This document shows, one piece after another, positions 1 through 38,613 of a DNA stretch of 38,613 nucleotides (its first letter is position 1; every line of letters starts with the position of its first letter). Below the pieces are notes generated by a model, which worked only from the letters and a program-made list of their open reading frames with translations, made no database searches and was not told where the DNA came from. This stretch comes from a virus: positions 1 to 38,613 of IMG/VR virus record IMGVR_UViG_3300032316_000623; one strand, given 5' to 3'. The translations under genes were made by a program, and so were the position numbers.

Positions 1-123
1 ACCGTCCTGGGGAATATCGACTGCGCAAGGCTATCCAATGTAGCCCGCATAACGTGAGATTTAATTCTCTGTAGATCCATCGTTACATCAGCTAACGAAT
101 GGCCGAATACAGTATGCGGCTCT
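1..123. repeat. Terminal redundancy of the circular genome (left copy)
   Basis: These 123 bases are identical to 38491-38613. The portal reading frame continues without interruption when the two ends are joined at the repeat, so this is an overlap from a circular or circularly permuted molecule. The unit length is 38,490 bp. The repeat lies inside a coding region and shows no packaging or attachment features, so an assembly overlap is likelier than a physical direct terminal repeat. Confidence 0.95.
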
Positions 124-1265
124 GGATCTGGACAGAACAACGCAAACGGGGCGTGGTCTACGACTTCATCCTTAAGGATATAGCAAGTATCGCCAATAGC
201 GTGAATACAACGAAGCTCAGCAATACCGTCACCGTCCTTATCAATACGAATATAAACCTTCATATACTTAACGCGCTTTAATGACGGCTCATTATCGTCA
301 TAAGGCGTTTCATAGCCAGGATTACGTTCCTGTTCTTCCATCTCTGCGACCCAGAGATCGTCATCTCCAGGTGCGCCGTGCTCGAGGATGTCCTCCTCCT
401 CGAAGCCCATTTCAATTAAATCTGATACGGATACTAAATCTCTGTATCCGATAATATCAAACATTCTATCTGTATCGCGGGCGCGTTTATCAATGATAAA
501 GCACTCAGGCGGCAATGCGCGAATACGATATTTTGCCTGACGATCCACTAATTTAACACAAAACTTATACGTCGTCGGATATAATGGATTTATACTAGTT
601 TCGGGATAAATATATTTAAATTCAGCAGTCGGATTATTCTGCCTAAAGAGTAAGACCTCTTCCTCAGTCATGCCTGAGAAATGCTTTTCTACTACCTTAT
701 CTTCACTCTCGGCCCACCAGGTGACAATGCCAGCTCTTTTAAGCAAAGCATCCTTGAACACTGAGTGTAATATCTGAAACCCTGGGTTCATCTCGTTAAA
801 GATGAAATTAACAGTATCAGAGGCTTGCTCGGCGACTACAACATCTTCCGGCGTCCGAGGCATATATTCAACGATCTTCTGCCCAGAGGTGAATATCCTC
901 ATCAAGCTCGGCATCATTGCCTGGATCGTATCTCTGACCTCAGATAATACTACCTGAGAGCGGCCTTCTTCCTCATCACCGAAATAAGCACCACGATAAT
1001 ACTTTGCCGCCTCTACACGATGAGGCGTAACATGGTCGTCAATAAAACGCTCGGCAGAAGCAATAGCCATTCTAACGCGGCCAGCAAATTCCTCTTCGCT
1101 CAGCGGTGTGTTGACTAGCGCATCTTCCTGGGGTTCATCTTCATACCCACCTTCAGACATATCTTCCGCGTAATCTTCATCCGCTGGTAAAGCGGGCATA
1201 GACATAGCGATATCACCCGATGCAATCATTTCAGACTGCATGCGGCGGCGTCTGCGACGAGCCAT
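1..1265 (-). CDS. Portal protein, N-terminal part (gene crosses the circle junction)
   Basis: This is residues 1 to about 421 of a 777-residue portal protein; the rest is encoded from 38490 down to 37422. The start is the ATG at 1265-1263, giving an Arg-rich N-terminus (MARRRRRR) and then a long acidic segment. The body carries features of P22-type podovirus portals, such as YYRGAYFGDEEEGRS near the start and FNEMNPGFQILHSVFKDAL. The dodecameric portal sits at one capsid vertex, where it nucleates head assembly and is the channel for DNA. The start is 14 bases beyond the stop of the large terminase gene, the usual terL-portal order. The family call rests on overall sequence character and gene order; no alignment was run. 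Confidence 0.9.
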   Translation of the reverse strand, partial: MARRRRRRMQSEMIASGDIAMSMPALPADEDYAEDMSEGGYEDEPQEDALVNTPLSEEEFAGRVRMAIASAERFIDDHVTPHRVEAAKYYRGAYFGDEEEGRSQVVLSEVRDTIQAMMPSLMRIFTSGQKIVEYMPRTPEDVVVAEQASDTVNFIFNEMNPGFQILHSVFKDALLKRAGIVTWWAESEDKVVEKHFSGMTEEEVLLFRQNNPTAEFKYIYPETSINPLYPTTYKFCVKLVDRQAKYRIRALPPECFIIDKRARDTDRMFDIIGYRDLVSVSDLIEMGFEEEDILEHGAPGDDDLWVAEMEEQERNPGYETPYDDNEPSLKRVKYMKVYIRIDKDGDGIAELRCIHAIGDTCYILKDEVVDHAPFALFCPDPEPHTVFGHSLADVTMDLQRIKSHVMRATLDSLAQSIFPRT

Positions 1266-1279
1266 TAAAACCTATCCTA

Positions 1280-2671
1280 TCAACATATCGAAACACGGCG
1301 CTGCAATGGCTGGCCAGATATCCATTTGGATGCTCTGCCGCCGACTAATGCTGCGTGGCCGGAAAATGTTAAACACAAAGCATCTGCCAAATCTGGTGAA
1401 CGCATACCTCGGCGCTTCATCTCAGACTTGCCTTCAACTTTTATCTTGCCGTTACTCGTAAATGAATAAGTCGGGCCAATTAATTCAGCCCTCAATTCAT
1501 CATCTTTCGGCAATCGGACAGCGCGAGTTTCTAACCAAGACTTCGCGTCTAACCATAACTCATCACGCAACCGAGCAGCTTGCTGGTTTAAAGCAACACT
1601 CTCAGAAACATTCACATCACGGACATTATGGCCAAGCTCACGTAGCCTATCTGCTACACCGCCGCCTAACCCAATGCTATCAACCATTATCTCGCTAGGC
1701 TTGTCTAAACTCGCCTCATGCACAATCCGGCCAACAGTTCCCATTAAGTCTTCGCCAGACCAATGCTTGAAGCCGAGAACGACATTACCTTGCCTCTTAC
1801 AGATAACAGTTCTATCCGAGCCAAAGCGGGCAACGTCAACGCCATAAACAATCGGCTCAGTGGTATTAATAGCAACGTCTCGAGACATTGCCGTATCAAC
1901 TAGCTCGGCAGGAATTAGGCTATCGTCGTCTCTTAAGGCGAACTCACCAAGGACACGGACACGAAAGGCATTCGAGCCTTCGCCGTAAGTAGACTTAATC
2001 TGTTTAATAAAGTCAGTGGCAACTAAACGATTATCTAAACAACTCACATGCATCGTCTTCCAATCAGAAGACAACTGATGATGGGTCTTGAAAAATAATC
2101 CGGTATTTCTTGTCGGATTGCCAATCAAAACGGTCGTGGCGGAATGCCCAGACATCGAGCCGGCGGCACTTTCGAAAACTGCCTCGGGTATAGCGCTGGC
2201 CTCGTCGCAGATGAGCAGAACATTCTCGGCGTGGACACCAGCGAGCGCTTCTGGACGCTCGGCAGAACTAGTTCTTGCAGAGATAAAACTACTCTCTGGA
2301 GCACCCTTCTGAACAATTCTATCACTGAATATCTCAATCGTATCTCTTAATGGGGCGGGTAATTTATTCGCCCAATGTTTAACTTCAGAAAATAAGGCAT
2401 CAAACAACTGGCCAGCGGTCGGGGCTGTGCAAACCGCCTTCTGAGGCATGCGGGTAAACATGTGCCACAATAGCAACCAGGCACAGGCCGTAGACTTGCC
2501 AACACCGTGACCAGCGCGAACGCTAATCCGACGCTCGCCTTTAGCAGCATGTGTTAAAAACTCACGCTGCCAGGGCAATGGGTCAGCACCAAGAACCTCA
2601 GTAACAAACAACACAGGCTCATCACGATACGCCGCGACAAAATCAGCGTAGATGGATGATAGGTCTTTCAT
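1280..2671 (-). CDS. Terminase large subunit (TerL)
   Basis: This is the packaging ATPase and nuclease of 463 aa, a normal length for the family. A Walker A motif (RAGHGVGKST) lies at residues 52-61 and a Walker B motif (VLLICDEAS) around D156/E157. The RNase H-like nuclease domain shows its acidic residues at D279 (YGVDVAR), D331 (IMVDSIG) and in SPDLADA near 426-431. TerL docks on the portal, cuts concatemeric DNA and pumps it into the prohead. A 165-base gap separates it from terS, and that gap holds the best packaging-site candidate. The ATG at 2671 has only a weak ribosome binding site. Confidence 0.96.
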   Translation of the reverse strand: MKDLSSIYADFVAAYRDEPVLFVTEVLGADPLPWQREFLTHAAKGERRISVRAGHGVGKSTACAWLLLWHMFTRMPQKAVCTAPTAGQLFDALFSEVKHWANKLPAPLRDTIEIFSDRIVQKGAPESSFISARTSSAERPEALAGVHAENVLLICDEASAIPEAVFESAAGSMSGHSATTVLIGNPTRNTGLFFKTHHQLSSDWKTMHVSCLDNRLVATDFIKQIKSTYGEGSNAFRVRVLGEFALRDDDSLIPAELVDTAMSRDVAINTTEPIVYGVDVARFGSDRTVICKRQGNVVLGFKHWSGEDLMGTVGRIVHEASLDKPSEIMVDSIGLGGGVADRLRELGHNVRDVNVSESVALNQQAARLRDELWLDAKSWLETRAVRLPKDDELRAELIGPTYSFTSNGKIKVEGKSEMKRRGMRSPDLADALCLTFSGHAALVGGRASKWISGQPLQRRVSIC

Positions 2672-2836
2672 GAGTTCCGATTTTGGTTTTTTATTTTTTT
2701 AAATTTTTCTGGAGACAGTGAGGGTGTGTTTCTACACTCGCCCCCGCCCCTGGCCCCATACGGGGGGTCTCGCGGCCCGATTTCCCAGGCGTTTCCGACC
2801 AACTGTATGCACCAACTATATGCAAATGCACGTAAG
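2672..2836. other. terS-terL intergenic region, candidate packaging (cos/pac) site
   Basis: No convincing gene is present in these 165 bases. Three elements stand out. A tandem 13-bp direct repeat lies at 2798-2810 and 2811-2823 (ACCAACTGTATGC / ACCAACTATATGC, 12 of 13 identical). A very GC-rich island lies at about 2738-2790 and contains a small CCCC-ATAC-GGGG dyad. A run of A/T bases follows at 2689-2707. Terminase recognition and cutting sites often lie beside or within terS, so a packaging role is inferred from position and repeats. An ORF on the - strand across this gap (2871 to 2668) has no recognisable content. Confidence 0.5.
2798..2823. repeat. Tandem 13-bp direct repeat
   Basis: There are two adjacent copies, ACCAACTGTATGC and ACCAACTATATGC, with one mismatch. 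They begin 13 bases beyond the terS stop codon, on its 3' side. They are candidate small-terminase binding sites, inferred from position. Confidence 0.8.
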
Positions 2837-3460
2837 CTATTGTTCCTGCTCAGATGGCAGCGTATCTGCAAACCGTTGTGGTGTAATGTCGATGAGGTTG
2901 TGCTCTTGCTTAGCCTTGGCTCGAGCCGTCAAGTCCATCAATACAGCAGCAGCCGTTTGGCCTATATCAGCCGTAACCTCAACGCTCTGCTTATCGCCGT
3001 ATTGTTTGGGTGCTAACCTAGCTGCTGTCCACTTGAGGCCATCCAGCGCCAGCCTAGCGCGATCTACCTCATACTTGCCGTTGAGCACTTGGTCTATCAA
3101 ATCTGATATGCGATCGCCGTAAGAAAGACCTCGGTCTTCCATCGCGCGAGCGTAGCGTGCCGCGAAGTCTACGTTCTCTAACTTCCAATCAATCACTGTC
3201 GTTGATCCAGGCATGTCTGGATCTTCACACACTGACCTTAGCGATCTACCCAACGCTATCCGTCTACAGAACTCTTCAGCTAGTCTCTCGTTATAGTTTG
3301 ATGGTCTTCCCATCTTAGCTGGTGCTTTAGCATCTGCCTTAGCTGGTTGCTTAGCTGTTACCTGTGTCTTTGCCTTACTGGTAGTCTTGCCCGGAGCCCT
3401 CTTACTGGCCTTTGGCTTGGCAGTAGATTTATTCGGGCCGGAAATATTTTCAGTCGTCAT
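2837..3460 (-). CDS. Terminase small subunit (TerS)
   Basis: This 207-aa protein has a Lys/Ala-rich N-terminal tail (about residues 12-50) followed by a GRPSNYNE start and an HTH-containing DNA-binding domain (ALGRSLRSVCEDPDMPGSTTVIDWK). The central helices, ending in a WTAARLAPKQYGDK segment, resemble Sf6-type small terminases. TerS oligomers recognise viral DNA and hand it to TerL. The ATG overlaps the stop of the upstream 59-aa gene by one base (TGATG). The basic tail is longer than usual and could add non-specific DNA contacts. Confidence 0.9.
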   Translation of the reverse strand: MTTENISGPNKSTAKPKASKRAPGKTTSKAKTQVTAKQPAKADAKAPAKMGRPSNYNERLAEEFCRRIALGRSLRSVCEDPDMPGSTTVIDWKLENVDFAARYARAMEDRGLSYGDRISDLIDQVLNGKYEVDRARLALDGLKWTAARLAPKQYGDKQSVEVTADIGQTAAAVLMDLTARAKAKQEHNLIDITPQRFADTLPSEQEQ

Positions 3461-3639
3461 CAGTGCAACGTCAGCTTCTCAACATCGACACCGAGTATCT
3501 CGGCAATCAACCAGGCAGTCACCTGTTCCACAGCCTCTGGAAAGCTACAGTCCTGATTAGCCATGACATAAGCCAATATGTCCTTGCCCTCATCTCTGAG
3601 TTGTTCAAGGTCGTCTGGCGTCATGTTTAAACTGCTCAT
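3460..3639 (-). CDS. Small hypothetical protein upstream of terS (59 aa)
   Basis: The frame opens with MSSLNMTPDDLEQLRDEGK and ends in VDVEKLTLH. It is acidic and predicted helical, with no recognised domain. Its stop overlaps the terS start (TGATG), which supports real, coupled translation. It lies just downstream of an intrinsic terminator (3687 to 3655), so it may be the first gene of a separately initiated packaging unit. No function is assigned. Confidence 0.65.
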   Translation of the reverse strand: MSSLNMTPDDLEQLRDEGKDILAYVMANQDCSFPEAVEQVTAWLIAEILGVDVEKLTLH

Positions 3640-3654
3640 CGGGATATTTGCGCC

Positions 3655-3687
3655 GAAAAAAACCCGCCGGATTTCTCACAGCGGGTT
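3655..3687 (-). terminator. Intrinsic terminator
   Basis: On the - strand, AACCCGC and GCGGGTT form a 7-bp stem with a 13-nt loop, followed directly by a run of about seven T. It lies between the secreted repeat protein gene (ends 3771) and the terS leader ORF. The loop contains TGAGAAAT, which is also present in the terminator at 8526-8490. Confidence 0.85.
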
Positions 3688-3770
3688 AGTCGAAGAATGC
3701 AGGAGTAGTCACCGCGCACTAAGCGCGATTAGCAAATATCGCCCAAGTCGGCGGCTGGAGCAATAGGCGT

Positions 3771-4016
3771 TTAGTCCCGATTACCACCAACAGACATTGA
3801 GTTGCCAAGTAACGCCCCATCAGAGCCGTAATAATAGGTCGTGTTACCAGCCTTAAGTCCTGTCGCTACATTGTTGCCGTCAGCATCGTAATAGAACTTG
3901 CTCGTTCCAGCTGATTGAGATGAGCCGATGTTCTGACCTTGATTGCCATAGAAGAACTGCGTCTCAGCTTGTGCTGGCATTGCCATCAATGTGAATAGAA
4001 CCGCTATCTTTTTCAT
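3771..4016 (-). CDS. Small secreted protein made of three 20-residue repeats
   Basis: The 81-aa product has a classical signal peptide (MKKIAVLFTLMAMPAQA, cleavage after AQA). Three tandem repeats of about 20 residues then follow, each built as aromatic-Y-x-x-x-G-x-x-(L/V/I)-(G/A) and ending in SAG, KAG and SVG. The pattern FFYGNQGQN / FYYDADGNN / YYYGSDGAL suggests small beta hairpins. Export to the periplasm is likely. It precedes a strong terminator and follows accessory genes. An AGGGG ribosome binding site lies 8 bases before the ATG. The function is unknown; envelope modification or superinfection exclusion by a lysogen is possible but is inference only. Confidence 0.8.
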   Translation of the reverse strand: MKKIAVLFTLMAMPAQAETQFFYGNQGQNIGSSQSAGTSKFYYDADGNNVATGLKAGNTTYYYGSDGALLGNSMSVGGNRD

Positions 4017-4149
4017 TTGCTACCCCTGTTCGCCATGTTTCATGTTTCATACGCCTAATCATTTCAGCTGTCACTAGGCAAATCTCAGCTTCGACATAAT
4101 TTGCAATCGTGTCGAATGCGTCATGCCAGCCTTTTTCATACTCAGTCAT
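3964..4149 (-). CDS. Small hypothetical protein (61 aa)
   Basis: The product begins MTEYEKGWHDAFDTIANYVEAE, a pattern common in short phage proteins of unknown role. Its ATG overlaps the end of the upstream gene by eight bases, and its 3' end overlaps the secreted repeat protein gene by 53 bases in another frame. An AGAGGCGG stretch precedes the start. The first 35 residues look protein-like, while the Ser/Gly-rich C-terminus lies in the overlap. Confidence 0.55.
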   Translation of the reverse strand: MTEYEKGWHDAFDTIANYVEAEICLVTAEMIRRMKHETWRTGVANEKDSGSIHIDGNASTS

Positions 4150-4348
4150 GTCTACCGCCTCTAATTGCGGCTGCTATATCTGACCTGCGTTCCTTCAGCC
4201 GTTCCTTCTGAACGATGTGATGTGCATCAACTGGCCATTGTTCGACAATCTGAGCAGCCTTCTCACGCTCGTCTTTTCGCACAGCCTCAATCAACTGCGA
4301 AATCTCTGGCCCGAATAACCACCAATCACCTTGATTGATTTTGGTCAT
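4142..4348 (-). CDS. Small hypothetical protein (68 aa)
   Basis: The start used is the ATG at 4348, which sits in an ATGA overlap with the stop of the preceding gene and has GGAGG five bases upstream. A GTG at 4360 in the same frame is less likely. The product (MTKINQGDWWLFGPEISQLIEAVRKDEREKAAQIVEQW in part) is charged and helical, and has no recognised domain. It is part of the coupled leftward string of accessory genes. Confidence 0.65.
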   Translation of the reverse strand: MTKINQGDWWLFGPEISQLIEAVRKDEREKAAQIVEQWPVDAHHIVQKERLKERRSDIAAAIRGGRHD

Positions 4349-4881
4349 CCACGCCTCCACTTACTGCCGCCCCAATTCTGGAAATCTAACACCGCATCTA
4401 ATCCAACTTTGAGTAGTGCTAGAATATACCCATCACCGGCCCTGCCTTTTGGGCATCCGGCGTTGTAATGCAGCGTTGCAACTTCATTTAGGCCACGTCC
4501 TTCACCAGCCACGCTGATAAGAATTGGCCATGCTCGGCTACCAACATAGCGCGAACATTGATTAAGCCACTCTACGGCTTCCTGTGTGCGTTCTGATAGC
4601 GGTTCAGCAAGCATCCCCCCATCAACCCTGACCCTGCTGTAATCAATAGCGCGTTGTTGCCCGATTGAGGCTTGTTCGAAGCGTCGGCAAAATTCCATCG
4701 CGGCGAAACGCTGCGCATCGTCGATACGGTTGAGATGATGCAGCAAGCTGATGGTATGTTCCTTCACATTTCGAACGACGTGAAGCTTAGCGCCCTTCTC
4801 GTAAGGGTCATCAACATCATCGACTGCCAAGACGGCTTGCGGATATTGTTGGGCGAGTGAGATAGGCTTTGGCTTTTTCAT
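4345..4881 (-). CDS. Hypothetical protein, possibly DUF6456-like regulator (178 aa)
   Basis: The central segment FCRRFEQASIG followed by DYSRVRVDGG and a C-terminal LLKVGLDAVLDFQNWGG recalls DUF6456-type domains found in alphaproteobacteria and their phages. This match is from memory and uncertain. The gene starts at an ATG overlapping the upstream stop (ATGA). Its position between the replication module and the packaging genes is where late-gene regulators often sit, so a late activator or antiterminator is possible. No HTH or zinc motif is obvious. Confidence 0.6.
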   Translation of the reverse strand: MKKPKPISLAQQYPQAVLAVDDVDDPYEKGAKLHVVRNVKEHTISLLHHLNRIDDAQRFAAMEFCRRFEQASIGQQRAIDYSRVRVDGGMLAEPLSERTQEAVEWLNQCSRYVGSRAWPILISVAGEGRGLNEVATLHYNAGCPKGRAGDGYILALLKVGLDAVLDFQNWGGSKWRRG

Positions 4882-5483
4882 TCGGCTGCCTGGTATTCGA
4901 AATCGCTACCGAACATTTCAGCCAGCTTCATGTTCAAGCGGTCAGACATCTCGATTGGCTCTTTTTCAGCATTCAGCTTGGCAAGGCGTTTTTCTTCCAG
5001 CCATTTGATAGCCTCGCGCTTGTCAGCTTCAACGTCTCTTACGTCTCGGCTCGTTGATTTCAGCTTCCCAGGACTGCCCTTGCGGAAGGTCTGATACATT
5101 TCCTCGATGCGTAATCTTGATGCAGCTATTTCCTCGCGGGAAATATATTTCTCAGCAACGACCGGCTTAGACACAGCTGGGTTTTTTTCCTCAAAGCTAT
5201 CGCTTGCCCGCCAGCCTGGCTCAAAAGCATCCGGCGTATTTGCTGGAACGGTTAATCTACCACGTCGATTTGCGAAACTGTCAGACTTGACATGCGGATG
5301 TCCGATGTGTTCGAAATATTCCATCCATATCGCCCACTCAGGGGTGTTAGCTTCGATTATCGGGTGGCTGCCGTCTTGCCGACCAGCGCGTGAGCAATAA
5401 GCTCTAGCCTTCGCTTCGTAGCTTTGAGCATCCGAGAATGGGCTATCGTCTGAATGAAACGACTTTTTGAGGCCGATTTTCAT
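4878..5483 (-). CDS. Hypothetical protein next to replication gene (201 aa)
   Basis: The product is hydrophilic, with an N-terminal half containing FSDAQSYEAKARAYCSRAG and WAIWMEYFEHIGHPHV, and a charged helical C-terminal half rich in Lys/Glu (about residues 115-190). No P-loop is visible, so it does not look like a DnaC-type helicase loader, although it occupies the slot where one is often found. It overlaps the DUF1376 gene by 41 bases and has a GGAAGG ribosome binding site. A replication accessory role is inferred only from position. Confidence 0.7.
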   Translation of the reverse strand: MKIGLKKSFHSDDSPFSDAQSYEAKARAYCSRAGRQDGSHPIIEANTPEWAIWMEYFEHIGHPHVKSDSFANRRGRLTVPANTPDAFEPGWRASDSFEEKNPAVSKPVVAEKYISREEIAASRLRIEEMYQTFRKGSPGKLKSTSRDVRDVEADKREAIKWLEEKRLAKLNAEKEPIEMSDRLNMKLAEMFGSDFEYQAAE

Positions 5484-6249
5484 ATTTGCCTTCCATAATC
5501 TTCGTAAAATTGCTCAACGCAAAACACCAATCGAAATCGCAGCGCCAGCTGCTTTCAGAGCCGCGCAGAAATGGCGATCCGCGTATTTTGGAAAACAATT
5601 CGGAAAAGCCAGCAGTCGGATCTGCGTAATCGAAATCATCGACTAGCTCTTTGGCTCGGCGGGTTATGGCTACCTTGCGAGCATCAGTCAGCTTGGCGAC
5701 TGTGGCTAGACCAACGCTTGAGGCTAAATCGTTCCAGGCTTCAGCAGTCGTCCTGAGTAGCTGGTCATCGTATCGTTTTGACTGACTAGCGACGGCGAAG
5801 CCGTTAGGTGCTTTTGACGTAGAAGTAATATTTATATCTTCGTTAGAAGATATATGTGATTGTGATTGTGATTGGCATGCCATTGGCATGCGATTGGCAT
5901 TGCGATTGGCATTGCCATTGGCATCTTTTCCCCACCTTACAGCATGCGCTTTTTCTGACGCAAGTGCCCGTTTTTTATAGGCTTCTTCCGCTTTAGCTAG
6001 TTCAGCGTCTATTCGCTTGTGCTTCCAACCTTCCTCAAAGAATGGTTCCAACGCACTGCGTAACGCATGCCATTCGCATTGCGATTGGCATAACGTAATT
6101 CTAGCCAATCTTTCATCATCATCTGGCAGCGAACCTGTATGCCAATAATGCGCTATCAAGAGCATGTAACCGCCATGCTCATCCCGAGATAAGTGCGCAG
6201 TATCCGACTTATAGTCAGCCCAATACATCGGCATCCAGGCTCGGCTCAT
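5443..6249 (-). CDS. DUF1376 (YdaU-like) replication protein
   Basis: The N-terminal 100 residues match the DUF1376 pattern (MPMYWADYKSDTAHLSRDEHGGYMLLIAHYW), a winged-helix-type module found at the front of many phage replication initiators. Residues about 108-142 form a low-complexity Asn/Gln/Ser linker. A C-terminal domain (about 165-255, with TEAWNDLASSVGLATVAKLTDAR and FLRGSESSWRCDFDWCF) resembles the region following the linker in other such proteins. The linker-coding DNA is an iteron-like array, reminiscent of lambda O, whose gene contains the origin. The ATG overlaps the upstream stop (ATGA). The probable role is to bind the origin and recruit the host helicase. Confidence 0.85.
   Translation of the reverse strand: MSRAWMPMYWADYKSDTAHLSRDEHGGYMLLIAHYWHTGSLPDDDERLARITLCQSQCEWHALRSALEPFFEEGWKHKRIDAELAKAEEAYKKRALASEKAHAVRWGKDANGNANRNANRMPMACQSQSQSHISSNEDINITSTSKAPNGFAVASQSKRYDDQLLRTTAEAWNDLASSVGLATVAKLTDARKVAITRRAKELVDDFDYADPTAGFSELFSKIRGSPFLRGSESSWRCDFDWCFALSNFTKIMEGKYENRPQKVVSFRR
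5825..5924. other. Candidate replication origin inside the DUF1376 gene
   Basis: Five copies of ATTGGCAT start at 5871, 5882, 5893, 5905 and 5917, spaced 11, 11, 12 and 12 bases, about one helical turn apart. Three tandem TGTGAT units (5855-5872) abut them. Next is a perfect 8-bp dyad with a 4-nt loop at 5834-5853 (ATATCTTC / GAAGATAT) inside an AT-rich stretch. A sixth ATTGGCAT lies at 6084. Iterons beside an easily melted AT-rich segment within the initiator gene are the arrangement of the lambda origin. The function is inferred. Confidence 0.6.
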
Positions 6250-6452
6250 GCGCCACCCATTTGGTAATCTTCAGCGTTGATTTCAGAAGGGTCGTTTATG
6301 GGATACCTGACCTCGCCTAGCTCAGCTGGCCATCGGTAATAGGAAGCATAAGCAGCGTGCGGATAGCCAAGGTCTGCGTCAAAAACCCAGCCAAGTGCTT
6401 CAAACTGTTTCTGCTTGTGATGAGGGACGTATGCGTAATGTGTCTCACTCAT
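6246..6452 (-). CDS. Small hypothetical protein (68 aa)
   Basis: The product is rich in aromatic residues (HYAYVPHHKQKQFEALGWVF and YASYYRWPAEL). No family is recognised beyond being a compact, probably globular phage protein. Both ends overlap neighbours by ATGA, between gcrA-like and DUF1376 genes, so it is translationally coupled into the replication operon. Confidence 0.7.
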   Translation of the reverse strand: MSETHYAYVPHHKQKQFEALGWVFDADLGYPHAAYASYYRWPAELGEVRYPINDPSEINAEDYQMGGA

Positions 6453-6946
6453 ATGACCGCCTCCGCAAAGTATTTCTTCACGTAGACGAGTGCCTGGTGT
6501 TCAACACAGTAAGGCTTGCTAGGCATACGTTCGGCGCAGCAAAACATTTGCCGCCCACTCTTTGGGCTTTCAAAGCAAGGCCACTTACAATGGTGCTCTT
6601 CCATGTTCAGCAACGAACGTGGCTTACCGTAAGGCGTGCTGGCTGCCTCTGGCTGCTCATAGCGCGGCATAACCGCTGGCTTGGGAATGTTGCTGAAGAA
6701 ACGAAATGCACGCTTGTCTGTTATTTTGATATTATTGTTAGCTACCCATGAGACTGCCCTGTTAGGCTTATCGACTTGGACAACTTTCTCGCGGCGAAAA
6801 CTAACCTTTAGCCTTGAAGCTCGGCCAAGAACTGAGCTTCTATTCCTGCCTAATGCGTCGGCACATTCGCGGGATAATTTCCCCTGAGCAGCGTATTCGA
6901 CAACGATTTTATCTTCTTCTGGCGTCCAGAGTTTAACCTGTCCCAT
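6449..6946 (-). CDS. gcrA: GcrA family cell-cycle regulator homologue
   Basis: The 165-aa product has the two-part GcrA layout. An N-terminal HTH (WTPEEDKIVVEYAAQGKLSR to about residue 50) is followed by a variable linker and a C-terminal Cys/His segment with HHCKWP (118-123), FCCAER (135-140) and KPYCVEH (144-150). In Caulobacter and relatives GcrA binds sigma70 RNA polymerase and activates promoters carrying GANTC sites methylated by CcrM. A phage copy could redirect host polymerase or tie phage expression to the cell cycle. It starts behind a strong GGAGGTG site that includes the end of the preceding gene. The family call is firm; the phage role is inferred. Confidence 0.85.
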   Translation of the reverse strand: MGQVKLWTPEEDKIVVEYAAQGKLSRECADALGRNRSSVLGRASRLKVSFRREKVVQVDKPNRAVSWVANNNIKITDKRAFRFFSNIPKPAVMPRYEQPEAASTPYGKPRSLLNMEEHHCKWPCFESPKSGRQMFCCAERMPSKPYCVEHQALVYVKKYFAEAVI

Positions 6947-7378
6947 TCACACCTCCATTGCGCACATGGCGGCGTGAGACCCGCAGTAGGACATCATCTC
7001 GTTACTTGTCGCTAGGCGTTGCGGCCAGAAATCACTTTCAATTTTTAATTCTGTTTTAGTCGGCGAATGTCCGGCTCTTTTCAAATCTAGCAGGTGAAGC
7101 AAGGAAGCGCGCTTTGGACAGTGGGCAGGGTTTCCTATTTTACGGCTTCTGTTTTTATTCGTTTTAGAAACAACACGGTCAAACTCAGGCTTATCTTCAA
7201 AGTAGCCGAGGTCTATTAATCTATTCCATAAATCTGCAACCATAGCTTCCGATATAACTAAATATAATTTATCAGATAACCGCCTAGATATCCGGTCATT
7301 GCTGTAATTTCGTTTCTTTAAGGCGCAAACAAAGTCTATGCTCTCTTGCGGCCAGTCATATCTTGGTGCAGACCCCAT
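6947..7378 (-). CDS. Probable HTH protein upstream of gcrA (143 aa)
   Basis: The start chosen is the ATG at 7378, which overlaps the RusA stop as TGATG and has a GAGAGAGAG purine run just before it; an in-frame upstream start would lie deep inside rusA. The N-terminal segment (YDWPQESIDFVCALKKRNYS, then ISRRLSDKL and VADLWNRL) is spaced like the GcrA HTH next door. This could be a diverged paralogue, but the C-terminal Cys cluster of GcrA is absent. It is probably a DNA-binding regulator. No family is assigned. Confidence 0.65.
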   Translation of the reverse strand: MGSAPRYDWPQESIDFVCALKKRNYSNDRISRRLSDKLYLVISEAMVADLWNRLIDLGYFEDKPEFDRVVSKTNKNRSRKIGNPAHCPKRASLLHLLDLKRAGHSPTKTELKIESDFWPQRLATSNEMMSYCGSHAAMCAMEV

Positions 7379-7764
7379 CACTCTCTCTCCCTCGTTGAAA
7401 TCACGTAAACTTGCATCGTCTCGCCAGCGCCGCGCCAAACCTCTAGCTTCTGCATGAGGCGGTCGTTTTCGATGACGTTGTGGGATTGCAGGAGGTCACT
7501 CACGCACTTAACGGAGTTGTCTAAATCCATCCTGCAGTTAACGGGTAGGGAAATACGGAGGCCGTAAGCGCCTTCTACAAAGCCTGGGTTTTGCTCTTCT
7601 AAAATCTTGCCAGCGCCGACAATCCAATCACGATATTTCTCTGATTTGATATTGATGGCGTGATTAGAACCTTTGCGCACAATGGCGCGGTAAAGCGCAT
7701 TCACCGAAATTGGTGGCGGTAATTCTAATACGACTGATTGGGTTGGCTTCCGGCTTTCGCTCAT
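7378..7764 (-). CDS. rusA: RusA-type Holliday junction resolvase
   Basis: The 128-aa length is typical of RusA. The fold signature begins with LPPPISVNALYR (residues 15-26). The catalytic acidic cluster is visible as CRMDLDNSVKCVSDLLQ (D80, D82, D90) followed by VIENDRL with D101. RusA dimers cut four-way junctions symmetrically, here probably to resolve recombination intermediates made by the exonuclease/annealing system or during replication before packaging. Coupled to both neighbours by overlapping start and stop codons. Confidence 0.92.
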   Translation of the reverse strand: MSESRKPTQSVVLELPPPISVNALYRAIVRKGSNHAINIKSEKYRDWIVGAGKILEEQNPGFVEGAYGLRISLPVNCRMDLDNSVKCVSDLLQSHNVIENDRLMQKLEVWRGAGETMQVYVISTRERE

Positions 7765-8480
7765 AGGTCAACGCCTACAAGGCTCTGGACGCCGATATTT
7801 TCTAAGAAGCGTGATCTAGCCTGAGACGGCGCAGCATCCCAGGCCTTATGAAGAGCATCTAAATATCTGATGTATGGATCAGTTTGCTTCTTGGCCTTCT
7901 TATGCTCGGCAATCAGCTTCTTAGCCGTTCCCTTACGGTCATGCGACCCAATAATCTGATGCTGAATTTCATCGTCTAGGTCAGATACCTCTGCCGCGAC
8001 TGATACAGGGATGTCACCACGCTCAACAGCGTCAGCTAGTTCTGGGATACCTTCATTGAGTATTTTACGAGCGCTAGCTACTGATCTAGGTGAGACATTT
8101 AAACGACCAGCCGCTAAGGATTGAGGCACAGGCGAAACTTGCAAATTTGCAACTTTCGAATGATTGCCCTGTTTCATGTTGGCTAATTTGCCTGCAACCA
8201 TAGCGCGCTGGCTTTCATTTAAATGCCGCCGAGCTAGATTTTTAGAAATTACATATTCAAGAGCTTTTTCGTCATCGCCTTCAAAATTGATAAATCTAGG
8301 CTCAATGTTTAAAATGCTGCAGGCTGTATAACGGTTGCGACCGTCTAAAATCTTGCCATCGTATAAAGTTATTGCATCAAGTAAACCATGCCTACGAATA
8401 TCATTAACTAAAGCGCCAGTATCTTGGTCAGAAGCAACTGGAAAAATCGTGCAATATTCGTGAAGATTATATTCTTGCAT
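7761..8480 (-). CDS. ParB/Srx-fold nuclease-like protein (239 aa)
   Basis: The N-terminal part has the ParB-like motif ILDGRNRYTAC (DGRNR box), followed by a KNLARRHLNESQRAMVAGKLA segment and an HTH-like region around NVSPRSVASARKIL. This is the layout of ParB N-terminal plus HTH domains in phage and plasmid regulators. The start used is the ATG at 8480, with GAGGG seven bases upstream; a TTG at 8495 is unlikely because it lies in the T-tract of a terminator. Possible roles are a DNA-binding regulator, plasmid-like partition or a nicking nuclease. The true activity cannot be told from sequence. Confidence 0.8.
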   Translation of the reverse strand: MQEYNLHEYCTIFPVASDQDTGALVNDIRRHGLLDAITLYDGKILDGRNRYTACSILNIEPRFINFEGDDEKALEYVISKNLARRHLNESQRAMVAGKLANMKQGNHSKVANLQVSPVPQSLAAGRLNVSPRSVASARKILNEGIPELADAVERGDIPVSVAAEVSDLDDEIQHQIIGSHDRKGTAKKLIAEHKKAKKQTDPYIRYLDALHKAWDAAPSQARSRFLENIGVQSLVGVDL

Positions 8481-8489
8481 GGCACCCTC

Positions 8490-8526
8490 AAACAAAAAGA
8501 AACCCGGCGCAATTTCTCACGCCGGG
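8490..8526 (-). terminator. Intrinsic terminator between the two ParB-fold genes
   Basis: On the - strand, CCCGGCG and CGCCGGG form a perfect 7-bp stem around a 10-nt loop, followed by TTTCTTTTTGTTT. The loop holds TGAGAAAT, as in the terminator at 3687-3655. It separates the 309-aa gene from the 239-aa gene. Confidence 0.85.
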
Positions 8527-8533
8527 CATGTCA

Positions 8534-9463
8534 TTAGTTAATTTCTGGGAAATCTTCTGCTTCGCTTGCTTTGTCGAGCATTGCTAGCGTGCAGTTTTTG
8601 CCTTTACGGAAAGCATTCCATGCAATAACAACCATTTTATTGCGGAATGTTTCTTTAATTCTGCCGCCGCTGTTGTTCATAACCGCTGCAATACGGTTCA
8701 TAACTGGCTTAGCAGCACCTTTATTTTGAATAAACAACCGCGCAAAAGCATCAGCATCTTTCTGGCTCTTTAATGAGAAAAGATACAATAAAGCCGCCAT
8801 TGAGCCAGATGGTATTGATCTGCCGCGTAGTTTTGTTTCCTTCTCAATAACGATTGCTTTTTCTACGCATTCATCAAACGTTTTGCGGTTGATTTTACTG
8901 TCATCACGGTAGATGCCAATAGCATCATCATTAGTAATTTGAACGCCACGGTCTAAAGGGTCTGTGGATAAAATATAAAGCCATCTAATAGCTTTAGCGG
9001 CTACCCGAGCATTGGGCACGTGCTCAATGTGGAACGCATCCATATTCGTGCGCTTTCTACCAATATCAATCATGGTGAAAGCACCGGCATCAATACCAAA
9101 CACAACAAAAGTGCGAATTGGTATGCCAGATATTTTACAAGCTAAAAGGCGATGCTGGCCATCCAAGAGATAGCCTTGCTTGGAAAATACTATTGTTGCG
9201 CCTGTAACCGGCCAACGATCTTTCTGCAGAGCATCAATATATTCTGATATTTTCTTTGAGCTTTTCGGACGATTAAGCCCGTTAATAGTATCGACGATCC
9301 AGCCAGCAAGCTCTGGATATATTGTGTGGATATATGCAGCAGGTGGTGGATTTTTTATTAAGCTCTCAAGAACGCTCTTCTGTTGCTCAAGCGTCATGTT
9401 GTTAGTAAAATAGCGTTGCTGATTTCTACTCTCAGCTACTGCAAGTTGAGCTACCTTAGACAT
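8534..9463 (-). CDS. ParB-like domain protein, DGQHR type (309 aa)
   Basis: The core motif is GYLLDGQHRLLACKISG, preceded by W-x-x-TGATIVFS and followed by FVVFGIDAGAFTMIDIGRKRT. This set of motifs is typical of large phage ParB-nuclease-fold proteins of unknown function. The start is the ATG at 9463 behind an AGGA site; a TTG at 9478 is less likely. It is the first gene after the terminator that follows the cro-like gene, so it is an early leftward gene. It differs from its 239-aa neighbour outside the DGxxR core, so they are probably not recent duplicates. Confidence 0.8.
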   Translation of the reverse strand: MSKVAQLAVAESRNQQRYFTNNMTLEQQKSVLESLIKNPPPAAYIHTIYPELAGWIVDTINGLNRPKSSKKISEYIDALQKDRWPVTGATIVFSKQGYLLDGQHRLLACKISGIPIRTFVVFGIDAGAFTMIDIGRKRTNMDAFHIEHVPNARVAAKAIRWLYILSTDPLDRGVQITNDDAIGIYRDDSKINRKTFDECVEKAIVIEKETKLRGRSIPSGSMAALLYLFSLKSQKDADAFARLFIQNKGAAKPVMNRIAAVMNNSGGRIKETFRNKMVVIAWNAFRKGKNCTLAMLDKASEAEDFPEIN

Positions 9464-9481
9464 TTTACGTCCTAACAATGT

Positions 9482-9505
9482 AACCGCTGTTAAATGCCGC
9501 GCGGT
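9482..9505. other. Inverted repeat upstream of the 309-aa gene
   Basis: AACCGC and GCGGTT are separated by 13 bases just upstream of the ATG at 9463. No T-run follows it on the - strand, so it is not a clear terminator. It may be a leader hairpin or a binding site. Confidence 0.4.
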
Positions 9506-9522
9506 TGATCCGGCTTTGTTGG

Positions 9523-9560
9523 AAAAAAGGCGGCTCGGAGCGTTGGCTCAACGAGCCGCC
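9523..9560 (-). terminator. Intrinsic terminator after the cro-like gene
   Basis: On the - strand, GGCGGCTC and GAGCCGCC form a perfect 8-bp stem with a 16-nt loop, followed by six T. It begins about 35 bases beyond the cro-like stop, the position of tR1 after lambda cro. Confidence 0.9.
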
Positions 9561-9595
9561 AGTGACCACGCCGTTAGGGAGGATTGGCGCGGTAT

Positions 9596-9841
9596 TCATT
9601 CGGCTGTTTCCAACCGGCGTTCTGATTTCTTGCGATGAAATTTCCACAAATCGAGGTCAGCAGAGAGTGCTTTGCTCAGCAGTTCTCGGGAAATCGTTGT
9701 GAAGGTATGTGCTGGTAGACGGTTGTTAACCCGCCAAACACTGACGGCTGCATGGCTAACGTCTAGAAGTGACGCAGCAGCTTTAGTGCCGCCAAGGGCA
9801 TCAATCACATCTGATACGGATGATAGTTTCGAACTAGGCAT
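9596..9841 (-). CDS. Cro-like small HTH regulator (81 aa)
   Basis: The HTH is clear: VIDALGGTKAAASLLDVSHAAVSVWRVNNRLP at residues about 12-43. This is the Cro/YdaS-like arrangement, with recognition helix around HAAVSVWR. It is the first gene of the leftward unit, transcribed from a promoter whose spacer contains an operator, and it is followed by a terminator. By position it corresponds to Cro of lambdoid phages. It probably binds the dyads between it and the divergent repressor gene. Confidence 0.85.
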   Translation of the reverse strand: MPSSKLSSVSDVIDALGGTKAAASLLDVSHAAVSVWRVNNRLPAHTFTTISRELLSKALSADLDLWKFHRKKSERRLETAE

Positions 9842-9847
9842 TTTCCG

Positions 9848-9876
9848 AAGCTATCTAAAATTTTTCGAATGGTCAA
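9848..9876 (-). promoter_or_regulatory. Leftward early promoter (pR-like) with internal operator
   Basis: On the - strand a -35 box TTGACC (9876-9871) is separated by 17 bases from TAGCTT (9853-9848). The operator copy at 9853-9869 fills the spacer. The cro-like ATG is 7 bases beyond the -10. The -10 match is modest, so the assignment rests partly on symmetry with the rightward promoter at 10547-10574. Confidence 0.6.
9853..9869. promoter_or_regulatory. Operator site 1
   Basis: ATCTAAAATTTTTCGAA is one of four copies of an imperfect dyad whose half-site is TC(T/G)AAAA. It lies in the spacer of the leftward promoter, where bound repressor would block RNA polymerase. Confidence 0.75.
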
Positions 9877-9881
9877 TAACT

Positions 9882-9898
9882 ATCTAAATATTTTCGAA
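9882..9898. promoter_or_regulatory. Operator site 2
   Basis: ATCTAAATATTTTCGAA has the same orientation as site 1 and starts 29 bases from it. It sits just upstream of the leftward -35 box, suiting cooperative binding on one face of the helix. Confidence 0.75.
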
Positions 9899-9952
9899 CA
9901 TTTGGGAATAAAAAGGTTTCGGGTGTTCAAAATTATTTTGTTGGTAGTTTCT

Positions 9953-9971
9953 GGTTAATACTTTATTAACC
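9953..9971. promoter_or_regulatory. Perfect 19-bp dyad upstream of the repressor gene
   Basis: GGTTAATACTTTATTAACC is an 8-bp inverted repeat around CTT. It ends 23 bases before the repressor ATG and differs from the four main operators. It may be the binding site of the other small HTH protein or of a host factor at the repressor promoter. Confidence 0.55.
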
Positions 9972-9994
9972 TTTTCCATAGGCGGTGTAAGTAT

Positions 9995-10264
9995 ATGAGT
10001 AGTGACCCACGGGTTGGGGCGGTCGGCAAGCGTCTAGCCTTGCTCAGAGCAGTTCTTGGTATTGAAAACCAAGCAGAGATGGCTAAGCGGCTTAAGATTG
10101 ACCCCAAACGCTACCATGTTTGGGAGGCCGGTAAGGGCCTTATACCTGTCCATCAAGCTATTGAGCTTCGTCGGCTCACTGGCGCGACACTAGATTATAT
10201 ATACTTAGGTGAAATGGGTGCCTTATCTACAAAATTATCTCAGCAATTAACGTCTGAAGAATAA
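9995..10264 (+). CDS. XRE-family repressor candidate (CI-like, 89 aa)
   Basis: The HTH runs from GKRLALLRAVLGIENQAEMAKRLKIDPKRYHVWEAGKGLIP (about residues 11-51), followed by a short helical tail ending LTSEE. It is divergent from the cro-like gene and lies between the two operator pairs, where lambda places cI. No C-terminal LexA/S24 peptidase domain exists, so classical RecA-driven self-cleavage is not possible. Lysogeny control would need another inducer route. Alternatively the roles of the two small HTH proteins could be swapped. Confidence 0.85.
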   Translation: MSSDPRVGAVGKRLALLRAVLGIENQAEMAKRLKIDPKRYHVWEAGKGLIPVHQAIELRRLTGATLDYIYLGEMGALSTKLSQQLTSEE

Positions 10265-10432
10265 TCAAATCAAGGGGATATCACCCCCCCCCCCCCCCGC
10301 AAAATCACCGAGGTAAAGCCACTGCTCAATCAGTTCACCAATGTATTGGTGTAGTTTTCTTGCGTCTTCAAAATCTTCTGGAAGCTGTTGAGCTATTTGC
10401 AGCGCCATAAATTTCAATTCCTGCTCCGTCAT
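10265..10432 (-). CDS. Small helical protein with a G-tract-coded Gly run (55 aa)
   Basis: The frame starts MTEQELKFMALQIAQQLPED and continues as a charged amphipathic helix up to EQWLYLGD. This style is common in short proteins beside phage repressor genes. The C-terminus is a Gly stretch coded by the G15 run (C15 on the + strand), then DIPLI and a stop immediately after the repressor stop codon, in convergent orientation. A GGGGGCG stretch precedes the ATG. A change of one base in the G-run would alter the C-terminus. The function is unknown. Confidence 0.6.
   Translation of the reverse strand: MTEQELKFMALQIAQQLPEDFEDARKLHQYIGELIEQWLYLGDFAGGGGGDIPLI
10284..10298. repeat. C15 homopolymer tract
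   Basis: Fifteen consecutive C on the + strand lie in the 3' part of the small leftward gene 10432-10265. Such tracts are slippage-prone in replication and error-prone in sequencing, so the exact length is uncertain. Confidence 0.9.
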
Positions 10433-10523
10433 TATCGCCCCCGTCCCTACACTTTGCCTGTAATCGTTCTACCTTCGTTCAGATGGCGAAACAGGTCAAT
10501 AGACAACGGTAAAAATTATTTCG
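10433..10523. other. Short non-coding stretch before the rightward promoter
   Basis: I see no gene, hairpin or repeat here. It should carry any promoter for the small leftward gene starting at 10432, but I could not pick convincing -35/-10 boxes. Confidence 0.5.
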
Positions 10524-10539
10524 TCGAATATTTTTAGAT
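10524..10539. promoter_or_regulatory. Operator site 3
   Basis: TCGAATATTTTTAGAT is a copy of the operator dyad in the opposite orientation to sites 1 and 2. It starts 30 bases before site 4 and lies just upstream of the rightward -35 box. Confidence 0.75.
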
Positions 10540-10546
10540 TATATAC

Positions 10547-10574
10547 TTGAACATCGAAAATTTTTAGATATACT
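10547..10574 (+). promoter_or_regulatory. Rightward early promoter (pL-like) with internal operator
   Basis: The -35 box TTGAAC (10547-10552) and the -10 box TATACT (10569-10574) are 16 bases apart. The spacer is occupied by operator site 4. It drives the recombination/integration operon beginning at 10601. Both hexamers are close to the sigma70 consensus. Confidence 0.8.
10554..10569. promoter_or_regulatory. Operator site 4
   Basis: TCGAAAATTTTTAGAT is the best dyad of the four: TC(G)AAAA and its complement TTTT(A)GA pair around a 2-base centre. It fills the spacer of the rightward promoter. Confidence 0.8.
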
Positions 10575-10600
10575 TCACTGCATCAAAGCAGGAGGTAGTC

Positions 10601-10699
10601 ATGTCAGATATGCAGATTGCTTGCGCATTATTCGCAGCACCAACCCTTATAGTCGGCACTGTTTTCGCCATTGGCTCATACGTTTTAGGGAGCCACTGA
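10601..10699 (+). CDS. Single-pass membrane micropeptide (32 aa)
   Basis: A strong AGGAGGT site lies five bases before the ATG. The product is almost entirely one hydrophobic helix (ACALFAAPTLIVGTVFAIGSYVL). Its stop overlaps the next start (TGATG). It is the first gene expressed from the rightward early promoter; the function is unknown. The strong ribosome site and the coupling make it a credible gene despite its size. Confidence 0.7.
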   Translation: MSDMQIACALFAAPTLIVGTVFAIGSYVLGSH

Positions 10700-10848
10700 T
10701 GAACAAACATTTCATTTCCACAATCACAATTAAGGGCGCTTACGACCCAATTAATGATTGGACGCCAATTGATGAGTTTGCACTCATTAATCAGGGTTGG
10801 GGCGCTTGGTTCCCTGTTTTTTTAACAGCCTATCAAAAATCATTTTAA
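10699..10848 (+). CDS. Small early protein (49 aa)
   Basis: The start used is the ATG at 10699, coupled to the upstream stop. The sequence begins MNKHFISTITIKGAYDPINDW and has a hydrophobic, aromatic C-terminal half (GWGAWFPVFLTAYQKSF). No family is recognised. Small early genes at this site in temperate phages often counter host defences or nucleases, but nothing in this sequence shows that. Confidence 0.6.
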   Translation: MNKHFISTITIKGAYDPINDWTPIDEFALINQGWGAWFPVFLTAYQKSF

Positions 10849-10859
10849 GGGGGCCAGCA

Positions 10860-11036
10860 ATGAACCATTTGCTTGAGGCCTATTACTTATGGACGGCTGA
10901 GGAAGGCCTTCCATACACCTGGCCCGACAATCTTCTTCTTAAAGAAGTTCAAGACATGACAAGCATGCAGCGTGCGAAAGCACTGGCTTGGTCAGTGTTG
11001 CTTGGCCCAGAGCCATCAATCATTACTGAGGGATAA
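10860..11036 (+). CDS. Small early protein (58 aa)
   Basis: The ATG at 10860 follows an AAGGGGG site. The product (MNHLLEAYYLWTAEEGLPYT, then PDNLLLKEVQDMTSMQRAKALAW) is helical and mildly acidic, with no recognised domain. Confidence 0.65.
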   Translation: MNHLLEAYYLWTAEEGLPYTWPDNLLLKEVQDMTSMQRAKALAWSVLLGPEPSIITEG

Positions 11037-11041
11037 GCGCC

Positions 11042-11224
11042 ATGTATAAGATTTTTAACAATGGCATTTACATAGGCAATGCACAAAGAGAGACCTATGG
11101 AAACCTTTGGGTCGCCTTTTCACTTGCTGGTGTTTTTAAGCACAGTTTGAAAAATAAAGGCGCGGCTAAACGCTGGCTAATTGAACAATATCAAAAATCA
11201 ATTTTGTCTCAGGAGGCCGCATGA
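11042..11224 (+). CDS. Small early protein (60 aa)
   Basis: The product starts MYKIFNNGIYIGNAQRETYG and has a basic helical C-terminus (NKGAAKRWLIEQYQKS). Its stop overlaps the exonuclease start (ATGA), and the AGGAGG ribosome site for the exonuclease lies inside its last codons. No family is recognised. Confidence 0.65.
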   Translation: MYKIFNNGIYIGNAQRETYGNLWVAFSLAGVFKHSLKNKGAAKRWLIEQYQKSILSQEAA

Positions 11225-12012
11225 GCCTCACCGAGAAACAGAAGGCTTTCCGTAAGCAAGGCATAGGCGGCTCAGACGCAAACATTATCATGGGCGGCGA
11301 TGCTGAGCGAATTATTCGTCTTTGGAAAGAGAAGCGCGGCGAGATTGAGCCGGAAGATTTAAGCCGCGTGCTGCCGGTTCGCATGGGCAGCTTTACTGAA
11401 GAATTTAACATCACCTGGTTTGAAGAAGAAACCGGCAAGGTTGTCACACGTCAAGGTGAGCAAATCATCAGCGGCACTGAGCATTTTATGCTCTGCACAC
11501 TTGATGGCGAAACAACGTGGGAAAGAGGCTTGGCAGTATTCGAAGCCAAGCATGTATCAGCGTTTCAGACAGAGGAAGCCATACAGGAAAGATACTTTCC
11601 TCAAGTCCAGCACTGCATGCGTGTCTGCGGCCACCAGAAGGCTTATTTGAGCGTATTCTTCGGCACGATGAAATGGAAGCTATTCGAGATAGACGCTGAC
11701 CCAATTTACCAAGGCCAAATGATAGCCGCCGAGCGTAATTTCTGGGAATGCGTGCAGAATGGAACGCCGCCGGTAGCTGTCGAAATCAAAGCGCCAGTAG
11801 AGGCTATTCGTAAGGTTGATATGACCGGCCACAACAGCTGGGCAGATGCTGCCGGAGACTGGCACATGCATTACGGCCCCGCCAAAGCATTTGAGGCTGC
11901 AACTAAGCGCATTAAAGAACTTGTTGAGCCAGATGTTCAAGAAGCATTTGGCCACGGCATTAAAGCGTCTCGGTCTAAGAGCGGCTCAATAACAATTCGC
12001 AAGGAAAAGTGA
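11221..12012 (+). CDS. YqaJ-like viral exonuclease (recombinase)
   Basis: The 263-aa protein has the YqaJ/lambda-exonuclease fold signature: an N-terminal GIGGSDA (residues 14-20), a catalytic Asp in CTLDGET (D95) and the E-x-K motif in FEAKH (E108, K110). It degrades one strand of duplex DNA to expose single strands for the annealing protein encoded next. Strong AGGAGG site, ATGA coupling upstream and TGATG coupling downstream. The pair forms a Red/RecET-like recombination system. Confidence 0.92.
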   Translation: MSLTEKQKAFRKQGIGGSDANIIMGGDAERIIRLWKEKRGEIEPEDLSRVLPVRMGSFTEEFNITWFEEETGKVVTRQGEQIISGTEHFMLCTLDGETTWERGLAVFEAKHVSAFQTEEAIQERYFPQVQHCMRVCGHQKAYLSVFFGTMKWKLFEIDADPIYQGQMIAAERNFWECVQNGTPPVAVEIKAPVEAIRKVDMTGHNSWADAAGDWHMHYGPAKAFEAATKRIKELVEPDVQEAFGHGIKASRSKSGSITIRKEK

Positions 12013-12641
12013 TGAGAACATCAGAAGCGATTAATGAAATATCTTTGGATTTATCTAAAGCTCAGGGTGTTTTGGCTAATCCAATTAAGGACGGCAACAA
12101 CCCACACTTTAGGTCTAAGTATGCAACGCTGGATACGGGGCTAAACATCGTCCGTGAGTGCATGTCGAAACACAACATAAGTGTTGTCCAAGCTACTCGG
12201 GTTGAGGGCAATGTCCTTATGTTGGATACCCGCTTAGCTCATAAATCCGGCCAGTGGATTGAGGCTGAATATCCAGTTTGCGCATTCCCAGCCAAGCAAC
12301 AAGAGATGGGTTCAGCACTGACCTACAGCCGACGATACAGCTTGTTTAGTCTAGTCGGCATTGCTGGCGAAGAAGACGACGACGGCAACGCAGCAGTCAC
12401 CGCCACGCAAGCACCAAAGCGCGAAAAGCCATCAGAATTATCTGCTGAGCAATCTTCCGCAATATTGGAAGAATTACTCGCTTCATTAAAGCAATGCGTG
12501 TCTTTCACAGCATTAGAAGAATGGGGTGAGGCTAACAGGGGTAAGACCGCCAATCTTATAAAGGCTCACAAAGTGAGAATTGGCGAAGAATATTACAAGC
12601 TAGAAACATCAATCAAACAAGTAAGGAAATCTAATGGCTGA
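12012..12641 (+). CDS. erf: ERF-superfamily single-strand annealing protein
   Basis: The start chosen is the ATG at 12012 overlapping the exonuclease stop; a GTG lies three bases before it. The ERF signature is the segment NPHFRSKYATLDTGLNIVRE, followed by GSALTYSRRYSLFSLVGIAGEEDDDGN, a hallmark end of the ERF core. The C-terminal 70 residues are a variable charged tail. It anneals complementary strands produced by the upstream exonuclease. The two genes are adjacent and coupled, as expected for partners. Confidence 0.93.
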   Translation: MRTSEAINEISLDLSKAQGVLANPIKDGNNPHFRSKYATLDTGLNIVRECMSKHNISVVQATRVEGNVLMLDTRLAHKSGQWIEAEYPVCAFPAKQQEMGSALTYSRRYSLFSLVGIAGEEDDDGNAAVTATQAPKREKPSELSAEQSSAILEELLASLKQCVSFTALEEWGEANRGKTANLIKAHKVRIGEEYYKLETSIKQVRKSNG

Positions 12642-12873
12642 GTTCGATAAGCGCGGGACATTCACCCTTAACAAGAACGACCGCAAGACTGAGGATTGGC
12701 ACGCTGATTGGCGCGGCACCTTAATAGATGAAGATGGGAATGAGTTTTACCTAGACGCGAAACTGCGTCAGGGCAGCAATGGTGAATTTTTATCGGGAAA
12801 AGTCAAGCGCAAAGGCGACATGACGCCGCGCAAGCCAGCTGCATCACAAATACACGATAGCGACCCTTTTTAA
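12634..12873 (+). CDS. Small protein with SSB-like C-terminal tip
   Basis: The 79-aa product has a compact beta-rich body (GTFTLNKNDRKTEDWHADW, then GTLIDEDGNEFYLDAKLR and GEFLSGKVKRKG), a Pro/Ala linker and the terminus HDSDPF. That terminus resembles the acidic DDDIPF tip by which bacterial SSB recruits partner proteins. It follows the exonuclease and ERF genes with an 8-base overlap and ends at a terminator. I infer a small ssDNA-binding or SSB-mimicking partner of the recombination system. The family is known to me only as small phage proteins with such tails. Confidence 0.75.
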   Translation: MAEFDKRGTFTLNKNDRKTEDWHADWRGTLIDEDGNEFYLDAKLRQGSNGEFLSGKVKRKGDMTPRKPAASQIHDSDPF

Positions 12874-12875
12874 GA

Positions 12876-12899
12876 AAGAGGGGTAAGCCCCTCTTTTTT
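12876..12899 (+). terminator. Intrinsic terminator within the rightward operon
   Basis: AAGAGGGG and CCCCTCTT form a perfect 8-bp stem with a TAAG loop, followed by four more T. It separates the recombination genes from the distal genes ending in xis and int, so int expression may depend on read-through or a separate promoter. Confidence 0.9.
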
Positions 12900-12928
12900 C
12901 CCAGACGACAATTTCATTGGGGCGATTA

Positions 12929-13252
12929 ATGGCAGACGAGAAGATTAGTTTTCTTTGGAAGGAAGCCGCGAAGGATTGGGTCGGATTAAACTCAGTCGCG
13001 GATATTCTTGAAGAATGTAAATCAGCCACGCTTAGCGAGATGATGCAAAAATATGTATCAAACGGCGATACGTCAGTAAGCAAAGCGGAGATGCTGGCTA
13101 AGGGTTCTGAGGAATGGAAAACATATGTCAGGGGAATGGTCGCTGCCCGCAAAGATGCGAATTTAGCAAAGGTTAAAGCTGATTGGCTGCGTATGCGTCA
13201 CAGCGAGCAAATGAGTGAAGAGGCAAATAATCGTGCGGAGATGAAGCTATGA
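12929..13252 (+). CDS. Hypothetical helical phage protein (107 aa)
   Basis: The ATG at 12929 has GGGG eight bases upstream; an upstream TTG is unlikely. The product is mostly helical and highly charged (WVGLNSVADILEECKSATLSE, then VSKAEMLAKGSEEWKTYVRGM and KVKADWLRMRH). It resembles unnamed proteins found beside exonuclease/ERF genes in other phages, but I do not know a function. It is coupled (ATGA) to the next gene. Confidence 0.7.
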   Translation: MADEKISFLWKEAAKDWVGLNSVADILEECKSATLSEMMQKYVSNGDTSVSKAEMLAKGSEEWKTYVRGMVAARKDANLAKVKADWLRMRHSEQMSEEANNRAEMKL

Positions 13253-13410
13253 GAGAAGTAGTGAGTATTACATCTGGGTCATACCAGGATGGATATGGGG
13301 AAAGTGGCCAGGCGCTTTACGCATTGTGCGACGACAGTTCAATGTGGGTTTTAGATGTATCAAATGATGATGCTGAATGGATGCGCATCAAGGATATTCC
13401 ACAAGACTGA
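13249..13410 (+). CDS. Small hypothetical protein (53 aa)
   Basis: Start and stop both overlap neighbours (ATGA upstream, TGATG downstream). The product (MREVVSITSGSYQDGYGESG, then ALYALCDDSSMWVLD and WMRIKDIPQD) looks like one blade of a beta-propeller-type repeat, a pattern seen in short phage proteins. No function is assigned. Confidence 0.65.
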   Translation: MREVVSITSGSYQDGYGESGQALYALCDDSSMWVLDVSNDDAEWMRIKDIPQD

Positions 13411-13775
13411 TGGCTAGAAAAGAATTTAGCAGATCCGTTAAAGTAGCCGTAATCAAGCGCGCTACCGTGGATGGAAAAACATTTTGTGAAGAATGCGGTG
13501 CTTTAGCCAAACGATGGGAAATAGACCATGTTCGAGCCGATGGCCTTCTCGGTGAAGCGACTTTGGAAAATGCAAAGCTTATTTGTAAGCCTTGCCATGA
13601 CGAAAAAACAAAGAGCGACGTTAAGTCGATTGCGCAAGCGAAGAGACGCGAAGCGATACATTTGGGCGTCAGAAAAAAACCAAGCCTCAGAGGCAGCGGA
13701 TTTCCGAAATCGGCAAAAGCGCCCAAAGAAGCACTAAAGCTACCACCGAGACGACCAATGTTTGAGGACAGATAA
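13410..13775 (+). CDS. HNH endonuclease
   Basis: The 121-aa protein has a clear HNH finger: CEECGALAKRWEIDHV (zinc CxxC and catalytic DH), then TLENAKLICKPCHDEKT with N, CxxC and H. The C-terminus is basic (KKPSLRGSGFPKSAKAPK). The ATG at 13410 overlaps the upstream stop. It is not next to terL, so it is less likely to be the packaging HNH partner. A role in recombination, a homing-type nuclease or host DNA cleavage are all possible. Confidence 0.85.
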   Translation: MARKEFSRSVKVAVIKRATVDGKTFCEECGALAKRWEIDHVRADGLLGEATLENAKLICKPCHDEKTKSDVKSIAQAKRREAIHLGVRKKPSLRGSGFPKSAKAPKEALKLPPRRPMFEDR

Positions 13776-14146
13776 TGACCGAACGTATCAAAGCAACTCA
13801 AGCAGCTGGTGTGCTTGGCGTCTCTAAGAGGCTTGTAACTCTTATGGCTTCTAGGGGGGATTTGCCTGGGGCGGCTAAAATTGGCAGTCTCTGGACGTTC
13901 GACAAAAATAAGTTGCAGGACTATGTCACACAGAAAGAAAACGAATGTCTAAAAATCAAGACAAAAATCTCGTTTGCAGAAACGGGCAATATTACCTCAG
14001 AGCCTATATTAAAGGCCAACTCATCCAGAGAACGCTACATACAAGCGATGTCAAAGTTGCGAGGGCTGAGCGAGACAGGCTCATCAAAGAAGCGGAGGAT
14101 TGGGCCTGGCGCGGAAATCGTAAAGTTACGTGGCTCGATGCAGTAG
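13775..14146 (+). CDS. xis: Excisionase-like HTH protein overlapping the integrase gene
   Basis: Residues 5-52 form an excisionase-family winged HTH (ATQAAGVLGVSKRLVTLMAS, then GAAKIGSLWTFDKNKLQDYV). Its ATG overlaps the HNH stop (TAATG). The frame runs on for about 65 more residues inside the integrase gene, a 202-base overlap, and these residues look like by-product sequence rather than a conserved domain. Xis proteins bend attachment-site DNA and direct integrase towards excision. The position directly before int supports the call. Confidence 0.75.
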   Translation: MTERIKATQAAGVLGVSKRLVTLMASRGDLPGAAKIGSLWTFDKNKLQDYVTQKENECLKIKTKISFAETGNITSEPILKANSSRERYIQAMSKLRGLSETGSSKKRRIGPGAEIVKLRGSMQ

Positions 14147-15009
14147 CTGAATGGGTTGAGCATGAGGGCAAAGATTTATCGCCTGAGACTGCTAAGAGAT
14201 ACTCTGTATCACTAAAACAGGTAGAGCCGTATTTTGCTGATTTAAATATTGCAGCAATCAATGGAAAAATCATAGGCGAGTATGCCAAGGCCAGGCGCAA
14301 GACAGGCGTATCTGGTGCAACCATACGCCGAGACTTAACCGCAATCTCTAAGATTATGGATTATGCCATCTCAGAGGATTGGCGTGAGGATAACCCTACT
14401 TTAAGTCGCCGCCGTCTTATCAAAGAACGCCGAGACCCGATTACGCTGCCTCAGACCCTCGAGGTTGAGTTGATGATTGCATCAGCCTCTAAAGAGTTTG
14501 GCCAGCTGATTAGAGCCGCCTGGCTTACCGGCTGCCGCCAGAATGAGTTAGTTACGGCTCGTTGGCGTGATTATGACCCAGAGCGGAAAACGCTGCGGGT
14601 TGTTGGCAAGGGGAATAAGCAGAGGGTGATATCTCTGAGGCCGATACCATCAAAGGATGCTGCGGCGTTTTTTGCCGCCCTGCCTAGAGCATTTGGTGCT
14701 GATTTGATTTTCGCTAAGCCAGACAAAACACCATTTGCTCAAGCTGCCTCAGACTTCACTCACATACGCAGAGCCGTTAGGGCTAGGATGGGAAAAGAAG
14801 GCCGTCAGTTCGATGGTTTCCGCTTCCATGACCTCAGACATTTATTTGCAGTCGAAGCGCTTAAGGGTGGAATGAATGTCTACGACCTTCAACAACACTT
14901 GGGTCATTCGTCTGTGAAGGTAACTGAGATTTATCTTTCTCACATAACGCCAGAGGAAAAAGCTAGAGCAAAAGGCGGTGCTGAGTATATGCAGATGTAT
15001 ATAGTTTGA
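13945..15009 (+). CDS. int: Tyrosine integrase
   Basis: The 354-aa recombinase has an N-terminal arm-type DNA-binding region (NLVCRNGQYYLRAYIKGQ, about 8-25), a SAM-like core-binding domain (about 62-155) and the catalytic domain. The active-site set is visible: R198 (TGCRQNELV), K222 (VVGKGNKQR), H295 and R298 (FHDLRH), H321 (LGHSS) and the nucleophile Y330 (EIYLSH). It inserts the phage at a tRNA-Ser gene, judging from the attP directly downstream. No strong ribosome site precedes the ATG, so translation may be coupled to the overlapping xis frame. Confidence 0.95.
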   Translation: MSKNQDKNLVCRNGQYYLRAYIKGQLIQRTLHTSDVKVARAERDRLIKEAEDWAWRGNRKVTWLDAVAEWVEHEGKDLSPETAKRYSVSLKQVEPYFADLNIAAINGKIIGEYAKARRKTGVSGATIRRDLTAISKIMDYAISEDWREDNPTLSRRRLIKERRDPITLPQTLEVELMIASASKEFGQLIRAAWLTGCRQNELVTARWRDYDPERKTLRVVGKGNKQRVISLRPIPSKDAAAFFAALPRAFGADLIFAKPDKTPFAQAASDFTHIRRAVRARMGKEGRQFDGFRFHDLRHLFAVEALKGGMNVYDLQQHLGHSSVKVTEIYLSHITPEEKARAKGGAEYMQMYIV

Positions 15010-15081
15010 ACGTAAACTACTGCGGTTTATAAGCTAGATTTATTAATAGAAACAATAAGATAAGCTATATACTACGACTTT

Positions 15082-15149
15082 GGCGGTAGGCCTTGAAAAC
15101 CGCCGTAGGTGTAAGCCTACCGTGAGTTCGAATCTCACCTCTTCCGCCA
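15082..15149 (+). other. attP: attP core: 3' part of a tRNA-Ser(TGA) gene
   Basis: From about 15091 the sequence reads as the anticodon loop (CTTGAAA, anticodon TGA), the 3' anticodon strand (ACCGC), a long class II variable arm, a T-arm (GTGAGTTCGAATCTCAC), the 3' acceptor strand and CCA ending at 15149. The 5' half of a tRNA (acceptor GGAAGAG, D-arm) is absent, so this is not a functional tRNA gene but the segment that rebuilds the host tRNA after integration. GGCGGT (15082-15087) pairs with ACCGCC (15099-15104), a likely core-type integrase inverted repeat. Confidence 0.85.
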
Positions 15150-15158
15150 AAAACAACA

Positions 15159-15190
15159 GGTTACAGGAGAACAAAAGTTTTCCTGTAACC
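15159..15190. other. Long hairpin next to attP
   Basis: A 14-bp stem with one G-T pair and an AAAA loop begins GGTTACAGGA and ends TCCTGTAACC. No T-run follows it on either strand. It may be a bidirectional transcription barrier between the convergent int and late operons, or part of the attachment complex. Confidence 0.65.
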
Positions 15191-15267
15191 GGCAAAAAGA
15201 GCACAAAACGTGAAGCTGGGTATATGCAGTGTATGCAAAAGTATATGCATATTGAACACGGTTTGTT

Positions 15268-15507
15268 CTAGTTTGGCTTGCCCCCTGGAAGGCTTGCGAG
15301 GTCGCCGGACGGCAGCGTTTTGAAGCTCCGACGAATAGCCCCCAGCATCATCATTCCCTCTCGCCGAAGCTCTGCATCGTCGATGTGTACTAAGAGGGCT
15401 ACCCCCTTCCAGAAGGCCTCTGCCCTGGCTGCAACGGGGTCAATGGGTGGCTCATCCAGCCACTCTGGCTGGTAGTCCATTTCATCATCGTCGTCGTCGT
15501 AGTCCAT
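15268..15507 (-). CDS. Acidic hypothetical protein at the end of the late unit (79 aa)
   Basis: The N-terminus is strikingly acidic (MDYDDDDDEMDYQPEWLDEP), followed by a helical body. An AAGGAG site precedes the ATG, overlapping the stop region of the gene before it. It is the last gene of the leftward late unit before attP. The function is unknown; DNA mimicry is possible for such acidic proteins but not shown. Confidence 0.65.
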   Translation of the reverse strand: MDYDDDDDEMDYQPEWLDEPPIDPVAARAEAFWKGVALLVHIDDAELRREGMMMLGAIRRSFKTLPSGDLASLPGGKPN

Positions 15508-15510
15508 AGG

Positions 15511-15762
15511 CTACTCCTTGCCGGTAGAGATCCATGCATCAGCGTTGTCTACTGGGTCTGGGACAGTCTCAGGTTTCCAGCGCAGTGACGTGACATCTTT
15601 GTATTGGTAGCCGGATGAAACCTTGCGCTCGAGCAATCGGACTTGTTCCCAAAGCTCACCAATCCACGCAGCTGCATCAGTTAAGGCAGCCTCTCTATCG
15701 ACTGCTTTTGCGAGTAACTCGTTTTTTATCGACTGAACTATTGGGTTGTCTTTCAACTGCAT
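15511..15762 (-). CDS. Hypothetical protein (83 aa)
   Basis: The first 50 residues are a charged helix (SIKNELLAKAVDREAALTDA, then WIGELWEQVRLLERKV), probably a coiled coil. The tail is Pro/Asp-rich. A GAGG site lies seven bases before the ATG, and the gene overlaps the phosphoesterase gene by 68 bases in another frame. No function is assigned. Confidence 0.65.
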   Translation of the reverse strand: MQLKDNPIVQSIKNELLAKAVDREAALTDAAAWIGELWEQVRLLERKVSSGYQYKDVTSLRWKPETVPDPVDNADAWISTGKE

Positions 15763-16807
15763 TGTTTGCCTCTTTGATGGCTTCGTAATCGGCTCTGATA
15801 GCGTTTAGTAATTTGACACCCATCTCTACTGTCGGCGCACACCAAACGCGGCCACGGCTTGTTTCCGGCTCACGTGGGTCAACAATAATCAAAGCTGATG
15901 GATGGATTTTCTGAGGCGGGAAGTTTAGTTGCTTGGCGTAGTGGTCAACTTGTTTGTAGCCACTAACTCTAACAAGCTGGCTGACCATGCCATCACCATC
16001 GTGACAGAGGCCTTGGTCGCCGCCACTATGTAGATGGCCGGACACTAAAATGTGGTCACGATGGCCAAATGCTAATTCGCGCCTCATGCCGTGATTGATG
16101 TTGTATTGACTTCGCCCTGGGAAATCGTGTCTGGCATTAACGCGGGTAACAGCCCCACAAGGTGATTTTAACGCCAACCGGACGCCATGTTCTTCAGTGA
16201 CGCCGCCAGCGTGACGCAGTATCCAGTTAAGTGGATTTTCTAAACCAGAGCCCTGCCAGCTGTCATGATTTCCTAAAACGCAGAATAACTGCTCATGCTG
16301 AGTAAGCAGCCATTCGGCCAGCATGATGGCTTCGTGAACTGATGTTGATTGATGCGCATATAACCGCGCAAGCCGACCAACCCAGAAATTGGCGATATCA
16401 CCGATATGGCCGGATAAGATGGCTGGATGCTTGGCAAGTTCAACATGCTCACGCAATAAACGCATATTGCAGCCGTCAGCATCAACGTGAGGGTCGCCCC
16501 AAATCCATAAGCCATATGGCCCCTCTATATGAACACTAATGGGGACAAGATGCCTGGCGTCATCAGCAGCTAGTGACCTGTCACCTTGTGCTGTGCGCTG
16601 CTCAAGAAGCTCGTCAATGGAAGGTAATGAGGAAGGTAGTTCTGGCGCTGTAAATTTAGGCTTGTCTTCTCGGACGTATTTCATCCGATGCTGCATTGTT
16701 CGATGGGCTATACCCAACATCCTGGCAGCGCCTTTGATAGACCCCGCTGTTTGAAAGGCTAAACGAGTTCTTTCTATCTCATCTTTACTGAGCCCGCTGT
16801 CACTCAT
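15695..16807 (-). CDS. Metallophosphoesterase with N-terminal Fis-type HTH
   Basis: The start is the ATG at 16807, in an ATGA overlap with the upstream gene, giving 370 aa. Residues 6-46 are a Fis-like HTH (DEIERTRLAFQTAGSIKGAA, then MLGIAHRTMQHRM). The calcineurin-like metal site is complete: GDPHVD (D105, H107), GHIGD (D137), GNHD (180-182), H227 in RHDF and GHLH (257-260). The activity is probably phosphodiesterase or nuclease on DNA or nucleotides. It is often carried near the lysis genes of such phages, but the role there is unknown to me. Confidence 0.88.
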   Translation of the reverse strand: MSDSGLSKDEIERTRLAFQTAGSIKGAARMLGIAHRTMQHRMKYVREDKPKFTAPELPSSLPSIDELLEQRTAQGDRSLAADDARHLVPISVHIEGPYGLWIWGDPHVDADGCNMRLLREHVELAKHPAILSGHIGDIANFWVGRLARLYAHQSTSVHEAIMLAEWLLTQHEQLFCVLGNHDSWQGSGLENPLNWILRHAGGVTEEHGVRLALKSPCGAVTRVNARHDFPGRSQYNINHGMRRELAFGHRDHILVSGHLHSGGDQGLCHDGDGMVSQLVRVSGYKQVDHYAKQLNFPPQKIHPSALIIVDPREPETSRGRVWCAPTVEMGVKLLNAIRADYEAIKEANNAVERQPNSSVDKKRVTRKSSR

Positions 16808-17022
16808 TTGCGTAATATCTCCCAAGTCTTGAGGCCAATTTGCACAAGCAACCAAAGGCAACCCAAGATTGGGAGAAGAAGCGCCGCCGTTTCCGACGTA
16901 TCTTTTAAATTAAATGCAGGTGATATAATTGCGGCTCCCGATATTGCGGCTGTGACCTTCTCATTCGTTGTTTCAAATAAGTGGCTAAAAAGTTCCGTTA
17001 TGTCGTGATGTTGTTGGCTCAC
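16804..17022 (-). CDS. Two-helix membrane protein, holin-like (72 aa)
   Basis: The likely start is the GTG at 17022, overlapping the o-spanin stop as GTGA with GGGGG upstream. Two hydrophobic segments (AAISGAAIISPAF and ALLLPILGCLWLLVQIGL) follow a polar N-terminus. It sits in the lysis cassette, so a holin or antiholin role is plausible. Another holin candidate lies at 17564-17385. Confidence 0.65.
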   Translation of the reverse strand: MSQQHHDITELFSHLFETTNEKVTAAISGAAIISPAFNLKDTSETAALLLPILGCLWLLVQIGLKTWEILRK

Positions 17023-17249
17023 TTTTTCCCCCAACCACAGAGTTTGCCGACTGCGTTATGTTGTTTTATTTGCGCGACAGTCTTTGGAGTATCCTTCACA
17101 GACCAGTAAATTGGCTGTGCGGCGTCACAGAACGCTAACGTGTTAATCTTCGGGTCTTGTAAATTCGTCTGATTGCATGACGCTAGTAGGATTAAGCTCA
17201 GCAGTGCGGCGAGCTTCTTCACGCAATGCGATTGCTTTCTGCGCTGCAT
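17019..17249 (-). CDS. Outer-membrane spanin lipoprotein (Rz1-like)
   Basis: The 76-aa product has a signal sequence ending in a lipobox (LILLASC), then a short periplasmic part with FCDAAQPIYWSVKDT and NAVGKLCGWGKK, typical of phage o-spanin-like proteins. It begins inside the preceding i-spanin-like gene in another frame (107-base overlap), the classic nested Rz/Rz1 arrangement. It would pair with the inner-membrane subunit to fuse membranes in the last step of lysis. Confidence 0.8.
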   Translation of the reverse strand: MQRRKQSHCVKKLAALLSLILLASCNQTNLQDPKINTLAFCDAAQPIYWSVKDTPKTVAQIKQHNAVGKLCGWGKK

Positions 17250-17388
17250 CTATTTGGCCCTTAAGGTCATCTAATTGCTGAGATGTTTTGCCAGCATCAA
17301 TTAGCTTTTGCGCATACATAAATTCAAAGACCTTACCAGCGAGCGTAAATAGCCCGCTGATAATGGTTATCAAATTTGTGAACATCAT
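17143..17388 (-). CDS. Inner-membrane spanin candidate (Rz-like)
   Basis: The 81-aa product has an N-terminal membrane segment (NLITIISGLFTLAGKVFEFM) and a helical periplasmic part likely to form a coiled coil (TSQQLDDLKGQIDAAQKAIA). It is shorter than lambda Rz but fits the i-spanin layout, and the Rz1-like lipoprotein gene overlaps its 3' third. The ATG overlaps the upstream holin-like stop. Confidence 0.7.
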   Translation of the reverse strand: MMFTNLITIISGLFTLAGKVFEFMYAQKLIDAGKTSQQLDDLKGQIDAAQKAIALREEARRTAELNPTSVMQSDEFTRPED

Positions 17389-17564
17389 TTATGGGGAACG
17401 CCTAAGACATTAAAATCTTTGGCAGCAATCAAACCAACGCCGATAAGCGCAGCCTGTAAATCTTCCCAGGATACAGTTTTCGTCTGCCAAGCATTCCACA
17501 CGACAGTAGCGAGAGCGAGTAAGCCAGGAAGCGTAGTTTTCCAGTTAGCAAGCAGAGCAGTCAT
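17385..17564 (-). CDS. Small membrane protein, holin candidate (59 aa)
   Basis: An AGGAG site precedes the ATG at 17564. The pattern NWKTTLPGLLALATVVWNAW, a short polar turn, then LQAALIGVGLIAAKDFNV is shared by many small phage membrane proteins beside endolysins. Two short hydrophobic segments would suit a holin. The stop overlaps the i-spanin start. Confidence 0.7.
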   Translation of the reverse strand: MTALLANWKTTLPGLLALATVVWNAWQTKTVSWEDLQAALIGVGLIAAKDFNVLGVPHK

Positions 17565-17594
17565 GTCTTTCTCCTAGTTAATGGTTGTCTTAGT

Positions 17595-17678
17595 TCAGCC
17601 AGTTAAAACAGCAGCGCCAAATAAGATGCAGACGAGGATAAGCAAGGCGAGGATTGAGTGAATGAGTTCACGTATCAT
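17595..17678 (-). CDS. 27-residue membrane peptide
   Basis: The ATG at 17678 overlaps the endopeptidase stop (ATGA). The product is a single hydrophobic helix (ELIHSILALLILVCILFGAA). Its location in the lysis cassette and its coupling to the endolysin gene suggest a lysis-timing role, by inference. Confidence 0.55.
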   Translation of the reverse strand: MIRELIHSILALLILVCILFGAAVLTG

Positions 17679-18100
17679 TTGGGCTCTACCGGCTTCTTGC
17701 CAGCGCGAAGCTGCGCTAATGAAAGGCCGCCCGTCCATTGCATGTGTGCTAATTCTTTGAACGAAACCCAACGACCAGCCCAATCAAGACCAAGTCTTTC
17801 GCCAATAACGCCAGCGCGTTTAAATGTCGCAAGGTCATTCCATTGCGCCTTACCATTCACGATAGGCACAAAATCAAACGCAAGTTTATAGTTGTGGAAC
17901 GAGCTACCGGCTTTAGCGTTAGTAACTTTCTTGCCAGGCTTGGTTCTGCCTTGAGCATACAACGCATTCTGTGCTGCGTTATCTCGCCAGGTAGATGTGA
18001 TGAGAACGTCGATGCCATCCTTTTTACAGGCAGCAACGAATGCTCTACACAGCTTGGCGACGTATGGATGTAGATCCTCAATCTTGCGTGAGTTAATCAT
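17675..18100 (-). CDS. M15-family peptidoglycan endopeptidase (endolysin)
   Basis: The 141-aa protein carries the VanY/CwlK-type zinc site: S-S-F-H69-x6-D76 (SSFHNYKLAFDF) and H119 in AHMQW. STWRDNAAQNALYAQG matches the conserved region before the metal site. It cleaves peptide stems of peptidoglycan. No signal peptide is seen, so release depends on a holin. The start overlaps the upstream stop (TGATG). Confidence 0.9.
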   Translation of the reverse strand: MINSRKIEDLHPYVAKLCRAFVAACKKDGIDVLITSTWRDNAAQNALYAQGRTKPGKKVTNAKAGSSFHNYKLAFDFVPIVNGKAQWNDLATFKRAGVIGERLGLDWAGRWVSFKELAHMQWTGGLSLAQLRAGKKPVEPK

Positions 18101-18618
18101 CAGACATACCTTTTGTAAGCTCTTTCAACTCTGCCAAATGGAGACCCAGAATTATGGCAGCGCATGAGTTGTGCTGGCGTCCTAGCGCCTTTCGCAATAC
18201 AAGCAGCCATGTGAGATACACCTGCTGCGATGCCGCCAGAGCATGTAAGCGCGGCTGAACGACTTACGCCGAACCGCTCAGGATTAATCACCTGAAAGAC
18301 GCCTGTAGCGCCGCTACGGTTACGAGCGCCACAACGGCCACCACTCTCAATGCGAGCTATCTGCAAAGCAGTTGAAACCCACTCTGAGCCTATGCGTGCC
18401 GATACATGCTCTGAAATCATTGCCGAGACGCCACCAGATGCGTCTGGAATATTGCGGTAGTGCCGCCCATGTTTGCCGTATGATACTGGCTGTGATTGTT
18501 GAGGCTCAAATATGCCGTCGAAAAAGTCTGCAACTGGGTCAATAGACGCGGAAGCTGGCGTAGCAATCAACGCAAACGCCAACGCCCCCGCAATGCGGAG
18601 GTTACAAAAATTCATCAT
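18100..18618 (-). CDS. Secreted lytic transglycosylase
   Basis: The 172-aa protein has a signal peptide (GALAFALIATPASAS) and a goose-type/SLT lytic transglycosylase core with the catalytic Glu at E91 (ARIESGG), followed by GATGVFQV. It would cut glycan strands from the periplasmic side. Together with the M15 endopeptidase it gives two different wall activities. Two ATGs (18618, 18615) are possible. Confidence 0.85.
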   Translation of the reverse strand: MMNFCNLRIAGALAFALIATPASASIDPVADFFDGIFEPQQSQPVSYGKHGRHYRNIPDASGGVSAMISEHVSARIGSEWVSTALQIARIESGGRCGARNRSGATGVFQVINPERFGVSRSAALTCSGGIAAGVSHMAACIAKGARTPAQLMRCHNSGSPFGRVERAYKRYV

Positions 18619-18645
18619 GTCCTATGGATTGCGGCGACTAAGCGC

Positions 18646-18768
18646 CTAGATTGGCAGCGTAAATTCTAAGTAAGCTGCCTTTAAAATGCGGGAAATGAAT
18701 ATCCCGCATATAAGAACCATCCCTACATTTAATAGCTTTAGTATTAATGCAAGATGGTCTGGGTGCAT
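18646..18768 (-). CDS. 40-residue membrane protein
   Basis: The frame starts MHPDHLALILKLLNVGMVLI and ends AAYLEFTLPI. It has one hydrophobic segment and a basic middle. The ATG overlaps the stop of the 30-residue peptide gene (TGATG). No family is recognised. Confidence 0.5.
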   Translation of the reverse strand: MHPDHLALILKLLNVGMVLICGIFISRILKAAYLEFTLPI

Positions 18769-18860
18769 CATCTCTTTGCACGCACGCATTGTTTGATAGC
18801 CTTACAAGCCATCATAGACATAGTAATTGGTAAGGTCAGAAAGAATAGAAAGTAAATCAT
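18768..18860 (-). CDS. 30-residue membrane peptide
   Basis: MIYFLFFLTLPITMSMMACK followed by a basic tail is one hydrophobic helix with a positive end. Its ATG overlaps the stop of the large ejection protein gene (ATGA), and its stop overlaps the next start, so it sits in a coupled chain leading into the lysis genes. Confidence 0.5.
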   Translation of the reverse strand: MIYFLFFLTLPITMSMMACKAIKQCVRAKR

Positions 18861-20875
18861 TGCATAGACCCCGCTTCAATAGACCCAGCAGATAGCAAAC
18901 CCTGCACAGCACGTCTTTGACGCCTATTCGATTTATTGGATTGCTGATTAGCTTTCTTCAACAATTCAGCTAAATCAACATTTCCATTTGACAGATAGAG
19001 CTTAGCAAGTTGCTCTCTAACTGCCGGTGTATTGCCGCCGCCATAGGTGGAAATAAACTGACCGCCAGATGATAAAGCGCCTTTGACATTACCAGAAACA
19101 AGCTGGCCCAAGGCTGAGAACAATCTAGGGTCAATACCAGCGCCAGCCATATCGGCTTGGTTCTCAGCAGTGCGTGAGCCACCTAAAGCCATATTGCGCG
19201 TTCTAGCCATCGTGTTTTCTAAATCTAATCGACGGCGAATTTCACTAGGTGAGTTTGGCTGTGATGGCCCTTGATATAGGGACATAGCCTCAAGCTCGTT
19301 TTGTGTCTTAGGATTAATTAAATTATTAGCGTTATTGGTTCCCTCAGACCTTCTTTGAATTGCGGATAGTTTATTATCCGCATAACCTAACCTTGCGCCA
19401 ACCTTCTGAGCATCCGTTAAGTCATTAAAGGCAGCTATATTATCTTCGTATCTTCCACTGCCAGCCATTTGCTTACCAAGGCCAATGGCCTGGTCAATGC
19501 TTGCTGGGCCAGCATATAACGCATCTGCTGTAGCGTAACCTGGGAACATTTGCTTTAAATCGCTATCAAGAGCTTGACGCATCTTGAGAACTGATTTGCC
19601 GTAAGCATCTAATACGAGCCTACCTGATGTCTTATCCCGATATTGTTCCAACATATCATCAAGGCCAATTTTCATAGCTTGATAATTTTTGAAATTAAAT
19701 GAATTTAGCCCAGCATCATTAGCGCGTTGAGTTTCTCGTAACGTGTAGCCCGATAAATCCTCGCCAGCAGCAATGGCGTTGTTTCTCTGTATCTGAATGC
19801 CCTTCTTAAGAGCGTCTTGCATCAACGGCTCTTTAAGAAAGTTCTCAACCTTTGGGGTAATCTGAGTAGGGTATTCTGGGATAGCTTTATAAAACGGCTC
19901 AGACTGTTGCCGAGCCTGGTCTATGAATGCTTCACCAGCTTGCTTGGCTGTTCTGTCGGCCCCTAAAGCCTCGTCAAACAGATTAGCTATTCTTCCAGCT
20001 TGTCCAGCTTGCCTTTGGTCTAAAAAGTTAGTGGCAAATTCTCTACCTGGCCCACTGGCCCCAGCGGCTGTGTAAAGGCGTCGTTGACCTTCCTTACCTA
20101 AAACGTCTGCCAAGGTAACAGGAATGCCAGCTGCATTTGCGCTATCTATTTCTAGCTTCACTTGATCTAAGGATTTACCAGACGACCTTAAGTCCTCGGC
20201 AAATTTAGCTACAGCTGCTGATTGAGGGTCTCTAGCTGCTAGGATATTAGAAAGAGGCTTGGCAGCGGCTACTTTTATACCCTCGGCAGCTAACGGTAAT
20301 GCGCCACCTAATGCAGCGCCAGCTACGCCGCCAGAGAAGGCTTTCCGTAAGCGGTCGTTAATTCCATCGCCTTCACCAGCGCCAGAAACTGCGCCGTATC
20401 CAGCGCCTTCTAAAGCCCCTGCACGCGCCATCTGACCAAGGGTCTGACCACCCTTCAACAAAGTAAGGCCGCTTCTAGCCGCGCCAACGCCTGTGCCTAA
20501 TCCACCAGCGAACTCGGCTGCTGTGCCTAAAGCCCCAGTATTACTGTCTGCTTGTTTTAGCCGCTCATCTTCAAAGGCTTTCTCGTATTTTAGTCTTTCG
20601 TTAAAGCCCATCTGAGAGCCTGGCTGCATGAGCGTCCCGATACCAGCCCTAGCGTAAGCTTGCGCATCATCATACCAGCCAAGTGTCTGCCCTTGTGCAA
20701 ATTTACGTTTGTAGTCGTCCATAGGGCCGTATAGATCAGGATTTTGCTTCAGCCTTTCCTGCGCAGCTGCGTGATATTTATCTAGATGCGGAACGGCCTG
20801 TAGCGCAGACGCTTGATCTTCAGCGTCAATCTCAAATTTGCGCCCATCATCAAGTTCTATCTGGAAGGTTGGCAT
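18857..20875 (-). CDS. Large DNA-ejection / internal virion protein (672 aa)
   Basis: The N-terminus is MPTFQIELDDGRKFEIDAED, a motif typical of phage ejection proteins. Residues about 110-200 are Gly/Ala-rich with glycine-zipper-like membrane-active stretches (AGGLGTGVGAARSG and SGGVAGAALGGALPL). The rest is long helices. Such proteins are carried in the head and expelled to help DNA cross the envelope. Length, position at the end of the virion block and the upstream ejection genes support the call. Confidence 0.8.
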   Translation of the reverse strand: MPTFQIELDDGRKFEIDAEDQASALQAVPHLDKYHAAAQERLKQNPDLYGPMDDYKRKFAQGQTLGWYDDAQAYARAGIGTLMQPGSQMGFNERLKYEKAFEDERLKQADSNTGALGTAAEFAGGLGTGVGAARSGLTLLKGGQTLGQMARAGALEGAGYGAVSGAGEGDGINDRLRKAFSGGVAGAALGGALPLAAEGIKVAAAKPLSNILAARDPQSAAVAKFAEDLRSSGKSLDQVKLEIDSANAAGIPVTLADVLGKEGQRRLYTAAGASGPGREFATNFLDQRQAGQAGRIANLFDEALGADRTAKQAGEAFIDQARQQSEPFYKAIPEYPTQITPKVENFLKEPLMQDALKKGIQIQRNNAIAAGEDLSGYTLRETQRANDAGLNSFNFKNYQAMKIGLDDMLEQYRDKTSGRLVLDAYGKSVLKMRQALDSDLKQMFPGYATADALYAGPASIDQAIGLGKQMAGSGRYEDNIAAFNDLTDAQKVGARLGYADNKLSAIQRRSEGTNNANNLINPKTQNELEAMSLYQGPSQPNSPSEIRRRLDLENTMARTRNMALGGSRTAENQADMAGAGIDPRLFSALGQLVSGNVKGALSSGGQFISTYGGGNTPAVREQLAKLYLSNGNVDLAELLKKANQQSNKSNRRQRRAVQGLLSAGSIEAGSMQ

Positions 20876-20889
20876 ATCAAGCCTTTCAA

Positions 20890-22041
20890 TTACTGTATCT
20901 GACGAATGCTTTTGACGCCTGGAATGGATGCGCTACTATTATTTTCAGTTGGCCCTTGGCGAGTATATTTGCTCATCAAATCGTTATTTGTCTTGTCAAA
21001 CAACTCACGAAGCCCCTTACGGTCAGCAGGACTAGAGGCACCAATAAAGCCCTCAATTATGAAACGCTGACGAGCCACCTTGTCTCTTAATTGCTCTGGT
21101 GTATCGCCAGGCTGTGGAATAACTCTTCGAATTTCATCTTGAATTTCTGGATCGTTTATTGTCGCGCCGGATTTGTTTCGTAGGATTGCATCAGTCATAG
21201 CGCTGGATGCAGCATCAGCAGACCGATAGTCATTAGATGACCAAGGGCTGCTAAAGTAAGGTATGTTATTTGCTAACTGTTGCGATCTGCTTGTCAGTGC
21301 ATACTGATATTCTGGGTCAGCTAACTTTTTGTAGGCATCAATACTTTGAAGCGCAAATTGATTGCCCTTAACCTCTTCAGCAGTTTTCTTGGGCTCTTCA
21401 GCTGTTCCCTTACCAGCGCCGCCTATTGGCATTACTTCGGCGCTTCCTGGCGTAGCCCATCCCTTACCGCCACCTGGCAAGTCAACCATTTGAGGCGTGG
21501 GGCTTGTTTTACCTGAGTTTAAATAATGCTGTATCTGCGCATCTTTTAATTGCGCATCTCTTGGGTCTTGCGTTGCCTTCTTCACATATATTTCTTGAAG
21601 CTGCTCTGGTGTTAAATAGCTGGCAGCTTTCTCATCAAACCCAAGCTGTCTAGCTAGGTCTGGCGCATTTGCTCTAAGCTGCTCTTGACGCGCTAACGTG
21701 TCCTGCGCTGCTTGACCCTGCATATTCATCAGCCGAGCTTGTGCAGCTGTCATTGCATCACGCTGAGCGCCGTCCATATACTGAGGCGCCTGAGCAAGGA
21801 TAGTGGCTCTTTGTGCTGGTGTTAGCTGCTGGCTGGAAGCTAACAACAACATGCCAAGATTGCCTAACTTATCAAACTGAGCTTGACGCAAATCGTCTTG
21901 ATACATCTGACCTAGCGTTGGCTCAGCGATAGTAGATGTATTAGCCATAGTTGCACCTGGCAACTGAAGTGGTTGGCCACTATTATTTGTATCAAACGGG
22001 TTATAGCCAAACATCCGCGTGGCGAAGTCCATCAGTGCCAT
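20890..22041 (-). CDS. Ejection / internal virion protein (383 aa)
   Basis: The protein is Ala/Gln-rich and helical (GNLGMLLLASSQQLTPAQRA, then MTAAQARLMNMQGQAAQDTL), with a Gly/Lys/Glu linker near the middle. It lies between the virion transglycosylase and the large ejection protein. No enzyme motif is visible. The call is by composition and position. Confidence 0.7.
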   Translation of the reverse strand: MALMDFATRMFGYNPFDTNNSGQPLQLPGATMANTSTIAEPTLGQMYQDDLRQAQFDKLGNLGMLLLASSQQLTPAQRATILAQAPQYMDGAQRDAMTAAQARLMNMQGQAAQDTLARQEQLRANAPDLARQLGFDEKAASYLTPEQLQEIYVKKATQDPRDAQLKDAQIQHYLNSGKTSPTPQMVDLPGGGKGWATPGSAEVMPIGGAGKGTAEEPKKTAEEVKGNQFALQSIDAYKKLADPEYQYALTSRSQQLANNIPYFSSPWSSNDYRSADAASSAMTDAILRNKSGATINDPEIQDEIRRVIPQPGDTPEQLRDKVARQRFIIEGFIGASSPADRKGLRELFDKTNNDLMSKYTRQGPTENNSSASIPGVKSIRQIQ

Positions 22042-22051
22042 TATTAGCCTC

Positions 22052-22714
22052 TTATCCTAAGAGCCCGCGAGTGCGGCCACGGTTAAAACGATTAGCCTGA
22101 GGAATTGGTGCATTCATCATTTGCATTGGCGCCATTGGCGTAGGCGATAACATCTGCGCTGGCTGGTAGGCTTGCTTTAAAAGCCCCTCGCCATAGTCGC
22201 CAACCTCATTCATAGCTTGCTTGGCTTTCAGAGCCTGTGGGTCGTATCCAGCTTCAATCAATGCTGTGATTGCATTCTTTGGCTTGTCAGATGTCGTATT
22301 CACAGCCGGTGCTATATTCATAGGCTGACCAACTGCATTGTCCTGCATAGCGGCGACATGACTAGCGACAGTCCCATTGCCATCTGATGCTTTATAGTGT
22401 CCTGGCGAACCAGCATTCACAGTTGAATAGGCATCCAGTAAACCCATCCCAGGCTTGAAGCCACGCGCATCTAAAAACTTAAATGTTGCATCAATTTGAT
22501 TGATTGCTGATGGATGCACTGTATCAACGCCGAACTGCTTACGCTCTTCTGGGCCAAATTGGATTAAGCCATAATACTGGTTATTCTTCCCACCCCAGAC
22601 ATCAGGCCTGCCACTACTTTCGTAGTTGATGACTTTTAACAAATCATCAGCGTTATAGCCTTTATCAGCAGCTTTCTGGCGAAGATATTCAATGTCTGTT
22701 TGCGCTAAATTCAT
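22052..22714 (-). CDS. Virion-associated lytic transglycosylase
   Basis: The first 120 residues form a transglycosylase-like domain with NYESSGRPDVWGG (E32) and YYGLIQFGPEERKQFG. The C-terminal 100 residues are Pro/Met/Ala-rich and probably hold it in the virion. No signal peptide is present, in contrast to the lysis transglycosylase at 18618. It would locally open the cell wall during DNA entry. Confidence 0.85.
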   Translation of the reverse strand: MNLAQTDIEYLRQKAADKGYNADDLLKVINYESSGRPDVWGGKNNQYYGLIQFGPEERKQFGVDTVHPSAINQIDATFKFLDARGFKPGMGLLDAYSTVNAGSPGHYKASDGNGTVASHVAAMQDNAVGQPMNIAPAVNTTSDKPKNAITALIEAGYDPQALKAKQAMNEVGDYGEGLLKQAYQPAQMLSPTPMAPMQMMNAPIPQANRFNRGRTRGLLG

Positions 22715-22718
22715 TGGG

Positions 22719-25043
22719 CTATCTTCCTAATGGCTGCCAGCCAAGGCCAGAAGCGGCACGTAATCCAGTAAGGCCAGCACCTAGTAAGCCAGCAAGCGGG
22801 CTGCTGCTTGTTGGTTGATATGGCTGCCCCTGTAAGCCGAATGAACTTCCTGTTGTTGTCTGGCCATATGGCGTCTGGCCAAGCGCTTGAAGGCGTAATG
22901 TAATCGGGTCAAGCATTGCAGAGCGTTGGTCAGCGATAGCTTGTTGAGCCGCTGTAATTTGGTTTTGCCTCTGATTTTGAAGCAACCCACCCGCATCAAT
23001 CCCAGCATTAGCGCCTTGAAGAAACGCCTGCTGTCCGGCTCCGGCTAAATCGCCAAGAGTGCGGGATGTATCTAGGCCAAGATTTGCAAATTGATTGCCG
23101 AGATTGCCAAGCAATCCAGCGCCTGACTGAGTAAGCTGAGCATTGTTAAGACCAAGAGAACCTAAAGCATTATAAGCATTTTGGTTTTGTTGCTGCTGTT
23201 GTAAACCTAGATTAGCATTAGAAAGCTGACGCTGTTGCTCTAACTGCATACCTTGTAAGGCAGCATTTTGATTAGACCGCTGAGCATCAAGGTTCATTCC
23301 AGCTTTCTGAAGAGAAAAACCGGCATTCGCCTGCTGAGCAGCTTGCAATCGTTGAGCTTCGTTTTGTGCTAGATTTGCGTTTGATAGTTGATTTTGGCTT
23401 ACCTGGCCAAAGTTTTGCATAGCTAAAGATGCGTTCGCCTGCTGTGCAGCTCTTAACGCAGCCATATCCTGCAATTGCATTCCAGCATTGGCTTGCTGAG
23501 CATTTTGCATTTGAGAGTTATTTTGTAATGCAGCGCCCATATTTGCTTGCTGAGCATTTTGCATAGCTTGATAATTTTGTAATGCCGCCGACTGATTAGC
23601 CTGACCTGCCGTAATGTCTTGACCGCGGCCTTGCAATCCAAAGCCTGCGTTAGCTTGTTGAGCGTCTATATTTTGGCCTCTATTTTGCAATCCAAGCTGG
23701 CCAAGCGTGTTAGCAGCGCTAATACCAAAATTTGCATTATTAAGACCAAGATTACCAAGTGTATTTGCTGCGTTTACACCAAACGACCCCGTGTCAATTC
23801 CAAGGCTTCCAAGTCTTGAAGCAGCATCGGCTGAAAGCTGAGCAGCGTTCTGGCGCACACCAGCACCTTGAAGACCTGCCGACTGATTAGCCATCTGAGC
23901 TTGAAGATTTCTAGCTTGATCGGACTGCAACGCAGCTTGAGCCTGACTAAATCCCTGGCTTCTTAGGTTAGCGTCAAGATTTGCTGCCTTACTGCCAAAT
24001 TCAGCATTTGTAACAGCATCTTGTAACGCTTGGCGAGAGCCGCCAAGAGCTTTTGATGCAATCGCACCGTCAGCATTTTGATTAAGCGTATTGGCACGCT
24101 GCTTATCAAGAGTGCGAAGTGAGGCGTTTACAACATTGTCTATGTATGGGTTGAGGTAGTCGTTAATATTACCCTGGGGCAATGTCTGAGAAGAAACACT
24201 ATCTGGTGTAAACTGCTGCATTCCGCGAGCATCAGAGATAGTATTTTTAAGCGAATTAAACGCAGTTCCAGTTGTTTCGTAAACTGGGTTATACGATGAG
24301 CCTATGCTATCCATAGCGCCAGCAACAGACTTTACGCCGCCAGAAACTGGATCATAAATCTGTCCGATCATACCTTGAGATTGTTGTGTCGGATCACTGC
24401 CTGGGGATATTGGCGTAAATCCCTGACCAGATAAATTTATTCTATCGTAACCAGACCCAGAACTATCGACCTGTGTGTAGTTTGTTTTTGATGTGTCAAC
24501 TGGATTAAAGTTACCAATCGACTGACCAATAGGACTATAATCAGCACCACGTGTGTTTACGTTGTTATATCCACTACTGCCATAAGAAAGCGGATCGTAT
24601 CCACCAGTTGCATTTACGTCTTTATAGGTTCCAGTATATCCAACAGGATTATAAGCCTGACCAACAGATGACTGAAGGCCAGACATCGCTGACTGCACAG
24701 ATGATGGATTTATGGAAGACCCAGCTAGTGACATGGCATTTTGGAAGGCAGGCGCAGCGCCTCTCAATGCGCCAGCTGCAATACCAGATGCGGCATTAAA
24801 CTGCCCTGTAGTAGATCCTACATTTTGATTAATTGCATCAATGGCAGACAACTGGCCTGGCGTCATATCAGCAACGCGCTGACCAGTGTATGGGCCTGGC
24901 AGTCTACCAGATATATCATTAGCCATACGCAGATTTTCTTGCGCGGCTTGATCCACCCAAGAGGGAAGAGAAACAGTGCTAGAAGATTGCTGCTGCTGCG
25001 GGATCATCATAATTGATGGTGAGCCGCCAGATGACTTACCCAT
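22719..25043 (-). CDS. Gln/Asn-rich repetitive virion protein (774 aa)
   Basis: The N-terminal third contains YNPV/YDPL-type repeats (such as SSVGQAYNPVGYTGTYKDVN). The middle (about residues 360-640) is a long array of irregular 15-20 residue units around AQQANAGxxLQ. The C-terminus is Gly/Gln-rich. It is probably an elongated helical structural or ejection protein. It lies between the T7 gp13-like gene and the virion transglycosylase. No enzymatic domain is seen. Confidence 0.75.
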   Translation of the reverse strand: MGKSSGGSPSIMMIPQQQQSSSTVSLPSWVDQAAQENLRMANDISGRLPGPYTGQRVADMTPGQLSAIDAINQNVGSTTGQFNAASGIAAGALRGAAPAFQNAMSLAGSSINPSSVQSAMSGLQSSVGQAYNPVGYTGTYKDVNATGGYDPLSYGSSGYNNVNTRGADYSPIGQSIGNFNPVDTSKTNYTQVDSSGSGYDRINLSGQGFTPISPGSDPTQQSQGMIGQIYDPVSGGVKSVAGAMDSIGSSYNPVYETTGTAFNSLKNTISDARGMQQFTPDSVSSQTLPQGNINDYLNPYIDNVVNASLRTLDKQRANTLNQNADGAIASKALGGSRQALQDAVTNAEFGSKAANLDANLRSQGFSQAQAALQSDQARNLQAQMANQSAGLQGAGVRQNAAQLSADAASRLGSLGIDTGSFGVNAANTLGNLGLNNANFGISAANTLGQLGLQNRGQNIDAQQANAGFGLQGRGQDITAGQANQSAALQNYQAMQNAQQANMGAALQNNSQMQNAQQANAGMQLQDMAALRAAQQANASLAMQNFGQVSQNQLSNANLAQNEAQRLQAAQQANAGFSLQKAGMNLDAQRSNQNAALQGMQLEQQRQLSNANLGLQQQQQNQNAYNALGSLGLNNAQLTQSGAGLLGNLGNQFANLGLDTSRTLGDLAGAGQQAFLQGANAGIDAGGLLQNQRQNQITAAQQAIADQRSAMLDPITLRLQALGQTPYGQTTTGSSFGLQGQPYQPTSSSPLAGLLGAGLTGLRAASGLGWQPLGR

Positions 25044-25410
25044 TTTTCCCTACCTCGTTTATGAATAATGTGTGAGTAGGCTTCCAGCCATATTTAGGCA
25101 GAACTGTTTTCCACCCATGCCGCCCAAGCGTCTGCATCCAAGAGCAGCCACTTTTCTCAGCAAACTCATTTAAGTCTTTTTGCAGAGCCATAAGAGATAA
25201 ATCACCGACAGCTAGAAATACGTTTAAGTATTTAGCCCTCGGTGTCGTTGCTATCTCTGTTAAGACGAAACTATTACCGTGGACGAAGCATTGCATCTCA
25301 CCTCGCGCCACGGCGTGCTGAATATCTTCTATCGTATGTGTGTTGCCTGCTAATTTAAGCGCTTTAGATAAGCGCCTCTGCAATACCTCAGATCCTGTCT
25401 TTACCGTCAT
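25036..25410 (-). CDS. GNAT-fold-like internal virion protein (T7 gp13-like)
   Basis: The 124-aa protein has the pattern QCFVHGNSFVLTEI, LNVFLAVGDLSLMALQKDL and GCSWMQTLGRHGWKTVLPKYGWK, which recurs in small podovirus proteins located next to ejection genes. It appears to be a degenerate acetyltransferase fold used structurally or in assembly. It overlaps the previous gene by 23 bases. Confidence 0.7.
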   Translation of the reverse strand: MTVKTGSEVLQRRLSKALKLAGNTHTIEDIQHAVARGEMQCFVHGNSFVLTEIATTPRAKYLNVFLAVGDLSLMALQKDLNEFAEKSGCSWMQTLGRHGWKTVLPKYGWKPTHTLFINEVGKNG

Positions 25411-25606
25411 TCAACACTACACTTAATACGCCAGCATTAGAGACAGTGACTTGATAGACCTTACCATTTGGCGCTTGTAGTAATACCCTTGGGGCAGCTT
25501 CGTCTTTGCTTACGGTTAATAGAAATGATCTTTTTACCGCATCAAGGATTTGCGCAAATGTGCCTGAATTATAGCTAACCGGCGGTGGGGGTAGATTAAC
25601 ATTCAT
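25388..25606 (-). CDS. Hypothetical virion-region protein (72 aa)
   Basis: The start used is the ATG at 25606, which overlaps the true stop of the frameshifted gp10-like gene (ATGA). An upstream in-frame start at 25654 lies inside that gene. The product begins MNVNLPPPPVSYNSGTFAQI and is beta-rich (VYQVTVSNAGVLSVVL). No function is assigned; it is often seen as a short gene after hub proteins. Confidence 0.7.
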   Translation of the reverse strand: MNVNLPPPPVSYNSGTFAQILDAVKRSFLLTVSKDEAAPRVLLQAPNGKVYQVTVSNAGVLSVVLNDGKDRI

Positions 25607-27119
25607 CTGCCGGTTCCCTGCTCTACGTTGAAGCGCATTGAGCCGATAGACCAATCAATATCCTTAGTCGCCTCAATCCGGATACGAATATCACGCCCAC
25701 TAACTCGGCAGTCGGTATAGCCGTTTGGTCTAGGCGTGTAACTTGGCCAGACCTTCTCAGCGCCTTCCGGCGTTTGGCGAGAGTAAACTTAATCTTTAAG
25801 CTATCATAGCCGTCGCCATTGTTAGGCAAGACTTGATTGATTGTTATCCCCCTACTGCCGTCAGTTAGAGGTAACATGCCAGTTTCTGCGAATATATTAG
25901 TTCTAGGATTACCTGCATCCGTCCAGCCAAGCTCATGCTCGTATAAATGGCCGTCAGTGCCTGCCATAAATGGATGAGGATAGGTTTCACCAGATACGCC
26001 AGCAGTGCGGGATAACTCGCCCCAAGACCACCAGCCCTCGGCATAGTTATAAATGACATATCGGTTGGTTTCAGAATTTCCGACAGTTGGATAGAAAAAC
26101 CATACTTCTGGAAAAGATCCGTTATGAATAGCGTGTGCGCGACGTGGGCCGTATATCGGATCCATATTTGCAAATATATCATTAGCAATCGGGCATTCGA
26201 TTGGCTTGATATAGCCACCTTCATAAAACCAGAAGCCATTACGGCCCATCCACATTGCCTTACCACTAAACTCAGCAAACGCTGCGGGGGATAAAATAGT
26301 AGTATCAGCTATGCGCTCAATGCCGTAAATATATGGTAGCCCAACATAGCGGGCTAAATATGCCTCAGATAGTGATAGGATTAATACACCTTCTCTAACC
26401 TTAACAGCTTTAGTCAGTGGCGTGCGTGCATCCAGATCAAGATAACCAGCAGTATTCGTTGTGCTCGCCACATTCCAATCCGTATAATCCTCTCTTGATG
26501 ACCAAGCCACACGTCTTTGAGCCGCACCAGAAATGCCCGTTAAAGATGCGCCAATCGCCATACAATGGCGCTCATCAGTAACAACAACGCAGGATACACC
26601 ACCTGGGCCTGTTGTTATTTTTGTGGGCTTTGTCGTTACAGTCGACGTCACATAATAATATAAATTGCCATCAGAATTAGCTGTTAAAATTACATCTTCA
26701 CCCCAGTTACTGAATGACCAGAATGGCAGTGAAGAATAAAGCGTTGTCGTCCCTGGCCTTGCATCGCCGTATGTATAAAAGCCATATTCTAACGTGCCGT
26801 ATCCAGCAGCAGTTCCGATCTGCTCAAGCGGGACAAAGTTTGTTGGCGTGATATCGGTAAACGTCGATCCTGTATCAATGTATAGTTTAGCTTCCGAGCC
26901 GACGAGTATATGCCGAACATTAGAATTATCGCGATACATATGAATGCCACGCGCGGTGCTATCCAATGGGACAGATGTAGCACGTTGCCAGCCGCCTAAT
27001 GGACGTAGAGTTCCCGCTTGCCATCTGACAAGGTTCATGTCCCACCAGCGGCCAGACGTATCGTATGGCGTAGCGTTACGCTCAATACCAGGCGGCAGTA
27101 ATAATGTTTTAAAAGCCAT
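25603..27119 (-). CDS. P22 gp10-like tail hub / DNA stabilization protein, with a frameshift
   Basis: The N-terminal part starts MAFKTLLLPPGIERNATPYD and includes WSSREDYTDWNV and LILSLSEAYLARYVG, features of gp10-type hub proteins that plug the portal after packaging. The open frame runs to 25623, but from about 25780 the sensible continuation is in the -1 frame (RQTPEGAEKVWPSYTPRPNG to the end at 25603). There it ends exactly in an ATGA overlap with the next gene. A single missing base near 25780 restores a protein of about 505 aa. No slippery heptamer is present, so a sequence error or a real mutation is likelier than programmed shifting. Confidence 0.8.
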
Positions 27120-27133
27120 TAAATCCCGCCTAA

Positions 27134-27871
27134 TTAATTTATATAAACGGCAAATTCGCCATATCTTCCTGGCGATCCAGCACCACCAGTGCCAAAGCCA
27201 GCGCCACCAGATCCGCCCTTGCCAACAGTTACCGTAATTACAGATCCAGGCGCAGGGCCACTGCCGCCATTAACAGGGCTCAATAGTGTTACGCGGTTAA
27301 AACCGCCATTACCCCCACCGCCACCGCCAGCTAAGTTATTACCCCCACCGCCACCATTGCCACCAAGTGCAATATTGTCAGATCCAGCGCCACTTGGCGC
27401 TCTTGCGCCACTTGCTGCTCTTACACCGCCGCTACCACCAAAGGCAGTATTGAAACTACCAAATGATGTGTTCTCACCAGCAGCCCCGCCTGCACCATCG
27501 CCATTGACGAATACAAAACCATTGAATGTAGTTCCATCGCCACCAGCGCCACCACCACCAGCAGCGCGGCAATCTATTTCCATAGAATAATATAATGGCA
27601 CAGTGTATGTGATTGTATTTGTAACGCCTTGAACAGGGCTGCCAACAGTAGCTGATGATGCGGCAGCTACTGATGGAGTTACAGGTGACGTGCCCCTCTT
27701 TGCATAAAAATCAGATAGTCTTATTGTAGTAGAAGGAAATGTTCCACGAAAAGCGTTTGATTGCCAAAATATCTGCGAGCGTCTGCCGCTAAGAGATACC
27801 GATCCAGTTAAGCCAAAAGCACTGCGTATATCAGATGCCCGAATAGTTCCACTAGATGGCGTGTATGACAT
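27134..27871 (-). CDS. Glycine-rich tail-tip adhesin
   Basis: The first 60 residues (GTIRASDIRSAFGLTGSVSL, then TTIRLSDFYAKRG) are a virion attachment-type segment seen in small phage tail proteins. Residues about 105-235 are dominated by Gly runs (GGGGAGG, GGNGGGGG, GGGGGGNGG, GGSGGAGFGTGGAG) separated by short variable segments. This resembles polyglycine sandwich tips such as T4-type gp38 adhesins. It probably binds a host surface receptor. TAATG overlap with the upstream fibre gene. Confidence 0.75.
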   Translation of the reverse strand: MSYTPSSGTIRASDIRSAFGLTGSVSLSGRRSQIFWQSNAFRGTFPSTTIRLSDFYAKRGTSPVTPSVAAASSATVGSPVQGVTNTITYTVPLYYSMEIDCRAAGGGGAGGDGTTFNGFVFVNGDGAGGAAGENTSFGSFNTAFGGSGGVRAASGARAPSGAGSDNIALGGNGGGGGNNLAGGGGGGNGGFNRVTLLSPVNGGSGPAPGSVITVTVGKGGSGGAGFGTGGAGSPGRYGEFAVYIN

Positions 27872-29772
27872 TAGCGCGCCTCAAGTTCATCAATGCGTGC
27901 AGATAATTCCTTAATAGCCTGGATCAACACACCAACCATATTAGCGTAGGCCACGGACTTTGTGCCATTGACATCTGTCGCTACTAATTGAGGCAGGACT
28001 TTCTCTACCTCTTGAGCAATAACGCCGATACCGAGCTTGCCAGTGTCTTTGCGGGCGTATGAAACGCCTCTTAACTGATTAACAATTCCTGTAGCATCAA
28101 AAATAGTATGAATATCTTCTTTTAATTTAATATCTGAAAAGGCGGTAATGTCGCCAGAAGCCGTCAGTGTACTACATGTAATCTCACCAGATGATGTGAC
28201 CGATCCGCAATTAATATTACCACCACCAACAGATAAAGATGCTCCGCTAATTGCTCCATTTGAAGTGTTAAGCGAAATACTCCCGCCACTCATAGTGCCA
28301 CTAAATGATCCAGAACTTCTAGCAACGTAATTAGCATTAGCAGTGGTTACTGTAAGCGCATCAGTAATACCATAACCAGATAAAGTTGTCGGCTTAGAGG
28401 TAATATTTGACCAGCTTGGTGCAATCGTTACAGCCGTTCCAATAGATGTAATTCTGCCTTTACCATCGACCGTAAATGGTCGCACGCTTGCTGCATCGTT
28501 GTTGTATGTTCCAGATGTGACGCCGGAATTAGCAAGCGTCAGTGTTATAGTAGACGCTCCAGTGCCTGTTACATCGCCGGATGCAGTTATGCTTTGAACG
28601 CCTGCACTTGCTTCAAGCACCCAAGATCCACCCGCATCACGTCTGAGATACCCACCACCTGTTAGACCAGATATTGTTTTCAAATCTTGATCTAAATAAC
28701 TTGCAGCATCTACATATGCTTTAGTAGCTGCGTGATTAGCTTGCGTTGGATCACCGATGAGAGACAAATAGCCAGACATTGGTGTTGACCCTGTGCCTGA
28801 TCTCAGCACAGCAGTCGTATCTACATAGTTTTTAGTAACGGCCTGTAATGGCGAGGATAATCCAGTAGGATCAGCAGACAAAACAAGTGGGCCAGACATT
28901 GATTGCGAAGCTGTCTGCGTCCGTGAGAAAGCATAGCTTTCTAAAAATTGACGCGTCACAGCGTGCATTGAGCTAACAGGATCAGCAAACAAGCTAAGAT
29001 AGCCAGTTAGCGACCCACCAGCTCTTGTAAGCGCATTATCGGTGAAGAACTTTCTTGTAACAGGGTGCATATCGGCACTAGGATCTGCAAATAATGTCAG
29101 ATTGCCTGTTAATGTGCCGCCAGCGCGTGGTAACAAAGTTGTATCTACATAGTTTTTTGTAACAGCAGTTCTTATATCAGATCCGCTTGTTGGATCAGCA
29201 GACAAGACAAGCGGCCCTGTCATTGTGTCGCCAGCTTTGGATACCTTCGCATTTATAGACGGTGTTAAAGCAGCATCGCCATCATCAACGTATTTCTTTG
29301 TAGCAGCATGAAGATTTGATGTAGGCGCAGCATTGAGGGTAATATAACCCTGCATTGTCCCACCCGTTAATGGCAATCCAGCGCCTGCTTGGATCTGCGC
29401 TTGAGCTAATGCGTCATCAACGTATTTTTTGTTTGCAGGGTGCATTATATTTACTGGCGCAGCATGTAGAGTAATGTAGCCAGACATTGCGCCGCCTGCC
29501 CTAGACAGAAAATCATCTACATATTGCTTCGTTGCTGGATGAAAATTAGATGTAGGATTAGCATGAAGCGTGACAAAGCCCGTCATCGTCCCACCAGCCC
29601 TAGACAATGCAGCATTAGCAGTTGCTTGAGCGTCAGCAGCTTGTGTATCACGCGCTTTGATCTGCGTATCAATCGTATCAAAGTTGGTGTTTATAAGACC
29701 GCCCCAAGTGTTGGTGGCAGCGCCAACCTCTGGCTTTATTAGGGTATAATTAGCGGTAAATGTATTTGCCAT
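27871..29772 (-). CDS. Tail fibre with C-terminal S74 chaperone domain
   Basis: The 633-aa fibre has a virion-binding start (MANTFTANYTLIKPEVGAAT), then about eight tandem modules of the type RAGGTMTGxxTLxAxPTSxx followed by HPATKxYVDD. A Gly/Ser beta shaft follows. An intramolecular chaperone/peptidase S74 domain starts at about residue 546 (SDIKLKEDI) and includes IGVIAQEVEKVLPQLV. The chaperone trims itself off after trimer folding. It is the main receptor-binding fibre candidate. Confidence 0.92.
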   Translation of the reverse strand: MANTFTANYTLIKPEVGAATNTWGGLINTNFDTIDTQIKARDTQAADAQATANAALSRAGGTMTGFVTLHANPTSNFHPATKQYVDDFLSRAGGAMSGYITLHAAPVNIMHPANKKYVDDALAQAQIQAGAGLPLTGGTMQGYITLNAAPTSNLHAATKKYVDDGDAALTPSINAKVSKAGDTMTGPLVLSADPTSGSDIRTAVTKNYVDTTLLPRAGGTLTGNLTLFADPSADMHPVTRKFFTDNALTRAGGSLTGYLSLFADPVSSMHAVTRQFLESYAFSRTQTASQSMSGPLVLSADPTGLSSPLQAVTKNYVDTTAVLRSGTGSTPMSGYLSLIGDPTQANHAATKAYVDAASYLDQDLKTISGLTGGGYLRRDAGGSWVLEASAGVQSITASGDVTGTGASTITLTLANSGVTSGTYNNDAASVRPFTVDGKGRITSIGTAVTIAPSWSNITSKPTTLSGYGITDALTVTTANANYVARSSGSFSGTMSGGSISLNTSNGAISGASLSVGGGNINCGSVTSSGEITCSTLTASGDITAFSDIKLKEDIHTIFDATGIVNQLRGVSYARKDTGKLGIGVIAQEVEKVLPQLVATDVNGTKSVAYANMVGVLIQAIKELSARIDELEAR

Positions 29773-29775
29773 TTG

Positions 29776-30759
29776 CTAAGCCACCATTTGCCATATTATA
29801 GACGATGGAGTGACAATCTCACCCCACTGTCCATACAAATTAATTGTTGATACGTCAGATGTCTCTGAGGCGGTTAATGTTATTGTCGATACTATTACAA
29901 GTGATACAGCGCTAACATCGGGAGCTTCAGTCGCCGATAGCGTGATGATCTTTTGCTGGACAACAAATCTTGCAATATCGGGAGCTTCTGAAACAGAAAG
30001 CGTTAAATAGGATGTCGTATCAGCAGTAAATGCAGCAGTATCAGCTTGCTCTATGCCAACAAGCTGAGCAGTTGAAGCTAATAACCCATCAAATGACGCT
30101 GTATCTGGTGCATCAGATGTATTTAGGACTATATTCCACGTTGATACTACCAAGGACGAAACAACGTCTTGATTTTCTGTAGCAGACAGCGCGCCTTCAG
30201 CGCTTAAATATCCGCTAAATGTAGCAATGTCAGCGTTTTCCTGCGACAATAAGATCGCTTCAACTGAAATGCCAATGTTAACAGAAATAGCGTCAGGTGC
30301 TTCAACGGCACGTAAATGTAAAAATGGGACACTATTATCAGCTTCAACAATTATGCTTGAAACGTCACCAGCTTCATTAGCTGCGACGGTAAGAGCCGTT
30401 CCTACATTTAAATTAATAGACGATACATCTGATGGCTCAGTTGCACTTACAGATATAGACCCAACTATATCAGTTGCAAATGATGATGTATCAGACTGCT
30501 CTGTAGCTGTTAATATAACGGATGCGACAATAGATACAGTGAATGCCGCAGTATCGGGAGCTTCGCGTATATCAGCGCTAAAGCCCTCATCATCTTGGAA
30601 GGCGTTTGTTTGAAATGCGCCACCTTGGAATGCGCCAAGATTTACTTTGACTTCACTTACAAAGTTATCATTTGCTTCAGTAACTGCTAGATATAATGTG
30701 CGGTCATAAATCTGAAACGCATTATACTGCCAAGCGTTTTCTTGAAATGACCGAGCCAT
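29776..30759 (-). CDS. Repetitive beta-rich tail protein (327 aa)
   Basis: After a start rich in AFQ motifs (NAWQYNAFQ, GAFQGGAFQTNAFQ), about ten repeats of 20-25 residues follow the pattern (L/S)xATExxDxxSFxxxI. A regular beta-solenoid or stacked fibre is likely. It lies inside the fibre block. No enzymatic motif is seen; receptor binding or a structural shaft role is inferred. Confidence 0.7.
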   Translation of the reverse strand: MARSFQENAWQYNAFQIYDRTLYLAVTEANDNFVSEVKVNLGAFQGGAFQTNAFQDDEGFSADIREAPDTAAFTVSIVASVILTATEQSDTSSFATDIVGSISVSATEPSDVSSINLNVGTALTVAANEAGDVSSIIVEADNSVPFLHLRAVEAPDAISVNIGISVEAILLSQENADIATFSGYLSAEGALSATENQDVVSSLVVSTWNIVLNTSDAPDTASFDGLLASTAQLVGIEQADTAAFTADTTSYLTLSVSEAPDIARFVVQQKIITLSATEAPDVSAVSLVIVSTITLTASETSDVSTINLYGQWGEIVTPSSIIWQMVA

Positions 30760-30777
30760 ATGTCGTGTCCCTGGCTA

Positions 30778-31332
30778 TTAAGCCGAAATCTCAGCAGCAG
30801 CTTTAAACAAATCGTCTATCTCTGCATCTGTGAGATTTAACGCTGCGCCAAGTGTTGCAATCATTGGCGACAATCGCTTCCATTCAAGAGCATATTCCCA
30901 AGCAACCTGCGTCTTCGCATCAGCAGCAGCAACCGCAGCCTCTACATCAGACAATAGCTCTGCATCAGCTAAAGCCATTCGTCCTTGAAAGGGCGTGACG
31001 ACTGCGCTTTGCCGCCATTGCTCAACTTTGGCTGCTAGTTCTTCATCCGTAAATTTTGTGAGTGTCCAGCCAATAAACCATTCACCATCAACCAACTTAG
31101 GTTCCGCATCCGGCAAGCAGGAATGTGTCGCATGTTCATAGTCTGGCTGCGTTAGATACGTGACTTCTACGAGGGAATAGCCTGTATTTAGTGCTGTCTG
31201 CGTCTTAGGAAACCAAAACGCTACGTCATAGTTACCGCCAAAGTTTGTATAAGGATTTTCCTCCTGCATGTCAGCAAATGTGTAAGGGTACTTAACAAGC
31301 ACATCACCGTTGATTTCAGCATATAAAGTCAT
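30778..31332 (-). CDS. Probable tail fibre assembly / chaperone-like protein
   Basis: The start used is the ATG at 31332 with GAGG upstream; an ATG at 31344 overlaps the upstream stop and is also possible. The 184-aa product has an N-terminal domain with Trp/Tyr-rich segments (DVAFWFPKTQ, EWFIGWTLTKF) and a helical C-terminal half (ALADAELLSDVEAAVAAADA). This two-part form is common in small proteins that accompany fibre genes, many of them fibre assembly factors. Confidence 0.65.
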   Translation of the reverse strand: MTLYAEINGDVLVKYPYTFADMQEENPYTNFGGNYDVAFWFPKTQTALNTGYSLVEVTYLTQPDYEHATHSCLPDAEPKLVDGEWFIGWTLTKFTDEELAAKVEQWRQSAVVTPFQGRMALADAELLSDVEAAVAAADAKTQVAWEYALEWKRLSPMIATLGAALNLTDAEIDDLFKAAAEISA

Positions 31333-31340
31333 GTTATACC

Positions 31341-32309
31341 TCATTCGGCGTATGTGCCAATGGCTGTAGCCTGGTTGATCGAGAGAATTGCTTTTGTTCC
31401 ATCAGGCGAAAGACTAAGTTGTTCTGGGTTATAAATATTAATATTTTGGCCGCCTAGAGTAGAAAGAGAGAGCGTCCAAGACGCGCCACCATCATTCGAC
31501 ATGTAGATTGGTTTACTGGGGGTGCCACCAATAAGAAGTCTATCTGTTGTAGACAAAAACGCTGTATCTTGAGCATATATAGCTGTAGATAATGGTGTTG
31601 AAATCGTTGAAAAACTTGTTCCACCATCAGTGGATTTGTAAAGAGCAGTTCCAACTAGAGCATAAATAGTATTACCATCATTCGATATATTTAGCCTATA
31701 TGTAGACCCCGAACCAGGCGTTGTTATAGCACTCCAATTTACACCATAGTTTGTTGATTTATATATTGCCCCAGCCGTAGTTCCGGCGAGCATATACTGT
31801 CCATTATTCGACACACCGCAAGCCCACCAACCTCGTGTAGTTTCTCTCGCTGTCCAATTTACACCATAGTCAGATGACGTATAGATTTGACCATTATTTT
31901 TTGTTGCAACGGCATACAAAGGGTTATTTGATGCAAATTTTGCAAAATAAGCATCTTGTATCGCAAGGGTTCTGGTGAACGAACTTCCATAGTTCGATGA
32001 CACGTAGATACCCGTAGGTGTATTACCCGAAGCCACAACTAAGTATTGACCTGTAGATGAAATATCAGAACTGAAGGAAGAAAAAAACGATGTAAATTCA
32101 GTAGCCGTCACGCCATTATTTGAAGATACAAATGATGTATATGATGAATTTGACGACATCAGTGAATAGTTACCACTAATTGATGAGCCAGACTGAGATG
32201 TTCCAGAGTATCCATTTGATTGAGCCCAAACGAAACCCGCTGATGAACTTTTTGCCCCAAAACCGAAGGCTCTGGCAGAGGCAGCCCCGCTAGTAATAAT
32301 CGTTGGCAT
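31341..32309 (-). CDS. Asp-box beta-propeller tail protein
   Basis: The 322-aa protein contains repeated Asp-box motifs, (S/T)x(D/N)xGxxW: SSDYGVNWT, STNYGVNWS, STDGGTSFS and SNDGGASWT, each at the end of a blade-like unit with IYxS. This is the sialidase/BNR-type propeller. The N-terminal 90 residues are Ser/Gly/Tyr-rich and probably link it to the virion. It may bind or cleave surface glycans; no catalytic set could be identified. Confidence 0.8.
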   Translation of the reverse strand: MPTIITSGAASARAFGFGAKSSSAGFVWAQSNGYSGTSQSGSSISGNYSLMSSNSSYTSFVSSNNGVTATEFTSFFSSFSSDISSTGQYLVVASGNTPTGIYVSSNYGSSFTRTLAIQDAYFAKFASNNPLYAVATKNNGQIYTSSDYGVNWTARETTRGWWACGVSNNGQYMLAGTTAGAIYKSTNYGVNWSAITTPGSGSTYRLNISNDGNTIYALVGTALYKSTDGGTSFSTISTPLSTAIYAQDTAFLSTTDRLLIGGTPSKPIYMSNDGGASWTLSLSTLGGQNINIYNPEQLSLSPDGTKAILSINQATAIGTYAE

Positions 32310-32318
32310 AGCGACCCC

Positions 32319-33683
32319 TTATGCGAACTTGGTCTGCGATGCAAACACGGTGAACGCAGACGTTCCAGTTTTCACAATCGTGTAGGTGTAAATGTCGATG
32401 CTTGACGCATTACCCGAAGTTGGAGCTGTGCCACCCTGCCATTTAGGCGTTACGGTAGCTCCATCCACCTGCACGACGTTATTATAATACGCGGTGCCAC
32501 CTTGCTGAACCAAGAACACAACCGTGATAGTTTGACCTGTAGTCATCAAGGTGTTCAGCGTCGTTCCGCTTGAACCTCTAAAGTTCACTGTCCAGTTAGC
32601 AGAAGCATTTGACGTATAGTAAAGCACACTTTGTGTTGTAACATCATATTGTATTGTGCCAGTTGCGGCTGTCGCTGAAACCGTAGTTGTCTCAGCAACA
32701 TCAGAAAATACTGCTCCTAATGTACTCGTAGAGCCATTAAAAGTTTGCGTTGCTGTAAAGGTCGTAGCAGTTCCAGGAATAACATAATCAGTCCCTGCTG
32801 TTGCTGCCGTAAATGCTGATGTACCATTACCCTTTAAAATGCCAGTTAATGTAGTTGCGCCTGTGCCACCATTAGCAACAGCTACAGTTCCCGTTACGTT
32901 AGCAGCAGTTCCCGTAGTATTCTGATTGAGGGTTGGGACATCAGCCGCAACTAATGCTCGAAATGTTGGTGTGCCAGCGGCACCATTGGGTGCAGCTAAA
33001 ATATTATTTGCAGTCTGTGAAGCAAAATTTGATGGGGTGACAGAAAGCGTTCCACCTAGCGTAAGATTACCAGAGGTCGTAACTGTCCCAGATAAACTAA
33101 GGCCACTTACCGTTCCTGTCCCACCGACTGAGGTAACTGCACTTGTAACATAGTTGCTTGTATCAAGTGACCACGTATTTGCTGCCGTCTTTTTCAGTAA
33201 ACCACTTGTGCCAGCAAGAGCAGCGATAGCAGCTAAGTCAGGGTCATATGCTTGAACTGAAGTGCCAACAGCAGCCGGATCTAAGTAATCAGTGCCAGCA
33301 GTAGCAGCCGAGAATGCTAAAGAGCCATTTCCTTTTACCAATCCCGTCAGCGCAGTCGCGCCTGTGCCGCCATAGGCGACAGACAAAGTGCCAGATACAC
33401 CCGTAGCTAGAGGCAGACCAGTGGCATTTGTCAGCGTGATTGCCGTAGGCGTTCCAAGTGCAGGCGTCGTCAGTGTTGGGCTTGTCGCTCTAACAAGATT
33501 ACCCGTCCCTGTCGTCGATATCTCTGTCGCGTTGCCAGAGCCGTCGAAGCCAAGGACGGTGCTTGCAGTGCCGGTAAACGTATGGCCAGCGTTCCAATCG
33601 CTCGGCACAACTTGACCCGCCGACGCAGCAGCAGCGTCATCGGCAATAGTCACGTTTTTCTGATGCTTGACTAAAACAGCCAT
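32319..33683 (-). CDS. Tail fibre with VxxGGTGAT repeats
   Basis: The 454-aa protein begins MAVLVKHQKNVTIADD and contains repeats built on VAYGGTGATALTG and VANGGTGATTLTG followed by KGNGxxAFxAATAGTDY. These are common in phage fibre shafts. The C-terminal 130 residues (from about TIQYDVTTQSVLYYT) form a jelly-roll-like beta domain, probably a receptor-binding tip. It is the first gene of the fibre block. Confidence 0.82.
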   Translation of the reverse strand: MAVLVKHQKNVTIADDAAAASAGQVVPSDWNAGHTFTGTASTVLGFDGSGNATEISTTGTGNLVRATSPTLTTPALGTPTAITLTNATGLPLATGVSGTLSVAYGGTGATALTGLVKGNGSLAFSAATAGTDYLDPAAVGTSVQAYDPDLAAIAALAGTSGLLKKTAANTWSLDTSNYVTSAVTSVGGTGTVSGLSLSGTVTTSGNLTLGGTLSVTPSNFASQTANNILAAPNGAAGTPTFRALVAADVPTLNQNTTGTAANVTGTVAVANGGTGATTLTGILKGNGTSAFTAATAGTDYVIPGTATTFTATQTFNGSTSTLGAVFSDVAETTTVSATAATGTIQYDVTTQSVLYYTSNASANWTVNFRGSSGTTLNTLMTTGQTITVVFLVQQGGTAYYNNVVQVDGATVTPKWQGGTAPTSGNASSIDIYTYTIVKTGTSAFTVFASQTKFA

Positions 33684-33705
33684 AGTAATACCCGCCTATA
33701 CGATA

Positions 33706-34113
33706 TTAAGAGTGCGTAATTGAACCAGCAGAGAGCGTAACCGTCTGGCCTGCTGAAATAGCTGTCGCGTTAATAATGATGTCTGCCGCGCTAGTTCCAA
33801 CCGTGAGGCCAGTAACAATCACGTTGCCTGAGTTATCGCGGAACTCAGCTTTTGCAGCAGTGCCGGTTGCTGAAGCAGTCGCCGTCAATGGCGTGCCAGA
33901 TACAGTTAAAACACCACTGGATACAGTTCCTGGCGTTGTGCCGAGCGTGAATGATGCAAGAACACCAGTAGAGCCAGAAAGAGCAGACGTGCCGATCACA
34001 AGCGTGCCAGCCGTTGCTGCTCCCGTTGAAGATGCAACAGTCTTGCCGGCAACTAAGTCAGCAACAAGCTGCATACGATTTGATTTAAGCGCAGTTGAAT
34101 ATGTAACAGCCAT
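33706..34113 (-). CDS. Small structural protein, Gly/Ser/Thr-rich (135 aa)
   Basis: The product starts MAVTYSTALKSNRMQLVADL and is otherwise an all-beta sequence rich in Gly, Ser, Thr and Ala, typical of minor virion or decoration proteins. It follows the adaptor gene, with AAGGA before the ATG. The exact role is unknown. Confidence 0.7.
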   Translation of the reverse strand: MAVTYSTALKSNRMQLVADLVAGKTVASSTGAATAGTLVIGTSALSGSTGVLASFTLGTTPGTVSSGVLTVSGTPLTATASATGTAAKAEFRDNSGNVIVTGLTVGTSAADIIINATAISAGQTVTLSAGSITHS

Positions 34114-34129
34114 TTTTAGTTTCCTTTAG

Positions 34130-34753
34130 TCAGAAGCCGCGTCTGCGGGCAGTCAAGTTCGTGCGGCTCCTGCTCGCACGTTCACTATCCATCATCAGTT
34201 CGTCCAAGGCGCTTGACGCCAACTGCGACCAGACGGGGATACGTTCGTCGTTTTGTAGATACGGCGCGGCATTAGCCAGCGTTGCGTAGAGATAGAGATC
34301 CGGCGCTTTTGTCAGCAGCCAGTTTGTAGCTTGCGTAGAGGATAAAGCTGGAACTTTTGCGTAATAGGTAATCGTTAATTCTACGCTGCTTGATGGTGTT
34401 GGTATTAATTCAAATGCGCCATCAATAATCGTATAATAACGTGTCTTACCAGTCATAGATGTGGCTTTAAACTGAGCCGCCTCATTTGGGCCGATAAATG
34501 TTAATGGCTCTGGCGTATTCGTTGCATTAGCAGGCAGCTGTAATTGATATGTTTCTAAATAATCAAATGGCAATGAAATAAAGCCATTAGTCGTTGCTGT
34601 GCGACGGCGTGTGAGCATCTCACGCACTCGCAATGTGCGGTTTAATCTTGCCTCGGCAAATGTGATAAAATCTGGAATTTGAGTAGTTAAATCTTCCCTG
34701 TTAAGCCAATCGGCAACACTAGCTCTTAGCTCTGTGTAGTTAGTTATTGCCAT
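34130..34753 (-). CDS. Head-tail adaptor (SU10 adaptor / P22 gp4 type)
   Basis: The 207-aa protein starts MAITNYTELRASVADWLNRE and has FAEARLNRTLRVREMLTR, then ISLPFDYLETYQLQL and VELTITYYAKVPALSS. These are motifs of the SU10-like adaptor family that forms the ring below the portal. Its position after the capsid gene fits. The ATG overlaps the upstream stop. Confidence 0.85.
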   Translation of the reverse strand: MAITNYTELRASVADWLNREDLTTQIPDFITFAEARLNRTLRVREMLTRRRTATTNGFISLPFDYLETYQLQLPANATNTPEPLTFIGPNEAAQFKATSMTGKTRYYTIIDGAFELIPTPSSSVELTITYYAKVPALSSTQATNWLLTKAPDLYLYATLANAAPYLQNDERIPVWSQLASSALDELMMDSERASRSRTNLTARRRGF

Positions 34754-35061
34754 TAAACTCGGCCCTTCCAGACACGGAAATCTCTATTGTCGCTGTCATT
34801 TAACCAGACAGCCCAAGCCTTTTCATCGTGGAACCAGCCCTCACGCATTGCTTTTTCAGCAACGCTTAAAGGAACTCTAGCCACATGCTTGAGATTGGAA
34901 TGATCGCCGTGGTCGTCAGACAATACAGCGGCGCTATCTACGACAGGCTCACAATCCTCAATCGTCTCAATGGTGAAGTCGCCAAAAAATCCATCCTCTG
35001 GATTTGAGTGCAGCACTCGGACGACATTGCCCTTGTGATCGTAGATTTGTTTCTGTGACAT
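34753..35061 (-). CDS. Conserved-looking small virion-region protein (102 aa)
   Basis: The sequence (MSQKQIYDHKGNVVRVLHSN to FRVWKGRV) is acidic and compact. I do not recognise a named family. It lies between the capsid terminator and the adaptor gene, and its stop overlaps the adaptor start (TAATG). Confidence 0.7.
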   Translation of the reverse strand: MSQKQIYDHKGNVVRVLHSNPEDGFFGDFTIETIEDCEPVVDSAAVLSDDHGDHSNLKHVARVPLSVAEKAMREGWFHDEKAWAVWLNDSDNRDFRVWKGRV

Positions 35062-35072
35062 CTCATGCCCAT

Positions 35073-35100
35073 AAAAAAAGGGGCCGCCGAAGCGACCCCT
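35073..35100 (-). terminator. Intrinsic terminator after the major capsid gene
   Basis: On the - strand a 9-bp stem (AGGGGTCGC / GCGGCCCCT, one T-G pair) closes a TTCG tetraloop with a C-G pair, followed by seven T. Partial termination here would make capsid transcripts more abundant than those of the tail genes. Confidence 0.92.
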
Positions 35101-35130
35101 CTAAGGTTTTTAGTTTTAGTTTTTAGCTAA

Positions 35131-36105
35131 TCAGCTTGCAGCAATGTCAGGCAGCTTAGCGTGGGCTTTTTCATTACCCATCTCAAGGCCGTATTCTGCG
35201 AGGATCATCTTTGTCTCAGCATCGCCAATTTTCGCAATATCAACCGTCTGGAATGGACGATAATAAGCGACTGCAGCGTATTCTGGATCAAGGAACAATG
35301 CCGCTGAAACTTCCTTTGAAGAGATTGTGCGGGTGCGCAACCAACGTGAAGGAAGGATTTTTACATCGCCAAAGTCAGAGCGATAGATATCAACGGTGTT
35401 AACCGCTTCTACCTTTGATACCGCAATTTGCGAACCAGAGCGGCCCGTAAATGACGAAATCTTACGCTTAATAGCTGGGCGAACAAGAACAACCTTTGGC
35501 TCAGCGCCATTGGTGTAGGCCGTCTGAAGAATATCGTTAAAGATAGTCTCCGTCAGAGCTACAGATGTTGAGCCATCCGTAAGAGCAGCCGTCTCAGATG
35601 CAGCATTCGCATAAGAGGTGCCGCCAGCGCCAACATTGGTGCTGATCCAATGCTCAAGTGAGCGGGTCTTACGAGCAGTGCCACTGTCATTACCAGCTAC
35701 GCGAGCCTGATTAGAGCAGAGGATTGCTTCCATATCGCGCTTAAGAGCCTTAGAAACAAGCGCCATCTGATGGGCCATTTCCGAACGCTTGCCAGCTGCG
35801 TCAGCGCTTTCCTGCGAGCCAGAAACCGTAGCATCACGCGAAGAAATCTGCGTCGTATTGGAAACGCGAACCGTTGCAGTTGCAGCTGAACGGGAAAGCT
35901 CAAAGCCTTCCTCTTTAGCATTGCTTGTATCAAGTGCTGGCAAGCTCTCAGTCTGCCAATCGAAGATGCGGTTTTTAACATTACGCCGTCCGGCAGCACT
36001 CATAAATGGTGTGTCGAAAGGGTCAATATTGTAGATTGTATTTGAGAGATCTTCGCGATTGGCCGTAGCCGAATATGTCGCAAAGGCATTAGTTACTTTA
36101 GCCAT
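35131..36105 (-). CDS. Major capsid protein (SU10 family)
   Basis: The 324-aa protein has the start MAKVTNAFATYSATANREDL and the motifs YNIDPFDTPFMSAAGR, SSRDATVSGSQE and ALKRDMEAILCSNQ, then FLDPEYAAVAYYRPFQTVDI near the end. This is the pattern of HK97-fold SU10-like major capsid proteins. It is preceded by the scaffold and followed by a strong terminator. AAGGA ribosome site. Confidence 0.92.
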   Translation of the reverse strand: MAKVTNAFATYSATANREDLSNTIYNIDPFDTPFMSAAGRRNVKNRIFDWQTESLPALDTSNAKEEGFELSRSAATATVRVSNTTQISSRDATVSGSQESADAAGKRSEMAHQMALVSKALKRDMEAILCSNQARVAGNDSGTARKTRSLEHWISTNVGAGGTSYANAASETAALTDGSTSVALTETIFNDILQTAYTNGAEPKVVLVRPAIKRKISSFTGRSGSQIAVSKVEAVNTVDIYRSDFGDVKILPSRWLRTRTISSKEVSAALFLDPEYAAVAYYRPFQTVDIAKIGDAETKMILAEYGLEMGNEKAHAKLPDIAAS

Positions 36106-36117
36106 TTTAGCGTGTCC

Positions 36118-37107
36118 TTATATCAAACTTTCAAAGACAGCAGCGGCATCACGCACACTGCCAGATTGTTTGAGACGTTTTCGCGCATCGACTAGAGCTC
36201 TAGTCTGAGTGTTCATCGGCTTTTGAACCGGCGCATTAGGCGTCAAGGCTTTTTCAAGTGGTTCTGATTGCTTTGGCTTAGAGTTTTTCAACTCACGCCA
36301 GCGCATTGCGTCATAAGCTAGAGCAACAATTCGCGCATCATATGCTTGATCTATCTCTTGGTCGTTAAAGCTGCGACCTTTAAGAAAATCACGCAACCGA
36401 TGTCTGTCACGCTCGTAGTTTTTGGCGTCTTTCCACTCTGGGATAAGCTCGGGCAGTAATTGAGCATTCTGTGCCAGATAGGCTTGTAGATTTTGCTCTT
36501 TGTCTGCGTTTTGCTTTTGCGACATGCGTTGCATTTCTGCTTCAGCTGCCTGCAAATCACCCACTTCGCGCTTGTAACGCTCGTCCTGCTTTAGGTAAGC
36601 AACGGGGTCTGTGTCTATCAGTGATGGATCTGGCGGCTGCGGCAAGTTGCGCTGCATACGCTGAACCATAACTGGCAAGAGTTGAGCATAGATTTTATCT
36701 TGCTCACTTGCTTGCTCAACGACAGACTGAAATTGCTTACGCTCTTCAGCTAGTGCTTGAGTTTTGCGTGTGTAATCCGCTTGGCGTAGGACGCCAGACT
36801 TCAACTCTTCCTTCGTAAACTTGACCTCTTGCCCTTCAATCTCAAGGGTGATGACAGTTTCTTCCGGCTTGTCGTCGTCGGCCTTTTCCTCGGCCTCATC
36901 GTCTGAGCTATCTTCCTCGCTGTCTTCTGCGTCTTCCGCATCGTCAGCCGTCTCTGAGGCTTCAAGCTCGTCTTGTGCTGTTTCTTCTTCTTTTGGCTTT
37001 TCTGTCTTGCCGGCATTACCGGACAGGATTGCCTCAAAAGCAGACGCAGCTTCGCTAATCGACCCGGTGCTTTCGCTTATCGGGCCGGCTAGATTTTCAT
37101 CAGCCAT
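36118..37107 (-). CDS. Capsid scaffolding protein
   Basis: The 329-aa protein has a very acidic segment (about residues 38-85, EEET...DDAEDAEDSEEDSSDDE) and then long charged helices rich in Gln/Lys/Glu, ending in a basic helix (RALVDARKRLKQSGSV). This composition and the position directly before the major capsid gene are typical of scaffolds that direct prohead assembly and are removed later. No protease motif is seen. Confidence 0.88.
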   Translation of the reverse strand: MADENLAGPISESTGSISEAASAFEAILSGNAGKTEKPKEEETAQDELEASETADDAEDAEDSEEDSSDDEAEEKADDDKPEETVITLEIEGQEVKFTKEELKSGVLRQADYTRKTQALAEERKQFQSVVEQASEQDKIYAQLLPVMVQRMQRNLPQPPDPSLIDTDPVAYLKQDERYKREVGDLQAAEAEMQRMSQKQNADKEQNLQAYLAQNAQLLPELIPEWKDAKNYERDRHRLRDFLKGRSFNDQEIDQAYDARIVALAYDAMRWRELKNSKPKQSEPLEKALTPNAPVQKPMNTQTRALVDARKRLKQSGSVRDAAAVFESLI

Positions 37108-37126
37108 TTAATTTACTCGGGGTTGC

Positions 37127-37408
37127 TCAGCGAATAGGCGTGCCAACGCTTGCGCGGAATTTCTCGCGCTGCTCTGCTTGTGCCTTCGTGAGTTTTGCAT
37201 CTTCAAGCAAGCGAATTAGTCGCATCTTGAAGGAACGTGCGCCGCGAACGAGAGAATAGGCATCCTCGCGCTCTTGTGATGTTTTAAAGATACCTTGAGC
37301 CCACATCTCAATCGTTGCTGTTTCAAGCTCGGCAATAGCCTTTTGAAACGCAGGATTATCCATCACAGCCTGGGCTTGCGCACCAAGGATGATTGGGTCT
37401 TCGCTCAT
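37127..37408 (-). CDS. Small helical protein between portal and scaffold (93 aa)
   Basis: The sequence (MSEDPIILGAQAQAVMDNPA, then FQKAIAELETATIEMWAQGI) is helical with a basic C-terminal part. It is probably a minor head or assembly protein. I recall similar short genes at this site in related podoviruses but know no function. Confidence 0.7.
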   Translation of the reverse strand: MSEDPIILGAQAQAVMDNPAFQKAIAELETATIEMWAQGIFKTSQEREDAYSLVRGARSFKMRLIRLLEDAKLTKAQAEQREKFRASVGTPIR

Positions 37409-37421
37409 AAAATTCTCGGTG

Positions 37422-38613
37422 TTAAGCCTGACCTACTGGTTGCGGCATTGCCTGCATTTGAGGTGATGGCTGGGGTTGTTGCTGTGGCTGTGATTGGTTT
37501 AAGCCAATCTGCGACAACACTTGTGCTGATGCTAATTTCTCTTGATCTATAAGTGTCTGAGCGAGTTGCTGAATATCAGTGCGTGGCTGTCGCGTCATCT
37601 GAATGACAGCTTGCCAATCAACTGGCTGGCCACCTTTAGCAGCAATCTCAGCTGCTTTTAGAATAATATCCGCTTCCATCTGATCGCGCTTTAAATCGCT
37701 GTCTAATTGTAACTGTGCGCGTTGGATGGCTTGTGATTGTAGCTTGGCGAAAGTATCCGCTTGAGCCTTGGCTAATTCAACTTCAGCTAACAGTTGATTT
37801 GGATCTTTTTGCTGAGATTTAGAAGCATCTTGAGCTTGTGCGATTTGCGCATCTTGCTCTGGGCTAATCGGTGAGAAGAAACTTTCTGGGTTTTTAAATC
37901 CAGCTTTTCTAACTATCTGGTTAAGCGTGTTAGCGTATTGGCTTGGCTTAACAAGCGGATTAGATAAACCCATTTGCTGAAGTATCTGCTCTTGCTTTTG
38001 AGCTAACTGAGTTAAGAAGCCCATTTGCTGAGCATCATCGCCTCGGCCTAAAGCAACAGATACAATACAATCCATATTTGCATCCCATTGGGACACATCT
38101 ACAGGCACCCACTGACCTCTAAGGCGGATAAGTAAAGGCTTATCTTGATGGCGGGTAATGAGCTTTAAAAGCCCGCTGAATAATTGCCGCATGCCGGTTT
38201 CAGCAAATGTTCTTGCAATAAGCTCAATTCTATCTTGCGAGGCAGATATCTGAGCATTGACCGCAGCGCGTGTCGTTGACTGTAAAACATCGGCATCTAA
38301 CCCCTGGCTAGTCGGGGTAATTCCAGTTCTTTGAGCCTTGATCTGGTCAAGGTAATCAAGAATAGGCATAGCGGCCTGGCCAACGAATGGCGTAGACATA
38401 TCTTGCACTGCGCCAATTTGTCTGGCTCTGACTACTGCGCCGACTTCTTTATTCAATACATCGTCAATATTGACCTGCCCCTCAACAATTACCGTCCTGG
38501 GGAATATCGACTGCGCAAGGCTATCCAATGTAGCCCGCATAACGTGAGATTTAATTCTCTGTAGATCCATCGTTACATCAGCTAACGAATGGCCGAATAC
38601 AGTATGCGGCTCT
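37422..38613 (-). CDS. Portal protein, C-terminal part (gene crosses the circle junction)
   Basis: This carries the last part of the 777-residue portal. The unique segment is 38490-37422; 38491-38613 repeats bases 1-123. It includes LAQSIFPRTVIVEGQVNIDDV, a helical wing/stem region and a Gln/Pro-rich C-terminal tail (SQPQQQPQPSPQMQAMPQP), which may correspond to a barrel-like extension. The in-frame ATG near 38570 is internal to the gene, not a start. Confidence 0.9.
   Translation of the reverse strand, partial: EPHTVFGHSLADVTMDLQRIKSHVMRATLDSLAQSIFPRTVIVEGQVNIDDVLNKEVGAVVRARQIGAVQDMSTPFVGQAAMPILDYLDQIKAQRTGITPTSQGLDADVLQSTTRAAVNAQISASQDRIELIARTFAETGMRQLFSGLLKLITRHQDKPLLIRLRGQWVPVDVSQWDANMDCIVSVALGRGDDAQQMGFLTQLAQKQEQILQQMGLSNPLVKPSQYANTLNQIVRKAGFKNPESFFSPISPEQDAQIAQAQDASKSQQKDPNQLLAEVELAKAQADTFAKLQSQAIQRAQLQLDSDLKRDQMEADIILKAAEIAAKGGQPVDWQAVIQMTRQPRTDIQQLAQTLIDQEKLASAQVLSQIGLNQSQPQQQPQPSPQMQAMPQPVGQA
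38491..38613. repeat. Terminal redundancy of the circular genome (right copy)
   Basis: It is identical to bases 1-123. Joining the ends removes one copy and gives the continuous portal gene. Confidence 0.95.

Follow-up and report, generated by a model that had tools for sequence, protein, structure and literature searches.

The immunity region of a 38.6-kb virus contig (IMGVR_UViG_3300032316_000623, positions 1 to 38,613; the whole of this stretch is referred to as the window) probably contains a mirror image of the phage lambda switch that is thrown by an SOS-induced antirepressor, encoded within the immunity region itself by a small gene under a LexA box. The geometry of this region is well supported; the binding of CI and Cro to the operator dyads and of LexA to its box, as well as the inactivation of CI by the small protein, are predictions from sequence. 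According to the proposed mechanism, an 89-aa CI-like repressor and an 81-aa Cro-like protein would share operators of the TCGAAAAT(A/T)TTTCGA type. CI dimers on the sites within the promoter spacers would close both the leftward promoter (cro and the following genes) and the rightward promoter (recombination genes and integrase), the second site of each pair would reinforce repression, and a weak third left site beside the cI promoter would allow for autoregulation of CI. As CI lacks a self-cleaving domain, the switch would have to be thrown by another route: upon DNA damage, host LexA would leave its box at 10466–10480, and the resulting 55-aa two-helix protein would bind and disable CI, with the small-gene transcript also running head-on into cI. 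A repressor too short for self-cleavage needs other means of sensing DNA damage, and a small LexA-boxed gene would be a direct and testable answer.

Operators, promoters and genes of the immunity region

Left operator 1 (9854–9868, TCTAAAATTTTTCGA; 0 mismatches to the consensus TCKAAANNNTTTMGA) fills the spacer of the leftward promoter and is kept across group A (the window and the related loci L004, L005, and L031, see below), with left operator 2 (9883–9897, TCTAAATATTTTCGA) located 29 bp upstream. On the opposite side, right operator 1 (10554–10568, TCGAAAATTTTTAGA) fills the spacer of the rightward promoter and right operator 2 (10524–10538, TCGAATATTTTTAGA; 1 mismatch) lies 30 bp upstream of it. 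The dyads of the window are asymmetric; those of L005 and L031 are near-perfect palindromes, some of them perfect (e. g., TCGAAAATTTTTCGA). When up to 1 mismatch to TCKAAANNNTTTMGA is allowed, 4 matches are found in 38.6 kb, all within the immunity region, as compared to a mean of 0.38 (maximum 2) in dinucleotide shuffles of the whole window, and when only the local 759 bp were shuffled, 4 matches were reached in 0 of 1000 cases. The four dyads of a preliminary description of this DNA are thus real, in place and well beyond chance, with no excess of copies outside regulatory regions of the window, and its further elements were recovered as well, namely outward promoters with the proximal dyad in each spacer, a second site about 30 bp upstream in each pair, and an 89-aa helix-turn-helix (HTH) gene between the pairs. 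Two of its statements hold in part. The organization in pairs rather than triplets applies to the right side throughout, yet on the left a third site, weak but conserved, is present in group A; likewise, two operator sets do flank cI, but their outer-to-outer distance is 700 bp instead of about 670 bp.

This third left site (9927–9941, TCAAAATTATTTTGT) is degenerate, with mismatches at 3 of 12 positions in the window, 2 in L031, and about 4 in L005. Its center lies at about −42 from the inferred cI start, it abuts the inferred cI promoter, and its TC.AAA and TTTGT columns are invariant in the alignment of the four group A loci. It probably is a further, weak operator. When 2.9 million viral contigs were searched for the operator-pair pattern, 4 stretches were returned, two being family members and two decoys. 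In the latter (L015:2036–2078 and L018:364–406), which were rejected as family members, the operator word occurs in tandem copies within simple-repeat DNA of large contigs and is not regulatory.

The leftward early promoter (9847–9875, minus strand) comprises a −35 element TTGACC, a 17-bp spacer, and a −10 element TAGCTT, and the rightward early promoter (10548–10575, plus strand) the elements TTGAAC and TATACT with a spacer of 16 bp. By themselves, their scores are unremarkable (8/12 and 9/12 consensus matches, reached by 11 % and 1.5 %, respectively, of random 43-bp segments). They are credible because of their conservation and not because of these scores: TTGAC and the −10 element of the leftward promoter are kept in L004, L005, and L031, and TATACTTC in the rightward promoter region is invariant in the four group A loci. 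The leftward operon opens with the cro-like gene (9596–9841, minus strand, 81 aa), whose product matches the Pfam families P22_Cro (3.7e-6) and YdaS (1.8e-5), both below the gathering score. Since the leftward −10 element ends only 6 nt before the cro ATG in the window and 5–9 nt before it in 13 of the 14 loci, the cro mRNA is probably leaderless; in L028, the script picked another register for the left promoter, and TTGCAG-17-TACTCT fits by eye. Downstream of cro, genes for a phrog_5931 protein with no function assigned by its family (8534–9478) and a ParB-like protein (phrog_4715; 7761–8495) follow, both on the minus strand.

Between the operator pairs lies the cI-like gene (9995–10264, plus strand), which encodes an 89-aa protein consisting of an HTH domain only (Pfam HTH_19 and HTH_3, the former just below the gathering score), and a profile search of the PDB with CI matched HTH regulators only. 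Judging by its length and Pfam content, CI has no peptidase, self-cleavage or C-terminal oligomerization domain. The CI proteins of the relatives are similarly short (88–108 aa), and we infer that CI is a non-cleavable repressor. A cI promoter (TTGGTA, or TTGATA in the relatives, 17-bp spacer, TATTAA) was inferred at 9941–9969 on the plus strand from the alignment of the four group A loci.

The rightward operon starts with a 32-aa hydrophobic peptide (MSDMQIACALFAAPTLIVGTVFAIGSYVLGSH; 10601–10699, plus strand) and, according to Pfam and PHROGs, includes a YqaJ/RecE-type exonuclease (11221–12012), an ERF annealase (12009–12641), an SSB-like protein (12634–12873), and a tyrosine integrase (13945–15009). 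Peptides resembling the 32-aa peptide also open the rightward operon in L004, L005, L031, L028, and L029. The terminase of the window shares 70 % identity with its counterpart in Sinorhizobium phage phiM5, which makes an alphaproteobacterial host likely, and the immunity region most likely belongs to a temperate tailed phage of Alphaproteobacteria. As for phiM5 itself, it has a different repressor with no LexA box beside it, the annotations of MW202496 and MW202711 contain no switch comparable to that of the window, and the nearest phage records gave no DNA match to the immunity region and CI matches of only 30–41 %.

Relatives with unrelated operators at the same positions

Searches of viral contigs with CI yielded a total of 14 loci including the window, among them some near-identical pairs, which fall into six groups by operator sequence. 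Group A keeps all four sites, the operators being retained while the flanking bases vary. The operator words of groups B to F are unrelated to these (TAACAAnnnnnTTGTTA, ATCCACnnnnnGTGGAT, ATTMAGnnnnnCTKAAT, ATTACACnnnnnGTGTAAT, and TTACAGnnnnnCTGTAA). Since these group patterns were picked by eye from the loci, mismatch counts are biased in their favor, but the fixed positions of the sites are independent of this choice. In all 14 loci, the proximal left dyad lies 10–13 bp from the cro ATG and the right pair is spaced by 29–31 bp, and no extra copies of the respective group consensus (up to 1 mismatch) occur elsewhere in each locus. The left side is more variable, with a spacing of 29–31 bp in groups A and D and of 44–48 bp in groups B, C, and one member of group F; for group E and two F members, the search detected no second site on the left. 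The outer operator distance ranges from 639 to 953 bp. The two-promoter CI/Cro switch with operators inside the promoter spacers, as proposed in the preliminary description, is strongly supported by the retention of its geometry in 14 loci of six groups. Moreover, the recognition-helix segment of CI tracks the operator group, reading D(P/H)KRYHVWE throughout group A and being different in every other group. Six operator groups with a fixed geometry represent a natural series for studying coordinated changes in the specificity of repressors and their operators.

Beyond viral contigs, a genome scan with a first CI profile gave no match and one with a second profile no more than 4 loci, among which L038 (Sulfitobacter) proved informative. 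L039–L041 were dismissed as family loci because they do not share the layout, and L012–L014 because they have only a short Cro-like stretch in common.

The convergent small gene and its LexA box

Inside the operator-flanked interval and convergent with cI lies a small gene (10265–10432, minus strand) that encodes a putative antirepressor of 55 aa and that the preliminary description overlooked. It was found in all 14 loci with the core motif A...(I/L)AxQLPEDxxxA (QLPED-type). For this core, pN/pS values of 0.15–0.29 were obtained for the window versus L005 and L031, with synonymous sites near saturation, which identifies the small gene as a real protein gene. AlphaFold predicts two helices (residues 3–14 and 21–41; pLDDT of about 91 for residues 1–30) from a shallow alignment of 12 sequences. 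The window protein has no family in Pfam, PHROGs or NCBIfam and no convincing relative in the PDB, and no similarity to any described antirepressor was detected in the family libraries. A search of 385 alphaproteobacterial genomes with a profile of the small protein gave 0 matches, as did tblastn against phages and plasmids. The coding regions of the small gene and cI only abut in group A; in groups B, D, and E, the small gene overlaps the 3′ end of cI in antisense, and slightly so in C and F. The two genes also travel together: CI and the core of the small protein are identical between the window and L004, but their Cro proteins are only 73 % identical, while L005 and L031 share 97 % identity in Cro but 71 % in CI and 62 % in the small protein. 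CI and the small gene are thus inherited as a unit, for which their adjacency (i. e., linkage alone) may be a sufficient explanation. The small gene has a long poly-C run (10283–10300) at its 3′ end, whose length is different in L004 and L005, which alters the C-terminal glycine tail of the protein; this run could reflect assembly noise or slippage or belong to a convergent terminator.

The LexA box (GTTCTACCTTCGTTC, GTTCN7GTTC; 10466–10480) is located 34 bp upstream of the ATG of the small gene and corresponds to the Caulobacter LexA motif (PMC12700426). It covers the −10 region of the inferred small-gene promoter, whose −35 element TTGACC (10493–10498, minus strand) is invariant as GGTCAA in four loci and whose −10 element (AAGGTA) is weak in the window. 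Although this is the sole copy in the window, a single GTTCN7GTTC in 38.6 kb is not rare by chance (shuffle mean of 0.73), and the weight of the box derives from its place and conservation rather than its rarity. It occurs at the matching place in 7 loci, i. e., the window, L004, L005, and L031 (group A), L028 and L029 (B), and L006 (C), and further copies are absent from these loci except for one in L006. In groups D, E, and F, the small gene is present and the box is absent, so SOS control is not family-wide; E. coli-type LexA boxes were not found near the small gene either. A two-helix gene beside cI under a LexA-type box may also serve as a handle to search for such switches in other phages.

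Group E comprises Bradyrhizobium phage ppBdUSDA122-1 (L026/L034) and L032, which carry the small gene as a fusion with a DUF4118 membrane domain (L026:2685–3317, L034:4176–4796, L032:4176–4796), without a LexA box. The USDA 122 prophage is spontaneously produced in culture (PMC10127595), and this family member is hence alive. Its induction may respond to an input other than SOS, and the fusion in group E is possibly a membrane-sensing antirepressor. In addition, the place of the small gene may be taken by other proteins. In Sulfitobacter L038, an unrelated convergent ORF (about 4129–4341) lies beside a short CI and is preceded by GAACAATAGGAGAAC at a distance of about 17 bp from its ATG, and two further alphaproteobacterial genomes (L043 and L047) have yet another convergent ORF of unrelated sequence (about 1740–1990), also beside a short CI, which is adjoined at its probable start by GAACAAAACAGGAAC or GAACAAACCATGAAC. 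The boxes at all three loci are of the GAACN7GAAC type, and it is possible that these ORFs are analogues in the slot of the small gene. One slot with one control box and different proteins favors a common job, the obvious one being to disable a non-cleavable repressor. A more far-reaching and tentative idea, which we consider somewhat unlikely in its entirety, is that of a swappable antirepressor slot, in which one small CI-inactivating fold receives either a LexA/SOS input (groups A–C) or a DUF4118 membrane signal with no LexA box (L026/L034 and L032), can be replaced by unrelated small proteins, and acts on a CI level that is perhaps also set by host CtrA. If so, prophage induction in these Bradyrhizobium phages would answer a membrane signal.

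Alternative readings and known systems

Several other readings share parts of this evidence. The operator switch could be as described, with the convergent SOS-induced transcription itself lowering CI by antisense RNA or polymerase collision and the small protein doing something else. The convergent orientation and the antisense overlap in groups B, D, and E, and to a slight extent C and F, are in line with this proposal, but purifying selection on the small protein, the retention of its motif across groups with differing operators and flanks, and the merely abutting coding regions in group A render it quite unlikely. The small gene might alternatively be a LexA-controlled accessory, for example, a toxin, host-takeover or SOS-modulating factor with no action on CI, so that induction would proceed otherwise or only spontaneously. 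A very small protein of two helices that belongs to no annotated family would fit such a role, and LexA-controlled operons of Gifsy phages also include dinI-like genes (PMC3121763). However, the invariant position beside cI, the inheritance with CI and not Cro, and the unrelated ORFs that fill the same slot under the same box elsewhere all make an accessory function very unlikely. Least probable of all appears a reduced lambda oL/oR arrangement of two pairs, along the lines of the preliminary description, with CI-mediated looping over about 700 bp, in which the small gene is incidental. Two site sets do flank cI in every relative, but CI lacks a C-terminal domain of the kind that lambda CI uses to form tetramers and octamers, the outer distance differs widely among the relatives, a weak third left site is present, and neither the small gene nor its conserved LexA box would be accounted for.

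A further regulatory layer would not compete with the SOS-induced antirepressor but add to it. A CtrA-type box (TTAA-N7-TTAA; 9955–9969), the sole copy in 38.6 kb, overlaps the inferred cI −10 element, recurs in L004, L005, and L031 at −37 to −40 from the cI ATG, and is also found near cI in L006, so that the host cell-cycle regulator might additionally set CI levels. Its first TTAA half is conserved despite lying in the promoter spacer, and CtrA sites have been reported in other alphaproteobacterial phages (PMC9437464, also the source of the consensus). Against this, the second half doubles as the inferred −10 element (TATTAA), the group D element overlaps an operator-like palindrome, and groups E and F have none; a working CtrA site is therefore regarded as rather unlikely.

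As in lambda, cro and cI are opposed with operators of a shared type between them that overlap the promoters, a second operator set lies beyond cI over the early promoter of recombination genes, and the rightward operon encodes exo, ERF, SSB, and integrase, making the map of the window a mirror image of that of lambda. Left and right operators are also known from the C repressor of Rhizobium phage 16-3, an alphaproteobacterial temperate phage. Unlike lambda with its three and three sites, the window has two right sites and two plus one weak left site, with a spacing of 29–31 bp on the right and, in group A, on the left; its 89-aa CI has no cleavage domain, the leaderless mRNA is apparently that of cro rather than that of cI from pRM, and a LexA-boxed gene lies between the operator sets.

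For Gifsy phages, 186, and N15, it is established that non-cleavable repressors are countered by small antirepressors under SOS control (PMC3121763). The combination of a non-cleavable repressor with a LexA-boxed small gene in Gifsy-1/2/3 (GfoR/GfoA, GtgR/GftA), 186 (Tum), and N15 (AntC) resembles that proposed here; however, the Gifsy antirepressor gene is located outside the immunity region (PMC3121763), whereas here it lies inside and abuts cI. No sequence similarity between these antirepressors and the window protein was found in the family libraries, but since the known members share little sequence, this is not defining. The family libraries and the literature searched, the latter with few subscription journals, yielded neither this placement between flanking operators nor the small-protein family. 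Small proteins that inactivate CI are also encoded by VP882-type smORF modules, which follow a common logic with little sequence in common (PMC10432266) and which, unlike the SOS route proposed for the window, do not depend on SOS but on a phage transcription factor that drives them. SPC32H Rep/Ant, as cited in PMC9437464, is a further case of a small protein inactivating CI. With respect to site numbers, N15 and phiKO2 are likewise uneven, with three sites at oR and two at oL (PMC4997575); their immB (CB repressor) regions differ from the window in belonging to plasmid prophages, in the control of repA by oL, in a separate antirepressor locus, and in different operators.
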